Part shown: piece by piece, positions 1 to 64,000 of the stretch
Layout of the letters: every line of letters starts with the position of its first letter
Position numbering within the stretch: position 1 is the stretch's first letter
The notes under the pieces: generated by a model
What the model was told of the DNA's origin: nothing
Seen by the model: the letters and a program-made list of their open reading frames with translations, nothing else
The model's database searches: none
Made by a program: the position numbers and the translations under genes
Assembly: GCF_000421105.1 (NCBI RefSeq)
Contig: NZ_ATWF01000002.1
Span: 310,001 to 374,000, forward strand
Length of the DNA: 64,000 nucleotides
Origin: Limisalsivibrio acetivorans
GTDB taxonomy: Bacteria; Chrysiogenota; Deferribacteres; Deferribacterales; Geovibrionaceae
Direction of reading: 5' to 3'

Positions 1-91
1 AAAAGCAATACTTTACTTTTCATAACACAAATATATGTTATTCTGCATATTCCGCAAGTGTTCAGATGCTCTGAGTTTCCTTGAAAAATAG

Positions 92-120
92 TTGACACAT
101 GGAGCGGTTTTCAATATAAG
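92..120 (+). promoter_or_regulatory. sigma70-type promoter of the ffh operon
   Basis: A consensus -35 (TTGACA, 92-97) is followed after exactly 17 bases by TATAAG (115-120). It lies about 75 bases before ffh, and the 196 bases before ffh hold no other signal. It probably drives the translation gene cluster up to the terminator before rimM. The motif is seen directly; activity is inferred. Confidence 0.7.
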
Positions 121-196
121 TTTTAGTTCCCGGCACGTTGCAAGGAGAGTTGCGCCCAACGGCCGGAATAAGTTTTTAAAGGGTTAGTTTCAGGAC

Positions 197-1549
197 ATGT
201 TTACCACTCTGAACGAAAAACTTTCTGCCGTTTTCAAGGGGATGCGCAAAGAGGTGCGCCTCACCGATGAGAATATACAAACCGCCCTTAAGCAGGTTCG
301 CCTTGCACTTCTGGAGGCGGATGTAAACTTCAAGGTGGTAAAACGGTTCATTGATAATGTCCGTGTAAAGGCCATGGGGGAAGAGGTTAAGAAGAGCCTC
401 ACACCCGATCAGGTCTTTATCAAGATAGTAAACGATGAGCTGGTAAACGTTCTCGGCGGAGAGGACAGCCCCGATGCGAAGATAAACCTAAGCTCAACCC
501 CGCCCACTGTAATTATGATGGCAGGCCTGCAGGGTTCCGGTAAAACCACAACCTCGGGCAAGCTGGCAAAGTTCTTTATGAAGAGTGGGAAATCCGTTCT
601 TCTGGTTGCTGCGGACGTTTACCGCCCTGCGGCTATCGATCAGCTTGAGGTTCTTGCAGGACAGCTCAAGACAGATGTTTACACCAACAGAGACACCAAG
701 GATGTCGTTCAGATTGCAGATGAGGCACTCGCATATGCAAAGAAGACAGCCAAGGATGTCGTTATAATAGATACCGCCGGCCGGCTCCACATAGATGAAG
801 ACCTCATGAACGAGCTTGTCCGTGTTAAGGACACCGTCTCACCCGACGAGATCCTCTTCGTTGCGGATGCCATGACAGGGCAGGATGCGGTTAATGTAGC
901 CAAGACCTTCAATGAATACCTTGATGCCACTGGTATCGTCCTCACCAAGATGGACGGTGACGCCAGGGGTGGTGCCGCCCTTTCCATTAAAGAGGTTACG
1001 GGCAAACCCCTCAAGTTCATTGGTCTCGGCGAAAAACTTGATGACTTCGAGCAGTTCTATCCCGACAGGATGGCCTCACGCATCCTCGGCATGGGCGACG
1101 TTGTCTCCCTTGTGGAACGTGCTCAGGATGCCATAGATGAAGACGAGGCCGAAGACCTCGCCGACAAGATTCAGAAAAGCGGCATGGACTTCAACGACAT
1201 GCTGAAACAGTTTAAGATGATAAAGAAGATGGGCTCCCTTGAGAGCATCATGAGGCTTATTCCCGGACTTTCCGCCGCGGGCCCTCTCAACGTGGACGAA
1301 AGCCAGATGAAGCGGATTGAGGCTATCATTCAGAGCATGACCCCCAAAGAGCGCAAGTACGCTAAGCTCCTCAATGCAAGCCGCAAAAAGAGGATCGCGA
1401 GGGGGAGCGGAACCAATGTCAGCGATGTTAACAAGCTGGTAAATCAGCTCTCCCAGATGAATAAGATGATGAAGAAGATGCGCAAGAAGATGGGTGGAAA
1501 CCAGAAACTTGATATGAGAAAAATGCAGGATATGTTCAAGAATATGTAA
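197..1549 (+). CDS. ffh: Signal recognition particle protein Ffh (SRP54 GTPase)
   Basis: This 450-residue protein is the GTPase subunit of the signal recognition particle; it binds signal peptides on ribosomes and hands them to FtsY, which is also encoded in this window. The N-terminal four-helix bundle is followed by the GTPase domain with P-loop GLQGSGKTT (about residues 108-116), DTAGR and [10 protein letters not shown]. The C-terminal M domain is rich in Met and Lys (many MKKM-type runs). Length is normal for the family. It opens the operon and is followed after 20 bases by rpsP, a common ffh-rpsP-KH-rimM-trmD-rplS order. Identification is secure. Confidence 0.98.
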
Positions 1550-1569
1550 CACTTACGGAGGTAAACCAA

Positions 1570-1836
1570 GTGGCGACAAAGATCAGGCTCATGAGACTGG
1601 GCCGTAAAAAGAGACCTTTCTACCGTATCGTGGTAGCAGACAGCAGAGAAAGAAGAGACGGAAACTTCATCGAGATCCTCGGTTACTACAACCCTATTAC
1701 CGACCCCGCAGAGGTTAAGGTTGATGAAGAAAGAGCCCTTAAGTGGCTTAAAGAAGGTGCTATCCCCACCGATACGGCTAGAAATATTCTTTCAAAGCAG
1801 GGTATAATTAAGAAACTCCACGAAGCCGGTGCCTGA
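1570..1836 (+). CDS. rpsP: 30S ribosomal protein S16
   Basis: An 88-residue small-subunit protein starting with the typical [18 protein letters not shown] block and containing the [10 protein letters not shown] motif of S16. It binds 16S rRNA in the 5' domain during 30S assembly. The start is GTG, preceded by the strong ribosome binding site ACGGAGGTAAA about 8 bases upstream. Its place directly after ffh and before the KH-domain gene is the usual one. Length is normal. Confidence 0.98.
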
Positions 1837-1863
1837 GATAATACTTACCTATGAGGTGAAGCC

Positions 1864-2097
1864 GTGAAAGAACTTGTAGAGTTCATAGTCAAATCACTCG
1901 TGGACAACCCGGATGCTGTGAGACTTGAAGAAGTAGAAGGCGAAAAGGCTTCCATTATCGAATTGAGAGTGGACAACAGTGATCTTGGTAAGGTCATCGG
2001 GAAACAGGGCAGAACAGCTAAAGCTATCAGGACAATCCTAAACGCTTCCGGCGTAAAAAGCGGGAAGAAGGTTGTTCTCGAGATTCTTGAGGACTGA
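1864..2097 (+). CDS. khpA: KH-domain RNA-binding protein (KhpA/YlqC family)
   Basis: A 77-residue protein consisting of a single KH domain, with the GxxG-type loop in [18 protein letters not shown] at about residues 39-56. Members of this family bind RNA and, in other bacteria, pair with KhpB/Jag to affect sRNA function and cell division; I infer general RNA binding here. It begins with GTG after an AGGTGAA ribosome binding site. It is the last gene before an internal hairpin terminator, so its transcript may usually end before rimM. Confidence 0.93.
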
Positions 2098-2127
2098 TAC
2101 CCCTGAAAGCTTGAGGCATATTTGCCC

Positions 2128-2163
2128 ATGGCTAGAATAATCGGCAGAATTAAACCGGTTTAG
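2128..2163 (+). other. Possible 11-codon leader peptide before rimM
   Basis: An ATG-to-TAG reading frame, MARIIGRIKPV, lies between khpA and rimM, with GAGG about 11 bases upstream of its ATG and a perfect hairpin terminator starting 11 bases after its stop. The frame, possible ribosome binding site and terminator are visible. A role in attenuation of rimM-trmD-rplS is my inference; the frame is short enough to be accidental. Confidence 0.25.
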
Positions 2164-2173
2164 TTTTGTCATG

Positions 2174-2205
2174 ATACAGCCGGATCATTATCCGGCTGTA
2201 TTTTT
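2174..2205 (+). terminator. Perfect 12-bp hairpin terminator between khpA and rimM
   Basis: The arms ATACAGCCGGAT (2174-2185) and ATCCGGCTGTAT (2190-2201) pair perfectly around a CATT loop and run into TTTTT. It ends only about 17 bases before the rimM start, so it either ends the ffh-rpsP-khpA transcript or works as an attenuator. An in-frame ATG at 2171 lies inside the hairpin, which argues against using it as the rimM start. Confidence 0.88.
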
Positions 2206-2221
2206 GCGTATAGGCAGCTTT

Positions 2222-2734
2222 ATGGAATTTATCCGCATCGGGAGAATCACAGGAACCCACGGTTTGGACGGAACCCTGAGAATCGCTCCCATTACCGACA
2301 ACCCTCAGATCTACGCAGAGATCAAGTATCTTATGCTTGCAAAGGACGGCTCCGTTGTGAAGTCTCTGGAGATCGGCTACATGCAGGAGCATAAGAACGC
2401 CCTGCTTATACAGGTGGATGGGGTTATGGACAAGGAGAGCGCCCTTGAGCTCAAGGGTCTTGATGTCGTTGTTCCCGCCTCCATGCTTCCCGAAGAGGAT
2501 GAAGGGGAGGTATACTGGAGCCGCATTCAGGGCTCAGAGGTGTATGACACCGAGGATAGATTCATCGGCACTCTGGATGATTATATCGAAACCGGAACCA
2601 GCGATGTTTTCCGCATAAAGGGGGATAAGGGGAGCTTCCTCGTATCCAACAACCCCGACCACGTTCTGCGCATAGATGCCCGGAACAAAAAGTTACTCAT
2701 AAACAGAGAAGGTCTTGTAAGTGAAGAAGTTTAA
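2222..2734 (+). CDS. rimM: Ribosome maturation factor RimM
   Basis: A 170-residue 16S rRNA processing factor that binds S19 and helps mature the 30S head. The N-terminal barrel starts IRIGRITGTHGLDGTLRI, typical of RimM, and a C-terminal PRC-barrel-like domain contains GTLDDYIETGTSDVF. I chose ATG 2222 because the longer frame would begin inside the preceding terminator hairpin; its ribosome binding site (AGGCAG) is weak. It overlaps trmD by 14 bases, which implies coupled translation. Confidence 0.93.
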   Translation: MEFIRIGRITGTHGLDGTLRIAPITDNPQIYAEIKYLMLAKDGSVVKSLEIGYMQEHKNALLIQVDGVMDKESALELKGLDVVVPASMLPEEDEGEVYWSRIQGSEVYDTEDRFIGTLDDYIETGTSDVFRIKGDKGSFLVSNNPDHVLRIDARNKKLLINREGLVSEEV

Positions 2735-4028
2735 CGTTCTTACCATATTCCCCAAAATGATAGAGGATCACTTCTCCCTCGGCGTTGTGTCCAAGGCTGC
2801 CGAGAAGGGGATTCTCAGCATTAACGCCGTTGACGTACGGGAATACACCACCGATAAACACCGCAAGACCGATGAATACCAGTACGGCGGCAGCCAGGGC
2901 CTTGTGATGAAGGCTGAGCCCATCGTTGAAGCTGTGCGTGATATCAAGAAGAAGGAGCCCTCCACAAGGGTTATCGTTATGGACCCCAGAGGCAAACCAT
3001 TCAGCCAGAGAGAGGCCGAGAGGCTTCTGGAGTACGATTCACTAACATTCATCTGCGGACGCTATGAGGGGATAGACGAGCGCGTCTACGAGCTTGTGGC
3101 GGACGAGTGCATATCCATGGGGGACTTCGTTCTGACCGGTGGAGAGCTCGGAGCTATGACGGTGCTTGATTCCGTAGCAAGGCTTATCCCCGGTGTGCTC
3201 GGTGATGAGAACTCCCCAATTGAAGAATCGTTCTCCGAAGGCCTGCTTGAATACCCTCACTATACACGCCCTTACGAATACGAAGGGCTTACGGTTCCCG
3301 AAGTGCTCACAAACGGGCATCATGCAGAGATAGATAAATGGAGAAGAACGCGCTCACTCCAGACAACAGCAGAACGCAGGCCGGATCTTTTGGCAAAAGC
3401 GGAGCTAAATGATCAGGATAAATCGATTTTACGTGATCTTGGTCTTGACAAAACCCGCCGCAGAAGGCTATATGTAGCTCTTCTGCATTATCCCATGAGG
3501 GATAAGGAGAAGGATGTCGTGGCCACATCCATAACCAACATGGATCTCCACGATATCTCCCGAAGCTGTACAACCTTCGGAGTAAAGAAATATTTCGTTG
3601 TAACCCCACTGGAAGCCCAGCGAAAGATCGCAGAAAGGGTCATGGAACATTGGCTCAAAGGTTACGGTGCGACCTACAACGTAAACAGGAAAGAGGCCTT
3701 TGAAGGAACTGAACTTCGAGAGAGCCTCATGGAAACAATCGAAGAGATCGAACGGGCGGAAGGCCGCAAGCCCCGCATAATTGCCACGACCGCCCGAACC
3801 GATAGAGCCGACATCACATATCCTGAGTTGGCCGAAGCCTCATTATCCGAGCCGCATCTGCTCATATTCGGCACGGGCTGGGGCTTTACAGACGATGTTT
3901 TTGACATGGCAGACCACATACTCGAACCCATAGATGGAGCCGGTGACTTCAATCACCTCTCCGTTCGAAGTGCGGTCGCCATAATTTTGGACAGATTGAA
4001 CAGATACACCACAGGAGGTCTGTTGTGA
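2721..4028 (+). CDS. trmD: tRNA (guanine-37-N1) methyltransferase TrmD fused to a second SPOUT-like RNA methyltransferase domain
   Basis: Residues 1-245 are TrmD, which adds the m1G37 methyl group to tRNAs using S-adenosylmethionine and prevents frameshifting. The knotted SAM site is visible as [15 protein letters not shown] and [15 protein letters not shown] (about 110-146). TrmD normally ends near residue 240, but here the frame continues with a second domain (about 249-428: [45 protein letters not shown]) that matches the SAM-dependent RNA methyltransferase family often encoded next to trmD. The start is GTG inside rimM. The stop overlaps the rplS start. The second domain's RNA target is unknown. 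Confidence 0.93.
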
Positions 4029-4381
4029 AAAACAAACTCATCGAATCCGTTGAAGCGGAGTTTAAAAATAAGGAACTTCCTGCTTTCCGCCCCGGAGATA
4101 CCGTTAAGGTAAACTTCAGAATTGTGGAAGGCAACAAGGAACGTATCCAGGCCTTTGAAGGTCTGCTTCTCAGGATTCATAGAAACGGTGCTTCCTCTAC
4201 CTTTACCGTTAGAAAGATGGTAGGTGACATCGGCGTTGAAAGAATTTTCCCCTTCTACTCTCCCAGGGTTGAGAGCGTAGAGGTTAAACGCACTGGACGT
4301 GTTAGACAGGCAAGGCTCTACTACATGAGAGCGCTTAGAGGTAAGGCTGCAAGGATCAAGGAGCGCCGCAAGGGATTCTAA
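4025..4381 (+). CDS. rplS: 50S ribosomal protein L19
   Basis: A 118-residue large-subunit protein at the 30S/50S interface. Motifs include [30 protein letters not shown] and [13 protein letters not shown], all standard for L19. It begins with GTG overlapping the trmD stop by 4 bases (GTGA), so it is translationally coupled to trmD. The ribosome binding site CAGGAGG lies about 7 bases before the start. Length is normal. Confidence 0.98.
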
Positions 4382-4445
4382 GAACCCCTTCATTTGCGCT
4401 CTAATTATGAATGGCTTATAGGCCGCAATCATAAGAGGTATACAG

Positions 4446-4871
4446 ATGAAATCATACTGGGCAAAACCCGATATGGAAAAGCAGTGGTTCATCGTTGATG
4501 CCGAAGGCGAAATCCTCGGAAGACTTGCATCAAAAGTAGCCACTGTCCTCATGGGTAAGCACAAACCCGAATATACTCCCTCCGTTGACACCGGAGATTT
4601 CGTTGTTATCGTTAACGCTGAGAAATTCACCGTTACCGGCAACAAGATGAAAACCAAGAAATACTACAGGCACTCCGGCTACCTCGGCGGCATCAAGGAG
4701 AGAACACTCTCCGAAATGCTCGAGAAAAAGCCCGAAGAAGCTATAAGGCTCGCCGTTAAGCGTATGCTCCCCAAGACCAAGCTGGGCAACGCTATGCTCA
4801 AGAAGCTTAAGGTATACAGCGGCAGCGAACACCCCCATGAGGCTCAACAGCCTCAGAAACTGGAACTCTAG
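4446..4871 (+). CDS. rplM: 50S ribosomal protein L13
   Basis: A 141-residue early-assembly large-subunit protein. It shows [16 protein letters not shown] near the N terminus, the [12 protein letters not shown] block and the conserved [12 protein letters not shown]-type motif (here [12 protein letters not shown]). It starts with ATG after AGAGGTATACAG. The 64-base spacer from rplS has no terminator, so it may be read from upstream as well as from a local promoter. It forms the standard pair with rpsI. Confidence 0.98.
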
Positions 4872-4884
4872 GAGGTAGTTACCT

Positions 4885-5274
4885 ATGGCAGGATACAACT
4901 ACGGCACAGGAAGAAGAAAGACTTCAGTGGCCAGGGTCTTCCTCAAGCCCGGTAACGGAAACATCACCATAAATGGTAGAAATGCCGAGAGCTACTTTCA
5001 AAGACCCTCTCTGCTTCAAGTATGTTTCCAGCCCCTCGCCAAGCTTAACGTAGAAAAGAAGTTTGACCTTCTCATAACCGTTAAAGGCGGAGGAAAAGGC
5101 GGACAGGCCGGAGCAATCAGACACGGGCTCGCAAGAGCACTCAGCCAGTTCGACGCAAACTACAGAGGACCCCTCAAAAGAGAAGGCTACCTCACAAGGG
5201 ACGCAAGAGCTGTGGAAAGAAAGAAAGCCGGTCTTCCCAAGGCGAGAAAGTCTCCTCAGTTCTCCAAGCGTTAA
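4885..5274 (+). CDS. rpsI: 30S ribosomal protein S9
   Basis: A 129-residue small-subunit protein whose C-terminal tail reaches the P-site tRNA. It has [17 protein letters not shown] at the start, the [19 protein letters not shown] block and the conserved basic tail ending in SPQFSKR. The ribosome binding site is TAGGAGG, 10 bases before the ATG, and the gene follows rplM by 13 bases. A strong terminator follows, ending the translation cluster. Confidence 0.98.
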
Positions 5275-5302
5275 TTCAGCAAAGTATATCAATTCGTTAT
5301 AC

Positions 5303-5331
5303 AAAAGGGAGCCTTTACGGCTCCCTTTTTT
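5303..5331 (+). terminator. Terminator of rplM-rpsI
   Basis: An 11-bp perfect stem, AAAAGGGAGCC (5303-5313) with GGCTCCCTTTT (5319-5329), is followed by further T residues. It sits about 28 bases after the rpsI stop and marks the left edge of the long gene-free region. Confidence 0.92.
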
Positions 5332-5679
5332 GTCACCGGATGCCCGAAGGTAACTTTTATACGTGAAATGTAATATATTTTTTAATTCGGATATTCTCAT
5401 GTCAGCAATATCTTAGAACGCTCCATAATAGAACAGCTTAGCCTATCTTTTTGTTTTTACCTATTTTCCAAAGGTATATAACTATATAGGTATTCTATTT
5501 ATGAAACTGTGTTCAGGAGTAACTATTCCGTTATCCTATGTTGAAACCATGTGGACAGTTTTGTGCTTTTTATACATAGATCACACTATCTTTGCACATA
5601 ACTCTCCACATATTTACACAATATCAAGGACTTAACAGCTTTTCCAGATTTTATAGTGATCAGCGTGTCAAGCATTATT

Positions 5680-5701
5680 TTATCCACAAGAATGTGGACA
5701 A
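5680..5701. promoter_or_regulatory. Paired DnaA boxes
   Basis: A perfect TTATCCACA on the plus strand (5680-5688) is followed 4 bases later by TGTGGACAA (5693-5701), the complement of TTGTCCACA, one base from consensus. Two inverted boxes this close are unlikely by chance and suggest cooperative DnaA binding. Confidence 0.6.
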
Positions 5702-6671
5702 CTGTGGGAATAAAGGCAATGTAATGGGAAAAATCCCTATTATTTCAAGGTTCCCTTACATTTGATTAATTTTTAATCAGCGCACCGATAATCATTCTTA
5801 TTACTACTTTTATTTAAAACAGCCAGCCATTTTTTCGAGTTTTCATTCATCAGTGAATCGTGGCTTGGGCTTGTTGTAATCAATGATAGTAAGTGAGCGG
5901 TACGTGAGCTAATTTCAGAGCATCCATCACATTCACCAATAACTAGATATGCTGTATATTCATAAAAATCACACGCACCCGCTTCATGACAGTACATCCC
6001 TAACAACACACAAAACTGTAGTCTGCATTAATAACCATCGTATTCGATCGGATCATGATTCCATGCTGTGTTTTGATTCTTATCTATATTCATTGCATAA
6101 TCACTACTACTAACACGATGGACAGAACTAGTAGCAGGGTGTCCGAAAATATCCATACTACTCTGGCCTGTTTCAGGCTTTGATATTGTTCCTTATTGAG
6201 CAGGTATCCGCTCCACAGGAATGCTTTAATGGAGATGACAGTGACATGCACAACTCAGGCGGTCGACGCAACAGCCTCCAACAGCATAGTACATTCCTGA
6301 ATTCCCATGATCCATCACAAATCGCAGCCATTCTGTTCAGCCAAAAACCAATAATCAGGTTTGCACATGTGGATCTTTAGATCGATACCTATATGCAGAA
6401 TAATTTGGCAGCATGAAATGAACAATAGATGCCAATGCGGTTATGCTACCGGATGTATGATTCTACAACCTCGTTTGTAGATAATCGTGTACTTTAAAAA
6501 TCATTATGATAGGCCGTAGCAGGAGTACTCATTTCCACATATTAAGCTGTCCGCATATATGTAAATTTATTTTACACCTTGCCTTACTTTCAGTTGACAT
6601 TCTCAGTTGTAAACAAAAGTTTCGGGGTTCCATATACTTTTGAAAAAGGCTCTAAATATCCTGTTTGCCAC

Positions 6672-6680
6672 TGTGGATAA
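6672..6680 (-). promoter_or_regulatory. Perfect DnaA box
   Basis: TGTGGATAA is the complement of the consensus DnaA box TTATCCACA. It is followed at once by CATGTGGAA, a weaker box-like sequence. Confidence 0.55.
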
Positions 6681-7176
6681 CATGTGGAATTCCCAGGTGC
6701 TGAAATGTAGTGTTTATGGGGATCCGCAGACTATGTCATATTTTAATCATATATATCTGAGTGTTACATAATACCCGCGCTTTAAGGGTATTTGTGGTGT
6801 CAAGCACTTTTTTCTCCACAGAATTGTTGATTACTTGTGTAGTTTCTAGTTTTTCAAGTCATGGATCCTGATTATTTGATGCCTCAGACTACTTGCCTAT
6901 ATTTTAATCACTTATAAGTTATCTGATATTTTTTTAATATTCTCAAATCTGCCATGGGAGAAGCACAGAGGCTATATAGAATAACCTGCTTTTTGCTGGT
7001 TGGGGCATAACAAATACTCGCCGATACAAACTTATCAGCAACAATTATTGCGATATCGAAAAAGGCCGCTCTCTAAGCGACCCTTTGTGTAATGTTATAT
7101 AATCAGAGCCATTGCAACTTTTAGTCACAGATTACGGCAGATAAACAAATATAGCCCTATACTGATCAATCAGACA

Positions 7177-7364
7177 TGAACCGCTCCAGACCAACCCACC
7201 AGGGTAACTGCCACAAACATACATTGCGCCAGCTGTTTAACCCTTTAGCATGCACTGAACCGTTCCAGACCAACCCGCCAGGGTAACTCCCACAAACATA
7301 AACTGAGCCAGCTGTTTAACCCTTTAGCAGACCTGAACCGCACCAGGCCACCCGCCGGGGTTTA
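7177..7364. repeat. 79-bp tandem repeat, 2.4 copies, abutting the CheW-CheZ gene
   Basis: Units begin with TGAACCG at 7177, 7256 and 7334. The first two copies (79 and 78 bp) differ at few positions and share CCAGGGTAACT, CCACAAACATA and CAGCTGTTTAACCCTTTAGCA. The third is cut off after about 30 bases, where the stop codon of the chemotaxis gene lies. The units contain no T-run terminator on either strand. Their role is unknown; they could be a 3' UTR structure of the gene read from the right or a recombination by-product. Confidence 0.85.
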
Positions 7365-9533
7365 GCCTAGACCGAAGTCCATGAGCAGCTTATCAATATC
7401 ATCCTGAGATGTGTCATCACTCAATTCCGCATTTCCAGATTGAGCCTTGATAAGACCAAGTATTGCTCCGATCCTGGCGCCGATATCCTCCACAGAATTG
7501 ATAACCTTGCGGAGCTTTTGCTCTGTGATATCCTGAAACTCGAGGGAGTGAAGTATTCCAAAGCCAAGATCCTCGGCAAGACCTATCTGACTCTCCATAT
7601 AATCGAGCTTCTTTTTAACTGATGTTATATCCTTCTTATAGACAAGATCTTCAAAATCATCCACATCGCCAATAAACTCTGCATAGAAACTGGACATCTT
7701 ATCGGCGGCCTCCATGAGGTTCATGGTTGCCTCTTCGGTGGTCTCGTTTACCTTTTCTAGTGATTCCACAACGACCGGCATGCTTTCCTTTGAGACCATA
7801 ATGGTGGGATCCACTTCGTCCACACGCTCTTTAGTGTCCATTATCAATCGCACAAGTTCGCCCAGCTCACCTTTTATATCAACACCAAGGTCAACGGCAT
7901 CCCCGTTTATTATCTTTTGGGTAAGATCACGCAAGTCATCTATGGAGTCGGTTTCAACGAAGAAGCCGTTTTGGTCTTTCTTTTCTTCTTCGGGAGTATC
8001 CTCAAAGGCGGCCTCGGCGGCCTCCTCCTCTGCAATATCTTCCGCAGATTCAGGTTCAGATTCGGAATCACCATTCTCGATTTCATCAAGAAGAACACCT
8101 AGATCATCGTCCATGACAGCGTCCGTATCTATACCGCCTGAATCATCAGTCCCTTCATCAAGTCCGATCTCTTCGGCCATCTCGGCCTCGGCTCTGGCCT
8201 CTTCCTCGTCTATTAACTGCTGTTTGGTTTTTTCTTCATCGGATGTGTCTTCTTCAAAGGTGGAGGTATCGGGCTCATCTTCCAACTGAGCGGCCATCTC
8301 GGCCTCGGCTCTGGCCTCTTCCTCGTCTATTAACTGCTGTTTGGTTTTTTCTTCGTCGGATGTGTCTTCTTCAAAGGTGGAGGTATCGGAATCATCTTCC
8401 AACTGAGCGGCCATCTCGGCCTCGGCTCTGGCCTCTTCCTCTTCAATCTTCTGCTGTTTTTCCTTGCCGGAAACGGTACAATAATCAGGTTGAATGACGG
8501 CATCGTCAAGGTCAGATTCGTCTTCAGTGGGCTCTTCCTGTTCAGCTTCCCCTAATTCTTCATTTTTTTTTTCAGCCTTTTTACGCTCGAGCATCTCTTC
8601 GGTTTCCTTTTCCCTCTTTTCAAGCTCTTTGGCTATGAGAGCGTCAAGGTCATCCTGCTCTACGTAATTGGCTTCATCACCGTTTCCAATCGTTTGGCTG
8701 AGTGCGTCTTCGAGAACTGCGTTCACCTCGTCGTCCGCATCTCCCTCAGCCTGATGAGATGCGGGCTCATCCTTTTTTCGTTCAAGCATCTCCTCGGTTT
8801 CTTTTTCCCGCTTTGCAAGCTCCTGGGCTATGAGGGCATCGATATCATCACCAACACCGTCATCAGCTCCCCCACTATCGGGCTCGGGTTCAGAAGAGGG
8901 TTCCGGTTCCGGCTCTTCTATGGCCTTTGGCTCATCCTCTTGAGGTGCTTCGCTTTCAACGCTCTTAGCAACCTCCTCATAGTTTACCTTAGGCTTTTCT
9001 TCAAGGGCGGGCTGGGAGAAGAATCTTCTTCTGAGGTCGCTGTCGACTGTTTTACCGTCGGCGATAACACTATCGATATCCAGAAGAATTATGAGTCGTT
9101 CCTCATATTTGCAGATTCCAAGGATATATTCCTGACCGATGGAGCCCACAAGGGGGGGCGTAGGCTCTACCATGCTTTTGTTGATTCTGATTACTTCGGT
9201 AACTTCGTCTACCACAAAACCGATGTTTTCGCTTTCGAAGCGGACAACGATGATCCTCGTTTCCTTGTCGAAATCCATTTTGTCGAGGGCAAAACGTACA
9301 CGGAGGTCGATAACGGGGATAACCTTGCCTCTCAGGTTCATAACACCGAGAACAAAGGAGTCTGTTCGGGGAACAGCTGTTATCTCCACAGGCCTGATGA
9401 TCTCCTGAATCTTGAGAACATCGATTGCATATTCCTCTTCGCCGAGCTTAAGCCCGACTAGCTGTATAATCTCTCCTTCGTCTATGGAGTCATCATAGTC
9501 AAGAGAAGGGTTAACAGGCTGCATATTGTCCAT
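7362..9533 (-). CDS. CheW-CheZ fusion protein with long acidic repeat linker
   Basis: A 723-residue chemotaxis protein. Residues about 20-165 are a CheW coupling domain (VGLKLGEEEYAIDV, GVMNLRGKVIPVIDLR). Residues about 185-530 are a highly acidic, low-complexity linker with two 26-residue units (DALIA.EL.KREKETEEMLERKK) and nearly three 39-residue units (IDEEEARAEAEMAAQLED and following). Residues about 540-723 resemble the CheZ phosphatase: long helices, the catalytic motif FQDITEQ (Asp668, Gln672; compare FQDLTGQ in E. coli CheZ) and a C-terminal SQDDIDKLLMDFG tail like the CheY-binding peptide of CheZ. It would place CheY-P phosphatase activity at receptor arrays. Start ATG has AAGGGGTG upstream. 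It follows the FlhG-like gene by 10 bases. Confidence 0.88.
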   Translation of the reverse strand: MDNMQPVNPSLDYDDSIDEGEIIQLVGLKLGEEEYAIDVLKIQEIIRPVEITAVPRTDSFVLGVMNLRGKVIPVIDLRVRFALDKMDFDKETRIIVVRFESENIGFVVDEVTEVIRINKSMVEPTPPLVGSIGQEYILGICKYEERLIILLDIDSVIADGKTVDSDLRRRFFSQPALEEKPKVNYEEVAKSVESEAPQEDEPKAIEEPEPEPSSEPEPDSGGADDGVGDDIDALIAQELAKREKETEEMLERKKDEPASHQAEGDADDEVNAVLEDALSQTIGNGDEANYVEQDDLDALIAKELEKREKETEEMLERKKAEKKNEELGEAEQEEPTEDESDLDDAVIQPDYCTVSGKEKQQKIEEEEARAEAEMAAQLEDDSDTSTFEEDTSDEEKTKQQLIDEEEARAEAEMAAQLEDEPDTSTFEEDTSDEEKTKQQLIDEEEARAEAEMAEEIGLDEGTDDSGGIDTDAVMDDDLGVLLDEIENGDSESEPESAEDIAEEEAAEAAFEDTPEEEKKDQNGFFVETDSIDDLRDLTQKIINGDAVDLGVDIKGELGELVRLIMDTKERVDEVDPTIMVSKESMPVVVESLEKVNETTEEATMNLMEAADKMSSFYAEFIGDVDDFEDLVYKKDITSVKKKLDYMESQIGLAEDLGFGILHSLEFQDITEQKLRKVINSVEDIGARIGAILGLIKAQSGNAELSDDTSQDDIDKLLMDFGLG
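8175..8480 (-). repeat. 117-bp in-frame tandem repeats inside the CheW-CheZ gene
   Basis: Copies starting with GGCCATCTCGGCCTCGGCTC on the plus strand occur at 8175, 8292 and 8409, a period of 117 bases or 39 codons. The first copies are almost identical over long stretches, including synonymous positions, so expansion is recent or kept uniform by recombination. Loss or gain of a unit would stay in frame and change only linker length. Confidence 0.88.
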
Positions 9534-9543
9534 CGAACACCCC

Positions 9544-10428
9544 TTAAAGTTTTGCCAGTAGTTGTTTTCTCAGGTCATCAATACAAAGGCAGACATCTCT
9601 GCTCAAGTTGTTTATATAAAAAGGCTTTAGCTTTTTAACACTCTCACTCACCCTAATATCATAGGGTATGAAGCCTAATTTTTCAATATCTATGCTGAGA
9701 TATTTCTTAGCAACATTCTCGAAACCGTAAAAGACATTAAGCTCTTTTTTCGTTTTCAGCATATTAAGAACAATACCTACTTTGTAGGATACAGCTATCT
9801 CTTCAACCTTAGGAATAAGCTTAACATCGATGGAGCGCATGGAATCCTTAATCGATGAAACGCTTGGATAATTCATACTCTTGCTTCTCAGTTTCTTGCA
9901 GATGTCCGCGAACCTGTAATCCTTACGGAGCAGCTGCTCAATCTTTCTGTAAAGAGCCACCTTAAGGAAGCCATAGGAGTTTTCAAGGCTTGTTGGCTCG
10001 CTGTTCATGAGCATAACCTTTCTATCCGCAGAGTTGAAAAAGTCTATCATATTATAGCTTGTTCCCGCTCCAAGATCGAGGATAACATGATCGTAGTCAA
10101 GGGCTTTAAGCTTGTTCAATACCTTCAGCTTTTCGTAGTTTGTAATGTGCGCCATTCCGAGGATATCCCCGGAACCGCCGATGAAGTCCACCTGTGCTGG
10201 TGTGTTCTGTATAACCTTGTCAATAGGCGCTTTCTCCTTGAGAAAGTCATAAAGCCCCACGCCGGGCACACGTATCCCCACGAAGTCATGTAGGTTTGCT
10301 CCGCCCAGATCAGCATCAACCAGTAAAACTCTGCTTCCGGCTGAGGAGAGGGCCATGGCGATATTCGAAGAGAAAAAACTTTTCCCCACGCCCCCTTTGC
10401 CGCTTGCTACAGAAATAATCTCTGCCAT
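9544..10428 (-). CDS. FlhG/MinD-like P-loop ATPase
   Basis: A 294-residue SIMIBI-class ATPase of the MinD/FlhG group. The deviant Walker A is KGGVGKS near the N terminus, followed by VDADLGGANLHDF and ILDLGAG (switch II), and AEPTS-like MLMNSEPTSLENSYGFLK, a pattern of FlhG proteins that set flagellar number and position. I chose ATG 10428; a GTG three codons upstream is possible. It lies between a DUF2062 gene and the CheW-CheZ fusion, supporting a motility role. No flhF is in the window, so a role in placing chemoreceptor arrays is also possible. Confidence 0.83.
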   Translation of the reverse strand: MAEIISVASGKGGVGKSFFSSNIAMALSSAGSRVLLVDADLGGANLHDFVGIRVPGVGLYDFLKEKAPIDKVIQNTPAQVDFIGGSGDILGMAHITNYEKLKVLNKLKALDYDHVILDLGAGTSYNMIDFFNSADRKVMLMNSEPTSLENSYGFLKVALYRKIEQLLRKDYRFADICKKLRSKSMNYPSVSSIKDSMRSIDVKLIPKVEEIAVSYKVGIVLNMLKTKKELNVFYGFENVAKKYLSIDIEKLGFIPYDIRVSESVKKLKPFYINNLSRDVCLCIDDLRKQLLAKL

Positions 10429-10461
10429 AACACCCACTTAAATGAAAAGAGAGTTGAGGCC

Positions 10462-10899
10462 TTAATATGCCTCACGATACTTTTTCACTATATAGTATAT
10501 CAATAAATATGTAAAGATGCCAACAAGAAAGCCGAGCAGATGCGTACCCACCATAAATGGGGGGAGAAAGGCCTTTGCTGTGGTGAACAGATCGGTCAGG
10601 GAGAGGTTGCCAATGTCGATATTCAAATCTGCACCGTCCACGAAAAGCTTGCCGAACTTATAGCATGCAGCGTATATGAAAACCATTGTGAGAGGGTTAG
10701 TTATGTATGCCCCGAGCAGAAGAGGATACAGGGGAAGACTGAACACAAAGGAAGCCCCGATGGCAAGTGCTGTGTGCAGACCGAGATACGGCGAGAATCC
10801 GATGAATATACCAACGGCAGATGCCGCTGCAATCCTTGACGGGGAGCAGTCCAGCTGGATAAGTCTTCGGATTTTCGCTCTTAGGGCTTCGATAAACAT
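10462..10899 (-). CDS. DUF2062 small membrane protein
   Basis: A 145-residue protein of the DUF2062 family, seen from IFIGFSPYLGLHTALAIG and the ITNPLTMVFIYAACYKFGK block. Three hydrophobic stretches (about 27-60, 63-82 and 110-138) predict an inner-membrane protein. Family function is not established; it often occurs next to envelope or chemotaxis genes. It is the first gene of a three-gene run with the FlhG-like and CheW-CheZ genes, separated by 24 bases. Confidence 0.8.
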   Translation of the reverse strand: MFIEALRAKIRRLIQLDCSPSRIAAASAVGIFIGFSPYLGLHTALAIGASFVFSLPLYPLLLGAYITNPLTMVFIYAACYKFGKLFVDGADLNIDIGNLSLTDLFTTAKAFLPPFMVGTHLLGFLVGIFTYLLIYYIVKKYREAY

Positions 10900-11003
10900 T
10901 GGTCACCATACAAGTATCCCGATGCGAATAATGCGAAATAGAGTTCCCGGAGGAATTGTCGTCGGATTATATGCCAATGTTCATGAATATGGAAACGAAA
11001 ATT

Positions 11004-11588
11004 TCAGCTAAGATTTTTGCGTCCGAATATTTCCAGGAGTTTACCACACAGCTTGAGCTCTGCCTTCTCGCACTCTGCCGGCTCATAGTCTTTATTATCT
11101 GCAACGTATAGCTTTCTTCCGGAATGAACCAAAAAGCGCCGTACCGTGAAATGCCCCCTAGCCGGTTTGAGGACAACTATGTCGCCGCTGCGGAGGTCTG
11201 CGGGGTCAACACTCCTCCATATAGCCACATCACCTTCCACAATTCCAGGTTCCATGGCATTATCATGCACAACAAAGGCGTTTGCACCTTTGTCTATAAA
11301 ACGGGAGGGAAGGTTCACAATATCTTCGACTCGAGTTCGATAGCTGGTGTCCGGGCTTTCGCCGGGGCCTGGCATACCGTTCTCAAACATCTCCCCCTCC
11401 CCTTCAAGGAGCCACTCCTCGTTCACGTTATACATAACGCAAATATACTTAAGGTTTCGGGAACTGATATTGCGTTCTCCCGTTTCCCAGTTCTGCACAG
11501 AACGATGAGAGGAGAATATACTTTCTGCGAACTCTCTTTGGGTTAGACCGAGGGCTTTCCTCAGCTCTCTAATACGATTACCTACCAT
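11004..11588 (-). CDS. CI-type regulator: XRE HTH plus degenerate S24 (LexA-like) domain
   Basis: An N-terminal helix-turn-helix (IRELRKALGLTQREFAESIF) is joined to a C-terminal S24/LexA-like fold. In active members the motif is GxSMxP with a later Lys; here it reads HDNAMEP, so the Ser is Ala, and the Lys position in FTVRRFL is Arg. The protein therefore probably cannot cleave itself, and it may respond by ligand or partner binding instead. An upstream start at 11618 is possible; I chose ATG 11588, right before the HTH domain. It is divergent from the tRNA-Pro side and has two relatives at 12.4 and 13.3 kb. Confidence 0.83.
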   Translation of the reverse strand: MVGNRIRELRKALGLTQREFAESIFSSHRSVQNWETGERNISSRNLKYICVMYNVNEEWLLEGEGEMFENGMPGPGESPDTSYRTRVEDIVNLPSRFIDKGANAFVVHDNAMEPGIVEGDVAIWRSVDPADLRSGDIVVLKPARGHFTVRRFLVHSGRKLYVADNKDYEPAECEKAELKLCGKLLEIFGRKNLS

Positions 11589-12114
11589 GTCACCACTGTC
11601 AGAAAAGATATTTAGCATAGAGCATTGTATTCACTATGTGACTCATCATAACAGAGAAACACCCCTTTGGGAATAACAGAAACGCAATTATCCCGACTTT
11701 TTTTAGTTATTTTTATGTACAAATCACCATCTCCTTCTTGACATGACACACTCATGGGTATATTCTTATCCCATAGAAACGCTATGTAAATATTGTACAT
11801 TAAAAGAACATGCTTTTCAAACGTTTTGAAGACGTTCTGATAATGCACAATTAATAATATGCGCTTCGTGTACGTACGTCTGGCATTTTTAGTGATAAAT
11901 TTGTTGCCTTAATGTACAATTATATATCTGAGAAATACCAAACGTGTATACCGTAGCTCCTTTTCAGCATATGAGGGCGGTGTATTTGACAAATATTTAT
12001 GATGGTTTTGGGAAGTGGACCCCGTAAGAGTCGGTTTTATGATATCTCGACTAAAGGAGCTTTATTGAAGATGCACTGTGAAGAACCATGGCATTGGTAG
12101 ATAAAGAACTGAAA
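11589..12114. other. Intergenic region with orphan promoter and paired sequences
   Basis: No convincing gene. A plus-strand promoter lies at 11738-11766, and AGCTCCTTT (11955-11963) can pair with AAAGGAGCT (12053-12061), directly next to an inner stem AGTCG/CGACT (12029-12033 and 12048-12052). The start region of the CI-type gene at the left end holds its own promoter on the minus strand, not clearly resolved. An untranslated RNA is possible. Confidence 0.4.
11738..11766 (+). promoter_or_regulatory. Orphan plus-strand promoter
   Basis: TTGACA (11738-11743), a 17-base spacer and TATTCT (11761-11766). The nearest downstream gene on this strand starts about 650 bases away, past an oppositely oriented tRNA, so it may make a non-coding transcript. 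The same TTGACAT...TATTCTT pattern recurs before the genes at 13336 and 14023. Confidence 0.5.
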
Positions 12115-12188
12115 TCGGGATGGGGGGATTTGAACCCCCGACCTCTGGAACCCGAAACCAGTACGCTACCAACCTGCGCTACATCCCG
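12115..12188 (-). tRNA. tRNA-Pro (anticodon CGG)
   Basis: Read on the minus strand, the 74 bases fold as a cloverleaf: acceptor CGGGATG with CATCCCG, D stem GCGC/GCGT, anticodon loop TTCGGGT giving CGG, and T arm GGGGG-TTCAAAT-CCCCC, with discriminator A. The CGG anticodon reads the proline codon CCG. The anticodon stem CTGGT/TCCAG has a T-T mismatch next to the loop. CCA is not encoded. A promoter with ideal spacing precedes it. Confidence 0.95.
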
Positions 12189-12200
12189 ATTAAGGGGAAG

Positions 12201-12229
12201 TAAATATCATAAGGAGCGGAGCTTGGCAA
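12201..12229 (-). promoter_or_regulatory. Promoter of tRNA-Pro
   Basis: On the minus strand, TTGCCA (complement of 12224-12229), a 17-base spacer and TATTTA (complement of 12201-12206) place transcription start about 6 bases before the mature tRNA 5' end at 12188. Confidence 0.6.
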
Positions 12230-12414
12230 GAGCTAAATAAGTGGCTGAAACTACGCATACGCTGATTATCGAATCGGTGGATTGCGTAACTAAGCTGGAT
12301 AACTTCGGTAGTCTGTGAGCAGAAAGTTCACTGTCAACCGCATGTTAAGTGTCTTCCGGCTATGGTTTAGGCAAGTTTATTTACACATAAATAATTATAA
12401 GGTAAGTTAAGACT

Positions 12415-13227
12415 ATGATTGGAGAAAAATTAAGAAGACTGATTAAACGCAAAGGGATAAAGCAGGTTGATGTATGCCGCGCAGTGGGGCTCTCCCCATC
12501 TCGCCTTTCCAATTACCTCAGCGGCAGCCGTGAGCCCGACCTTGAAACCCTTAGCAAGATCGCCCGTTTCCTCGAAGTTAAGCTTGATTACTTCGCCTAT
12601 GGCGACACAATCAAAAACAACAGAGAGATCGGCGAACGGATTAAGAAAGTGCGGGAAATGAGAGGGCTCAGCAAAAAGGATCTTTCAGACACCACAGGAT
12701 ACAACATGACATTCCTCGCCGGCATAGAGCTCGGGCAGGGGGAGTTTGAAAGGGAGACCATCGACACCATCGCCGAAGTCCTCAAATACGACGCAGATGA
12801 GCTTCTCGGTAAAGGGGAAAACATAAGCACAGAGCCCCAGCCCATGGTAGCCGAACGTGATAACGTTGACTACCTTCCAGGCTCGCCCCAGGCACAGCAT
12901 CACCTTGAAGATGTGGCCGCCGGGAGAACCGATATACTCAAAACACCCTTCTGGGTTGTTGTGGGTGACGGCAGGTTTGCTCCGAAAGTCCACGAAGGCG
13001 AGCTTCTCTTCATTGAGAAACTGGTTACGCTCCCCTCAAACAGAGACAGCGTTGTTTATGTTTCCGGTGGAACGGTAAGGTACATGAGATGCTTTGAGAA
13101 TGAAGACAGCATCCTGCTCACCCCCGAAACCAACACAGGGGAACCAGTCACCGTTCAAAAAGCCAGCGGATACGCCCCGGGAACCCAGTGCTATAGGGTG
13201 CACTGGCACGCCAGAAGACCCGAATAA
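12415..13227 (+). CDS. Regulator with two XRE HTH domains and a degenerate S24-like domain
   Basis: A 270-residue protein with two consecutive XRE helix-turn-helix domains (about 3-60, QVDVCRAVGLSPSRLSNYLS; and 70-130, SKKDLSDTTGYNMTFLAGIE). The C-terminal part (about 178-268) looks like an S24 fold, PFWVVVGDGRFAPKVHEGE, but the catalytic Ser position is Arg and the second active-site region reads TVRYMRCF without the Lys. It is a paralogue of the next gene: both share PSRLSNY/SSRISNY, NPDLETLS and LDYF. A terminator follows directly. Its target is unknown; the double HTH could bind two half-sites or bridge DNA. Confidence 0.83.
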   Translation: MIGEKLRRLIKRKGIKQVDVCRAVGLSPSRLSNYLSGSREPDLETLSKIARFLEVKLDYFAYGDTIKNNREIGERIKKVREMRGLSKKDLSDTTGYNMTFLAGIELGQGEFERETIDTIAEVLKYDADELLGKGENISTEPQPMVAERDNVDYLPGSPQAQHHLEDVAAGRTDILKTPFWVVVGDGRFAPKVHEGELLFIEKLVTLPSNRDSVVYVSGGTVRYMRCFENEDSILLTPETNTGEPVTVQKASGYAPGTQCYRVHWHARRPE

Positions 13228-13238
13228 CAATCAATCAG

Positions 13239-13267
13239 AAAGGCGCTTTTCTACTGGCGTCTTTTTT
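13239..13267 (+). terminator. Terminator after the double-HTH regulator
   Basis: AAAGGCGC (13239-13246) pairs with GCGTCTTT (13257-13264) with one G-T pair, followed by more T residues. It separates this gene from the next regulator, which has its own promoter. Confidence 0.75.
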
Positions 13268-13300
13268 CTTCGGCTAGTCATTCACAATTAAATATTTATA

Positions 13301-13329
13301 TTGACATTTCGTGTATGCAGCCTTATTCT
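13301..13329 (+). promoter_or_regulatory. Promoter of the second XRE/S24-like regulator
   Basis: TTGACA (13301-13306), 17-base spacer, TATTCT (13324-13329). The predicted transcription start falls at about 13336, which is the ATG of the gene, so the mRNA may be leaderless. No ribosome binding site is seen before that ATG. Confidence 0.65.
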
Positions 13330-13335
13330 TTTTTT

Positions 13336-13902
13336 ATGATAGGTAGCAGGCTCAAAGAGTTAATCAAACAAAACAACATTAAGCAGAAGGATCTTTGTGA
13401 GGCCACAGGCATCTCTTCCTCACGTATATCGAACTACATCCACAACAACCGCAACCCAGACCTCGAAACCTTGAGCAGGATAGCCGCATTCTTTAAGGTT
13501 GAGCTGGATTATTTCGTGCAGGATGTCTCGTCACCACCAACCCCTCCGGATATCCCCTCCCCGAGGGTGAAGCTCTCCAGGATCCTGCTCTCCAACAATC
13601 CCGGCATGCAGCCCCCTTTCTGGGTTGAGGTCGACATAGATATCCTCGAACCATCAATTCATTCCGGGCAAATCATGTACATTGACAGGGCCGCTCCACC
13701 CTTCGGTGACAGGGACTCCATACTCATGGCATATAACGGCAACGCCGGTATATACAAAGCCTATAGGGAAAACAGGAGAACTATCCTTAAGCCAGAATCG
13801 AGGGACACCGATCTCGTTATTATTCCAGATGATGAAAAAATGGATAAAAGTGATAAATTCTTCCGAATACATTGGGTAGCTGAAAAGATCTTTCCAGGCT
13901 GA
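13336..13902 (+). CDS. Regulator with one XRE HTH domain and a degenerate S24-like domain
   Basis: A 188-residue paralogue of the upstream regulator. The HTH (about 3-62) contains QKDLCEATGISSSRISNYI; the C-terminal domain (about 95-185) begins PFWVEVDIDILEPSIHSGQ, where the catalytic Ser position is Ile, so self-cleavage is unlikely. The frame extends seven codons further up to 13315, but that start lies inside the promoter; ATG 13336 coincides with the predicted transcription start. It sits with two similar regulators around tRNA-Pro, an arrangement like the immunity region of a decayed prophage, although no integrase is present. Confidence 0.8.
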   Translation: MIGSRLKELIKQNNIKQKDLCEATGISSSRISNYIHNNRNPDLETLSRIAAFFKVELDYFVQDVSSPPTPPDIPSPRVKLSRILLSNNPGMQPPFWVEVDIDILEPSIHSGQIMYIDRAAPPFGDRDSILMAYNGNAGIYKAYRENRRTILKPESRDTDLVIIPDDEKMDKSDKFFRIHWVAEKIFPG

Positions 13903-13927
13903 ATCCCAGCATCGAAACTCTTACCTG

Positions 13928-13955
13928 TTGACATGCGCTGTATTCCGTTTATTCT
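13928..13955 (+). promoter_or_regulatory. Promoter before the cyclic-nucleotide-binding gene
   Basis: TTGACA (13928-13933), 16-base spacer, TATTCT (13950-13955) followed by TATT. It lies about 65 bases before the next gene and resembles the promoters at 11738 and 13301. Confidence 0.55.
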
Positions 13956-14022
13956 TATTATTAATTCGGGCTGAACACAAAACCCGCCTGTCTAAACACA
14001 ATTTATATTTTAGCGGATTGCC

Positions 14023-14541
14023 ATGATCATAAGACTTGATCCTAATGAAGAAAACGGAAAGCACAAATTGAGACGAGTTCCCTACACCATTATGGAAAAA
14101 TCGGAGATGATCGAAAGAACAACCCTTTCAGAGGTTTTCGGCTGGAAGGAGATCCTTTCGCTATCTGAGTTTCTTGAGCCGCTTGAGCTTGACAGGGGGA
14201 ATACGCTCTTTATTGAGGGTGAACCCGCTGAGGATATGTATATATTGGTCAAGGGTAAGCTGAGTATCTACAAGAAGGATTCGACGGATATCGAGAAACT
14301 TATCACAAGGATATCTGCGGGTAAGACAGTGGGCGAAATGGCTCTTTTAGATGGTCAGCCCCGCTCTGCAACAGCCAAGGCGTCCACGCTAAGCACGCTC
14401 ATGAGGCTTTCCGGCGGTAATTTCAGGGTGATCATATCGGATAGGCCTAAGCTCGGGGTTAAGCTCCTTGAGTTCATATCAAAACTGATATGCAACCGCC
14501 TCAGAAGCACGAGTGGTGCGCTGGTGGATTTTCTGAACTAG
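14023..14541 (+). CDS. Cyclic nucleotide-binding domain protein
   Basis: A 172-residue protein whose residues about 40-160 form a cNMP-binding fold: IEGEPAEDMYILVKGKLSIY, then GKTVGEMALLDGQPRSATAKA, the phosphate-binding cassette with GEMALLDGQPRSA. The Arg that contacts the nucleotide phosphate is present. No DNA-binding or enzyme domain follows, so it is a stand-alone sensor domain. It ends by sharing its stop region with the PilZ gene on the other strand, which hints at a combined second-messenger locus. Start choice is uncertain; ATG 14092 is an alternative. Confidence 0.8.
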   Translation: MIIRLDPNEENGKHKLRRVPYTIMEKSEMIERTTLSEVFGWKEILSLSEFLEPLELDRGNTLFIEGEPAEDMYILVKGKLSIYKKDSTDIEKLITRISAGKTVGEMALLDGQPRSATAKASTLSTLMRLSGGNFRVIISDRPKLGVKLLEFISKLICNRLRSTSGALVDFLN

Positions 14542-14915
14542 TAGACCTCTTCCTCTGTGTTTGATTTCACAAGGTAATTTGCAATAAACCGGGTAAACAT
14601 CTTTCTGTACTTTTCATCGAAGCCGGTGAACTCGATGGCCACATACCTGCTGATGTCATTGTTTATCTCGGTATCCGGTTCTATACGCCATGCTTTGCCC
14701 TCCACCTCAAATTCGGACAGGCTCTCATCCTCAGGATACTTGATAAGCATCATATATTTTTCATAGATAGTGATATTTTCATCGGTACGTATCTTCATAC
14801 CGCCGATACCTACGTCGATGATCTCAGCCTCAAACAAACCGGAGCCGTCGTTACTCTTAAGCTCAACCTTGACGGGGAGATCCTCGAACCTGTGGTACCT
14901 TCTTCTTTCTCTCAT
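14538..14915 (-). CDS. PilZ domain protein
   Basis: A 125-residue single-domain PilZ protein, a likely c-di-GMP receptor. The N-terminal RRYHR gives the RxxxR motif, and DVGIGGM is the second motif (DxSxxG with Ser replaced by Gly, a common variation). No other domain is attached. Its output is probably by protein contact, perhaps with flagellar or pilus parts. A diguanylate cyclase is encoded at 29 kb. Its stop codon shares the palindrome CTAG with the stop of the convergent cNMP-binding gene. Confidence 0.83.
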   Translation of the reverse strand: MRERRRYHRFEDLPVKVELKSNDGSGLFEAEIIDVGIGGMKIRTDENITIYEKYMMLIKYPEDESLSEFEVEGKAWRIEPDTEINNDISRYVAIEFTGFDEKYRKMFTRFIANYLVKSNTEEEVY

Positions 14916-14996
14916 AACCCATGCCCCTGTTTAATTGTGGAATCAGAATAGTAGACTATTATTGCACAGAAATCCGGCATTCCGCAAGCCGCAGAG

Positions 14997-15341
14997 CTAT
15001 TCAAACTCGCAGTAACAGCGGTCGCCGTTACTGCGCATCTTCACCTGCAGGCTTTTCCCATCATTCATACGCACCCATTCACAGCAGACTATCTCGTAGC
15101 TACCTGTTATCAGCTGAACACTAATATGCGCATAGTTACAGTCGCATGAGTAGTTTTTGGAAGACACGGGCTTCATAAGTATATAATCATCGTGCCCTCG
15201 CACTGTGTTCTGAAGCCGAACGCCCATGATATACTTCGTACCGTTCTTGAAACTGAATCCTGCAAAGCAATCAGACGCAAAAACAGCCAACGATAAGAAA
15301 AGCGCTAATGAAAAAACCCTAACCATCCGCATCACCCTCAC
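14997..15341 (-). CDS. Small secreted protein of unknown function
   Basis: 114 residues with a clear Sec signal peptide: basic start MRVMRMVR, hydrophobic core VFSLALFLSLAVFA and likely cleavage after CFA. The mature part is short and contains six cysteines in NYSCDCNYAH, EIVCCEW and RCYCEF, suggesting disulfides in the periplasm. I do not recognise a family. It is 16 bases from the start side of the phage portal gene stop, on the same strand, so it may be read from the packaging module or stand alone. Confidence 0.6.
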   Translation of the reverse strand: MRVMRMVRVFSLALFLSLAVFASDCFAGFSFKNGTKYIMGVRLQNTVRGHDDYILMKPVSSKNYSCDCNYAHISVQLITGSYEIVCCEWVRMNDGKSLQVKMRSNGDRCYCEFE

Positions 15342-15357
15342 AAATGGTTATTTAGCA

Positions 15358-16497
15358 TTAATCCTCCCCGTTGTGAAGACTTTCGTTAATCAAAGGTATG
15401 CCAAACCTCCTGCCAATCTCTTCAATATCCACAGGAACACCAAGTTTTATGGCATCGCTCACCACCTCCCATTCGGCGGAGCTTCCCCATTCGAAACTGA
15501 AAACAGGAACAGGAACACCTTTGCCGGCATTCAGCTCTGTAATCCATCTTATGAGTGTTGAGTTAAGTGTATCCGCAAGGGATACAGCAAGCTTCTCCGC
15601 CCTGGAGTGATATGTCTTTGAATGCTCCCTAGCTAGAGCCCATGAACCACCGGCTGAAGTGTCACTGGTAAGAATCTCTCCGGTAACCGCTTTTGATATT
15701 TCTGCATTGCAAAGATTGATCAGTTCGGAGAAATCAGCGGATGTCCCCCTGCTTTCAAGCACCTCAACCTTGTCCACATTTGCCATGGCGAGTGCCGCAT
15801 CGTTTTGTATGCCGCTTAAAGATTCCGCAAGGGATGCCGCCCTTCTTCTTGCATCCTCATCGTCTATGCTGTCAAAGAGTGCCAGAACAGTGGGGACACC
15901 GTACTTCTCCGCCGCAGTAAGCCAGAAGCGGAAACCCGCCTTCTTAAACATCCAAGGCCAGTAGCATTTTGAAAGGATGGGGGAACCGTAGGGGTTCTCC
16001 CCCCTTGGCGAATGCCTGTGGACTATCACCTTATACTCCTCATCAATAACACTGCTCCCGGAGGCTCCGTCCATGAGCAGACCGCCTTCGGAATTGAATC
16101 CAAAACGCTCCTGCTTCCTGCCGAGAAGCTTCTCCGGTAGCATCAGTCCCCCTTCCCTCTTCCAGACTATCTCGGTTACGGAGAAACCATACTCCACAGC
16201 GCTGAGGATCTCCTCAAGATCACCACGAAAACCGTTTATACCTTCAACGGCCCTTCGAACCATCTCCGCAGTGCGCACAGCATCGTTACCCTGATCCGCC
16301 GGGGCAATACTCCACCCCCCTGAAAGCACCCCCTCTTTGAGTTGCTCCACCTTCGCTGAGATATGAGCATCGTTCATCATCTGGGCAAAGGTCTCCATTC
16401 GGACACCCCCCGAAAGAACCGTATCCGGATTGGGCATATATCCGAGAACGCTTCCTATCCCTGCCGGTCCTGTAACTGCTGTTGTCAGCTTTTTCAT
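15358..16497 (-). CDS. Phage portal-like protein, DUF935 (Mu gp29) family
   Basis: A 379-residue protein like the DUF935 portal proteins of Mu-like phages, recognised by MNDAHISAKVEQLKEGVLSG, HRHSPRGENPYGSPILSKCY, WPWMFKKAGFRFWL and AAEKYGVPTVLALFD. Portals form the dodecameric ring through which DNA enters the head. It is somewhat shorter than the usual family length (about 450-520, from memory). It directly follows the large terminase (11 bases). No protease, capsid, tail or lysis gene follows, so it belongs to an incomplete packaging module. Confidence 0.82.
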   Translation of the reverse strand: MKKLTTAVTGPAGIGSVLGYMPNPDTVLSGGVRMETFAQMMNDAHISAKVEQLKEGVLSGGWSIAPADQGNDAVRTAEMVRRAVEGINGFRGDLEEILSAVEYGFSVTEIVWKREGGLMLPEKLLGRKQERFGFNSEGGLLMDGASGSSVIDEEYKVIVHRHSPRGENPYGSPILSKCYWPWMFKKAGFRFWLTAAEKYGVPTVLALFDSIDDEDARRRAASLAESLSGIQNDAALAMANVDKVEVLESRGTSADFSELINLCNAEISKAVTGEILTSDTSAGGSWALAREHSKTYHSRAEKLAVSLADTLNSTLIRWITELNAGKGVPVPVFSFEWGSSAEWEVVSDAIKLGVPVDIEEIGRRFGIPLINESLHNGED

Positions 16498-16508
16498 ACT
16501 ATCCCCCT

Positions 16509-17930
16509 TTAATATCCCTTCATTAACCCCGCAGAACTCCGCACCGCACCGGAGCTGAACCCTGCAGGGGCTTGTCTTTTCGCCATAAAGTTCAGAGCCT
16601 GGGTCATGGCATCCACCATGTCGTCATTCGCCCCGTCAGGAAAAGCCGCCGCCTCCTCCACAAGGCTCTGAACCCACTCCCCTTTCTCCGGTAGCCATAC
16701 GTTGCCCGCTTCCAGAAGTGGCTGCACCACATAAGCCCTGGAGGTTTTGCTTCCCAAAGGCTGAACGGGTATGAGACCCGAAATCTCCCTTCCTAATGCA
16801 CTGATAACGGCGGAGCCATTCGCCTTATCCTCAATATACTTGGCCTCCGCCTTAGGGTACTTCTCTGTCATCCTGCGTACAGCCCTGAGCGTCTCGGCGA
16901 AGTCCATCCTCGCCCTAACCATATCCACAAGGTAACGTGAGCTGCCGGAGGCGGCCCAGACCTGCCCAACCACATAGTCCGAACGCTCACCCCCCTTGAA
17001 GCTCATATCCCAGGACTGCGCAAAAAAATCGATCCTTGCCGGAAGAGTGCGATAGTACTGCCACCACTCCCTCCTGAAAACCGAACCTTCCTGGGGCGAG
17101 GGGGACTGCTGGTAAAGAGCATTCCACACCCTCTCTCCTACACTTTTGCGTATACGACCCAGATCCTCAGCTCCATACTTTTCCTTCCAAAGGGGCTCAC
17201 CCGCTTTTCTGTATTCCTCATCAACTTCGGCAACGGCTGGGAAGGAGACCACCCGCCACTCATCGTCCCCCGAGGAGAGAAGCCGCCCGGCAAGGTCGTC
17301 CTCATGCCACCTTGTCTGGATTAGTATTATCCTTCCCCCCTTCTCCAATCGAGTAAAAAGGGTGGATTGATACCACTCCCAGACCTTCTCCCTGTAAGCA
17401 GACGACTCTGCCTGCTCGCTGTTCTTAACAGGGTCATCAATGATTATAAGGTCTCCGCCAAGCCCTGTTATGGAACCGCCTACACCAGAGCTTACATAGG
17501 CTCCTCCCCCTTCGGTTTCCCATTTACCCGCCGAAGAGAACCCCCTCCTCGGATGGACACCTGGAAAAACAAGCCGGGAGCGGGATGAGTCCAGAACATC
17601 CCTCACCCGCCTGCTGAAATGCTCCGCAAGCTCGGCACTATACGAGCATGCAATAATCCTTGCCTCCGGCTTCCTCCCGAGAAACCATGCAGGGAAGCGG
17701 ACCGAGGCGAGCTCGCTTTTACCGTGTCTAGGGGGCATCATAACCATAAGCCTGTCCGTTTCACCCCGCTCCACCCTCTCCAGTTCTGTCGCCAGAACCT
17801 TATGGTGCCAGCTGGGCGCAAAGCGGGGGAAGCTGAGCATGGAATAGGCAGTAAGGCTGCTTCTTCCTTTGAGCAATGCCCTTATCTTAGGATCATTCTT
17901 CGTTATCAAGGATCCGCTCAACCTCATCAT
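16509..17930 (-). CDS. Phage terminase large subunit
   Basis: A 473-residue packaging motor. The N-terminal ATPase shows MPPRHGKSELAS (Walker A), LIIIDDPVKN (Walker B) and LIQTRWHEDDLAGRLL (coupling motif); the C-terminal RNase H-like nuclease shows FAQSWDMSF, with KYIEDKANG and the final FPDGANDDMVDAMTQAL motif carrying the metal-binding acids. Both domains look intact. It overlaps the small-subunit gene by 38 bases, a normal arrangement. Presence without head or tail genes is unusual. Confidence 0.92.
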   Translation of the reverse strand: MMRLSGSLITKNDPKIRALLKGRSSLTAYSMLSFPRFAPSWHHKVLATELERVERGETDRLMVMMPPRHGKSELASVRFPAWFLGRKPEARIIACSYSAELAEHFSRRVRDVLDSSRSRLVFPGVHPRRGFSSAGKWETEGGGAYVSSGVGGSITGLGGDLIIIDDPVKNSEQAESSAYREKVWEWYQSTLFTRLEKGGRIILIQTRWHEDDLAGRLLSSGDDEWRVVSFPAVAEVDEEYRKAGEPLWKEKYGAEDLGRIRKSVGERVWNALYQQSPSPQEGSVFRREWWQYYRTLPARIDFFAQSWDMSFKGGERSDYVVGQVWAASGSSRYLVDMVRARMDFAETLRAVRRMTEKYPKAEAKYIEDKANGSAVISALGREISGLIPVQPLGSKTSRAYVVQPLLEAGNVWLPEKGEWVQSLVEEAAAFPDGANDDMVDAMTQALNFMAKRQAPAGFSSGAVRSSAGLMKGY

Positions 17931-18309
17931 CCCCGATTAAGCCGAGGCCGTCGTAAAGGTCCTCTAAAGAGGTGCTTATGGAATCCTCCTTTACGATCTC
18001 CTCGGTTTTTGTAACCCCTATATCCCTGTAGTTTTTCACTGTTTTAGAGTGGATCTCCAGATCCTTCAGGTTTTCGCATTCATCAAGGAGCCAGTCCGCC
18101 TTTTCAAGCCCCTTAAGGGTGCTGTCGTGGATCGCATTCAGTATCTTTATGCGGTTCACCTTCACCCTCTCATTAGATCTCTGCCACCCCTCATCCGCTA
18201 TCCTCTTCTGGATAGTCCTCTCAGTACAGCAGTATTTTCGGGCGAGACCTCCGGTGCTTTCACCGCTAATCTCAAAATCAGCCCGCATCTTTTCCCAGTT
18301 GATAGCCAT
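17893..18309 (-). CDS. Probable phage terminase small subunit
   Basis: A 138-residue protein with an N-terminal DNA-recognition helix pair (FEISGESTGGLARKYCCTERTIQKRIADEGW) of the type found in small terminases, followed by a helical part and an acidic C terminus. The small subunit recognises the packaging site and loads the large subunit. The assignment rests on the HTH and the overlapping large terminase gene downstream. It is the first gene of the module; about 100 bases upstream no integrase, regulator or other phage gene is seen. Confidence 0.72.
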   Translation of the reverse strand: MAINWEKMRADFEISGESTGGLARKYCCTERTIQKRIADEGWQRSNERVKVNRIKILNAIHDSTLKGLEKADWLLDECENLKDLEIHSKTVKNYRDIGVTKTEEIVKEDSISTSLEDLYDGLGLIGDDEVERILDNEE

Positions 18310-18414
18310 TACTCCCCCGATTGAACAGATGGTTGTACACGCTGGTTTTATCTAACCGCTGGGGAAATATACAATAGAATGGAGTGTTTGATGTTCCGGT
18401 TTTATACCCGTAAA

Positions 18415-20250
18415 TCAGGTGGTGGGGATAATAATATCGAACCTGGAGCCGGACTGGTCGGAAGAAGCCTCCAAAGAACCGCCAAAGTTCTCTTGGATAA
18501 GCCTTCGTGATACGTATAGGCCGATACCTTTGTCGTTGTCATAAAACCTGAGATTGTCGAAGAAATCATCGGGTCTTGTAAAGCTCACCGAACCGGTCTC
18601 TTCGCTCAAAGAAATGCGGTGCTGGGAGGGGGAGCTTATAAAAACAAAGGAGACAACGCCCGTTCCAGATTCTGTTTCATCAAGGGCTTTCTTAAACTGC
18701 ATAAGGACATTAAGCAGTATCTGCTTTATTACCGAAGCCTCCCCCATAAGCATAACGCCTTTGGCGGAATCTATATCATCTTTTATCAGGATTCCATCCT
18801 TTTCATAGTAAACGGTGACAAAACTGAGTACCTCATCAAGTACTCCGTGCAGGGAAAACTCCTCCCCTTTTCTTTCTTCATCTATAAATTCTATGAACCG
18901 CCCCACAGCCTCCTGCATTAGCTTCAATTGCTCACGGCAGTTGCCGATGCATTCCTCCAGATAGAACTCGTCATACCTGCCCGAATCCATCTCATCCTTG
19001 ATGTTACGCATATTTATATACATAAGGCTCAGGGGTTCCCGCCAGTGGTGAGAGAGAGAGTTAACCATCTCGCCTATGGAGGTGAGGCGTAGCTGCTGAA
19101 CCATAAACTCTTTCTGGCGCTCAAGCCTGTGTGCCTCTTCCAGAGCCTGCTCCCTGAGAGCTGTATTGTATTCATTCAGCTTTGAATGAACTCCTTTCAT
19201 AACAATGAGATGGGAGTTATAGGCCTCGGCTAGCTCACTGAGCTCAGATGTTTGAAAATCTGTCTTCTCAACTGTTCTGGACTTGCTGAAGCGGTCCATA
19301 AGCATCTCATAAGGTTTCTGGAACTTCATTCGAAAGTTGATGTAAAGGATTATAAGGCCGGCGAAAACCAGTATTGCCAGGATTACGGCATATATCATGG
19401 AGTTGTTCCATATACTGCTCACCATTGAGTCTGGAGAGAAGACCGTTTCATAAACGATCGCATCCCAAGGAAGACCGCTACTGTTCTCCATCCTCTTGAA
19501 TATCCGATCATTCATAAAAAGCTCACCCTCTCTGGCCGCTTTTATAATGGACGAACGGAACATAACAGGTGTGCCGGCACTGCCGTATATTGGGTCTATC
19601 CGCTCATCACGAACGGAATAGATGTTGATATCTTTAAACATCTCCGATTCTGTGGAGAGCCTTGTGAGCCGCCTGTGGAGCTCATCAGCCGCAGAATAGC
19701 GTGTATATACATGCAGAAACATATCCCTGCTCTGCGACCATGAGAGACTCTGAACAATAGTGACTCCCACAGCAGGATAGTATTCATGCTTAAGCTTTGT
19801 TGCACCGCTGAACTGAACATCAACAAAATCCTCCGTGTTAAAGAGGGAGAACTCCTTTCGATCATCCCGCTCAGAGGAGTAGCCGTTTAGTCTTCGGATA
19901 GAGTTGTCGTAGACCTCAATATAAACAGGTCTGTCAATCTTCCCTGCGAGAGCACCTGCGGTATTAGAAAGCCAGTCGGACCTGCTAGATACCTCTGCGT
20001 TCAGTTTATTATGCGTACTCCGCAGCACTCCGGAAATAGTGCTTATCCTGACCTCGCTTAACTCCGAAGAGGTTCGCAGTGTTTCCTCTATAAGGCTTGA
20101 AACACCGGTATATGCTCCGGAGAGTCTGGAAAAAGCAAGCTTTTGGCTAAGATAGTGGTCAATTATAAGGAATGCTGTAACGGTAAAGAATAAAAGCAGA
20201 AAGCTGTGAAGAAGTATCTGACGAAGTGAATATGGTCTTAGTTTTGGCAT
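18415..20250 (-). CDS. Membrane histidine kinase-like protein with degraded ATP site
   Basis: 611 residues. Two transmembrane segments (about 12-30 and 285-310) enclose a periplasmic sensor of about 250 residues, then a linker coiled coil and a kinase core. The H box is NSLSHHWREPLS and the N box NVLMQFKKAL, but the G1 box DxGxG cannot be found (the region reads SLSEETGSVSF) and only KGIGLYV remains of G2. ATP binding may be weak or lost, so it could be a pseudokinase or a binding partner of other kinases. I chose ATG 20250 with CGGAG upstream, because the longer frame would start inside a terminator. No response regulator is adjacent. Confidence 0.8.
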   Translation of the reverse strand: MPKLRPYSLRQILLHSFLLLFFTVTAFLIIDHYLSQKLAFSRLSGAYTGVSSLIEETLRTSSELSEVRISTISGVLRSTHNKLNAEVSSRSDWLSNTAGALAGKIDRPVYIEVYDNSIRRLNGYSSERDDRKEFSLFNTEDFVDVQFSGATKLKHEYYPAVGVTIVQSLSWSQSRDMFLHVYTRYSAADELHRRLTRLSTESEMFKDINIYSVRDERIDPIYGSAGTPVMFRSSIIKAAREGELFMNDRIFKRMENSSGLPWDAIVYETVFSPDSMVSSIWNNSMIYAVILAILVFAGLIILYINFRMKFQKPYEMLMDRFSKSRTVEKTDFQTSELSELAEAYNSHLIVMKGVHSKLNEYNTALREQALEEAHRLERQKEFMVQQLRLTSIGEMVNSLSHHWREPLSLMYINMRNIKDEMDSGRYDEFYLEECIGNCREQLKLMQEAVGRFIEFIDEERKGEEFSLHGVLDEVLSFVTVYYEKDGILIKDDIDSAKGVMLMGEASVIKQILLNVLMQFKKALDETESGTGVVSFVFISSPSQHRISLSEETGSVSFTRPDDFFDNLRFYDNDKGIGLYVSRRLIQENFGGSLEASSDQSGSRFDIIIPTT

Positions 20251-20276
20251 TATTTCTCCGCTTTTTCGTTTCATGC

Positions 20277-20306
20277 TAAAAGAACCGGACCCCAACGGCC
20301 CGGTTC
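20277..20306 (-). terminator. Terminator after the RRM protein gene
   Basis: On the minus strand GAACCGG (complement of 20300-20306) pairs with CCGGTTC (complement of 20282-20288) and runs into TTTT. It lies about 90 bases after the RRM gene and just before the kinase start, and it rules out the longer kinase frame. Confidence 0.78.
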
Positions 20307-20391
20307 ATCTCTGCTTTCTTTAATCTTAACAGACAAACGAAAAACCGGCAAATAACCAGTTAATACAAAAAATGATTAGACTAACGGAATG

Positions 20392-20658
20392 TTAGTATCT
20401 GGGTCTGCCCGCTCCGCCCTTTGAGTGAGCTTCGTTGACCCTGAGTGTTCTGCCGCCGAAATCTCTTTCGTTGAGCGCTTCCATAGCTTTTTCAGCATCT
20501 GCGTCTTCCATTTCCACAAAGCCGAATCCACGTGAACGTCCAGTTTCTCTGTCATTGATGATTTTGACGGAGATTACCTCTCCATAGCCGCCGAAAAGAT
20601 CTCTCAGCTCATCTTCCGTAGAGTTGAAGGGAAGATTGCCGACAAAAATGTTCTTCAT
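20392..20658 (-). CDS. RRM-type RNA-binding protein
   Basis: An 88-residue single RNA recognition motif: RNP2 IFVGNL at the start, RNP1 RGFGFVEM in the middle, and a short Gly/Arg tail (SKGGAGRPRY). Such small RRM proteins in bacteria bind single-stranded RNA and are often cold-induced. The frame is open 42 codons further up, but ATG 20658 starts exactly at the domain and has AGAGG 8 bases upstream, so I chose it. The long upstream stretch is then a 5' UTR, as expected for a cold-regulated gene. Confidence 0.92.
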   Translation of the reverse strand: MKNIFVGNLPFNSTEDELRDLFGGYGEVISVKIINDRETGRSRGFGFVEMEDADAEKAMEALNERDFGGRTLRVNEAHSKGGAGRPRY

Positions 20659-20917
20659 ACAAAATACCTCTAAGATTTCTTGGAACAGGGCGCCGTCTAT
20701 AGCCGGACGGTTAGATCGCAGGACGTAAGACAGGACATCACTGAACCATAAACAGATTAACACCATATCTGCATAAATCAACACTTTTTATCGGCATAAT
20801 ACGCTATCAGATGAAGAAATGGTGTAAGTAATAGGATAACAATTATCTTATGATGTACTTAATTATTAAATCTGTCTATAGAATGCAAAAAAGCTTTAAA
20901 TGCGTTCTACTGTTCTA

Positions 20918-22951
20918 TCACTGAAACTTATTGAGAATAACTGTTAGAACAGCCCCCTTCTCAGAGTTTGAAACATGAATTGTTCCGTTCATTCCCGTCT
21001 CCAGCAGTGTTTTTGCCATATAAAGCCCTATACCTGTTCGGTTAGCCCCGGGTTTTGTTGTAAAATACGGTTCAAAAACCCTTCCGAGAAAGCTTGAGGG
21101 GATACCTCCACCATTGTCCTCGATATTCACCGCAACCTTATCCCCCTGGGACTCGATGGAAAGGGTTATAAGCCCTCCCCTACGGGAAAGATCCAGCAGG
21201 CCGTTCTCTGCATGCTCCAGCACCGCCTCTTTTGCGTTATCCAGGATACCAAGGAAGACCTGCTTCAGCTCATTCGGGTACCCGTAGACCATCTGATCTC
21301 TATTTCCACACATGTTCACACAGTCCGCACCTCCAATGTCGCAGGAGAAGAAAAGGTTTTCGTTTATCTCGCTCACCTTCCCCATGTGTTCACCCCCTCC
21401 GAGGTTACAGCGGAACTCGATGCGGATGCCAAATACCGCATAATACGGAGCAAGAAGGTTAAGAACCTGTTGCAGACTGTCTTTCAGGCTGAATATCACC
21501 TTACGATCCGATGGTGCGAAGAATTTTCTAAAGTCTTCGATGGTGGAGCTCATCTTGAGAACCTGGTTCATACAGCTGTCGCTGATCTGCACGATACGCT
21601 CCTCTCCAAGCTCGGGCTCATCTATATACCTGCCGATATCCTCAAGGAAGACATCAAGGATGCCAAGGGGTTTTTTCCACTGGTGGGCGATGGACGAGAT
21701 AATCTCTCCTGCGGTGGCGAGACGTGCCTGGGTGATAAGGATGCTTTCGTTCGCCTTCCGTCTGTCGATTTCTGCCCGCACACGGGTTTCAAGCTCTTCG
21801 TTGTAGCTTTCGGCAACGGAAATAAGCTCGTTCATTTTTGCAAGCTCACTGTTATAGACCTCCGCAAGTCCTGCAAGCTCCTTTTCGCACTGAGAAAGCA
21901 CCTCGGGGGGAACCTCCTCCGAGTTTTTCACAGCCCTCACAACCCCCTCAAACGGCTTTGAGAAACGCTTTGAGAAGGTGCGGTAAACAACAACAAAGGT
22001 CAGGATTATCAACGAAACAGTGGTTAGCCTTAATAGAAGAGAGGCATAACCGAAGTACCACTCATCCTTCATATCAAATCCCATACGGTAAACAAGGCGG
22101 TGGTTTACGATATAATCACCGGAATCTTCAACATTTGCCGCCATGAAGAATGTATGAACGCCGTTCATGTAGGTTCCCTCAACCACATCCCCCGTTCTGA
22201 TGGATTCTTCGATACTGGTGCGGTACTCCTCCCCGCCCCCATCATCACCAGCGGAACCGATTATATGATATTCAACGTTTTCACCGCTCACCTCTTCATA
22301 AACCATATAGGCGGCCACATCGGTTATATAATCCGTACTGAGGACATTTCTTTCCATTCTGTTTTCTACATCGTTAAGATCGGCAAGGAAGAGTGCTATC
22401 TGGAAATATATATCAAGCTCGGGGATATAGCTCATGGTGTAGGCTCTCAGGATCCCCCCCTTTCTCTCGTAGATGGGATAATCGAGGGATATTTCACCAC
22501 TCTGCTTAACATTTCGCAGGCTTACAGAGGCGTTAACGAGCTTACTGAGATCGAAACCAAGCTCGAGGGGGTATGTGGTCTTGAAGATAACCCCTTCACC
22601 GGATATGAGGTTAACCTCAACGGAGGTATTGAACTCGCTCTCAAGCTCAGATTTTATTATACCGAGGGTTGCGTTGTCCGGTATGCCGCTTTCGATTATC
22701 GTCTGCTGATAGGCAGCATGCTCCGCCACAAGGTTATTGCGGACATACCTGTTTCTGGGTGAGAGAAACTCCCTGTAAAAGCCTACATTTTCATCCAGAA
22801 GCAGCATAGCCTCATAGGCTATTTTTTTAAGATGCCGGTCAAAGCTGTGAATATGAAAGCCGTAACCCGCAATAAAAACAACAGCTACCACAGCCGCAAG
22901 GACGGAATAATTTACAAAAAGAATCTTTTTGAGACTGCTACCCTTAGGCAA
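20918..22951 (-). CDS. Membrane sensor histidine kinase with Cys-containing insert in the ATPase domain
   Basis: 677 residues. A transmembrane helix (about 10-32), a large periplasmic sensor (about 33-300, Cache-like by size and position) and a second helix (about 305-325) precede a coiled coil and the kinase core. The H box is ISSIAHQWKKPLG; the ATPase has LDNAKEAV (N box), IEDNGGGIP (G1) and RTGIGLYMAK (G2), all intact. Between the start of the ATPase domain and the N box lies an insert of about 45 residues with four cysteines, C-x21-C-x6-C-x3-C. A similar insert occurs in the kinase at 43.8 kb. The start is TTG with GGGAGA upstream. Partner regulator unknown. Confidence 0.88.
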   Translation of the reverse strand: MPKGSSLKKILFVNYSVLAAVVAVVFIAGYGFHIHSFDRHLKKIAYEAMLLLDENVGFYREFLSPRNRYVRNNLVAEHAAYQQTIIESGIPDNATLGIIKSELESEFNTSVEVNLISGEGVIFKTTYPLELGFDLSKLVNASVSLRNVKQSGEISLDYPIYERKGGILRAYTMSYIPELDIYFQIALFLADLNDVENRMERNVLSTDYITDVAAYMVYEEVSGENVEYHIIGSAGDDGGGEEYRTSIEESIRTGDVVEGTYMNGVHTFFMAANVEDSGDYIVNHRLVYRMGFDMKDEWYFGYASLLLRLTTVSLIILTFVVVYRTFSKRFSKPFEGVVRAVKNSEEVPPEVLSQCEKELAGLAEVYNSELAKMNELISVAESYNEELETRVRAEIDRRKANESILITQARLATAGEIISSIAHQWKKPLGILDVFLEDIGRYIDEPELGEERIVQISDSCMNQVLKMSSTIEDFRKFFAPSDRKVIFSLKDSLQQVLNLLAPYYAVFGIRIEFRCNLGGGEHMGKVSEINENLFFSCDIGGADCVNMCGNRDQMVYGYPNELKQVFLGILDNAKEAVLEHAENGLLDLSRRGGLITLSIESQGDKVAVNIEDNGGGIPSSFLGRVFEPYFTTKPGANRTGIGLYMAKTLLETGMNGTIHVSNSEKGAVLTVILNKFQ

Positions 22952-23044
22952 ACCCTATCTCCCTTCGTACCATCCACACCGTAATAAAAAGTGTACGGAA
23001 TGATACAATTATAACATCCGGGGAGATTCTGTAAATCAATGCTT

Positions 23045-23797
23045 TTATCCCAGGCGTGTCCCTTTGAGTGTTTTGCTGTCATAGCCGAATCCTTTGCTTG
23101 AGGGTATGTCAATAAGGATGAAGTCCGCATCATCATCCGCCTTGATGCTCAAAAAGCACTCAAGGTCCGCCCTAGCCTGATCACCCGCAGAAAGCCTTCT
23201 TCCATTAACGGCCAGCTTACCCTTTGTAAGATAGACAAATATCCTTCTATTATCACCCGCATCAAGCTCAAAGCCCCTTCCGCTACTGAGCTTGGAGCGG
23301 TATATGGTTGCATCGGAGTTTATGCTCAGGCAGTTCTTCAGCTTGGGATTACCCGTTGCGATGGGGGCTAGACGGTTTTCCCATAAGGTTTCATCGAAGC
23401 TCTTCTGTTCGTATGAGGGTTCACCCCCCTTCCTACGGGGCCTCACCCATATCTGCAGGAAGTGCACAGGTTCCTTGCCGAGGTTGTATTCCGAATGGGT
23501 TATCCCGCTCCCTGCGGACATTCTCTGCACCTCTCCAGCCCTTATGGTCATCCTCCCCCCCGTTGAATCCTCATGGGTAACACTCCCCGAGAGCACAACG
23601 GTTACGATCTCCATATTCTCATGGGGGTGGGTAGGGAAACCCGTACCCGGCTCCACGATATCATCGTTGAAAACCCTGAGATCGCCGAAGCTGATATTAT
23701 CCGGATCGTAATAGTTGGAAAAGGAGAATAGCCAGTAGGTCTTGAGCCATCCGAAGTCCGAGTAGCATCTCTGTGAAGCGGGTATAATCTCTATCAT
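23045..23797 (-). CDS. Pirin family protein
   Basis: A 250-residue bicupin of the pirin/YhhW type. The N-terminal cupin has FPTHPHENMEIVTVVLSG with the His residues that bind the metal, then HEDSTGG and AGSGITHSEYN; LQIWVRPR follows. Bacterial pirins can act as quercetinases or as redox-linked partners of metabolic enzymes; the substrate here is unknown. It overlaps the upstream molybdopterin oxidoreductase gene by 4 bases, so it is translated with it, and it is the last gene of the operon. Confidence 0.92.
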   Translation of the reverse strand: MIEIIPASQRCYSDFGWLKTYWLFSFSNYYDPDNISFGDLRVFNDDIVEPGTGFPTHPHENMEIVTVVLSGSVTHEDSTGGRMTIRAGEVQRMSAGSGITHSEYNLGKEPVHFLQIWVRPRRKGGEPSYEQKSFDETLWENRLAPIATGNPKLKNCLSINSDATIYRSKLSSGRGFELDAGDNRRIFVYLTKGKLAVNGRRLSAGDQARADLECFLSIKADDDADFILIDIPSSKGFGYDSKTLKGTRLG

Positions 23798-25428
23798 TCC
23801 TTCCTCCTGAGGGAAACAAATGCATCGTAGTAGTTATAGGCGTTTTTCGAATCGGTCAGTCCGGCGGGAATGGCTGCATTGGGGCGCCCCTCCTTCATGG
23901 TCCTGTTCTTATAAACCAGTATATCACGGCCGCGCACCATATCCGAAATCCTGCAAACGCCGGTGAATGAGCCTGTTGAGTTGTACGCCTCGATGATATC
24001 GCCATCGCCGAAGGAGGTCTCTGCGGCTGTCTCTTCGGATATATATATGTGGCTCACATTCTCACCCAGGGACGGAGGAACCTGTGAGTTCAGCCATGCC
24101 ATGTGGGAGCTCGTTATCAGGCGGAAGCCTTCACCTTCTGAGGGGCGTAGCAGATCAAGCTTCTCCTCCCTGTACTCTCTGGGGGGAATCTGGAATCGTT
24201 CCACCTCATCGATTGGCTTTATATCAAGCTCAATATCGAGCAGTCTTGCCAGCTTAGATGCCGCCTCCTGATCGGAGAGTACATCGAAAACCTTCACATC
24301 CCTCCTTGCCTCTTTGGGAAAGAAATAGCTCCCCATCATATCCGGCTGGGCAAACATCCCCCCCACACGGATAAAGGCATCTGCGTGGGTTGTGGTCTCG
24401 TTCAGGTTGGTGTCCACACTGATAAGCGTGGTCTTTTTAAGCCCCTTATCCCACATATTTGAATCGGGATAGGTCATCGCAGGGTTTGCAGCCACTATCA
24501 CCGCAAGGGGAAACTCACCCTCTGCCAATGCAACGGGAAGCCTTCCGATATTTATCGTACCCGTCTCCTCCGCGGCGGGTGTGACCATGCCGCTTTTAGA
24601 GGATCTTCCAAAATATAGTCTTCCCACATTAGCCGTTTTAACAGCGAGGCGGTTTATCCAGCGGTTTGCGTTGAATCCGTTAGAGTACCTCTGCAGTCCC
24701 CAGCCGATGATAATCCCCGTTTTGCCATCCCTAAGCATACCGGAAAGCTTCAGGAAATCACTACGGTTCACATCCGCCTCATCGATGAGTTCCTCCCACC
24801 CCTCTTCACCGTTTCGATGCATCAGCAGTGCGGCGGCAAGAAGGCCGTCCGTTCCGGGCGTGTTCTGTATGTAGAGATCCGCAAGCCTTCTGCTCTCGGA
24901 CTTTACAGGATCGATATAGGCTATCCTGCACCCCTTCTGCTTGAGCTCTTTCATATAGCCGTAAAGGTGCGGGCTTGTAACACGGGCATTCTTGCCGAAA
25001 CTGATGATAGTCTCTGCACCTTCCAGATTTTCAACCGGGGGATTAGCGCAGACGCCGAAGTCCCGCTCCTGAGCTGCTATGGCGGTTTCATCACAGGGTC
25101 CACCCTCAACAAAAACAGCACCGGGTATCCTTGAAAAGAGTTGATCCCAGTACCCCATGTTGTAGGCGAGGCTACCCGAACCTCTTATATACAGGAATGG
25201 CTTACCCATGTTTTTCCGGATAAGATCGCCGGCCTTCTCTATACCTTCTTCATCAAAGGGGGCTCCGTTTTCAACCTCCCTCTCATAGAAACCTTTCAGC
25301 TTACGGCAAACGAATCCGTTTCTCCCCTCCTCCTTCTCGGCCGGGCTGAAAACCATGCCTGAGCCGGAATGCTCAACAGTAAACTCGCACAGATCGGGGC
25401 AGTCCTTAGAGCAGAAAAATCTATTCAT
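23794..25428 (-). CDS. Molybdopterin oxidoreductase with N-terminal Fe-S motif
   Basis: 544 residues of the bis-molybdopterin guanine dinucleotide enzyme family. The N terminus has CSKDCPDLCEF and later FVCRK, a C-x3-C-x3-C-x-C 4Fe-4S motif. RGSGSLAYNMGYWDQL, GPCDETAI and ISFGKN are typical cofactor-contact regions, and the C-terminal cofactor domain has LITSSHMAWLNSQ and SFGDGDIIEAYN. At 544 residues it is short for the family. No signal peptide is visible, so it is probably cytoplasmic. No electron-transfer subunit is adjacent. The substrate cannot be told from sequence. It overlaps pirin by 4 bases. Confidence 0.87.
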   Translation of the reverse strand: MNRFFCSKDCPDLCEFTVEHSGSGMVFSPAEKEEGRNGFVCRKLKGFYEREVENGAPFDEEGIEKAGDLIRKNMGKPFLYIRGSGSLAYNMGYWDQLFSRIPGAVFVEGGPCDETAIAAQERDFGVCANPPVENLEGAETIISFGKNARVTSPHLYGYMKELKQKGCRIAYIDPVKSESRRLADLYIQNTPGTDGLLAAALLMHRNGEEGWEELIDEADVNRSDFLKLSGMLRDGKTGIIIGWGLQRYSNGFNANRWINRLAVKTANVGRLYFGRSSKSGMVTPAAEETGTINIGRLPVALAEGEFPLAVIVAANPAMTYPDSNMWDKGLKKTTLISVDTNLNETTTHADAFIRVGGMFAQPDMMGSYFFPKEARRDVKVFDVLSDQEAASKLARLLDIELDIKPIDEVERFQIPPREYREEKLDLLRPSEGEGFRLITSSHMAWLNSQVPPSLGENVSHIYISEETAAETSFGDGDIIEAYNSTGSFTGVCRISDMVRGRDILVYKNRTMKEGRPNAAIPAGLTDSKNAYNYYDAFVSLRRKE

Positions 25429-25448
25429 CTAAACCTCGTTGTTCAAAT

Positions 25449-26432
25449 TCATCTTATTAGAGGGATAAAGCTCTTATCCCGGAGTTCGGCATTTTCGGAT
25501 TCCATCCCCGGAACAACCATCTCACCCTTTATGGCGGCATCAAGGGGGATACATTTAACCCCGTTTCTATTGTACACCCTTATGCGGTCGAACCTGTTCT
25601 TAATCTCGGAGATAATACGAACCTGAACAAAGCTCCTCTCATCGGAGGTAACGGCCAGATAGTTCCCCGGCTCGATATCGCATGTGAGTGTCCTTTCCCT
25701 GATATTCTCCCGGGAACAGTAGGTCATGTATGTGAAGTTCTCCCTTCTCAGGAATCTGTCCAGCTCCTCTCTTTCGGGTAGAAGGTACACATCCGCATCT
25801 GCAGATGATTCTATCTCAATCCTAAAGCTGGAACGCTTCCTGAACTCCCGGAATGAACTATACCATTTGCTCCCATTCTGCAGTGTAAAGGTTTTGCTAA
25901 AACCGGAGCCTGCATCCCTGTATTCCGCCGAGACCATATCGTATAGCCTTTTCGGGTCAACTCCGCAGGCCATGGCATACATATGTCCGGGTATCGCCAC
26001 CAGCTCGGTCTGAACATCAAGGCTTAAGAGGAGAGAGGCTGTGAGTATGGCAAGGTCCTCACAGTCCCCCGCCATTAGTGCCATGGTACGTTCCGGCCTC
26101 TGGATGAGCTCGTATTCCGCCGGATCGCTCAAATACCTCACCTTCTCCTGTACGAAGCGGTAAATCCGGGCCACCTTGCACTCCGTATCTATACCGCAGT
26201 CACTGGCAAGGGAGAGGGCAAGCTCACGAACCTCCGCCAGATGCGGATCCACTGCCCTTTCATAGGCGGCAAACCTTGCCGGCACACCCACTATCTTCCT
26301 GGGAGAGAAGTTTATCCGCTCCTCTGGAGGGGGCATCTTGATACTCTTATTCTCCTCATCCTTTTTGATAAAGGTGTTGAACACAAAAAGAAGGATGAGC
26401 CCGAAAAAGATCGAGCCTATCAGATGCTTCAT
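25449..26432 (-). CDS. Membrane-anchored transglutaminase-like protein
   Basis: 327 residues with one N-terminal membrane helix (IGSIFFGLILLFVFN), so the body is probably periplasmic. A transglutaminase-like core is seen at about 90-175: ARIYRFVQEKVRYLSDP, LMAGDCEDLAILTASLL with the catalytic Cys, and IPGHMYAMA with the His. The family includes cysteine peptidases and non-enzymatic folds. The ribosome binding site AGGAGGGTGG is very strong. It lies 8 bases after the M1/ChaN/PDZ gene and before the oxidoreductase, so it may help process or bind peptides in the envelope. Confidence 0.82.
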   Translation of the reverse strand: MKHLIGSIFFGLILLFVFNTFIKKDEENKSIKMPPPEERINFSPRKIVGVPARFAAYERAVDPHLAEVRELALSLASDCGIDTECKVARIYRFVQEKVRYLSDPAEYELIQRPERTMALMAGDCEDLAILTASLLLSLDVQTELVAIPGHMYAMACGVDPKRLYDMVSAEYRDAGSGFSKTFTLQNGSKWYSSFREFRKRSSFRIEIESSADADVYLLPEREELDRFLRRENFTYMTYCSRENIRERTLTCDIEPGNYLAVTSDERSFVQVRIISEIKNRFDRIRVYNRNGVKCIPLDAAIKGEMVVPGMESENAELRDKSFIPLIR

Positions 26433-26440
26433 CCACCCTC

Positions 26441-28936
26441 CTAAAGGGTAAGTTCAAGGGTTAAACGCTCTCCATCACGCAGAACATCAAGGGTTATATC
26501 CATCCCCTTCTCCATATAGAAGAGGGCTAGCTTAAGATCCTCAAGCTCTTCGACATCCTGGCCGTCTATGCCGACTATGACGTCCCCCTTCTCTACCCCA
26601 CCCCTAATGGCGGGGGTATCATCAAAGACCTTGATCACCTCTACCCCCTCTGCCGTCAGGATAGAAACCCCTATCTTCGGAGCTTTTTCACCATCCAGCG
26701 GCTGGGGCTGGAGGATATAATCAGCCACCCCTTCATTCATCGGAGCATCGTTAAGTATTGTAACATAATCCCCGCCCGTACGCCTCTTGAGACGATCGGG
26801 AATACCATAGCCGTAACGTACATGGCCGTTTCCGGCGAGGATAACCATATCCCGCCCCGTGGCCTGATAGTAGTCTGCCGCAGTTTCGGCCATGGTTTCC
26901 TCCCAGAGGAGTTGTGCCTGGAGAAAATATTCAAAGTTGCGGCTCTCCTTATGTATGGAGAATATGTGCTCAAGGAAATCTCTGTGATCACTGTTCGAGT
27001 AGTCTATCTCCCTGGGGAGCTGCTCCCTTTCTTCATCCGTAAGCGATTCCAGGCCATTTCTCGAGACCTTGGCGGTTATGGCGTTGCTTATATTAAGTGC
27101 TATTACAGGTATACTGTTTTCCTTTGCATAATCCAGTATCGGCTTATACAGGTTGAAGTCAAAGCGCCAGCGTGAGAAGTATTCGGTTCTCTCCAGCATT
27201 GTTCTCTCGTCGATCCTGCCTGCGATGTAGTCATCCAGAACATCCTGGAATTCCCTGTGGAACATCTCCATGCCGATGGCTATATCACCCTTTCTGTCGT
27301 GCAGTGCCTTTATCATAATCAACTGGTTTGCATGGTGGGAGAACTCGTCGTGCTTCTCGCCGATGAACACAAACGGAGCATCCTTCATAGTTCGGGCAAT
27401 ATCGGAAACGCTTAACACACTCTCCACCTTAACCCCCTGCTTTTCCCTTCGCAGTTCTTCAATAATACCGTTCTCAGCTGTTTCAACACGCTTCAGGATA
27501 TTCTCCCCCATATTGAAGGCTAACCCCGCATAACGGCCGTAGTGCCTCAGTTTGCCAGCCGCACGCTCAACCTCTTCTGCGCTCATGGCGGAAGCATGGG
27601 CAACAACCCCCTTCTCCATGAAAGGGTGGGGATATACGTTAAAGACGAAACCGGCCTCGATCCTCCCCCGTTCGCCAAGATACTCCTTAGCGGAAACTCC
27701 GGCGAAGAGGATCGTGTTCTGCCTGAACATCTCGTCCGTAAGTTCATCGGGCTGTATCACCTTACCGTCGAACAGTTCAATGAGTGCGGCGTATTTATCC
27801 GCATCCCCGGTTACTATTATCCTCGAATCCGCCCCCATAAACCGTGCTGTAGTGGGGGGCGTCTCGGCAGGGAGGAGTATGCGGGGGGCATCAAAGGATG
27901 GATCAACAGCCAGCTCCACAGGCTCCTCTTCTGTTATAAACGAGTATGTCGCATTATCAGAATCGAGATAAACGCTCCTTTCCTCGATACCATTAACGGT
28001 CCTAATGCTAACGGGAAGATGTATGGGAAGCTGTGCTCCTCCCCTTGTGAGGCGCAGTTTAGTTTCAAACCCTTCCGGAACCATGCCGACCTTCGCACCA
28101 TGAAGGCTTAACTCCGGCATACCCTTTACCTCAAGCCATCTGCCTGCCACCAGTTTTAGCTCCCTGGCGGAAGATCTCTCAAGGGCATGTATCAGGTCAT
28201 CCCATGATGCCTCATTACCCGTATTCTCACGAATAAAAAGGCGCAGGCCATCGTAGAAGGACTGCTCACCGAGCATATTCCTTAGCATGTGTAAAAACAT
28301 CATCGACTTGCCATAGCCGACGGAGGAGGTCTTCTTGCCGTGTCTCGCTCTGAACTCCCTCAGTGATATCTCATCTTCGGAGCGAACATAGGAATCGAAC
28401 CCGGCAAGGGTCATCCTACGGTACTCCTTATCCTCTCCGCTGCTCTCACGGTAAAGGTGATCCGAGAGAAGTGTAACAAGCCCCTCGGCCCAGTTACCAG
28501 TTTCGTAATCTATACCCACAGCACCCCCGAACCACTGGTGCAGAACCTCATGACCAAGGGAGTAGTCCAGTATAAAAGGGTATGGTATGAGCTGTTTTCC
28601 GATCATCGTATAGCCGTCAAAGGCATAGCCTGCGGGATAAGGAACCTCCACAACCTTGAACTCCTCATAGGGATAGGGAGTCAGGAGCTTGGAATAAAGC
28701 TCGATGTATTCCGCAGAGGCTTCAAGATACTTATCCGCATGTTCCATATTACTGTCGGAGAAAAGAACGGAGATACGAACACCCCCCGCATCGATACTCT
28801 TCTCATTGAGTGTATCGAAATACTCTGCCATAGCCTTTTTTGCCTTTTCATTGTGGCCGAAAGCTTTTAGAAGTTCCGGATCCGCCCCGAAGGCTGTGGC
28901 CGAAACAAACATAAGCAGAATAATAATATATCTCAT
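26441..28936 (-). CDS. M1-like peptidase / ChaN / PDZ fusion protein, exported
   Basis: 831 residues after choosing ATG 28936, which gives a Sec signal peptide (RYIIILLMFVSATAFGA) and has AAGGGGG upstream. Residues about 20-310 are a gluzincin (M1 aminopeptidase-like) domain with the zinc motif HEVLHQWFGG and a downstream Glu in NWAEGL. About 330-470 is a beta-rich linker. About 500-735 is a ChaN/Tiki-like domain (FVFIGEKHDEFSHH, GMEMFHREFQ, LAGNGHVRYGYG), a family linked to haem-iron uptake and to metalloprotease folds. About 745-831 is a PDZ domain (PAIRGGVEKGDVIVGIDG). It is the first gene of a four-gene operon. The combination of two metal-binding domains is unusual. Confidence 0.87.
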   Translation of the reverse strand: MRYIIILLMFVSATAFGADPELLKAFGHNEKAKKAMAEYFDTLNEKSIDAGGVRISVLFSDSNMEHADKYLEASAEYIELYSKLLTPYPYEEFKVVEVPYPAGYAFDGYTMIGKQLIPYPFILDYSLGHEVLHQWFGGAVGIDYETGNWAEGLVTLLSDHLYRESSGEDKEYRRMTLAGFDSYVRSEDEISLREFRARHGKKTSSVGYGKSMMFLHMLRNMLGEQSFYDGLRLFIRENTGNEASWDDLIHALERSSARELKLVAGRWLEVKGMPELSLHGAKVGMVPEGFETKLRLTRGGAQLPIHLPVSIRTVNGIEERSVYLDSDNATYSFITEEEPVELAVDPSFDAPRILLPAETPPTTARFMGADSRIIVTGDADKYAALIELFDGKVIQPDELTDEMFRQNTILFAGVSAKEYLGERGRIEAGFVFNVYPHPFMEKGVVAHASAMSAEEVERAAGKLRHYGRYAGLAFNMGENILKRVETAENGIIEELRREKQGVKVESVLSVSDIARTMKDAPFVFIGEKHDEFSHHANQLIMIKALHDRKGDIAIGMEMFHREFQDVLDDYIAGRIDERTMLERTEYFSRWRFDFNLYKPILDYAKENSIPVIALNISNAITAKVSRNGLESLTDEEREQLPREIDYSNSDHRDFLEHIFSIHKESRNFEYFLQAQLLWEETMAETAADYYQATGRDMVILAGNGHVRYGYGIPDRLKRRTGGDYVTILNDAPMNEGVADYILQPQPLDGEKAPKIGVSILTAEGVEVIKVFDDTPAIRGGVEKGDVIVGIDGQDVEELEDLKLALFYMEKGMDITLDVLRDGERLTLELTL

Positions 28937-29092
28937 GGTTCCCCCTTTTTTCATTAATGACATATGAAGACCTGACAAGTTTCTCAAAAAAGATCCCCTG
29001 AGGCCGGAAATATGTTGAAATCCTACTAAAAATGTAACATTCTTATGAGAATATTAAAGGGCTTAACGTTTATTTATCAGAGGATTTGCTAT

Positions 29093-30952
29093 ATGGACTT
29101 CTTTCGCAACGTGTCATTAAAGATCAAACTGCTCGGTATCTACTTCATGGGTCTAGTACTTCTCGGCGTTGTGGGCTACGGTTTCTTCATCTATCTGGAG
29201 ATCGACAATTATCTTCGTGATAAAGAGATCTTCGACAAACAGGCCCAGTATTTCCAGGAAAAATCCTTCAACCATATGAAATACACCATGGATCTCCACG
29301 GTATCCTTACCAAGCTTTATACCTCCGCAGGGGAGGAACAGCTCGGGAGGGAGGACATAATAAGGGAGTTCGTAAACAACGTACTCCTGTTTAATGATAA
29401 CCAGTACGCCTTCGCACTTTACGACTTCAGCGGCGATCTTATCTCCAGCAGCGGAAGTGAGTTTGAAACACTGATGAATTTCAGTCCGGGTAATAGGGCA
29501 AAGATCGTCCATCTCATTAAACAGGCCTATGAAACAAGGATCCACGGCTCCTATATAGACTTTGCCGCAAAGGATGAGCCAAGGGGCTACTTTGTGAACA
29601 CCATGTACTTCGAGCCCCTTAACTACTACATCATGAGCCTCGATAAAACCGAAGCGGCTGAAAAGAATATAAACAGCATCCTTAAACGTAAGAGGATGGA
29701 GATCATCAAAGCTGTGGGATTCAGTTTTCTTCTGGGTCTTGTGGCAACAATAATCGTAATCGGCTTCCTCTTCACCTATCTGAGGGGGATGACCAAAAAC
29801 ATAAACAGTATAACCGAAAGTATAGACGCCCTTGCCGCCTCCGGCGAAACGGATATGAAGCTAAAAGCGGGCAACAAGGACGAGATAGGCCGCATGATAG
29901 AGGCCTTCAACAACTACCTCCAGAAGCGGATAAATATGGAGCGTTTTAAACAGCTCATTGAAGAGGATCAGAATATTGTTGAGGTTTATACAAGGATATT
30001 CACATTGCTTGACACCTTCGGCATCAAAAACTTCGCCATATATGAGGTGGACGATGCCAAGAACAGGATCAACTACCTCAACCATGAGATCTGCGGCGAT
30101 TCCTGCACTCTGGAGCCGATGCCCTGCGCTTCGGATATTCTGATTCACGCCGATGAGTGCAGGGCGAAACGCCTTGCCCAAACTGTTATGGGCGAACCGG
30201 AGTACCGCTCCTGTCCCAAGTTTCTCGGTTACGACGAAGGGCGCAAGCATATGTGTATACCCATTATTATTGGGGGAACCGCAGGGGAAGTTGTGCACAT
30301 AACCATAAAGCCTGAGAAAGAGGAGGAGTTTAAAAATAAGCTCCCCGTCCTGCAGGAATACCTGCGAAACGCATCACCCGTTATCGAAAGCAAGAAACTG
30401 CTCAAAAACCTTCGGGAAACCACCCTCAAGGACCCCCTCACAGGGCTCAACAACAGAAGGTTCCTTGAGGAATACACCGAATTCCTAATAGCTGAAAACA
30501 GGCGCAAAAACACGAATATCGGCATCCTGATGTGCGATCTAGACTACTTCAAGAAGGTAAACGATGTCCACGGACATGAGGTTGGCGACAAGGTTCTGCA
30601 GATGCTCTCCGCAGTGCTGAAGTCATCGGTGAGAGCGTCCGATATCGTCGTCCGCTACGGCGGCGAGGAGTTCCTTGTCATAATCAAGGAAGCGGGGGAT
30701 GACGAGGCGGTTATAACCGTTGCTGAGAAGATCCGGGAGAACATGCAGAACTATGAGATGAAGATCTCCCCCTCGGTTACGATCAAGAAGACACTAAGCA
30801 TAGGTATATCAATATTCCCCAGAGATACGGAAAACTTCTGGCAGGCCATCAAGTTTGCTGACATATCACTATATAAGGCGAAGGAAGAGGGCAGGAACCG
30901 TGTGATCCGTTTCAGGCAGGAGTTCTGGGACGATCACGGCGAGGACTACTGA
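29093..30952 (+). CDS. Membrane diguanylate cyclase with cysteine-rich sensor region
   Basis: 619 residues. Two transmembrane helices (about 12-30 and 205-228) enclose a periplasmic sensor; a HAMP domain follows (about 230-285). A cytoplasmic region then carries six Cys: C-x3-C-x6-C-x10-C-x17-C-x13-C, in a GAF-like setting ending CIPIIIGG. The C terminus is a GGDEF domain with active motif GGEEF and the inhibitory site RASD five residues before it. It should make c-di-GMP from GTP under control of two sensory parts. I chose ATG 29093 with AGAGGA upstream. Its end overlaps the convergent ROK kinase gene by 7 bases. Confidence 0.93.
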   Translation: MDFFRNVSLKIKLLGIYFMGLVLLGVVGYGFFIYLEIDNYLRDKEIFDKQAQYFQEKSFNHMKYTMDLHGILTKLYTSAGEEQLGREDIIREFVNNVLLFNDNQYAFALYDFSGDLISSSGSEFETLMNFSPGNRAKIVHLIKQAYETRIHGSYIDFAAKDEPRGYFVNTMYFEPLNYYIMSLDKTEAAEKNINSILKRKRMEIIKAVGFSFLLGLVATIIVIGFLFTYLRGMTKNINSITESIDALAASGETDMKLKAGNKDEIGRMIEAFNNYLQKRINMERFKQLIEEDQNIVEVYTRIFTLLDTFGIKNFAIYEVDDAKNRINYLNHEICGDSCTLEPMPCASDILIHADECRAKRLAQTVMGEPEYRSCPKFLGYDEGRKHMCIPIIIGGTAGEVVHITIKPEKEEEFKNKLPVLQEYLRNASPVIESKKLLKNLRETTLKDPLTGLNNRRFLEEYTEFLIAENRRKNTNIGILMCDLDYFKKVNDVHGHEVGDKVLQMLSAVLKSSVRASDIVVRYGGEEFLVIIKEAGDDEAVITVAEKIRENMQNYEMKISPSVTIKKTLSIGISIFPRDTENFWQAIKFADISLYKAKEEGRNRVIRFRQEFWDDHGEDY

Positions 30953-31815
30953 GAACGCAGACAGAGGGCAGCCGCACCGAGTATACCCGCCCTGTTGCGT
31001 GACTGAGCCGTCTCAATAATTATCTCTCCCCGCAGGCTGGGATAAACTATGCGTGAGAATATACGCACAGCGCTGGGGAGGTACGCATCGGAAAGCTCGC
31101 TCAACCCTCCGCCGATCTTTATCTTCTGGGGGCTGAAAAGGTTTGCAAGGCTTGCCATACCGTGGGCCAGATAATGTGCGTAACGCTCGAAGGAGAGCCC
31201 CGCCACGGTGTGCCCCATATTCCAGAGCTTATACACATCAGCCGCCTTCTCCACCCTCTCCTCCTCGGAAAGGGTGTTAAAGATCCTGACAAGCCCACTC
31301 ATGGAACAGAAGGTCTCGAAGCATCCGCATTTACCGCAACCGCACCTTTCACCCATGGCGTCAAGGGTTATATGGCCCACTTCAAAGACAGCCCTCTCCG
31401 AGCCTACCAACGAACCATCCATGATAAGCCCACCGCCGACACCCGTTCCGAGTGTGAGCAGGATCATATTGCGGGTTGATTCATCCTCAAAGAAAGCCAA
31501 CTCGCCCAGGGTTGCAAGGCCGGCATCATTCTCCACAAAGACATCCTTACCGCTCATCCCCTTAATATCCGCTCCAAGGGATTTGCCGTTAAGGGACTTG
31601 AGATTAGGGCAGTATGCTCTCCCCCGTGAGTATGTTCCGGGTATACCGATACCCACAGAATGAACATCATCGGGGATAAATTCCGAAATGCTTTCAAGAA
31701 GACCGGCATATTCCGATGGTGTTTTAAGTGAGCTGAACGAGAGGATCTCACCTTTATCGTTAACTACCGCTCTCTTAAGGTTTGTTCCGCCTATGTCAAA
31801 GCATGCAAAGCGCAT
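30946..31815 (-). CDS. ROK family sugar kinase (glucokinase-like)
   Basis: A 289-residue kinase of the ROK family: ATP site FDIGGTNLK at the N terminus, GIGIPG, ENDAGLATLGE with the catalytic Asp, TLGTGVGGG, and the zinc motif CGCGKCGCFETFCS typical of bacterial ROK glucokinases. It likely phosphorylates glucose or an amino sugar; the exact substrate cannot be set. I chose ATG 31815 with GAAGGTGAG upstream. It is the last gene of the ftsY run and follows the SPL-like gene with no gap. Confidence 0.92.
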   Translation of the reverse strand: MRFACFDIGGTNLKRAVVNDKGEILSFSSLKTPSEYAGLLESISEFIPDDVHSVGIGIPGTYSRGRAYCPNLKSLNGKSLGADIKGMSGKDVFVENDAGLATLGELAFFEDESTRNMILLTLGTGVGGGLIMDGSLVGSERAVFEVGHITLDAMGERCGCGKCGCFETFCSMSGLVRIFNTLSEEERVEKAADVYKLWNMGHTVAGLSFERYAHYLAHGMASLANLFSPQKIKIGGGLSELSDAYLPSAVRIFSRIVYPSLRGEIIIETAQSRNRAGILGAAALCLRSQ

Positions 31816-31820
31816 CGGTC

Positions 31821-32843
31821 TCACCTTCCGTAAAAGGGGAACAGCCCCTCCAACTCGTCCCTTTCGCCGGGATCAAAGCCGAAATTCTGCTCCCATACTG
31901 TGGAATGCTCCATACAGTAGTATATAAAAACATCCTTCCATCTACTCTGCAAGGCTTCAGTTACCATTTTGATCATCTTTGTGCGCAGGGGCTTGAAATA
32001 GCGCATCTTTCCATCCAAACCGTTCACGAAATCCCCTCGCATTAGGAGGCTTTCAGGGTGCTTTTCACGCACAATCCCTGCAAGATCCGGCATGAAGCGG
32101 AAGGTGGATATGCTGATATACTCCACCACAGCAGGGTCGATGCTATCCGTAAGCTCCTCTATGAGGCTTCGGTAACCCTCCTCCCAGCCGGGATACATGA
32201 TAAGCGGATCGAAGTGGAATGCCAGCCTGTAACCGCATTCCGCCATCTGTGCAGCAGTCTTTATCCGCTCAGAAACGGGGGCGGCGCCATGCTCCTCACG
32301 CTCAGCGATATATGACGGATTAAGGCTCCAGCTGAGGACAACGTTTCGGGGATTCAGGTTGTACAGCCTTGATACCTGTACCGACTTGGTTTTAAGCTCA
32401 AACTGTATGTTATCAAGAGAATTAACGATGGGCACAAAGAACTCGCTCAACCCCAGAACCCCGTCAAGGGCGAGGCTGTCCGCCAGCTCCCCCGTACCAA
32501 GCCTCCTCCTCCCCTCTGCGGCAAGGGTGCGGATCTCACTCTCCATACGGCTCAGATCCGAATATACTTTGATCCATGAGTGGTTAAGATAAGCCTGCAG
32601 TATGCAGTAGGAGCAGTCGAAGGGGCAACCCTCCACAGCATCGGTTACGAAGTATCCACAGCACCTGTATATACTTGTTGCGGGGCATTTATGTACAAAA
32701 TTGTTGGCGGAGGAGGTGATCAGGATATTCTTCTTATCATCCTCGGGTATAAACCCAGGTTCAACCACCTGCATCTGCCGCCCTTCCCTTTCGAGCCTCT
32801 CTGTCAGCTCAGTTCCGAGGGCGGTTTTCTCAACATATATCAT
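31821..32843 (-). CDS. Spore photoproduct lyase-like radical SAM protein
   Basis: 340 residues of the SPL family. The 4Fe-4S/SAM motif is C-x3-C-x2-C in EGCPFDCSYCILQAYLN. Further family patterns are IQFELKTKSV, VVLSWSLNP, RLAFHFDPLI and the C-terminal IYYCMEHSTVWEQNFGF. Spore photoproduct lyase repairs a thymine photoproduct in spores; no sporulation genes are seen here, so the substrate is uncertain, perhaps a similar lesion in dry or cold cells. It overlaps the upstream unknown gene by 14 bases and runs into the ROK gene. Confidence 0.88.
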   Translation of the reverse strand: MIYVEKTALGTELTERLEREGRQMQVVEPGFIPEDDKKNILITSSANNFVHKCPATSIYRCCGYFVTDAVEGCPFDCSYCILQAYLNHSWIKVYSDLSRMESEIRTLAAEGRRRLGTGELADSLALDGVLGLSEFFVPIVNSLDNIQFELKTKSVQVSRLYNLNPRNVVLSWSLNPSYIAEREEHGAAPVSERIKTAAQMAECGYRLAFHFDPLIMYPGWEEGYRSLIEELTDSIDPAVVEYISISTFRFMPDLAGIVREKHPESLLMRGDFVNGLDGKMRYFKPLRTKMIKMVTEALQSRWKDVFIYYCMEHSTVWEQNFGFDPGERDELEGLFPFYGR

Positions 32844-33612
32844 TTTCTTGTAGGAACCTGTAGATATCTCTGATCCTGTCTGCTGAATCCGCCGCTCCCT
32901 TTATCTTCGCCTCGAACTCCTCCGGGGTGGAGAAATCTATCCTGAGGGTGAGGGAGCCGTCCTCAAAGCCGGAATTGCTTTGAATATCGAGCGGGCCTGA
33001 GAGGTTTGAGAAGCTGTCCATAAAATCACGGCGAAACGAACTGCGTGTACCGGCAAGCTCATCGAGTGCTTCGGGCGTATAATTCTCCGGTGTATTCTCC
33101 TCACCCATATCGCTCAACAGCTCAACGGTTTTCCTGAATGCGGAGACACTTGGGGATGTTTCGATTGTGTATTCATGGAGGAACCTTCTGCCACTAATAC
33201 TGAGGCTTGAATAAATGGATATGATTTTCAATGAGGGGCGTTTCTGCTCTATATAGTTGAGAAATTCAATCGGGGCTTCCCCAAGAACCCTCAGTGCATC
33301 AAAACTGCGCTTACCCTTCACAAAGCGTTCCATTCCGGGAACCGTACAGGGTTCGATACCGAAGTGCGCACAGAGGGTAACTATCCTGCCCAGCTCAGCC
33401 GGACCAAGATCCCCGAGCAGTTCCATATGCAGTGCAACGGCCTCTGCCGGGCTAAGCTCACCTGCGCTCAAATACTCGCAAACCTCTTTGTCAAAAAGAT
33501 TAAGCCTGTACCACTCACCCTCCACTTTAGCCGCCACAGGGGGATAGGGGGAAATCTCCTCCTTAAGGCTTCTGAAAAGAGAACTGCACGACTCAAGACT
33601 CAGCAGCCTCAT
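32830..33612 (-). CDS. Protein of unknown function in the ftsY operon
   Basis: 260 residues, cytoplasmic by composition, no signal or membrane segment. I do not recognise a family. Visible features are a helical N-terminal part (SPAEAVALHMELLGDLGPAE), a middle stretch FLNYIEQKRPSLKIISIY and a C-terminal part SLTLRIDFSTPEEFEAKI followed by a long helix. It overlaps the ftsY stop by 4 bases and the SPL-like start by 14, so it must be co-translated with both. The SLTLRIDFSTPEEF stretch looks like a small beta-alpha unit. It is probably a real gene because of size, codon use and coupling. Confidence 0.7.
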   Translation of the reverse strand: MRLLSLESCSSLFRSLKEEISPYPPVAAKVEGEWYRLNLFDKEVCEYLSAGELSPAEAVALHMELLGDLGPAELGRIVTLCAHFGIEPCTVPGMERFVKGKRSFDALRVLGEAPIEFLNYIEQKRPSLKIISIYSSLSISGRRFLHEYTIETSPSVSAFRKTVELLSDMGEENTPENYTPEALDELAGTRSSFRRDFMDSFSNLSGPLDIQSNSGFEDGSLTLRIDFSTPEEFEAKIKGAADSADRIRDIYRFLQENDIC

Positions 33613-34895
33613 TCAGCCTCGTCTTCCCCTTCGCTTTGAAACAAAGCATCCACAAAATTATCCGCATCGAAGGGGCGGAGATCATCCATACCCTCGCCGA
33701 ATCCGATAAACTTAACGGGGATCTGGAGTTCGTTCACTATGCCTATGATAGCACCCCCCTTGGCTGTTCCATCCAGCTTGGTGAGCACGATTCCTGTAAC
33801 ACCGATCTCCTCGTGGAATACCTTTGCCTGTGCGAGGGCGTTCTGGCCGCTTGTGGCATCGAGAACAAGGAGAACCTCGTGGGGTGCATCGGGCATCTCT
33901 TTCTTAATAACACGGAAGACCTTGTCCAGCTCCTTCATAAGGTTCGCTTTATTGTGGAGCCTTCCCGCCGTATCTGCGATAACGACATCGTATCCCTTTG
34001 CCTTTGCGGATGTAACGGCATCGTATATAACTGCGGCGGGATCGCTCCCCTCCGCCTGCTTAACTATGGGAACACCAGCACGCTCCGCCCATACGCTCAG
34101 CTGGTTCACAGCCGCCGCACGAAATGTGTCGCCGGCGGCGAGTACCGTTCTGAGCCCCTCCGCCTTGAACATGCGGGCCAGCTTTGCGATGCTCGTGGTC
34201 TTGCCAGTGCCGTTAACACCAACGACTACAACAACATAAGGGTTCTCATCAACCTGAACCAGACTATTGTCCAGGGATAGTATATCCTTTATCTTTGTCT
34301 TAAGAGATTCCTTGAGATCCTCAGGATTCTTCAGGATCTTTCTGGAAACCTCCGAACGTACATCATCTATAATAGATAGGGAGGTGTTAACCCCCACATC
34401 AGCAGAGATGAAAAGCTCCTCCAGTTCCTCCAAGAGCTCCTCGTCAATAACCTTTTTACCAGCAAAAACTGTTTCGATACCACCAACAAGCTTGCCGGAT
34501 GTTTTGGAAAGCCCCATGCGCAAACGCCTGAAAAGCCCTTTCCGCTCTTTTTTGGGGTCCTCCTCTGCCGCTTTCTCGGGCTCTTGCTCCGGTTCGGGTT
34601 CGATCTCCGTCTCAAGCTCCTCCTCGGGGATACCCACCTCTATCTCTTCGGGATCGGGTAGCTCATCGCCGGAGACGGGCTTAATATCACCCTTCGGCTC
34701 TTCCCCCGTTATCTCCTCAGCGGGGATCGCTTCTCCGGTTTTGGATTCATCCTCTAAAGCCGCCTCTTCAGCGGGCTCTTCAGCTCCACCTTCTGGTTCC
34801 GGCTCCTCTGGTGATTCTTCAAGCTCATGCTCCTCTGAAAGGGAATCATCCTCATCTATATTCTTCTTCTTTTTAAATATGTCAAAGAAACCCAT
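33609..34895 (-). CDS. ftsY: Signal recognition particle receptor FtsY
   Basis: A 428-residue SRP receptor GTPase. It starts MGFFDIFKKKK and has a long acidic region of about 110 residues rich in Glu and Pro, as in other FtsY proteins, then the NG domain: GVNGTGKTTSIAKLA (P-loop), AAGDTFRAAAVNQL, DTAGRLHNKANLM and TKLDGTAKGG. It pairs with Ffh from the left end of the window to bring ribosomes to the membrane. I chose ATG 34895, 8 bases after TTGGAG, over an upstream GTG. It leads an overlapping four-gene run. Confidence 0.97.
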   Translation of the reverse strand: MGFFDIFKKKKNIDEDDSLSEEHELEESPEEPEPEGGAEEPAEEAALEDESKTGEAIPAEEITGEEPKGDIKPVSGDELPDPEEIEVGIPEEELETEIEPEPEQEPEKAAEEDPKKERKGLFRRLRMGLSKTSGKLVGGIETVFAGKKVIDEELLEELEELFISADVGVNTSLSIIDDVRSEVSRKILKNPEDLKESLKTKIKDILSLDNSLVQVDENPYVVVVVGVNGTGKTTSIAKLARMFKAEGLRTVLAAGDTFRAAAVNQLSVWAERAGVPIVKQAEGSDPAAVIYDAVTSAKAKGYDVVIADTAGRLHNKANLMKELDKVFRVIKKEMPDAPHEVLLVLDATSGQNALAQAKVFHEEIGVTGIVLTKLDGTAKGGAIIGIVNELQIPVKFIGFGEGMDDLRPFDADNFVDALFQSEGEDEAE

Positions 34896-35155
34896 GGTAA
34901 ACACTCCAAAAATAGCTTTATATGAGACAAAGGCAGTAAAACCTGCACCATTCTTTTTGTCAATATATACTTATCTATATATCAAAAGGCGTAAGTGTAG
35001 AACTCTGTTTTATTAATTACTTTCCTCTGGAAAAATGTGCTATTAAATACAGATTTCTAATGATAAGATACTAGAAGCTTTCTCTTGACAAAGTAACAAG
35101 AAAGCTAACATATTTAAAACACATTTTTTAAATTTTACAGTCCGGGGTAAATTCA

Positions 35156-37123
35156 ATGAAGATGTCTATCAAACTCAAGATTATTGTTTCGTTCAGCCTT
35201 CTTTCTCTGATAGCGGTAAGCTTCCTCATTATAACCAGTTACAGGGTCTCCAGCAAGATGGCCTATACAATGATCGAAAAGGATCTCCAGCACATCGCCG
35301 AGATATTCACATCAATGGTTAAAGCCTCCATATCCACCAGCACAAAAAACTATCTCGAAGGCGTTGTGGACTCAAACGTTGAAACGGTACGTTTCGAGTA
35401 CGGAGAGCATATGCAGGGCATCAACGAAGAAGCCGCTGCAAAATGGAAGGCCTCTCAGGTACTAAGCAGGCAGAAGATCCTCGATTCCGGTTATATAATG
35501 ATAGCCGAAGAGAATGGGAAGATATACGAACACCCCAACGGTAGAATGATAGGACAGGATCTTCATGAGATAGACGGCTTCACCAAGGTTTTGGAAAACA
35601 AGAATGGATTTGCCACCATAAAATGGGATGACGGAAACGGCGAGAAGGAATACTTCGCCTATGCAAACTTCTTCCAGCCCTGGGGGTGGTTTATTGTCGG
35701 ATTGGCAGCAAAGGAGGAGCTTCCCCAGCTTGTTAGAACCGCCGATTTCCGTGATTACATCCTCGATGTAAAGATAGGTGATACAGGGTACGGATACATC
35801 CTCAATAATGAAGGTAAGCTCATGGTACACCCTGCCAGCGAAGGGAAAAATTTAGCCAACGCCAAGGATACAGACGGAAGGCTCTTTATCAAGGAGATGC
35901 TTGAGAAGAAGAGCGGCAAGATCATATACCCATGGAAAAACCCTGGAGAAGAAAAGGCAAGGGAGAAGATCGTAATCTATGAATACCTCCCCGAGATGGA
36001 TTGGATTGTAGCCGCAGGGAGCTATATTGAGGAGCTTGAAAGACCCATAATAAAGCTAAGAAATATAAACTTCATCCTTGCACCCATAATAATAGCCATA
36101 TTCATCGTCGTAAGTTTTATTATTGCCAGCATGATAACGAAGCCCCTTCTCAGCTTCATCGGCGTCTTCAAGGAGATCGCCGCAGGAGACCTTACTAAGA
36201 AGGTTGAGGTTAAAACCAACGACGAGATTCGAACCGTTGCCGATGAGTTCAACAAGTTCGTAGACAATATACGGGATGCCATCCTCACCGTGCGGGATAC
36301 CACCGATTCGGTTGTATCAGCAACAAACCAGCTTTCCAGTACATCGGAAGAGCTGAGCGTTACTGCGGACAGTCAGGCACAGCAGATGTCCGAAGTGGCC
36401 GGAGGCATGGACGAAGTAACAAACTCCGCCGGAGAGGTTACAAGCCATGTTGAGCAGACCAGAGAGAAATCCGAGAACGCTCTGCAGGTAACCGGTAACG
36501 GTAAGGAGTTCCTGGAAAGAACCATCGAAAAGGTTACCCACATAAAATCGAGCACTGCCGAGCTCTCCAGCATTATCGGCGGGCTCTCTCGCTCATCCGA
36601 CGATATCGGTGATATCATCAATGTCATTAACGATATCGCAGACCAAACCAACCTTCTCGCCCTGAACGCCGCCATCGAGGCCGCAAGGGCTGGAGAGGCG
36701 GGCAGAGGATTCGCCGTTGTTGCCGATGAGGTAAGGAAGCTGGCAGAGAGAACCCAGACCGCCACAAAGGAGATAAGCGGGATTATCTCCACCCTGCAGA
36801 AAGAGGCGGCTTCTGCCGAGGAAGGCATGAAGGATGCTGAGAGCAGTGTGGATCAGGGTATCGAAGCGGCAGAGGAAACAAGAAACGTATTCGATGAGAT
36901 CGTTGAATCCGCCAACCTTATCCATCAGGAGAGCGAATCTGTGATGAGCCTTGTTAACATCCAGAACGAATCCACCATGAATATCAACAGCAACCTGCAG
37001 GGTATCGCCTCCGCCATTGAGGAAAGCTCAGCGGCATTCTCAGAAGTTGCACACACCATAAACGACCTGCAGAACCAGACAGAGAACCTGAATCAGCTTA
37101 TCTCTAAATTCAAGGTTCAGTAA
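35156..37123 (+). CDS. Methyl-accepting chemotaxis protein with double Cache sensor
   Basis: 655 residues. Transmembrane helices at about 8-28 and 300-325 enclose a periplasmic sensor with two Cache-like halves, each with the [18 protein letters not shown] or [16 protein letters not shown] pattern. A HAMP domain (about 325-380) and the signalling domain follow, with hairpin tip [19 protein letters not shown]. It senses a small periplasmic ligand, perhaps a carboxylate, which I infer from Cache domains in general. No C-terminal CheR/CheB pentapeptide is seen. It should feed into arrays containing the CheW-CheZ fusion encoded at 7.4 kb. A terminator follows. Confidence 0.95.
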
Positions 37124-37146
37124 AAACAGTGCTAAACCAACAATAC

Positions 37147-37171
37147 AGGGGGGCTTAACAGCCCCCTTTTT
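37147..37171 (+). terminator. Terminator of the chemoreceptor gene
   Basis: GGGGGC (37148-37153) pairs with GCCCCC (37160-37165) around TTAACA, followed by six T residues. It lies 24 bases after the stop codon. Confidence 0.9.
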
Positions 37172-37220
37172 TCGCTAAAAAAATGATTTAACTTTTTCTC
37201 CAAGTGGCATAAAATAACCC

Positions 37221-40200
37221 ATGCGTTTCAAAAGCCTTCAGCTTCAGGGATTCAAATCCTTTGTGGACAAAACAGCCGTGGAATTCCCGGACGGGATCAC
37301 CTGCGTCGTAGGACCGAATGGCTCCGGCAAGAGCAACATCATGGACGCCCTGCGCTGGGTATTCGGCGAACAGAGCCCCAAGGAACTGCGGGGGAACGAT
37401 ATGGAGGATATAATATTCTCCGGTTCGAAGAAGCGCAAAACCTCCGGCTTCGCCGAGGTATCCCTTACGGTAACTGACCTGCCCGAAAGCGTAACATCCA
37501 AATGGGGGACCCTCTCCGAGGTTACGATAACCCGTAAATTCTACCGCTCCGGCGAAAGGGAATACCGGATAAACAACCGGAAATGCCGCCTCAAGGATAT
37601 ACGGGAAATCTTCTACGACACAGGCATAGGCCCCCGAAGCATATCCATAATCGAGCAGGGCAAGGTGGACAAGATTATCCAGTCCACCCCCGAAGAGCTC
37701 CGTGTTTTCTTTGAGGAAACCGCCGGAGTGGTCCGCTTCAAGGAACGCAAGAAAGAGGCGGAGCGCAGGCTCGGGCAGACGAGGGACAACCTTGGTCGTG
37801 TTAATGACATAATCAGCGAGATACGCTCCCACATGGAAGCCCTCTCCAAGCAGGTGGAGCAGGTTAAGCGTTTCCGAGAGCTTGCGGAAAAGAAAACCGA
37901 CCTTGAAAAGAAGTCACTATACTATAAGTACAGCCGCCTCAAGGAAGAATCCGCCAGACTGCTCGATGAGATAAACGAAGCTCGCCTCGCCATGTCCGGA
38001 ATTATCTCCAAGTTCGAATCCCTCACAAAGCAGGAAACAGAGAAGGAGAAGGAGCTTTCAAAACTCCGCGGCGACTACCGTGAGATGAACGACCAGATGC
38101 TCTCCATGGGGGATTCCATCGCCTCACTCTCCGGCGATATAAAGATCCTTGAAAACGAGATATCAACGGCGGAGAAAACCCGTGAGCGCCTCCACCATGA
38201 GATTGAAGATATGGAGCGCAAGCTCCGTGAGTTCACCGAAAGGCGTGTGAGCACCCTTGAGGAGAAGGAAAAGGCGGAGGGTGAGAAGCGGGAGCTCGGT
38301 GAAAAGATTGATGAGCTTCAGGAACAGATAGAGGAATACTCTCGTATGCGGGAGGATCTCAACGAGGAGATAAGCGAGGTCGATTCGGACTATCTCCGCC
38401 TCACCCAGGAGCTTACATCCCTCTCCAACAAAGTTTTCGAGAAAGAAACCACGGCAAACCGCCTTGAGGCGGATAAGAAACGCTTCACCCTCGAAAAGGA
38501 CGAGCTCGAAAACGAGACAGAGAACGCCGTTAAGCACGCAGAGGAGCTTGAGGAGAAATACTCCGGCCTCAGCACCGATCTGGATGCCGTCAGCACCATG
38601 ACCGAGGATGTACGTGATGAACTCCATGAGGCAAGGGATGCTGAGAGCGAAGCCAGAGAGAAGCTGGAGAGTGCAAGACGTGAAGCGGGCTCTCTAAGCG
38701 ACCGCAGGGATATGCTTACATCCCAGATCTCCAGCGCCGCCGTGGGTGATTCTGGTGAGTACCTGAAAAACATCGAATCCACACTGCTCATAGACAGGAT
38801 GGGGGAAAACGCCCCTGCTCACCTTGCAGATATCCTCGTATACAGTGATAGAGACAAAGGAAGAGCCGTTGCCACCATAAAAGAGATGGAGGGATCACTC
38901 CGCTTCACCTTCGAAAGCGAGGCGGAAAGTCTCATAGAGGAATTACTCTCACGCCCTAGAATCGATGATAATATCGAAAAAATTGGCAGTCTTTACAGAA
39001 AGATAGGTTCCGATGACCGTTCCTTCGTTATCATGGGGCTTAGAAACAAACTCGCAGAAACCGAGGAGAGGCTTAAGAACGCAGAGGGAACCCTGCAAAG
39101 CGCCGAAGCTGAATACGATGATGCCTCCATGAATGCCGAGGAGCTCACAGGTAAACTCGAGGAGCTTGAGGAACGCAAAAGTGCCCTTGAGCTTGATGTG
39201 CGCACCACAAAACACCAGCTTGAAGAGGCAAGGGCTGTGAAGGAGAAGCTCAGCCGCCGGGGCGAGGTTATCGAGAAAGAGATGGAGCTTGCCCTCAAGG
39301 AGCTTGAGAAGATCGAGGAGGAACTCGCCTCCATTAAGCTCGACCGTGAGGAAAAAGCCGCCGAACAGCGGGAGAAGGAGGACGAAAAGTCCGCCCTTGA
39401 GGATCGCCTTGGGGATATAACAGCCCTCTACGAGGACGCCCGGGACGACATGGGTTCACTCAAGATCGAAGAAAGGGGGATAGCTGAGAAGCTGAACGCC
39501 TCCGGCAGGGAGCTCCATTATATAGACAGGGAGATCTCCGAAACCACACGCCACCTCGCCGATGCAAAAAACAGGCTCTCCAAGCTCCTCACGGTGGATA
39601 TCGTCAATTTCAAAGACCGCCTTGAATCAAAGAAGGATGAATACGCCGCACTGATGAAAAAGCAGAACGAGATCCGCTCCAAGGCGCTCAACGCAGATAA
39701 AGAGGTTGCCGAAGTGGAGAAGGAACTTTCCGCACTACGCATTGAGATCGAGCGTGTTCAGGCGGAGGTTGAGAAGGAGAAGTCCGCAACCTCCGAAACC
39801 GAGATGAAGCGTGAGCGCATTTCATCGGATATGGACAATATCGCAGAGAACTATCTGGAAAGATTCGAAACAGATATAACAGAAGAAGAGCTCGATATAG
39901 AAGGTTTCCAGCCAAACAAGGCAAAATCCGAGCTGGACAATATCGCCGGTCAGATTGAGGGTCTCGGGCCTCTCAATATGGCCGCAGAACAGGAATACGA
40001 CGAAGTCTGCACCCGAAATGAGTTCCTGAGCGACCAGCGTAAGGATCTTGAGGACGCCATATCAAGCATTCATGAGCTTATAGGGGAAATCGACGACAGC
40101 ACCGTAATGCTCTTCAAGGATACCTTCGAAGGGGTTAAGGAGAATTTCAAGAAGGTGTTCGGAATACTCTTCGGTGAAGGGAGGGCGGAGCTGCGTCTCA

Positions 40201-40568
40201 GCGATCCGGATGACCTGCTCAACAGCGGTATCGAGATCTTCGTCCAGCCCCCAGGCAAGAACCTGCAGAACATGAACCTTCTGTCCGGAGGGGAAAAGGC
40301 GATGAGTGCATGTACCCTTCTCTTCGCCCTGTTCCTGTATCGTCCCACACCGTTCTGTTTTCTTGATGAGATAGATGCGCCTCTGGACGAGGCTAATATT
40401 GATAAATTTCTAAAGATTGTCCGCACGCTTTCGGCGGACACCCAGTTTGTTATAATAACCCACAGCCAAAAGACTATGGGCGCCGCAGACTCTCTCTACG
40501 GCGTCACCATGCACGAGCCCGGTGTTTCCCGGATGCTCTCCGTCTCACTCAGCGACCTTAAGCTTTAG
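37221..40568 (+). CDS. smc: Chromosome partition protein SMC
   Basis: A 1115-residue condensin ATPase. The N-terminal head has GPNGSGKSNIMDALRW (Walker A); the C-terminal head has LLSGGEKAMSACTLLF (signature) and FCFLDEIDAPLDEAN (Walker B). Two long coiled coils flank a central non-coil part (about 500-620), which contains HLADILVYSDRDKGRAV and resembles only the first half of a standard hinge; the glycine-rich pattern of typical hinges is not obvious. The total is some 70 residues shorter than common bacterial SMC. Its end overlaps the DEAD-box gene on the other strand by 11 bases. The ribosome binding site is weak. Confidence 0.96.
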   Translation: MRFKSLQLQGFKSFVDKTAVEFPDGITCVVGPNGSGKSNIMDALRWVFGEQSPKELRGNDMEDIIFSGSKKRKTSGFAEVSLTVTDLPESVTSKWGTLSEVTITRKFYRSGEREYRINNRKCRLKDIREIFYDTGIGPRSISIIEQGKVDKIIQSTPEELRVFFEETAGVVRFKERKKEAERRLGQTRDNLGRVNDIISEIRSHMEALSKQVEQVKRFRELAEKKTDLEKKSLYYKYSRLKEESARLLDEINEARLAMSGIISKFESLTKQETEKEKELSKLRGDYREMNDQMLSMGDSIASLSGDIKILENEISTAEKTRERLHHEIEDMERKLREFTERRVSTLEEKEKAEGEKRELGEKIDELQEQIEEYSRMREDLNEEISEVDSDYLRLTQELTSLSNKVFEKETTANRLEADKKRFTLEKDELENETENAVKHAEELEEKYSGLSTDLDAVSTMTEDVRDELHEARDAESEAREKLESARREAGSLSDRRDMLTSQISSAAVGDSGEYLKNIESTLLIDRMGENAPAHLADILVYSDRDKGRAVATIKEMEGSLRFTFESEAESLIEELLSRPRIDDNIEKIGSLYRKIGSDDRSFVIMGLRNKLAETEERLKNAEGTLQSAEAEYDDASMNAEELTGKLEELEERKSALELDVRTTKHQLEEARAVKEKLSRRGEVIEKEMELALKELEKIEEELASIKLDREEKAAEQREKEDEKSALEDRLGDITALYEDARDDMGSLKIEERGIAEKLNASGRELHYIDREISETTRHLADAKNRLSKLLTVDIVNFKDRLESKKDEYAALMKKQNEIRSKALNADKEVAEVEKELSALRIEIERVQAEVEKEKSATSETEMKRERISSDMDNIAENYLERFETDITEEELDIEGFQPNKAKSELDNIAGQIEGLGPLNMAAEQEYDEVCTRNEFLSDQRKDLEDAISSIHELIGEIDDSTVMLFKDTFEGVKENFKKVFGILFGEGRAELRLSDPDDLLNSGIEIFVQPPGKNLQNMNLLSGGEKAMSACTLLFALFLYRPTPFCFLDEIDAPLDEANIDKFLKIVRTLSADTQFVIITHSQKTMGAADSLYGVTMHEPGVSRMLSVSLSDLKL

Positions 40569-42357
40569 GCTTGTTCCCACCCGGCTTTCCTCCAGACCTG
40601 CCGCTCTGCCTGCTTCCGCTTCTTCTTCCGTCCGGCTTTCTGCGCCTGTTGTTTGAGCCTCCGGGTCTGCCCCCTCTGGGCTGTCTTTCGGGCTTGGGGC
40701 CTGTGGGTTCGGGGAGATCCTGCATAAGCTCACCCTCGGGGTATATATAGTTGAGCTTAACGCCGGTGTGTTCCTCTATCTGGGGTATCAGAAGGGATTC
40801 CTCCTCGCATGCGAAGATAACGGAAACACCCTTTGCTCCTGCCCTTCCGGTTCGACCGATACGGTGAACATAGCTGTCCGCATCATCGGGGAGGTTATAG
40901 TTGAACACGTGGGAAACGCCGTCCACGTGGATACCCCTTGCGGCTACATCGGTGGCCACCAGAACCCTGGTCTCACCCGAACGGAAACTCTCAAGGGTCT
41001 TGATACGCTTGGACTGACTAACATCACCCGAAAGCATGTTACAGCTTATGTTATAGCGTGTAAGCTTCTCGCTCAGCTTGCGTGTCTGGTCCCTTCGGTT
41101 GGTGAATACGATTAGACTCTTAAGATCCTGCTGGGTAATCATATTATAGAGAAGCTTAAACTTCTCATCACTGGAGATAACGTAGGCACGCTGTTCGATC
41201 TGTTCACTCGTTACGTTCTCCGGCTCTATCTCCACCTTGAACTGGTTTTTGGTCCAGCGTGAGGCGAGCTCGGTAACCTGCTGGTTCAGTGTTGCGCTGA
41301 AGAGCATGGTCTGCCGCTCCTCCTTGGGGGGAGTTGAGTTCATGATCTTACGGATATCAGGGATAAAGCCCATATCGAGCATCCTGTCCGCCTCATCGAT
41401 GATAACCATGTCCAGACTGCCGAGAAATACGTTTTTGTTGTGCTTGAAGTCAAGGAGTCTTCCAGGGGTGGCAATTACAATATCGACATTCTTCTCGGCG
41501 AGAGTCCGCTTCTGCTTCTCGTATCCCATACCACCGAAGACACTCAGAGTCTCGATGTCGGTGTACTTGCCGAGGTTGACAGCGTCCTTTTCGATCTGCA
41601 TAACAAGCTCTCTGGTGGGAGCCATAACAAGAACACGGGGTGTGCCCTTTCTGCGTTTACCCTCTATGGGGTTTTCGAGTATATGTTTCATGGCCGTGAG
41701 CAGGAATGCGGCTGTCTTCCCCGTTCCTGTCTGCGCCTTTCCTGTTACATCGTTACCTTTGAATGCCTCTGGGAGGATCTCCGCCTGAATGGGTGTGCAG
41801 TATTTGAAACCAATATCTGCAATGGCACGCAGAAGGGGAACGGGAAGGTTGAGATCATGAAACCTTGTTTCACCCTCTTTGGGCTCCACAACAAACTCCG
41901 AAGGATCCCATGGTCCGAAGTCCTTCTTCTCAACGGGTTTGGCAATCTTTACCTCTTTGGACTTGGGGGGAGCTGTTCTTGTTCTTTCCCTGGAAGGCTT
42001 CCTTGGTGAGGGTTTCTTCCTCTGGGGTGCATTACCCTTAGGCTTGCTCTCACCTTTGCCTGAATCGCCGGAGGGCTTATCCTGCGACTGCCTCGGTGCG
42101 TTTTCATCCTGTTTTGGCTTATTCTGCGGCTGGTTAGGTGAGTCGCTTCTTTTCCTTGCCGGTTTGTTTCTCTGGTTGTTTCTGGGTGCTGAACCGGGCT
42201 TATCAGCCTGCTTCTTCTCTGAATCGGGTGTTACAACGGGTCTGGGCTTACTTACGCCCCCGCTCTGCTCAGGCCTTTCAGGCGTTATCTCCTTAATAAC
42301 AACCTTGTCCTTCCCGTCTTGATTCTTGAATATCTTCTTCTTAAGTTTGCGTAACAA
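40558..42357 (-). CDS. DEAD-box ATP-dependent RNA helicase (RhlE-like)
   Basis: 599 residues. A basic, Pro/Gln/Lys-rich disordered N terminus (about 1-145) precedes the helicase core: FHDLNLPVPLLRAI with the Q motif, AQTGTGKT, PTRELVMQ, TPGRL, DEADRML, SAT, and in the second half VATDVAARGIHVDG and HRIGRTGRAG. The C-terminal tail is rich in Gly and Arg (GGRPGGSNNRRRKP), typical of RNA-binding tails. It probably remodels rRNA or mRNA, often in the cold. The start is TTG, with AAAGGAG upstream. Upstream lies a long spacer that may hold a regulated 5' UTR. Confidence 0.93.
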   Translation of the reverse strand: MLRKLKKKIFKNQDGKDKVVIKEITPERPEQSGGVSKPRPVVTPDSEKKQADKPGSAPRNNQRNKPARKRSDSPNQPQNKPKQDENAPRQSQDKPSGDSGKGESKPKGNAPQRKKPSPRKPSRERTRTAPPKSKEVKIAKPVEKKDFGPWDPSEFVVEPKEGETRFHDLNLPVPLLRAIADIGFKYCTPIQAEILPEAFKGNDVTGKAQTGTGKTAAFLLTAMKHILENPIEGKRRKGTPRVLVMAPTRELVMQIEKDAVNLGKYTDIETLSVFGGMGYEKQKRTLAEKNVDIVIATPGRLLDFKHNKNVFLGSLDMVIIDEADRMLDMGFIPDIRKIMNSTPPKEERQTMLFSATLNQQVTELASRWTKNQFKVEIEPENVTSEQIEQRAYVISSDEKFKLLYNMITQQDLKSLIVFTNRRDQTRKLSEKLTRYNISCNMLSGDVSQSKRIKTLESFRSGETRVLVATDVAARGIHVDGVSHVFNYNLPDDADSYVHRIGRTGRAGAKGVSVIFACEEESLLIPQIEEHTGVKLNYIYPEGELMQDLPEPTGPKPERQPRGGRPGGSNNRRRKPDGRRSGSRQSGRSGGKPGGNKPKA

Positions 42358-42725
42358 TTAGAACTCCTTTCCTGGTGTGGCTCTTGAGTTTATATATGGA
42401 AAACTTCTTTAATTATATATTTCATAATAATCGTAATTATAACCTAAAAGGGCAATCCTTCCCCATTATGGTATAACAATTTATCAATATTCCTGTAACT
42501 GATTAGAAATGACGGTGCTGTCATCAATCTTACGGGGAGCATGAGAAATGTCGAAGAACTCCATGTTTACTTCAGCCGTTTATTTTTATTCAACATTTAT
42601 ACCTTATTCCTAATCTCAGGAAAGTCAAGAGCGAGATGGTCCTTTTAAGCCATTTATAGCTGTTTTGGCCCCTTATCCTTCCCTCTTAGTTAAGATTATA
42701 ATATAATATCGGTGAGGTTGTGATG
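42358..42725. other. Divergent spacer between the helicase and Fic genes
   Basis: About 370 AT-rich bases without a gene. On the plus strand a TATAAT lies about 25 bases before the fic start, without a good -35. On the minus strand TTGCCC-N17-GATTAT could serve the helicase and would give it a 5' UTR of about 80 bases. I see no clear operator or RNA structure. Confidence 0.4.
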
Positions 42726-43805
42726 ATGATAAAAAAGATACTCACTAAAGACTACGAGAATGTCTCCCTCAGCTGCCGCTACGATCCGGTGGCAATAAAG
42801 CCTCTTCTGGCAGAGCTTGATGCACGCTATGAGACGGTAAACGGTCTGCCTGTAGTTCCCGGGGCATACGGCTTCATGGAGGAGGTGCTTAACCGGTGCG
42901 TTTACTCCAATATCGCCATAGAAGAAGAGAACCTCGGCGAAGAGGAGGCACTCTCCCTGCTCAAAATCCTCCAGGAAAGCTACCATAAGCCTGTGCGGGA
43001 GAAGACGCTGGGGAACATGCGCATAGTATACAACCTCATCGACTCCATAATACCCTCCAGCGAACCCTTTGAGATAAGCGAAGAGTTCATTAAACGCCTG
43101 CACACCCATATAACCTTCGATGTGCGCAGGGAGGGGAACATACCGGGATGCTACCGGACTAAACCTGCGGACTTTAAACACTTCGAACCACCTAAATCGA
43201 ACATACCCGAACTTATGCGTGGCCTTACTTCATGGTTTAACAGCCCTGAGATAAAGGAGCTTCACCCTGTTCTGCGTGCTGCAGCGGCGCATTACCACAT
43301 CAGCATGATCCACCCCTTCGGCGATGGAAACGGAAGAACGGCAAGGGGGGTCGAAGGCGCAATACTCAAGAAGGCAGGGTATCGATACCTCTGCAGGCTC
43401 ATGCCTATTTACTACCTTGAGAACCGTAAGGAATACTTCCATTCATTCATTATGGCGGAACGTTCGGGCGGCTTCGATATGACCCCGTTCCTCTCCTTTG
43501 TTCTGGAGGGTGCAAATCGATCTCTGCGAATGATGTATGACTTCCTTCTGGCGGGACTGCGCAAGCTTGCTCTTAATGACTACTGGGAATACCTAAAATC
43601 CGAAGGGAAGATAGATTCAGAAGAATACTCATTCATTACTGGGCTCCTCTCCTCTGTCTGCACTACGGGCAGAGCGGATGACTTCTGCCTTATTACCCTC
43701 AGCGAAAGCAGAAGAAAAACCGCAGAGAAACTCTCTGGGAAAGGACTGCTGAAGATCGATGAAAACGGGCACGTCTGCCTTAATACGGAGCTTCCTAAGC
43801 CCTAA
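42726..43805 (+). CDS. Fic domain protein (probable AMP transferase)
   Basis: About 359 residues. The catalytic Fic loop is intact: HPFGDGNGRTAR, in the setting AAAAHYHISMIHPFGDGNG. Such proteins transfer AMP or related groups from nucleotides to Ser, Thr or Tyr of target proteins. The N-terminal part YSNIAIEEENLGEEEA is where family members carry the inhibitory helix (S/T-x3-E-G/N), but the motif is not a clean match. The C-terminal 90 residues look like a winged helix. ATG 42726 lies 8 bases after GAGG; in-frame starts at 42720 and 42723 are possible. It has no antitoxin-like partner next to it. Confidence 0.9.
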   Translation: MIKKILTKDYENVSLSCRYDPVAIKPLLAELDARYETVNGLPVVPGAYGFMEEVLNRCVYSNIAIEEENLGEEEALSLLKILQESYHKPVREKTLGNMRIVYNLIDSIIPSSEPFEISEEFIKRLHTHITFDVRREGNIPGCYRTKPADFKHFEPPKSNIPELMRGLTSWFNSPEIKELHPVLRAAAAHYHISMIHPFGDGNGRTARGVEGAILKKAGYRYLCRLMPIYYLENRKEYFHSFIMAERSGGFDMTPFLSFVLEGANRSLRMMYDFLLAGLRKLALNDYWEYLKSEGKIDSEEYSFITGLLSSVCTTGRADDFCLITLSESRRKTAEKLSGKGLLKIDENGHVCLNTELPKP

Positions 43806-45409
43806 GTGGAGGCAACCACATGATTGGCGAGGGGAACGCTGAGCGAGAACACAGCCCCTTTCCCTCTGTTTGAGACCTCAAGGCTTCCGCCCATATTGTT
43901 TTCAACTATGCTTTTGACCATGTACAACCCGAAGCCCGTCCCGTTCTCCTTTGTGGTGTAGAAGGGGTCAAATACCTTATCCAGCTTATCTTCGGGGATG
44001 CCACCCCCGTTGTCCGCTATCTCCATATGCGCAAAATCTTCGTTTATAGAAATATTCACAAGTATCTCACCACTTCCGGGGCTGTTTCTAAAGCGTTCTG
44101 AAACGGCTTCTCTTGCGTTATTGAATATATTCAAAAGGACCTGCATAAACTCGTTGCGGTATCCGAAAAGCCTGAGGTTTCTGCTGATGCATTTTGAACA
44201 GTCTATCTCAAGATCACTAGCGTTAAGGAGATAATCAAGGCCATGGTCCTTTGATTCGATGTTTTCGTCATGGTTACCCACAGTGCATCTGATATTAAGC
44301 TTTATATTGGATTTCCTCGCCTGTGGCTGGAATATCTTTATGGTCGGCCAGAGAGCATCCTCCATGCTGAAGCTCGAGGGGGTTTTGCTGGGGCGCAGAA
44401 AGTTATTGAAATCGGTGATCGTATCGTTCATATAGCTTATCTGCTCGAGGGAATTGGTGCATATCCAGTCGAGATAATCACGGTCTAACTCACTGCTCTC
44501 TTCACCGGTTACCTGAAGATCCTGAATCATCATACCAAGGGCATTCAAGGGCTGTTTCCACTGATGTGAGATGGAGCCAAGCATCTCCCCAAGTTCAGCA
44601 AGCTTGGACTGCTGGATCATCAGCTGTTCCTGCTTAAGCCTCTTGCGGCTCTCCTCGTGAACCCTTTCCTCAAGATGATTCTGTAGCTCCACGAGGTCTG
44701 TAATATCAATGGCGGAACCAAGCCCGGCATACTCACCCTTATACTTAATGGTGTTTGTTGCTACCCTGACGATCCGCTCTTTACCGTCCTTACGTATAAG
44801 ATGTCGCTCATGATATTTCTGGGAGAACCTCTCCCCGTTCAGTCGTTTCCTGACATTTATTCTGACCTCATCCCTCTGTGATTCGTGGATCAGGTCGTAG
44901 GGGGCAAGCTTCTTAAGCTCTTCAAGGGTGTAGCCAGTTATCTCCAGATACTCTGGGTTTGCGAAGATATACGTGTCGGTATAGATGTATATAGCTGAGT
45001 AGGAGTTATTTGTAAGGATCTCGAAAAGATCTCTGGTATCCTCAAGCTCCTTCTCCCGCTCCACCTCTTTCGTAATATCCCGAAAGGAAACCATCCCGGC
45101 GGGCTTGCCTTTGTATTCGATAGGGCATGAGTAAGCCTTAACGATACGAAACTCGCCTCTGGAGGTGGTTATTCTGAGGCAATCGTAATTCTCTGTGAAG
45201 CTGTCACCCTTAAGCCGCCTTTCGAAAGCTTCTGCGGCAATATCTTTGTGCTCGGAAGAAACGAGGTCGATAACAGGCTTCAAAGCAAGCTCATCGGCAG
45301 TATAGCCGGAAATTTCGCATGCGGCCCTGTTTGCATAAACGATCCTTTCACGATATACAATCACACCCTCTTCAAGTTTATCCATAAGTGCAGGAAGACA
45401 TTCATTCAC
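43802..45409 (-). CDS. Cytoplasmic PAS-PAS histidine kinase with Cys insert
   Basis: 535 residues, no membrane segment. Two PAS domains (about 5-120 and 125-245, with IVYANRAACEISGY and YIFANPEYLEITGY) precede a coiled coil and a kinase core: H box LGSISHQWKQPLNAL, N box FNNAREAV, G1 IADNGGGIP, G2 GTGFGLYMVK. In front of the N box lies an insert with C-x28-C-x2-C (including IDCSKCIS), parallel to the kinase at 20.9 kb. The PAS domains may bind haem or flavin, which cannot be told from the sequence. Its stop codon overlaps that of the convergent Fic gene by 4 bases. No response regulator is adjacent. Confidence 0.9.
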   Translation of the reverse strand: MNECLPALMDKLEEGVIVYRERIVYANRAACEISGYTADELALKPVIDLVSSEHKDIAAEAFERRLKGDSFTENYDCLRITTSRGEFRIVKAYSCPIEYKGKPAGMVSFRDITKEVEREKELEDTRDLFEILTNNSYSAIYIYTDTYIFANPEYLEITGYTLEELKKLAPYDLIHESQRDEVRINVRKRLNGERFSQKYHERHLIRKDGKERIVRVATNTIKYKGEYAGLGSAIDITDLVELQNHLEERVHEESRKRLKQEQLMIQQSKLAELGEMLGSISHQWKQPLNALGMMIQDLQVTGEESSELDRDYLDWICTNSLEQISYMNDTITDFNNFLRPSKTPSSFSMEDALWPTIKIFQPQARKSNIKLNIRCTVGNHDENIESKDHGLDYLLNASDLEIDCSKCISRNLRLFGYRNEFMQVLLNIFNNAREAVSERFRNSPGSGEILVNISINEDFAHMEIADNGGGIPEDKLDKVFDPFYTTKENGTGFGLYMVKSIVENNMGGSLEVSNRGKGAVFSLSVPLANHVVAST

Positions 45410-45519
45410 GGGACGGCCTCACTAATTCAAGAATTAATCAAATATAGATGTGTGTTAATTCTCACATATAAATTTTACATTGCGAGAAGGGTAATCGCAA
45501 GACAATGCGCATTTGTGCA

Positions 45520-45551
45520 AAAAAAAAGCCCGCCTCAAAAGAGACGGGCTT
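45520..45551 (-). terminator. Terminator of the sucCD-oorDABC cluster
   Basis: On the minus strand AAGCCCGTCTC and GAGGCGGGCTT pair with one G-T around TTTT and run into a stretch of eight or nine T residues. It lies about 25 bases after the oorC stop and looks like a strong end of the TCA operon. Confidence 0.92.
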
Positions 45552-45576
45552 CAAAAAACCTGTGAGGGTTGATTTT

Positions 45577-46119
45577 TTACTTATAAGCTTTTGCAAGCTC
45601 TGCGCCGGCTTCGAGGGCTCTCTTGTTAAGATCCTCGGTTCCCTTGGGAACACGGCTGAGAACTGCTTTTTCAAGGCTTTCGGGCTGAACAAACTCGCAG
45701 AGAGTGTTAAGAGCGCCGAGTGTCACAACGTTTGCAACCATAGCCTTGCCCACCTTATCGGCGGCAGTTCTGATTATATCCATGGTGTAAACCTTAAAGT
45801 TTCCGGGAGGAGCCTGCTTAACCATAAGCTCGTCAAGTATGAGGATTCCGCCCTCTTTAAGATCCTTGGAGTATTTCTCTGCAGCTTCCTGGGTAAGGGC
45901 AACGAGTACATCGGGAGCCATTACCTTGGGGTAGTAGATAGCTTCATCGCTGATGATAACCTCTGCCTTGGAAGCGCCGCCTCTAGCCTCGGGTCCGTAG
46001 GACTGAGACTGAATTGCCTGCTTGCCTTCGTGAACGGAAGCAGCCATTGCTAGAATGATTCCGGCGGTGATCATACCCTGTCCGCCGGAGCCGCTAAGTC
46101 TTATCTCATTTCTCGCCAT
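45577..46119 (-). CDS. oorC: 2-oxoglutarate:ferredoxin oxidoreductase, gamma subunit
   Basis: A 180-residue gamma subunit of the 2-oxoacid:ferredoxin oxidoreductase family: IRLSGSGGQGMITAGIILA at the start, QSQSYGPEARGGASKAEVIIS and the VTLGALNTL block. With OorA, B and D it oxidises 2-oxoglutarate to succinyl-CoA and CO2, reducing ferredoxin; it can run in reverse in reductive cycles. It is the last gene of sucC-sucD-oorD-A-B-C, 8 bases after oorB. korC/porG are other names used. Confidence 0.93.
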   Translation of the reverse strand: MARNEIRLSGSGGQGMITAGIILAMAASVHEGKQAIQSQSYGPEARGGASKAEVIISDEAIYYPKVMAPDVLVALTQEAAEKYSKDLKEGGILILDELMVKQAPPGNFKVYTMDIIRTAADKVGKAMVANVVTLGALNTLCEFVQPESLEKAVLSRVPKGTEDLNKRALEAGAELAKAYK

Positions 46120-46127
46120 TATTCACC

Positions 46128-46934
46128 TCAACTCAAGCCGACTTGCGCATCGTAGGCTTCAACGTACTCTGTCTTCTCTTCCTGATGAAGAACGCCCACT
46201 GCGAACTTGTCACCCATTTCTTCAGGAGTCATGTCCTTAGCCTTAGCAACGGGTACGGACATATCCTTCTGCCACTGGATCATGTTTGCAGGGGAGCCCT
46301 GCTTGTTCTTACGTCCGTATCCTGTGGGGCATCCGGCCATGATTTCCACAACGCTGAATCCCTTGTGCTGGAGAGCCTGCATGATGAGTTTCTCCATGGG
46401 AACTGCGTGGTAGGTAGTGGTTCTGGCAACAAATGTAGCTCCAGCGCCGATGGCGAGGGAGGAAATGTCGAACTGGTTATCTGCGTTACCGTAGGGAACA
46501 GTAGTCGCCTTAGCGTTCTTAGGCGTTGTGGGTGAGTACTGTCCACCGGTCATACCGTAGATGTAGTTGTTGAACACGAGGCAGGTGATGTCGATGTTTC
46601 TTCTGCATGCGTGTATGAAGTGGTTACCGCCGATAGCTGTCATATCGCCGTCACCGCCGAGGCCGATTACCTTAAGGTTGGGGTTGGCAAGCTTAACGCC
46701 TGTGGCAAACCCGAGTGAACGGCCGTGTGTTGTATGAAGAGTGTTGAAGTCAACATAACCGGGAAGACGGCTTGCACAGCCGATTCCGGAGGTTACAACT
46801 ATTTCATTCTTGTTCCAGCCGAGCTTGTCGATGGCACGAATGAATGACTTCAGGATTATTCCGTAACCGCATCCGGGGCACCAGATGTGGGGGATCTTTC
46901 CGTCTCTGAGATATGCGCTGTAATCGAAAGCCAT
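46128..46934 (-). CDS. oorB: 2-oxoglutarate:ferredoxin oxidoreductase, beta subunit (TPP-binding)
   Basis: A 268-residue beta subunit. WCPGCGYGIILKSF carries a CxxC pair that may help bind a 4Fe-4S cluster; GLGGDGDMTAIGGNHFIHA and VFNNYIYGMTGGQYSPTTP form the thiamine diphosphate and metal site. It holds the catalytic cofactor of the complex. It starts at the last base of the oorA stop, and its strong conservation fits the 2-oxoglutarate (rather than pyruvate) branch, as its sucCD neighbours also suggest. Confidence 0.95.
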   Translation of the reverse strand: MAFDYSAYLRDGKIPHIWCPGCGYGIILKSFIRAIDKLGWNKNEIVVTSGIGCASRLPGYVDFNTLHTTHGRSLGFATGVKLANPNLKVIGLGGDGDMTAIGGNHFIHACRRNIDITCLVFNNYIYGMTGGQYSPTTPKNAKATTVPYGNADNQFDISSLAIGAGATFVARTTTYHAVPMEKLIMQALQHKGFSVVEIMAGCPTGYGRKNKQGSPANMIQWQKDMSVPVAKAKDMTPEEMGDKFAVGVLHQEEKTEYVEAYDAQVGLS

Positions 46935-48070
46935 TACTTGACCCTCCTTACTGTTTCCATGATTTCGATGGGGTTGATAGGCTCGGAGTCGATCTTGTTG
47001 AAGCCTTCGATCTTTGCCTGTCCCTTGAAGACTCTCTCAACTTCGAAGATTGCCATTCCAAGGTTCATCTCGGGAACAACAACAGTCTTAGCCTTGCCTA
47101 CATACTTCTCAAGGTGCTTCTCGGGGAAGGGCCATATTGTAAGGGGTCTGAAAAGACCAACCTTGATACCTTCTTCTCTGAGCTTCTGCACAGCTTCCTT
47201 GGCGGAGCGGGCAGTACTTCCGAAGGCGAATATGAGATGCTCTGCATCTTCACACATGAACTCTTCAACCTTTACGATATCGTCATAGGCCTGATCTATC
47301 TTCTTCTGCTGACGAATTTCATCAGCCTGAGCAAGCTTACCGTCGTTTGAGGGGAAGCCGTCCTCAGCGTGGTTAAGGCCAGTGATGTGATACCTGTACT
47401 CGGAGCCGAAAGCGGCCATGGGGGGTACAAGATCATCAGCATCGGGCTTGTAGGGGAGATACTCGCTCGGGTCGCAAGTGGGAACCTTACGGTCCACAAC
47501 TTCGAGCTCGCCGGGCTCGGGCATCTCAACAGCCTCTCTCATGTGTCCGATAATCTCATCGGTGAGGAGGATAACGGGTACCCTGTACTTCTCTGCGATG
47601 TTGAAAGCTCTAACAGTCTCAGTGAGCTGCTCGGGTACTGTTGAGGGGGTGAGTGCTACGGCGGGGTGGTCGCCGTGGGTTCCCCACTTTGCCTGCATAA
47701 TGTCGGACTGTCCGGGGCCGGTGGGAAGACCGGTTGAGGGACCGCCTCTCATAACGTTAACTATCACACAGGGAATCTCGGTAAGACATGCGTAACCGAG
47801 GTTCTCCATTTTAAGTGACATACCGGGACCACTGGTAGCGGTCATCGATTTCTGACCGGCGATAGCACCGCCGATTGTAGCTGCCATTGCAGCAATTTCA
47901 TCTTCCATCTGAACGAAGCGTCCGCCTACTTTCGGGAGTGAACCGGAAAGGTGCTCGGCTATCTCAGTTGAAGGTGTGATGGGGTAACCGGCGTAAAACT
48001 TACATCCGGCGTAAAGGGCTCCTTCACTAACAGCTTCGTTTCCTTGAAGGAATCTAATATCTTTAGCCAC
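46934..48070 (-). CDS. oorA: 2-oxoglutarate:ferredoxin oxidoreductase, alpha subunit
   Basis: A 378-residue alpha subunit: FLQGNEAVSEGALYAGCKFY at the start, the substrate and TPP-pyrimidine region YPITPSTEIAEHLS, QKSMTATSGPGMSLKMENLG, and GPSTGLPTGPGQSDI. The C-terminal part has the transketolase-C-like fold (EHLIFAFGSTARSAKEAV). It follows the ferredoxin subunit gene by 9 bases. Length and motifs are normal for OorA/KorA. Confidence 0.96.
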   Translation of the reverse strand: MAKDIRFLQGNEAVSEGALYAGCKFYAGYPITPSTEIAEHLSGSLPKVGGRFVQMEDEIAAMAATIGGAIAGQKSMTATSGPGMSLKMENLGYACLTEIPCVIVNVMRGGPSTGLPTGPGQSDIMQAKWGTHGDHPAVALTPSTVPEQLTETVRAFNIAEKYRVPVILLTDEIIGHMREAVEMPEPGELEVVDRKVPTCDPSEYLPYKPDADDLVPPMAAFGSEYRYHITGLNHAEDGFPSNDGKLAQADEIRQQKKIDQAYDDIVKVEEFMCEDAEHLIFAFGSTARSAKEAVQKLREEGIKVGLFRPLTIWPFPEKHLEKYVGKAKTVVVPEMNLGMAIFEVERVFKGQAKIEGFNKIDSEPINPIEIMETVRRVK

Positions 48071-48079
48071 AAATTCCTC

Positions 48080-48280
48080 CTATTCGCCTTTTTTATAAAC
48101 TTCGATTGCAAAATCAGGACACCTGAGTTCGCACATCATACATGCGATACATTTATCAAGATCAGCAACATGAGCCTTGAAATCCTTCATCTCAAGAACC
48201 TGAGTAGGACAAAGCTCTACGCAGATCTCGCATCCTTTGCAATATTCAACAATAACTTTGACGTCTTCTGCTTTACCCAT
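48080..48280 (-). CDS. oorD: 2-oxoglutarate:ferredoxin oxidoreductase, ferredoxin-like delta subunit
   Basis: A 66-residue protein with two 4Fe-4S motifs, CKGCEICVELCP and CIACMMCELRCP. It carries electrons from the TPP centre to the external ferredoxin. It has a good ribosome binding site (GGAGAGC) and follows sucD by 68 bases that contain a hairpin. The order oorD-A-B-C is that of Campylobacterota. Confidence 0.96.
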   Translation of the reverse strand: MGKAEDVKVIVEYCKGCEICVELCPTQVLEMKDFKAHVADLDKCIACMMCELRCPDFAIEVYKKGE

Positions 48281-48320
48281 TAAGCTCTCCTTTAAAATTC
48301 CTCACTAAGCCTTTTATAGG

Positions 48321-48342
48321 AAGGGCCTTTTTAAGGCCCTTT
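48321..48342. terminator. Hairpin between sucD and oorD
   Basis: AAGGGCCTT pairs with AAGGCCCTT around a short T loop. On the minus strand, the direction of the operon, no T run follows, so it is more likely an RNA-processing or partial stop site that lowers oorDABC reading relative to sucCD. Confidence 0.5.
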
Positions 48343-48348
48343 ATTCCC

Positions 48349-49230
48349 TTATATCTTGCCCAGTACCTCAGCAACCTTTTTACCGATTCCCGAGGGCTGT
48401 TCAACTACATTAACACCGCACTCAGCAAGCTTCTTCATCTTGGCAGCGGCAGTATCGTCTCCGCCGGAAACGATGGCACCAGCATGTCCCATTCTCTTTC
48501 CTTTGGGGGCTGTCTGTCCTGCGATGAAGCTTACCACGGGCTTGGAGAAGTTCTCCTTAATCCATTCGCCGGCTCTGACTTCCGCCTGGCCGCCGATTTC
48601 GCCTATGAGAACCACAAGCTCCGTCTGCGCATCATTTTCGAACATCTCAAGAAGCTCGATATACGAGAGACCGATAACAGGGTCTCCGCCGATACCGACG
48701 CATGTTGATTGTCCGAGCCCGTACTCGCTCACCTGCTTAACAGCTTCGTAGGTAAGGGTTCCGGACTTGGAAATGATACCTACGGTTCCGGGAGTGTGGA
48801 TCATTCCGGGCATAATGCCCATCTTGCACTCACCGGGGGTGATAACACCGGGGCAGTTGGGACCGATAAGCATCGTTTTGGAACCGCTGATGCGCATCAT
48901 ACGCTTAACCATCAGCATATCCTTAACGGGGATCCCCTCGGTAATGCACACACAGAGGTCGAGATTTGCGTCCACAGATTCCATGATGGCATCCGCAGCA
49001 CCTGGAGGCGGAACGTATATAATGGAGGCGTTTGCGCCGGTGGCACGAACAGCTTCAACAACTGTATCGAAAACCGGAACTCCGTCAACTTCTTCACCAC
49101 CCTTGCCCGGTGTAACACCGGCAACGATGCTTGTTCCGTATTCCTTCATCTTCTCGGCGTGGAACTTACCCTGACTGCCTGTAAGGCCCTGTACTATGAC
49201 CTTTGTACGGTTGTTTACAAGTATACTCAT
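48349..49230 (-). CDS. sucD: Succinyl-CoA ligase alpha subunit
   Basis: A 293-residue alpha subunit that binds CoA ([14 protein letters not shown]) and carries the phosphorylated His in [18 protein letters not shown]. It makes ATP or GTP from succinyl-CoA, the product of OorABCD encoded next. I chose ATG 49230, 7 bases after AGGGGTG; a longer frame up to 49281 would overlap sucC by 47 bases. With this start the gene begins 4 bases after the sucC stop. Confidence 0.96.
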
Positions 49231-49234
49231 CTGA

Positions 49235-50431
49235 TCACCCCTGCTCTTTATCTTCTGCCTGGTTTGCGAGTTTAACCGCAAGCTCAGCTGCGTCCGCCAT
49301 GGTGTCTGCTGCGTGAACGCTCAGACCGGAGGACTTGGCGTGTTCGTTGATAAGAGCTTTACCCTCTTCAACGTTCGTTCCGTCGAGCCTGACAACAAGG
49401 TGTCTGTCGCCGGGAACCTCTTCGGCCGCCTTAAGAACCCCTTTTGCAATGAGGTCGCAGCGGACGATACCGCCAAAGATATTTACAAGGATAACCTTAA
49501 CCTGCGGGTCGGTAAGGATAATCTTAAAAGCTTCCCTTACCTTGTTTTCATCCGCACCCCCTCCAACATCGAGGAAGTTCGCAGGCTCACCGCCGTAGAA
49601 TTTGATGATGTCCATGGTAGCCATGGCAAGTCCGGCTCCGTTAACCATGCAGCCGATGTTGCCGTCCATGCTGACATAGGACAGGTCGTATATGGAGGCC
49701 CTTACTTCCTGGGGATCCATCTCGCCGTAGTCCTTCATCTCTTCCACTTTACTGTGGCGGAAAAGAGCGTTGTCATCTACGGAAACTTTGGCGTCAAGGC
49801 AGATGACGTTCTGCTTTCCGTCGATAACAAGGGGATTGATTTCAAGGAGCATGCAGTCCTGCTCTATAAATACCTGATGAAGCTTTGCGGCAACAGCGGC
49901 AAACCTGTTTATAAGCTTGCCCTCAAGACCGAGCATCTTAGCAATCTTGCGCCCCTGGTAGTTACCCATGGGAACAACAGCGCTAAGCTTCTCGCTGATG
50001 ATTGCTTCAGGATTAGTCTCAGCAAGCTCTTCGATCTCCGTACCCCCTTCGGCACTGGCGATCATAACGTGCTGCTCGCTGTCTCTGTCCACCATAAAAC
50101 TCAGGTATATTTCATGACGGATGTCCGTCGCTTCCTCAACAAGTATCCTGCGAACCGTCTTACCCTCTTCACCTGTCTGCTTGGTTATGATCTTCATACC
50201 GAGCATTTCGGTGGATGTGTCGTAAACAGAGGAGTACTTGTCCACAATCTTTACACCACCGGCCTTACCACGACCGCCTGCGTGTACCTGAGCCTTAATG
50301 ACCCACTTGTCTCCTTGAAGTTCTTTTGCAACGCGTAAAGCGTCGCTGGCAGTGGAAGCTACGCCGCCATCGGGCACCGGAATGCCGTAGCTGCGGAGAA
50401 GTCCCTTTGCCTGAAATTCATGCAAATACAT
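49235..50431 (-). CDS. sucC: Succinyl-CoA ligase beta subunit
   Basis: A 398-residue ATP-grasp subunit: [19 protein letters not shown] at the start, [18 protein letters not shown] (nucleotide site), [10 protein letters not shown] and the C-terminal [17 protein letters not shown]. The family's beta subunits are near 385-400 residues. The first base of the ribosome binding site, GGAAGGTGG, lies 15 bases upstream. It leads sucCD-oorDABC and is 115 bases from the mdh stop. Confidence 0.96.
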
Positions 50432-50546
50432 GGCCCACCTTCCTAGCTTTATTTAGCGAAAAAACTTCGCAATAGTACGCCAACGGGCAGTTACAATCAA
50501 GCTTAAAATTGTGGGCCATGTTTTAAAATCACTCTACCTTAATATC

Positions 50547-51521
50547 TTACATGAAGCCGAGGCGGCCCATATCTTCGATAAGGCCCTTAACGGCGTTTAC
50601 AGAATGGTCGAACATGCCCTGCTCTTCGTCGTTAAGCTCAAGCTCTACTATCTTCTCGATACCATCCTTGCCGAGAACCACGGGAACGCCTACATAGTAG
50701 TTTTCCACGCCGAACTCACCCTGAAGAAGGGCACAAACGGGAAGTACTCTCTTCTCGTCCTTAAGAACAGCCTCTGCCATCTGGATTGCGGAGGATGCGG
50801 GGGAATAGAACGCTGAACCTTTCTTAAGAAGTGCAACAACTTCGCCGCCAGCCTTCTTAGTGCGCTCAACCATAGCGTCCATAACTTCCTTAGCCTTAGC
50901 CTCGTCACCGTACTTTCTAACAAGCTGCTCCATTACAGGAACGCCGTTTACGTTTGCGTAGCGTACGAGGGGAACCATGGTATCGCCGTGTCCGCCGAGA
51001 ACCATTGCGTTAACGTCTTTAACAGCAACGCCGAGCTCCCATGCTATGAAGGTAGCGAACCTGGAGGAGTCAAGAACGCCTGCCTGTCCGTATACCTTCT
51101 CGGGTGCGAAGCCTGTGGTTTTCTGCATGAGAGTAACCATGGCATCGAGGGGGTTGGAGATTACGATAACGTGAGAGTTGGGAGCGTATTTCTTGATGTT
51201 CTCACCAACATCCTTGATGATGTTTGAGTTAGTGGTGAGAAGGTCATCCCTGCTCATTCCGGGCTTTCTGGGAAGTCCTGCGGTAACGATGCATATGTCC
51301 GCACCTTCGATATCCGCATAGTCATTGGTTCCCTTAAGCTCTACATCGAAGCCGTCCACACGGGAAGCCTCTGCAATGTCAAGCTGCTTACCCTGGGGCA
51401 TGTCCTCAACGATATCAAACATAACTACATCGCCGAGCTCACGAAGTGCGCAGAGCTGGGAAAGTACGCCGCCGATCTGGCCGCCGCCGATAAGAGCAAT
51501 TTTAGGTCTTTTGAACTCCAT
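50547..51521 (-). CDS. mdh: Malate dehydrogenase (LDH-like NAD type)
   Basis: A 324-residue dehydrogenase oxidising malate to oxaloacetate. Dinucleotide motif GGGQIGG, Asp in MFDI for NAD, substrate loop [14 protein letters not shown] with the malate-specific Arg, SNPLDAMV and the catalytic His in [10 protein letters not shown]. It is of the tetrameric, LDH-like group. It lies between idh and sucC, the same place as in Campylobacter. No promoter with good spacing is seen in the 86 bases upstream, so it may be read from idh. Confidence 0.96.
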
Positions 51522-51607
51522 AGCCTTTCTCCCTTTAGTATTGATTTTGCGCCGGCAGCCATAAAGACCGCCGGCTTCTTAGTTTATTCGAACAAATATT
51601 CCGTTTA

Positions 51608-54338
<2,731 letters not shown>

Positions 54339-54372
54339 CAAAAAAGCCCCGGCACGAAAGACCGGGGCTTTT
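54339..54372 (-). terminator. Terminator of acnB
   Basis: AAAAGCCCCGG and CCGGGGCTTTT (54342-54352 and 54362-54372) pair perfectly; on the minus strand the stem is followed by a run of T residues. It lies 30 bases after the acnB stop and separates acnB from idh, so the two genes are independent transcripts under the same operator. Confidence 0.93.
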
Positions 54373-54402
54373 GATATTCAATACAAACCGGGATATACCG
54401 GC

Positions 54403-56958
54403 TTAGAATGCAACTGTTTCGATGTATGTAAGCTCGAAGTCTTCAAGCTTGTCGAATTCGAGATACCTGTAGATCTCTGCCATATTCGGCTCAATCTTCT
54501 TCTTAACCATCTCGAAGTATTCCTCAACGGTGGGCATCTGACCCATAAGGGCTGTCACCGCAGTGAGCTCGGCGGAACCGAGGTATACCTGAGAGTTGTC
54601 GCCGATACGGTTGGGGAAGTTACGTGTAGATGTGGAGAGGACGTGGGCGTTCGGGTGGACACGACCCTGGTTACCCATGCAGAGTGAACATCCGGGGAGC
54701 TCTGTCCTTGCGCCTACACCTGCATAGATGCTGTAGTAGCCCTCTTCCATAAGCTGCATCTCGTCCATCCTTGTAGGGGGAGTTATCCAGATCTGGGTTT
54801 TGGGATACTCTTCACCTTCCCATATCTTGCCTGCCGCACGGAAGTGTCCGATGTTCGTCATACAGGAACCGATGAACACCTCATCGACCTTGTTGCCGGA
54901 AAGCTCGCTGAGAAGCTTGACATCGTCGGGATCGTTGGGGCATGCGAGGATAGGCTCTGTGATCTCCGCAAGGTCTATCTCAATAACTGCAGCGTACTCT
55001 GCGTTCTCATCCCTCTCAAGGAGCTTGGGATCCGCAAGCCACGCCTCGGCATCCTCAATACGCTTCTTGAGGGTCTCCGCATCCTGATAACCCGCATCGA
55101 TCATCTTCTTCATGAGTGCGATGTTGCTCTTGAGGTAGCTGGCAACGGATTCCTCGCTCAGCTTGATGGTACCACCTGCGGCAGAGCGCTCTGCGGTGGC
55201 ATCGGTGAGCTCGAAGGCCTGCTCCACAGTAAGATTGGGAAGACCCTCCATCTCAAGGATACGGCCGTTGAAGATATTCTTCTTGTTCTGCTTGGGAACG
55301 GTGAGAAGACCCTCTTTGATAGCCCAGTAGGGTATTGCGTTCACAACGTCTCTGAGCGTGATTCCGGGATTGAGCTCACCCTTGAACTTGACGAGTACAG
55401 ACTCGGGAACGTCGAGGGGCATGAAGCCGAGTGCGCCTGCGAAGGCCACAAGACCGGAGCCGGCGGGGAGTGAAAGCCCCATGGGGAAACGTGTATGGGA
55501 ATCTCCGCCCGTACCGAGTGTATCGGGGAGGAGGAGCCTGTTAAGCCAGCTGTGGATAACACCATCACCGGGGCGGAGGGCAACACCCTTGCGGGAACTG
55601 ATAAACTCGGGAAGCGACTTGTGCATAGTAACATCCGCTGGCTTGGGGTATGCCGCTGTGTGGCAGAAGGACTGCATGAACATATCCGCCTGGAATTCAA
55701 GGCATGCAAGCTCTTTGATCTCATCCCTCGTCATCGGTCCGGTTGTATCCTGGGAACCCACGGTGGTCATCTTCGGCTCGCATGCTGTACCTGGGAGAAC
55801 CCCTTCAACACCTGCGGCACGGCCGATGATCTTCTGGCCGAGGGTGTAGCCCTGATTCGGCTTGGGCTCGGGGTTAACGGGTTTGGTGAATATCTCTGCC
55901 TCGCCGAGACCGAGAGCCTCACGGGCGTTGTTGGTGAGCTGGCGTCCGATTATGAGGTTAAGACGTCCTCCAGCACGGAACTCATCCTTTATAGTGGAGG
56001 GCTTAAGCTCGAAAGTGGAGATAACCTCTCCGCTCTCGCTCTTGATCTCACCCTTCTCGGTGTTGATAACGATAACATCGCCGGTATCGATCTTGTCCAC
56101 ATCGCACATGATGGGAAGGCCGCCGGAGTCCTCTGTGGTATTAAAGAAAATGGGGGCGATAACGTTTCCGATAACAACGCCTCCCCTTCTTTTATTAGGA
56201 ACGTAGTCTATGTCACGTCCAATCTTCCACATAAGTGAGTTGCAGGCGGACTTTCTGGAGGAGCCCGTACCAACAACATCGCCAACGAATGCTACATCGT
56301 AGCCTTCCTCACGGAACTTATCGATGGTGTCGTTCCCTTCGGGCCAGGATGTCTCACCCATGGCAAGGGCGTGAAGGGGGATATCGGGGCGGCTCCATGC
56401 ATGCTTTGCGGGGGAGAAGTCATCGGTATTGGTCTCGCCGGAAGCCTTGAATACCTTAACCTTGAACTCTTTGGGGAATTCGGGCTTATTGGTGAACCAT
56501 TCGGCGTTTGCCCAGCTCTCGATAACAGCCTTCGCGTTCTCGTTTGTCTTGGAAAGCTCGAGAACATCGTCGAAGGCGTTGTATACGAGGATAATATTCT
56601 TAAGCGCCTCTGCTGCATCCTTACCCAGCTCGCTGTCCTTAAGCAGGTCCACAAGGGGGGCAACGTTGTAGCCACCAAGCATTGTGCCGAGGAGGAAAAC
56701 CGCCTCTTTTTTATCTATGAGGGGGGAGCTTGCCTCACCCTTGGCAACCTTCTCAAGCCACTCCGCCTTAACCTCGGAGGAGGGGTCAACGCCGGGGGAA
56801 ACACGGTTTACTATAAGATCCTTGAGAAACTCTTCCTCGCCTTTGGGCGGGTTCTCAAGCATTTTGCATACTTCTGCTGTGAACTCTGCGGAGAGCGGAA
56901 GCGGGGGGATTCCCTGCGCCTTTCTCTCTTCTGCGTGCTTAAGGTATTCTTGCAACAT
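54403..56958 (-). CDS. acnB: Bifunctional aconitate hydratase 2 / 2-methylisocitrate dehydratase
   Basis: An 851-residue AcnB, converting citrate to isocitrate with a 4Fe-4S cluster. It has the N-terminal HEAT-like domain (about 1-160), the swivel domain, and the cluster cysteines in [16 protein letters not shown] and [14 protein letters not shown] chose ATG 56958 because AGGAGATG lies 5 bases before and the protein then starts like other AcnB ([20 protein letters not shown]). In other bacteria AcnB without its cluster can bind mRNA; whether this one does is unknown. Confidence 0.97.
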
Positions 56959-57125
56959 AAAGCATCTCCTATTTGTTATTATCATTTCTGTGCCCGAACG
57001 CAAGAAGCCGTCATATGCCTGAAACACATACAACAATGCGCACATACTGCGGATACGGGCAGTTATAAAACAGATTCATATCCGATATAAGCAGGTGGAC
57101 GGTATCCCCCCGCTGCAATCATTAG

Positions 57126-57164
57126 ATTGTATTCTGTATACAATAGTGGGCTGGGATTTGTCAA
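57126..57164 (-). promoter_or_regulatory. acnB promoter overlapped by shared palindromic operator
   Basis: On the minus strand TTGACA (complement of 57159-57164), an 18-base spacer and TATACA (complement of 57135-57140). The 19-base near-palindrome ATTGTATTCTGTATACAAT (57126-57144 as read on plus) covers the -10 element, with 7-base arms around TCTGT. A bound protein would block RNA polymerase. Confidence 0.8.
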
Positions 57165-57250
57165 AATATTTTAGAACATTTTTCTAAGCTTAACAAACAT
57201 AAGATTTTCAGGGAGGCAAATAAGAGCGGGTACCGGGTGCTGTAATGTCC

Positions 57251-57607
57251 TCAGAATCGGCTATCCAGCACCTCCAGAGTTTTCTGCAGTTCTGCGATCT
57301 GTGTTTCGTCCATGCCGAAGGTAAGTTCCTAGGTCAGCTTCATGTGCATACCGTGGTGCTCACCGAATAGCTCTTCCCCCCTGGGAGTAAGCTTAACGAG
57401 CATAGACCGGCGGTCGCTGTCGTTGGGTATACGATCAACAAGCCCCGGCACAATTAGCGAGGCTGTGTGGTGGACAACCTTGCCGGGATTCCTGTTTCCG
57501 GCTACGAAGGGGGCAAGAACTATCCACGAATGTCCGCAGGGGTTAATGCCGTGGATTATTCCAAGGATGAAGCTGGATTGAAAAACGGCCTGAAAAAGAC
57601 TCTCCAT
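57251..57607 (-). pseudogene. Composite pseudogene: membrane-protein N terminus joined to a MarR C terminus, with an internal stop
   Basis: The first about 40 codons (QSSFILGIIHGINPCGHSW and following) look like the start of a TauE/SafE-like membrane protein. The frame then passes into the wing and C-terminal helix of a MarR regulator (GLVDRIPNDSDRRSMLVKLT, PRGEELFGEHHG). An in-frame TAG at 57329-57331 interrupts it; past the stop the MarR-like frame goes on (ELTFGMDETQIAELQKTLEV) to TGA at 57251. So an internal deletion fused two genes and a nonsense change (probably CAG to TAG) followed. No good ribosome binding site is needed to explain it; it is most likely dead. Confidence 0.72.
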
Positions 57608-57695
57608 GATCTACCTTTTGTTTATTTATTCATGGAGAGCCTAAATACATTTACACTGTTTACCAAGTTGTTTGTTATCCAACCCTAGTCAGTTC

Positions 57696-57953
57696 TCAAT
57701 TAAACTCGATATTCATCGAATTGCGGTTCTGCACAAACTCCTCAAGGCTCTTTTTTGCAATGCGCCAGTGCCCTTTGCCGTCGTCCCTCGTGTTCCATGC
57801 GGGAAGCTCCACCTTCCAAATCCACCTTTTCACGGTGAGAGGATTAACCTGAAGAACCTCCGCCGCCTGATTCACCGACAGGAAATTATGAGGCACCTTC
57901 CTCAGCTCCTCCTGTATGCTTTCTTCTTCCCATGATAGTTCTCTGTACGACAT
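57696..57953 (-). CDS. Small HTH (excisionase/MerR-like fold) DNA-binding protein
   Basis: An 85-residue protein with a helix-turn-helix of the HTH_17 type: FLSVNQAAEVLQVNPLTVKRWIW, then a wing (DGKGHWRIAKKSLEEFVQ). Such domains occur in excisionases and small regulators. I chose ATG 57953 because AAGGAGGGGG lies right before it; a longer frame reaches into the shared promoter region. It is divergent from the XRE gene at 58058, so the two may control each other's promoters. Confidence 0.82.
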   Translation of the reverse strand: MSYRELSWEEESIQEELRKVPHNFLSVNQAAEVLQVNPLTVKRWIWKVELPAWNTRDDGKGHWRIAKKSLEEFVQNRNSMNIEFN

Positions 57954-57976
57954 ATCCCCCTCCTTTACAAACACAA

Positions 57977-58036
57977 TACGTATATACACGTTACGTGCGT
58001 AATAGTCAACAATATTTCCTGTTGTACACCTACGTA
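57977..58036. promoter_or_regulatory. Divergent control region with repeated ACGT sites
   Basis: Four ACGT cores occur at 57978, 57988, 57993 and 58032, two of them within TACGTA (57977-57982, 58031-58036). They lie between the divergent starts of the HTH_17 and XRE genes, where operators would be expected. Which protein binds is inferred only. Confidence 0.45.
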
Positions 58037-58057
58037 TTATTTATGTATAGTAGCCAT

Positions 58058-58450
58058 ATGGAACTATCAGATAGACTCAAACAACTAAGGAAACATTTCA
58101 AAGTATCCCAGGCAGAAATAGGCAGAATCCTCGATGTTGGTCAGCAGGCTGTCTCCCATTACGAAAGCAAGGGAAGCATTGAGGCCTCAAGGCTTGAGAT
58201 TCTCGCAGATCACTTCAGTGTTGATATTAAATACTTCTACGAAGACGGCCCCATCTCGGACTACCTTGGGAACAGCAAGGGCTCGCTTATGCCCATGGGT
58301 GGAATGAATATACCTGTTCCCGCCGGCTGGGAAGAGCTCCTTATACGCATTTCCGCCATGAACTACAACGATATCAAAAGGATCGAAAAGGTTCTGGAGT
58401 CCCTTGTGGAGGTATTTGAAGAGGGAAAGAGACAAAGCCCCAAACCCTGA
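58058..58450 (+). CDS. XRE family transcriptional regulator
   Basis: A 130-residue protein with an N-terminal XRE domain (LKQLRKHFKVSQAEIGRILDVGQQAVSHYESKG within about 4-60), a linker rich in Gly and Met, and a C-terminal helix (NDIKRIEKVLESLVEVFEEG) that may dimerise. It lacks the S24-like domain of the other regulators in this window. ATG 58058 starts at the domain; no clear ribosome binding site precedes it or the alternative at 58043. It is 58 bases before the subtilisin-like protease gene and is likely its regulator. Confidence 0.83.
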   Translation: MELSDRLKQLRKHFKVSQAEIGRILDVGQQAVSHYESKGSIEASRLEILADHFSVDIKYFYEDGPISDYLGNSKGSLMPMGGMNIPVPAGWEELLIRISAMNYNDIKRIEKVLESLVEVFEEGKRQSPKP

Positions 58451-58508
58451 ACCCGCCGCTTTTATATTATGCGTACTCTATCCGCCTGTGTGACCGGAGT
58501 GCTTTTGT

Positions 58509-60704
58509 ATGGACGAAGAGAAGATATACCCCATCTACTACATACCCTACAGGGATGAATTCTGTACCCCTCTGCCCAGGAGGGGGAGAGGGGGAAAAAC
58601 CAGAGCTTTGAACAAAAGGATATCAAGGGAAACTCTATCTGAGAAAGTTGAAAAAGGTTATCATTATTATCGATCATTTAAATTCAACAGAGGCCTCCCC
58701 GTGGTGGAGCAGATCCTGCTGGAAAAGGGTTCTGAGGCCAAGTCACTCCGTCAGTCCTTCCTGAAAACCACAAAGGCCCGCCTTGTGGGGAGTGCAGGGC
58801 TTCGAAGGATACTCTTCTCCGTCGAGGATGAAGCACACCTAGGAAGGATCGCCTCCATGATACGCTACAGCAGAAACACCGACTTTTATTCATCTCTAAC
58901 CCATTTCGAGGACATCGGCGGTTTCATGCCCGAAGACAAGAGGGAGCTTTCATCACTCTTTTTGCACAGGCTCCATAACGCTCAAAGAGGGGATGATGAA
59001 CTTATAAAGATCATATGCTTCAGCATCTCCGGTGCGGAGGAGAAAACGGCGGACTTCCTTGCCGGGGAAATCGGTGCGGAAGATGTCCGGCTGAACTGCC
59101 TGGGGAGCGGTATCAAAAGCATATACTGCCGGGTCCCTAGCTTGAGGGATAAGCTTGATGTTATCCTGAGCCATTCCCTGATTAGGAACATAGCGGAACA
59201 GGAGCAGACAACACTCACCCCTCAATATCTCAGACGGGAAGAGATCCCAGTGGAATGCATAGTAAAGCGGGAGAAGGGGAAGACATACCCTGTGGTCGGG
59301 GTGTTCGATACAGGTGTCGCCCCAGGCTCCTACCTCCGGGAATGGGAATACGCATCCCACAGCTTTGTGGAATGCGGCATGGAGAACAACATGCACGGAA
59401 CCTTCGTTACGGGGAGGCTTCTACAGAAGGGTGAAAACTTCGGCGGTATAATGTATCTGGATATCAACTGCATACCGGATACCTCAAGGCGAAGGGTATG
59501 TTTCAGTGATGTGGCTCCGTATATTGAGTGCATGGTAATGAAATACAACGATAGAGTTAAGTTCTGGAACCTGTCCATGGGAACAGATGAACCGGGTGGC
59601 AGAAACATAAGCGAGTGTGCAGCGTTCATTGATCACCTGCAGTATAAGTACGATGTGGTATTCATAATACCGACCGGCAACTACCATAAACTCCGCAGCT
59701 GGGATATGGAAGAGCTGAAGGACGAGAACAGGTTAACCCCGCCTGCAGACAGCCTGCACGGGATCACTGTGGGGAGTATCACCCAGGAATCGACAAATAT
59801 ACTTCCGGCACTTTATCCCTCCCTCTTTACCCGAAGGGGGAGAGGAGCCTGCATGGCTGTTAAGCCGGATCTTGTTTACTACGGAGGAACCCACGAGATG
59901 CGCTTCGGGAGGTATCTTCCGAGAGGAGTGCACTCCATTGGTATCAACAACGAAATAGCCGAAGATACAGGAACATCGCATGCATCACCGCCTGTGGCGG
60001 CAGCTGCCGCAGAACTTTATCACACCCTCCTCTTCGCCGGCATGAACACGGACATGGTCAAAGCACTCCTGCTCCACAGGGCTGAGTACCCGTCCGGGGA
60101 GGATCAGGATTCTTGTACAGAGGCCACACGCTCATATTACGGCTGGGGTATACCAACCTTCGGCGACAGTCTCCTCTGCGAAGGAGGGGATACGCTCACA
60201 TTTATTACCTGCGGCAGACTCAAGACGGGGTGCATTATGGAAGTAGGCTCCATTACCGTCCCACCCGAACTGCTTGAAAACGGTAAACTTAGCGGGAGGA
60301 TAGATATGACCCTCTCGTCAAAGGTTCCAGTAAACCCCGAATTCCCCGATTTCTACACCTGCATAAACCTCGAAGCATCACTCGGGTTTTATGAAAAAGG
60401 GAACTGGAGGAGCATACTCTCAGGCAAAGATATCTCCGGTATGCCCGATGATGAAGCCCTCAGGGAGGTTTATAAATGGCTACCCACGAAAAAATACACC
60501 CAGAGCTTTAAAAAAAAGAAGTGTCCAGGTATACTTATTCTGAGACTAAGCACTTCACGGAGGGATTTCCACGAAGGGGATAACGAAATACCGTACGGTG
60601 TTGCCATAAGCTTCAGAGGGCATGGGAAAAACATACACAGCAGAGTATGCTCTGAGAACACGGTTTCATCCTTTACTTTTGAAAAGACTGCCGGTAATTA
60701 TTGA
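58509..60704 (+). CDS. Subtilisin-like (S8) serine peptidase with unusual N-terminal region
   Basis: 731 residues. The catalytic triad is clear: Asp267 in VVGVFDTGV, His296 in MHGTFVTG and Ser490 in GTSHASPP, with oxyanion Asn391 in PTGNY. There is no signal peptide or propeptide of the secreted type, so it probably acts inside the cell. Residues 1-260 form a domain I do not recognise (GLPVVEQILLEKG, SAGLRRILFSVEDEAHL), and about 560-731 form a beta-rich C terminus. Layout and lack of a signal are like S8 proteases paired with AAA ATPases in phage-defence pairs such as IetAS, but no AAA gene is adjacent. It is preceded by XRE. Confidence 0.87.
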   Translation: MDEEKIYPIYYIPYRDEFCTPLPRRGRGGKTRALNKRISRETLSEKVEKGYHYYRSFKFNRGLPVVEQILLEKGSEAKSLRQSFLKTTKARLVGSAGLRRILFSVEDEAHLGRIASMIRYSRNTDFYSSLTHFEDIGGFMPEDKRELSSLFLHRLHNAQRGDDELIKIICFSISGAEEKTADFLAGEIGAEDVRLNCLGSGIKSIYCRVPSLRDKLDVILSHSLIRNIAEQEQTTLTPQYLRREEIPVECIVKREKGKTYPVVGVFDTGVAPGSYLREWEYASHSFVECGMENNMHGTFVTGRLLQKGENFGGIMYLDINCIPDTSRRRVCFSDVAPYIECMVMKYNDRVKFWNLSMGTDEPGGRNISECAAFIDHLQYKYDVVFIIPTGNYHKLRSWDMEELKDENRLTPPADSLHGITVGSITQESTNILPALYPSLFTRRGRGACMAVKPDLVYYGGTHEMRFGRYLPRGVHSIGINNEIAEDTGTSHASPPVAAAAAELYHTLLFAGMNTDMVKALLLHRAEYPSGEDQDSCTEATRSYYGWGIPTFGDSLLCEGGDTLTFITCGRLKTGCIMEVGSITVPPELLENGKLSGRIDMTLSSKVPVNPEFPDFYTCINLEASLGFYEKGNWRSILSGKDISGMPDDEALREVYKWLPTKKYTQSFKKKKCPGILILRLSTSRRDFHEGDNEIPYGVAISFRGHGKNIHSRVCSENTVSSFTFEKTAGNY

Positions 60705-60821
60705 CTCTCTGCCACGACAAATTCCGCCACAACGATACACCGGCTTGCTAATATTTAAGTTATATAATATAAATAACTAAAGCAAGTTTCCAGAAATACC
60801 GCTTATTCAGAAGGAGACATA

Positions 60822-61181
60822 ATGGGAGCAGAGCTTTCAACTCTCAAAGTTCTTTATGTAGAAGATGAATCTGTCACACGTATGGCTGTTACTCGTGTGC
60901 TCCAAAAAAGGGTCGCCGAGGTTTTCTCTGCCAAAGATGGAAAAGAAGGTCTTGATCTGTACACACAGCATAAACCTGATGTTGTTTTGACGGATCTCCA
61001 AATGCCCGTTATGGACGGATGGGAGATGATCGCAGAGATCAGAAAAGAGAACGGCAATGTTCCTATTATCGTCATCTCCGCCTATGATTACGAAGATAGC
61101 CAGTACAAGGTATGTGATTCTATAGTCAAGCCTGTTATTAAGGATGTTCTTTTCGAAAAGATAGAACGCTGCGCTAAATGA
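60822..61181 (+). CDS. Stand-alone CheY-like response regulator
   Basis: A 119-residue receiver domain: acidic pocket VEDES, phospho-acceptor Asp in VVLTDLQMPVMDGW, switch Ser in IVISAYD and the invariant Lys in SIVKPV. There is no output domain, so it acts by protein contact. The ribosome binding site is AGAAGGAGACATA. It might serve the orphan histidine kinases of this window or be a CheY; the sequence does not settle this. Confidence 0.93.
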   Translation: MGAELSTLKVLYVEDESVTRMAVTRVLQKRVAEVFSAKDGKEGLDLYTQHKPDVVLTDLQMPVMDGWEMIAEIRKENGNVPIIVISAYDYEDSQYKVCDSIVKPVIKDVLFEKIERCAK

Positions 61182-61340
61182 TTTAAGACCACAAACCGTA
61201 TCAAGCTGGATAAACTGAATATCTTCAGAACTTTATAATCCTAGCTTGAACATCAATTACATTTACATCCAACACATCCGAAGCGGTATAAACCCCGTAG
61301 AAATATATCCTATACCATTATAAGGACGAGAGGGGCAGAG

Positions 61341-61350
61341 CCCCCCCCCC
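61341..61350. repeat. C10 homopolymer between cheY-like and fumC genes
   Basis: Ten C residues follow GAGGGGCAGAG between two convergent genes. GGGG can pair with part of the C run. The tract is a likely slippage site in replication and sequencing. Confidence 0.8.
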
Positions 61351-61414
61351 TTAATCCATACCTCAGATGCCGTATTTCAAGTTTATCAATATTGTTAACC
61401 CTTTACCTCTCTAC

Positions 61415-62806
61415 CTACTCCTTCGGTTCCACCATATCCATTGGGTTAACCAGCTTGTCAAATTCCTCCGCCTTAAGCAGTTTCAACTTCACTGCGGTCT
61501 CCTTAAGCGTAAGGTTCTCCTCGAAGGCTGTTTTTGCGATCTTAGCCGCATTCTCATAGCCGATATGCGGGTTCAATGCTGTCACGAGCATCAGGGAATC
61601 CTTCAGATATTTAGCGATTATATCCTTATTCGCCTCAATACCCTCTGCGCAGTTCTGCCCGAAGGAGTCCATAGAGTCCGCCAGAAGCTTAACGGACTGG
61701 AGGTAGTTGTATATTATAACCGGCTTGAATACGTTCAGTTCAAAATTACCCTGGGAGGCGGCAAAACCTATGGCCGCATCGTTACCCATAACCTGGCAGG
61801 AGACCATGGTAACCGCCTCCGCCTGTGTGGGATTCACCTTACCCGGCATGATAGAGCTACCCGGTTCGTTTGCGGGTATAGTAAGCTCACCTATGCCGCA
61901 TCTGGGGCCGGAGGCGAGCCAACGTATATCGTTTGCGATCTTCATCATATCAGCCGCCAAAGCCTTAAGCGCACCACTGGAATATACTAGGGCGTCGTGG
62001 GAAGTGAGCGACTGGAACTTGTTCGGAGCCGTAACAAATCTTTTTCCTGTATGGTCAGAGATCTCCTCTGCGGACATCACGCCCATCTTCGGGTGGGCGT
62101 TTATACCAGTCCCCACGGCTGTACCTCCGAGGGCCAGCTCACGCACCCTTTCAAGGCTTTTTTCGATCTGGTCATAGTCCGTATCGAGCATGGCGACATA
62201 GCCGCTGAACTCCTGTCCCAACGTAAGGGGAGTAGCATCCTGAAGATGGGTACGCCCTATCTTAACAACACTCTCGAATTCCTTCGCCTTTTCATCGAGC
62301 ATATCACGCAGTCTCTTTATAGAGGGGAGCAGAACATCCTCCACCTCGGAGACAGCGGCGATGTGCATAGCTGTGGGAAAGGTGTCGTTGGAGCTTTGGG
62401 ACATGTTCACATGATCGTTGGGGTGAACAAGCTTCTCACTCTTGAAGTCACCGCCGAGGATCTCTGTGGCACGGTTTGCGACAACCTCATTCATGTTCAT
62501 GTTCGACTGTGTGCCGCTTCCAGTCTGCCATACGGAGAGGGGGAACTGTTCATCCATCTTACCCGAAGTTATCTCATCGCAAGCCTGTACGATGGCGTTC
62601 TTCTTATCATCATCCAGCTTTCCCAGCTGGTTATTAACAACAGCGGCGGAACGCTTGAGAACGGCAAAGGCGTAGATAAGCCTGATGGGCATCTTCTCCC
62701 AGCCTATACGGAAATTCTGAAGGCTTCTCTGGGTCTGGGCCCCCCAATAGCTCGATTCGGGAACCTCTATCTCACCCATCGTGTCCTTCTCAATCCTCGT
62801 TTTCAT
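61415..62806 (-). CDS. fumC: Fumarate hydratase, class II
   Basis: A 463-residue iron-free fumarase: [18 protein letters not shown] at the start, the three conserved blocks including [20 protein letters not shown] and the signature [16 protein letters not shown], and [13 protein letters not shown] near the end. It interconverts fumarate and malate and tolerates oxygen. I chose ATG 62806, 5 bases after GGAGG; the ATG at 62818 would place the ribosome binding site inside the gene. It is divergent from the class I fumarase genes. Confidence 0.96.
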
Positions 62807-62952
62807 GTATACCTCCATAGATGTTCATAGATTCTTAAAACATTGTAACATGCCTGTGTTCCTATTAACAGGCTATTAGGTCAATATTACTCTTATTTAT
62901 AATGGTCCAAAATAAACCGTCGTTCAACCCCGGACTTGAAAAATAAATACAG

Positions 62953-62971
62953 ATGGTATACAAAATACAAT
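62953..62971 (+). promoter_or_regulatory. Shared palindromic operator in front of fumAB
   Basis: The complement of this stretch, ATTGTATTTTGTATACCAT, matches the acnB site at 17 of 19 positions. On the plus strand TTGAAA (62936-62941) and TATACA (62957-62962) could be the core promoter, with a short 15-base spacer, so the operator again covers the -10. The fumA start is 62 bases downstream. Confidence 0.72.
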
Positions 62972-63032
62972 CAGGCTAAACGTATTATAACCTGCTATTA
63001 GAAATTCTAATACGTTAATAAATGAGGTGGAT

Positions 63033-63899
63033 ATGGAACTCAAAGATGCAATGTTGGAACTGATCCGCAAATGTTCCACAGATCTTTCTCCCGATGTGGA
63101 GAAGGCTATCAAAGAGGCGTATGAAACCGAGGATGAGAGGACTTCTGCAAAGAACGTTTTCGGAACCATCCTTGAGAATATCGCCCTTGCCAGAGAGGCT
63201 TCCAGCCCTATCTGTCAGGACACGGGTGCGATCGTCTGTTATGTGGACTTCCCCGTGGGCGATAGTGAGAAGAAGTACCGTGAGGCTCTTGAGTGGGCGG
63301 CGGCTGAGGCTACCAAGCTCCAGTACCTACGTCCCAACGCCGTTGATCCCATAACAGGCAAGAACTCCGGCAACAATATCGGCGTAAACGCACCCTACAT
63401 GCACTTTCACCAGTGGGACAAGGACGAGGTTCGTGTCCGTCTCATGCTGAAAGGTGGCGGTTCCGAGAATGTGGGTGCCCAGTATAAGCTCCCCGACACC
63501 GGACTCAAGGCCGGACGTGACCTCAGAGGCGTCCGCAAGGTTATAATTGATGCGGTTCTTAAGGCTCAGGGACAGGGATGCGCACCCGGAATAATCGGCG
63601 TCGGCATCGGCGGCGACAGGGTTACCTCCTTCGCTCTCTCCAAGGAGCAGTTCTTCCGCACCCTCGGTGAGAGGAGCGAGAATCCCGATCTAGCAGCCCT
63701 TGAGGAAGAGCTTATGGATGATCTTAACAAGCTCAACATCGGCCCCATGGGCTTCGGCGGAAAGACAACCGCCCTCGGCGTAAACATCGCAGCTCAGCAC
63801 AGGCATCCGGCTACCTACTACGTATCCATTTCTTACACCTGCTGGGCATACCGCAGAAAATCCATGACCATAAAGGGGAGCGAGGTGAGCTATGATTAA
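63033..63899 (+). CDS. fumA: Fumarate hydratase class I, alpha subunit
   Basis: A 288-residue alpha part of the two-subunit, 4Fe-4S class I fumarase: [18 protein letters not shown] with a cluster Cys, [14 protein letters not shown], and [30 protein letters not shown] near the end. This type is sensitive to oxygen, unlike FumC encoded next door. ATG 63033 follows GAGGTGG; an in-frame GTG two codons earlier is possible. The stop overlaps the beta-subunit start by 8 bases. In some annotations it is named ttdA. Confidence 0.94.
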
Positions 63900-64000
63900 G
63901 CTTCAGACGCCTATTTCAGAGGAGCAGATCAGAGAACTTAAGGTTGGAGACGAGGTTTCACTCAGCGGAACCATCGTTACAGCCAGAGATGCGGCCCACA
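63892..64000 (+). CDS. fumB: Fumarate hydratase class I, beta subunit (cut off by the window end)
   Basis: The first 36 codons are visible, beginning [20 protein letters not shown] and going on to [14 protein letters not shown], the usual start of class I fumarase beta subunits (TtdB-like). It overlaps fumA by 8 bases and has GGGAGCGAGGTGAGC before the start. The rest lies outside the window. The gene symbol follows the two-part enzyme and should not be confused with the E. coli one-chain FumB. Confidence 0.9.

Follow-up and report, generated by a model that had tools for sequence, protein, structure and literature searches.

A conserved, rigidly spaced DNA module away from the replication origin in Limisalsivibrio acetivorans and its relatives: a probable DnaA-control element

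Most of what is known about locus-specific DNA elements that control DnaA comes from Escherichia coli and a few model bacteria. The literature that we found on such DnaA-control elements, as far as its accessible text goes, concerns mainly E. coli. In E. coli MG1655 we measured the cores of DARS1 and DARS2, which both consist of box I, 5 bp, an inverted box II, 3 bp, and a box III oriented as box II. The available excerpt of PMC5742627 gives the two elements the same spacing and an opposite box I. The module described here is also like datA of E. coli and the box clusters of Bacillus and Streptomyces, which are non-origin DnaA-box clusters thought, according to that excerpt, to restrain initiation (PMC5742627). 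Our searches of PMC covered DARS and datA, DnaA-box clusters and replication in Deferribacteres, with subscription journals outside their scope, and in the text accessible there we found no description of an element of this kind.

A module of three spaced blocks in a gene-free stretch

The window analysed is a stretch of 64,000 nucleotides (C2:310001-374000) of the 2.97-Mb, three-contig genome of L. acetivorans, phylum Deferribacterota (G000 among the genomes compared). A sequence-only reading had pointed to an AT-rich, gene-free region with two perfect and two single-mismatch DnaA boxes, a density held to be far above chance. Between rpsI and the CheW gene (5275-7361) there are indeed only ORFs of 78 and 66 amino acids, neither with a Pfam match, and the GC content is 0.42-0.44 (2-kb bins), compared to 0.45-0.55 elsewhere in the window. 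Both exact boxes are real (TTATCCACA at 5680-5688 on the plus strand and at 6672-6680 on the minus strand), and the single-mismatch boxes number three rather than two (5693 and 6476 on the minus strand, 6812 on the plus strand). Among these five boxes the only close pair is 5680/5693. The claim of a density far above chance fails for the exact boxes alone. There are 77 perfect boxes in the whole genome, at which frequency 1.97 pairs within 1 kb are expected; two are seen, so that counting exact boxes provides no evidence. The box TTNTCCACA is also common, with 347 sites genome-wide compared to 86 for the reversed pattern. In the sampled part of the genome, the stretch ranks first of 1333 overlapping 1.8-kb windows on two counts: it has 11 TCCACA cores, where the mean is 1.8, and four TTNTCCACA sites, where the mean is 0.23. 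The importance of the region is established by comparison between genomes, not by box count, and the conserved unit is larger than the boxes previously noticed.

BLASTN of the gap against 59 genomes, our own included, matched a core of 30-70 bp in relatives. Profile R1, built from an alignment of 15 such cores, recovers copies in all 12 genomes of the own family and in other families. R1 covers block B only, and blocks A and C were revealed by reading outward from its matches. Because R1 spans block B alone, the two outer blocks confirm the R1-found modules independently. The alignment used below (A2) comprises 39 modules, of which a few from families f4, f6 and f7 entered via the block-A pattern. 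The window contains this module of about 240 bases twice, at 5539-5780 and at 6672-6911 (Table 1).

Table 1. Coordinates of the two module copies and of the flanking genes in the window; offsets are from the TGTCAAG anchor.
Feature	Position	Strand	Remarks
rpsI	4885-5274	+	Adjoins modules in this genome and genus g2 only
Copy 1, block A	5539-5558	-	Tandem DnaA-type boxes with a 2-bp gap: TGTTGAAAC 5539-5547 and TGTGGACAG 5550-5558 (as read on +); offset -127
Copy 1, block B	5666-5711	+	TGTCAAG 5666-5672, T-run, then box I TTATCCACA 5680-5688 (exact)
Copy 1, block B, boxes II and III	5693-5701, 5703-5711		Box II on the other strand, 4 bp after box I; box III weak; II-III gap 1 bp, not 2
Copy 1, block C	5763-5780		Near-palindrome TGATTAATTTTTAATCAG; offset +97
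Copy 2, block A	6672-6691	-	Tandem boxes with a 2-bp gap: TTATCCACA (exact) 6672-6680 and second box 6683-6691; offset -126
Copy 2, block B	6798-6844	+	TGTCAAG 6798-6804, T-run, box I TTCTCCACA 6812-6820
Copy 2, block B, boxes II and III	6825-6833, 6836-6844		Gaps of 4 bp (I-II) and 2 bp (II-III)
Copy 2, block C	6894-6911		TGCCTATATTTTAATCAC; offset +96
CheW-domain gene with CheZ-like C-terminus	7362-9533	-	

Block A consists of two TGT(G/T)GA boxes 11 bp apart and lies -124 to -128 bp from the TGTCAAG anchor in all 39 aligned modules. Block B begins with TGTCAAG and a T-run, which are followed by boxes; in the own family these are an inverted box pair and a third box. Block C, which approximates TGNNTATTTTTTAANCA, is a near-palindrome 85-98 bp past the anchor. 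Its offsets form two classes about 10 bp, or about one helical turn, apart: +95 to +98 (n=30) and +85 to +87 (n=9). Eight members of the smaller class are second copies of genera g3 and g4, and the ninth is from G014. Two such classes are what a helically phased protein-DNA assembly would allow. Between families, the identity of blocks A, B and C is 0.82, 0.69 and 0.67, respectively, and that of the spacers 0.34 and 0.32, with 0.29 expected by chance; the spacing is fixed, though the spacers are nearly random in sequence.

A three-block matrix trained on 15 own-family copies gives all 39 modules 35-121 bits, compared to 8.8 for the highest-scoring other site on either strand of 2.4 Mb. The tandem pattern TTTNTCMACANNTTNTCMACA occurs at 19 sites in 31 genomes, 18 of them inside modules, and its reversed control at none. 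TTTNTCCACANNNNTGTGGA is not exclusive to modules: by our own grouping it has 16 sites in 11 of 59 genomes, five of which lie outside modules. A recognisable box I (TCCACA or TCAACA) is present in 28 of the 39 modules and in none of the ten aligned from f4, f6 and f7, where it is lost or degenerate, so that the DARS-like core does not extend to the whole order. Boxes II and III could be made out as a tandem in 34 of 39. Invariant across the order are the block-A tandem, TGTCAAG with its T-run, usually the II-III tandem, and block C.

Distribution, copy number and neighbouring genes

Profile R2 (255 positions) was searched in 50 genomes of the phylum and has matches in 43 of them at E<=0.01 and in 38 at E<=1e-5; among the latter, 24 have sequences in the training alignment and 14 do not. 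Weaker matches only were obtained in G027, G033, G034, G040 and G045. At 0.01, R2 has no match in both f5 genomes, all three f10 genomes, G026 and G038. This distribution, as traced by profile matches, indicates that the module is spread across the whole bacterial order. Two copies at E<=1e-5 are found in 24 of the 50 genomes and three in none. The own family has two copies in 12 of 12 genomes, which are close relatives, so that these counts are not independent. The copies are separated by 0.4-1.1 kb in this genome and genus g2, by 20-26 kb in those g3 and g4 genomes in which a single contig carries the pair, by 9-20 kb in several genomes of f6, by 124 kb in G012 and by 534 kb in G023.

One module lies 3' of the CheW-CheZ-like gene in 11 of 12 own-family genomes, the exception being G008, in which the modules are either on another contig than CheW or 20 kb away from it. 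The same CheW-side position is also seen in two members of a second family, G012 and G031. The product of this gene is one protein with a CheW domain, a long acidic linker and a C-terminus that we take to be CheZ-like from its motif. Since the orientation of the module relative to the CheW gene varies between genera, and modules of other families have other neighbours, the module hardly serves the CheW gene. Two 74-nt direct repeats, 92% identical and 79 bp apart, lie at 7177-7329 between module copy 2 and the CheW gene. Reading the minus-strand CTTGACA as a promoter element was rejected, as by eye there is no conserved -10 at 17 bp. A polar fork trap was likewise dismissed: the two copies lie on opposite strands in G012, G023 and G041, which implies no fixed polarity.

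Elsewhere in the window, 15358-16497 and 58509-60704 encode a Mu-type portal protein and a phage-type S8 peptidase (phrog_3964). In G005, the interval bounded by the two modules contains related phage genes (capsid E, S8 peptidase), which have homologues in the same place in G003 and G006. The Mu-like cluster kept across the family is possibly a gene transfer agent.

Position of the modules relative to the replication origin

Genomes of the own family have dnaA and dnaN at separate places, and the GC-skew switch goes with dnaN (C1:1973483 in this genome, and in relatives). In this genome dnaA lies on C1 at 2.294 Mb and dnaN on C1 at 1.973 Mb. The sign of its sampled skew changes from minus to plus at 1.90-2.00 Mb of C1, where dnaN lies, in samples that are noisy (weakly positive at 1.80 Mb, near zero at 2.10 Mb). 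The switch is at dnaN in three complete relatives as well: at 3.056 Mb in G003, whose skew is noisy between 2.6 and 3.05 Mb; at 0.157 Mb in G004, between samples at 0.05 and 0.20 Mb; and at 3 kb in G012, where the skew is negative at the chromosome end and strongly positive after about 4 kb. In most of 15 genomes the stretch upstream of dnaN has TTGTCAACA or TTTTC(C/A)ACA boxes and a TTATTATTACTAC-like run before the gene. Its box and trio-like layout is near the published scheme of box, spacer and DnaA-trios (available excerpt of PMC8287927), and we take this stretch, which lies at the skew switch and looks like oriC by its sequence, as the oriC candidate.

The oriC candidate and the module, which belong to the same order, are alike in box type, in being AT-rich and in being non-coding. 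They differ in that neither a tandem pair of the searched form nor block B was found in the candidate, which carries a TTGTCAACA box together with a TTATTATTACTAC run and sits at the skew switch. In G012, no dense box cluster was found in 260 of the first 280 kb. Inverted box pairs also occur at other places. One, TTTTTCCACAGCCATGTGGA, is conserved in three genomes of genus g3 (G002:C3:294150, G005:C11:271074 and G011:C14:89983) and lies about 24.5 kb from dnaN in G002 and G005; another, in family f7 (G030:C39:25841-25864), is outside modules and 11 kb from rpsI.

The skew around the modules is uniform, and their distance from dnaN amounts to 16.3-22.0% of the genome in G003, G004 and G012, the three complete genomes on which this figure rests; in this genome it is 22.7 or 24.4%, depending on how the contigs are joined. 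The first alternative of the sequence-only reading, namely that the stretch is the chromosomal origin apart from dnaA, can draw on the strong conserved box cluster here and on dnaA itself, beside which no DnaA-box array was found in the own-family stretches read. We nevertheless give it next to no credence. No sign change of the skew is seen at the modules, be it at 2.38 Mb in G003 (negative arm), at 2.62 Mb in G004, at 1.69 and 1.81 Mb in G012 or at 1.15 Mb in G017 (positive arm), and in G017, where dnaN was not located, the module is also away from the skew switch. The stretch upstream of dnaN, by contrast, combines a box with a run like the DnaA-trios of the PMC8287927 excerpt; by eye no trio-like run was seen in the module alignment, in which boxes are present. 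Moreover, the flanking genes converge on the module, an argument against an origin that the sequence-only reading had itself raised and that holds. Thus, the skew in this genome and four relatives, together with the position of dnaN in four of these five, excludes the origin reading of the modules.

A probable role in DnaA control

The DnaA of this genome carries the motif GGRDHSTVLH, which presumably takes part in DnaA box binding. Own-family boxes are mostly TTNTCCACA or TTNTCAACA, while the f2 boxes read TTTTCAACA at nearly every position and differ at position 6 from TTWTNCACA, the consensus in E. coli. The oriC candidate upstream of dnaN has the same C/A-degenerate boxes as the modules (TTTTCCACA, TTTTCAACA, TTGTCAACA), and this shared degeneracy suggests that one protein may read both. 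The 2-bp gap of the block-A tandem is one of the two gaps, 2 or 3 bp, at which E. coli DnaA prefers box pairs (PMC11317965, available excerpt). We infer that DnaA is the ligand of the module boxes. Some boxes are no better conserved than TGTCAAG, the T-run and block C, and a second ligand therefore seems required. Block C fits GnnYAnnnnnTRnnC, the Fis consensus as quoted in the accessible part of PMC8682772, in 27 of 39 modules compared to 0.12 expected in block shuffles, in a set whose rows are related and a block that was picked for its conservation.

These same features could be taken to mean that the module forms a nucleoprotein complex not with DnaA but with another protein, such as one that organises or segregates the chromosome and reads TGT(G/T)GA repeats. 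TGTCAAG with its T-run and block C are not DnaA boxes, the f2 boxes are non-canonical and the distance from the origin is roughly constant. We regard this as rather unlikely, since the own-family boxes match the TTATCCACA type, the oriC candidate shows the same C/A degeneracy and a 2-bp tandem gap is one that DnaA favours. Some genus-g3 copies, in which a hairpin (GCTTGACA...TGTCAAGC) is followed by a T-run, would suggest a structured RNA transcript or else a terminator or 3' UTR belonging to the genes alongside. RNAalifold, however, predicts no pairs on the 39 modules, the module has no Rfam match (the scan of the window returned a tRNA only), its orientation towards the CheW gene is variable, and its spacers are fixed in length but free in sequence, all of which makes a role as RNA highly improbable. 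That the module is part of a mobile element, a Mu-like prophage or its relic, is equally hard to believe. It is true that phage genes lie between the two copies in g3 and g4, where copy b abuts the phage-type S8 peptidase gene, and that phage genes are also present within this window. Yet the block-B pattern has no match in IMG/VR viral contigs, a module from this window has none in plasmids and one from G005 none in phage records, the modules inspected in f2, f6 and f7 sit among genes read as cellular, and free spacers at fixed spacing are unlike a recent copy.

We consider it fairly probable that the module is a non-coding chromosomal DnaA-control element, present here in two adjacent copies, like DARS or datA of E. 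coli. Like DARS1 and DARS2, it is non-coding, lies away from oriC and is found twice per genome; it has, in most own-family cores and in f2, a three-box core with box I opposite to boxes II and III, and it has further sites at a set distance, as DARS has sites at optimised spacing in the excerpt of PMC5742627. DARS2 lies 20.6% of the genome from oriC, and the modules 16-22% from dnaN in the complete relatives. The differences concern the gaps, which are 4 and 2 bp in most own-family cores (I, 4 bp, II, 2 bp, III) compared to 5 and 3 bp in DARS, the extra tandem pair 124-128 bp upstream and the conserved TGTCAAG/T-run. Module copies, moreover, are often adjacent or within 26 kb of each other and differ in orientation, and box I is lost in several families. 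Because the gaps differ, we do not claim that the module is a DARS, and its DARS-like activity is a prediction; that it works like a DARS or datA site is plausible by analogy. To our knowledge, the short inverted-plus-tandem core with its fixed spacings of about 126 and 97 bp has no counterpart in the datA, Bacillus and Streptomyces clusters.

In such a DnaA-control element, DnaA would bind to the tandem pair in block A and to the box cluster in block B, with the intervening DNA bent or looped so that DnaA protomers form one assembly. Further proteins at TGTCAAG/T-run and block C may assist this assembly. The element would then change or sequester DnaA away from oriC and thereby help to set the timing of initiation, as DARS or datA does. 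As to the direction of this effect, we lean slightly towards reactivation as at DARS, rather than titration or inactivation, on account of the DARS topology of the own-family core; both the looped complex and this direction are what we infer. The second alternative of the sequence-only reading, a DnaA-binding control or titration site, is accordingly the one that the comparative evidence favours, with DnaA as the putative ligand.

We tentatively suggest, as a possibility that falls somewhat short of a probable one, that a phylum outside Proteobacteria may possess its own conserved, two-copy DNA machine for the regulation of DnaA, rigid in its spacing, composed of two box clusters to which a bending factor is bound, and kept at much the same distance from the origin. 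This would be a second DARS-type lineage, either independent or ancestral. An order-wide element in another phylum, with exact and mutable spacing and with a mapped oriC candidate in the same genomes, would allow asking whether locus-specific control of DnaA is ancient or has arisen more than once.

Follow-up and report, generated by a model that had tools for sequence, protein, structure and literature searches.

A single gene of Limisalsivibrio acetivorans joins a CheW adaptor domain to a CheZ-homologous domain through a long linker, and a run of ten adenines (A10) within that linker is the predicted site of programmed slippage, by which this one gene would supply both a short form, consisting of CheW and docking motifs, and a long CheW-CheZ form. 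We estimate the probability of this reading at roughly 0.78. The broader claim, that slippage at A10 (or a -1 shift at A_AAA_AAG) sets the ratio of docking adaptor to CheW-CheZ throughout the phylum and would represent the first recoding switch in chemotaxis, is also likely in our judgment, if somewhat less securely held. The gene occupies positions 7362..9533 of the window, by which we mean the whole stretch of 64,000 nucleotides that was analyzed, and its ATG-initiated open reading frame encodes a long form of 723 aa. The gene and all of its parts described below lie on the minus strand.

The initial annotation had proposed an N-terminal CheW domain in this reading frame, and profile searches recovered it at residues 24-159 (9057..9464; PF01584, E=2.8e-39). 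With a score of 134 bits against a cut-off of 23.5, it ranked at the top among the ten CheW domains of the genome, and by this measure it is a canonical CheW adaptor domain. A separate CheW-domain protein of 295 aa is encoded in the source genome, and its domain and length suggest that it is CheV. CheV consists of a CheW domain and a receiver, and the present protein resembles it in that the CheW domain carries a second signaling module into the array; the second module here, however, is CheZ rather than a receiver. Elsewhere, a 509-aa protein with three tandem CheW domains was observed in a second chemosensory cluster (L071:6527-8056; G000:C1:84526-86055), and two transposase-like ORFs of 321 aa each, identical in their first 50 residues, adjoin the chemotaxis clusters (L073:17641-18606, L074:3106-4071).

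The C-terminal domain (about residues 530-723; 7365..7946) scored poorly in standard family searches. The hmmscan search against Pfam gave no CheZ match at E<=1 for the 723-aa protein, PF04344 assigned the window protein 16 bits in a single-genome search, below the Pfam cut-off, and the C-terminal domains of relatives matched PF04344 at E=3.8e-6 to 9e-4, under the curated cut-off. A profile built from 34 fused domains recovered E. coli CheZ (E=4.7e-8), whereas the best-scoring ORF other than CheZ reached 0.09, and an hhalign comparison with 31 standalone CheZ proteins from the phylum covered 196 of 210 columns (E=2.7e-26) and brought FQDIT-Q and the tail into line; because of these two results, a chance match can be excluded. 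The catalytic motif FQDITEQ (residues 666-672; 7518..7538) contains Asp668 and Gln672, which correspond to Asp143 and Gln147 of E. coli CheZ, and this D-x3-Q pair was retained in all 37 aligned fused relatives. The C-terminal CheY-binding-type tail SQDDIDKLLMDFG (7371..7409) aligns with the E. coli CheZ tail SQDQVDDLLDSLGF and is missing or altered in some relatives. Both the motif and the tail were found at the positions that had been claimed for them. The CheZ fold is a long helical hairpin that dimerizes into a four-helix bundle; AlphaFold models of the present domain and its core (8 sequences), both of low pLDDT (53 and 64), consisted of helices throughout, the chain turning at about domain residue 115; Foldseek comparison of these low-confidence models with the PDB returned unrelated helical bundles, and a phmmer search with the C-terminal domain found no CheZ among PDB sequences. 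Judged by its profile matches, catalytic residues, and conservation across the phylum, the C-terminal domain is a genuine CheZ homologue with predicted phosphatase activity, and the proposed fusion of CheW to a CheZ-like phosphatase is upheld to that extent. The fused domain aligns collinearly with CheZ of E. coli and with the standalone CheZ of the phylum, and it has in common with CheZ (PF04344) the D-x3-Q pair and the CheY-binding-type tail; it differs in being preceded by CheW and by a long linker that bears motifs. Since the CheZ part falls under the Pfam cut-off in the members scanned, it is probably unannotated, and the whole family is therefore likely annotated merely as CheW.

The linker (about residues 160-530) had been portrayed as a long acidic repeat acting as a flexible tether of about 350 residues. 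It is indeed acidic and repetitive, and it includes a 117-bp tandem array (8174..8459), equivalent to 2.4 copies of a 39-residue acidic repeat, which is present in the source genome and absent from the relatives listed. That portrayal nevertheless overlooked the conserved, docking-like motifs and the slippery A10 tract, and it is incomplete; in eight genomes the CheZ part lies outside the CheW frame and could be tethered solely via recoding. The conserved motif spans about 30 residues with the invariant positions [IL]-[DE]-x-L-I-x-x-E-L-x-x-R-E-x-E, and 68 copies were found in 36 sequences, most genomes having two, those of the distant class f10 three or four, and some a single one. In the window, copy 1 (residues 224-253, DDGVGDDIDALIAQELAKREKETEEMLERK; 8775..8864) is conserved in relatives, and copy 2 (residues 289-318, NYVEQDDLDALIAKELEKREKETEEMLERK; 8580..8669) has a core similar to the CheY-binding peptides of FliM and CheZ. 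This core, QDDLDALI, follows the pattern of the FliM N-terminus of the same genome (LSQEEIDALL) and of the CheZ tail (SQDDIDKLL). In 260,000 ORF residues, a sample enriched in chemotaxis loci and with some redundancy, the expression [QED][DENS][DE][ILV]D.L[IL] matched only FliM N-termini, CheZ proteins, and the linkers or tails of the CheW-CheZ family. FliM N-termini and CheZ tails bind CheY-P, and from this likeness we infer that the linker motifs are CheY-P docking sites. With its docking-like motifs and its apparently slippery tract, the linker is more than a plain tether. An N-terminal FliM-like CheY-binding peptide (MAGKADQSDIDALLAQF) was also noted, along with a similar tail, in a 313-aa CheZ-like protein of G002 (L078:7528-8469).

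Behind the last linker motif, the sequence of the window reads GCT GAA AAA AAA AAT GAA GAA TTA G, in which the A10 tract (8563..8572) covers codons 321-324 (GAA AAA AAA AAT) and constitutes the predicted slippage or frameshifting site. If the mRNA gains one A, or if the ribosome shifts by -1, the next codon is a TGA stop (8560..8562); if the mRNA loses one A, a TAG stop in the +1 frame is reached after three codons (8552..8554). A tract of A10-14 was present behind the last motif in all 36 Deferribacterales genes. The CheZ frame was continuous in 28 of them, with both other frames stopping within 0-5 codons apart from one exception at 14. In the other eight, it is the CheW frame that meets a stop, within 0-3 codons, and CheZ is encoded in a frame that passes straight through the tract, the frame change needed being -1 in most and +1 in two; these eight genomes represent four genera (a Denitrovibrio-type genus, two of f6, and one of f7). 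The tract is kept while the residues that it encodes vary (e.g., EKKN or NKKKKV). In most genera, chance alone would place joint stops this close at about 2-9% of linker positions, and the flanking-stop test combined over 11 genera gave a Fisher p of about 8e-6 without kinship correction, tracts and stops being in part common by descent. In the 2.97-Mb genome, A10 occurs five times, and in a sample of 301,147 bp drawn from 20 genomes, the CheW-CheZ gene accounts for 36,323 bp and holds every one of the 24 A/T runs of at least 10. A degenerate relative (G029) that has lost the CheZ catalytic motif has lost the tract too. These patterns of retention and loss indicate that the tract and its stops are under selection. 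A second A10 tract was observed behind linker motif 1 in L055, L054, L059, L060, L116, and L117, with A9 in L053; in five of these, stops in the other two frames follow within 1-4 codons of it, and in L059 and L060 within 4-11 codons. With stops so near this additional tract, a third, shorter product is therefore possible.

The same design was encountered in dnaX. The dnaX gene of the source genome carries A10 at codon 484, and its other two frames stop 1 and 3 codons on; A9 or A10 was present in nearly all dnaX genes examined across Deferribacterales (L134:49-1677, L137-L166, L176-L179). Thermus thermophilus dnaX has an A9/A10-type arrangement at which transcriptional slippage leads to tau and gamma (PMC5009743), and the present gene shares with it the A9/A10 tract and the presence of a stop in each of the other frames. 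In one genus of f7, both dnaX and the CheW-CheZ gene need a -1 change at A10 in three species, and dnaX continues beyond A10 in the -1 frame for 153 codons; cells with such an out-of-frame dnaX presumably recode at A10 to make tau. The distant class (f10) shows another arrangement, in which the linker ends with GGA AAA AAG, so that the heptamer A_AAA_AAG known from E. coli dnaX is present in the correct phase. The second -1 codon is a stop in 3/3 of the f10 genes, and a stem-loop lies 4-6 nt downstream in 3/3, although the stem-loop sequences differ; the 50-nt energies fell among the lowest 13% of windows in one gene and among the lowest 1.2% and 8.4% in the other two. The likeness to E. coli dnaX accordingly comprises the heptamer, the immediate -1 stop, and the stem-loop, and an Rfam search of the f10 genes returned no known frameshift element. 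In contrast to dnaX, the present gene belongs to chemotaxis, the part gained or lost is a phosphatase domain, and its two products are predicted. At A10, transcriptional slippage or ribosomal -1 shifting could be at work, and the sequence fits either.

The continuity of the CheZ frame across the tract in 28 of the 36 genes, the window included, would also fit a plain fusion, in which the 723-aa CheW-CheZ protein is the sole product, the linker is passive, and A10 is a by-product of lysine-rich coding. This account appears improbable considering that A10 is very rare elsewhere in the genome, that the tract persists while its encoded residues change and both other frames have near stops, and that eight genomes reach CheZ by recoding only. 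Phase variation at the DNA level, with tract length differing between cells and toggling the CheZ part, draws on the reputation of long homopolymers as classic contingency loci, on tract lengths of 10-14, and on the genes that are out of frame. However, in nearly all cases the tract measures exactly A10, whatever the family, the genus with A11-13 keeps the frame open every time, the out-of-frame status is uniform within genera (3/3, 3/3), and the same genera are alike at the A9/A10 of dnaX, a gene not cheaply switched off; we therefore consider phase variation quite improbable. The split genes could alternatively stem from faulty sequencing or assembly, or from genuine fission of the gene; homopolymers are error-prone, and several of the genomes are drafts. 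Yet the break falls at the same tract in eight genomes of four genera, one of which is a single contig of 3.2 Mb, and coding runs on directly through the tract in another frame, so that this explanation is hardly credible. Gene fission was rejected from the nucleotide sequence, in which the CheZ frame runs uninterrupted through the A tract.

A different alternative concerns the partner of the linker motif, which might bind a MinD-like ATPase in the manner of ParP/ParC array positioning instead of binding CheY. A MinD/ParA-family ATPase gene (9544..10437, minus strand) lies upstream, 10 bp from the CheW-CheZ start codon, and a MinD-like gene adjoins the CheW-CheZ gene in 23 of the 24 regions with room for it; moreover, ParC, an anchor at the pole, tethers the CheW-like array protein ParP (PMC5706961). 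Among the sampled proteins, on the other hand, the motif core matches CheY-binding peptides alone, which leaves ATPase binding in place of CheY binding a tentative and rather unlikely option, while the basic/acidic second half of the motif (ELAKREKETEEL) could have the ATPase as its partner. The polar ParP/ParC system of Vibrio is similar in that a ParA/MinD-family ATPase accompanies an array protein containing a CheW-like domain, but ParP has a C-terminal CheW-like domain and an N-terminal ParC-binding part, whereas CheW is N-terminal and CheZ is C-terminal here. The present protein was rejected as a ParP, given that its domain order differs and the ATPase neighbor is the sole shared feature.

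Under programmed slippage, our preferred reading, RNA polymerase would slip on A10 (or the ribosome on the same codons), and part of the product would meet the stop just behind it. The resulting short form of about 324-326 aa would contain the CheW domain and the two CheY-docking motifs, and the remainder would be read through into the 723-aa long form, adding the CheZ phosphatase domain. The CheW domain would bring both forms into the receptor/CheA array, where the FliM-like linker motifs would hold CheY-P near CheA; the CheY-P held there would be dephosphorylated by the CheZ domain that the long form carries. The level of recoding could then determine what fraction of the array adaptors bears the phosphatase, as dnaX sets gamma to tau, and the MinD-like neighbor may have a positioning role comparable to that of ParC toward ParP. 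If both forms are indeed produced, recoding would fix the stoichiometry of a signaling array, a role best known from the replicase gene dnaX. Should this hold true, synonymous changes that break the tract would lock the long form, and a one-base change would force the short form.

The C-terminal domain was matched in 47 of the 51 genomes of the phylum, mostly with CheW in the same frame of a long ORF. Two of the four genomes without a match also lack FliM and are probably not flagellated, and the other two are small (1.3 Mb) and have FliM. The closest relatives among public contigs were Denitrovibrio, Seleniivibrio, and Deferribacteraceae. A tblastn search against plasmids gave only CheW-part matches among the matches listed, with no listed record covering most of the query. 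Upstream of the ATPase gene, a gene for a DUF2062 membrane protein (10462..10899, minus strand) is usually conserved, often accompanied further upstream by lon and hsp20, and the conserved neighbors were also found in three f10 genomes; the neighborhood shared with f10 argues that the gene predates the split of the classes. In a tree of fused and standalone CheZ, the branches were long and did not separate one from two origins of the fusion, and a single origin is argued because neighbors and motifs are shared. The MinD-like neighbor was ruled out as the FlhG of this genome, since a distinct FlhG-like paralogue (C1:2339349), 32% identical to the MinD-like ATPase, adjoins flhF. That cluster reads flhF-flhG-fliA-cheB-fliM-fliN/Y-cheY-cheZ-cheA, with names taken partly from sequence reading.

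A standalone CheZ of about 210 aa is present in nearly every genome of the phylum. In f6 and f7, its active site has decayed (EFKEITKSK, EFKESSISK, etc.; L090, L104-L114, L121), with Asp lost in 14 of 15 genomes and Gln also lost in 11. The fused copy retains both Asp and Gln in nine of the genomes whose standalone CheZ has lost Asp and for which the fused sequence was read as well, and the fused CheZ is therefore the better conserved enzyme in f6 and f7. Retention of the gene for an Asp-less standalone CheZ suggests a non-catalytic, CheY-binding CheZ. The standalone CheZ of the source genome has intact catalytic residues, and the fusion is therefore not its sole predicted CheY-P phosphatase.

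The initial annotation knew of no description of CheW joined to CheZ, and our literature search agrees with this, as neither a CheW-CheZ fusion nor recoding in CheW or CheZ was found in open-licence full texts, and the GeneTack frame-transition paper mentions neither CheW nor CheZ. ChePep is a polar chemotaxis accessory protein of Campylobacterota that is linked to CheZ. To our knowledge, no CheW-CheZ fusion has been described in the ChePep/CheO systems of Campylobacterota. CheO is likewise a polar chemotaxis accessory protein linked to CheZ in that group (PMC9665402). The parts described here are of known kinds, and their combination, together with the recoding of a chemotaxis adaptor and phosphatase, appears to be new. 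The CheW-CheZ fusion adds to the known architecture of chemotaxis and would place signal termination within the array itself.

Several minor observations accompanied the analysis. In G001, the CheW-CheZ gene contains a match to the type I hammerhead ribozyme (L076:7695-7866, minus strand; E=0.001) that may be due to chance, its 30.6 bits lying below the gathering score of 34. At 15358-18309 of the window (minus strand), inspection by eye indicated phage portal- and terminase-like proteins, with HTH-type regulators nearby at 11-14 kb, and this region is a possible prophage remnant. Immediately 3' of the CheW-CheZ gene, a 79-bp tandem repeat of 2.4 copies (7177-7361) sits in a stretch of about 2 kb without ORFs of at least 90 aa.
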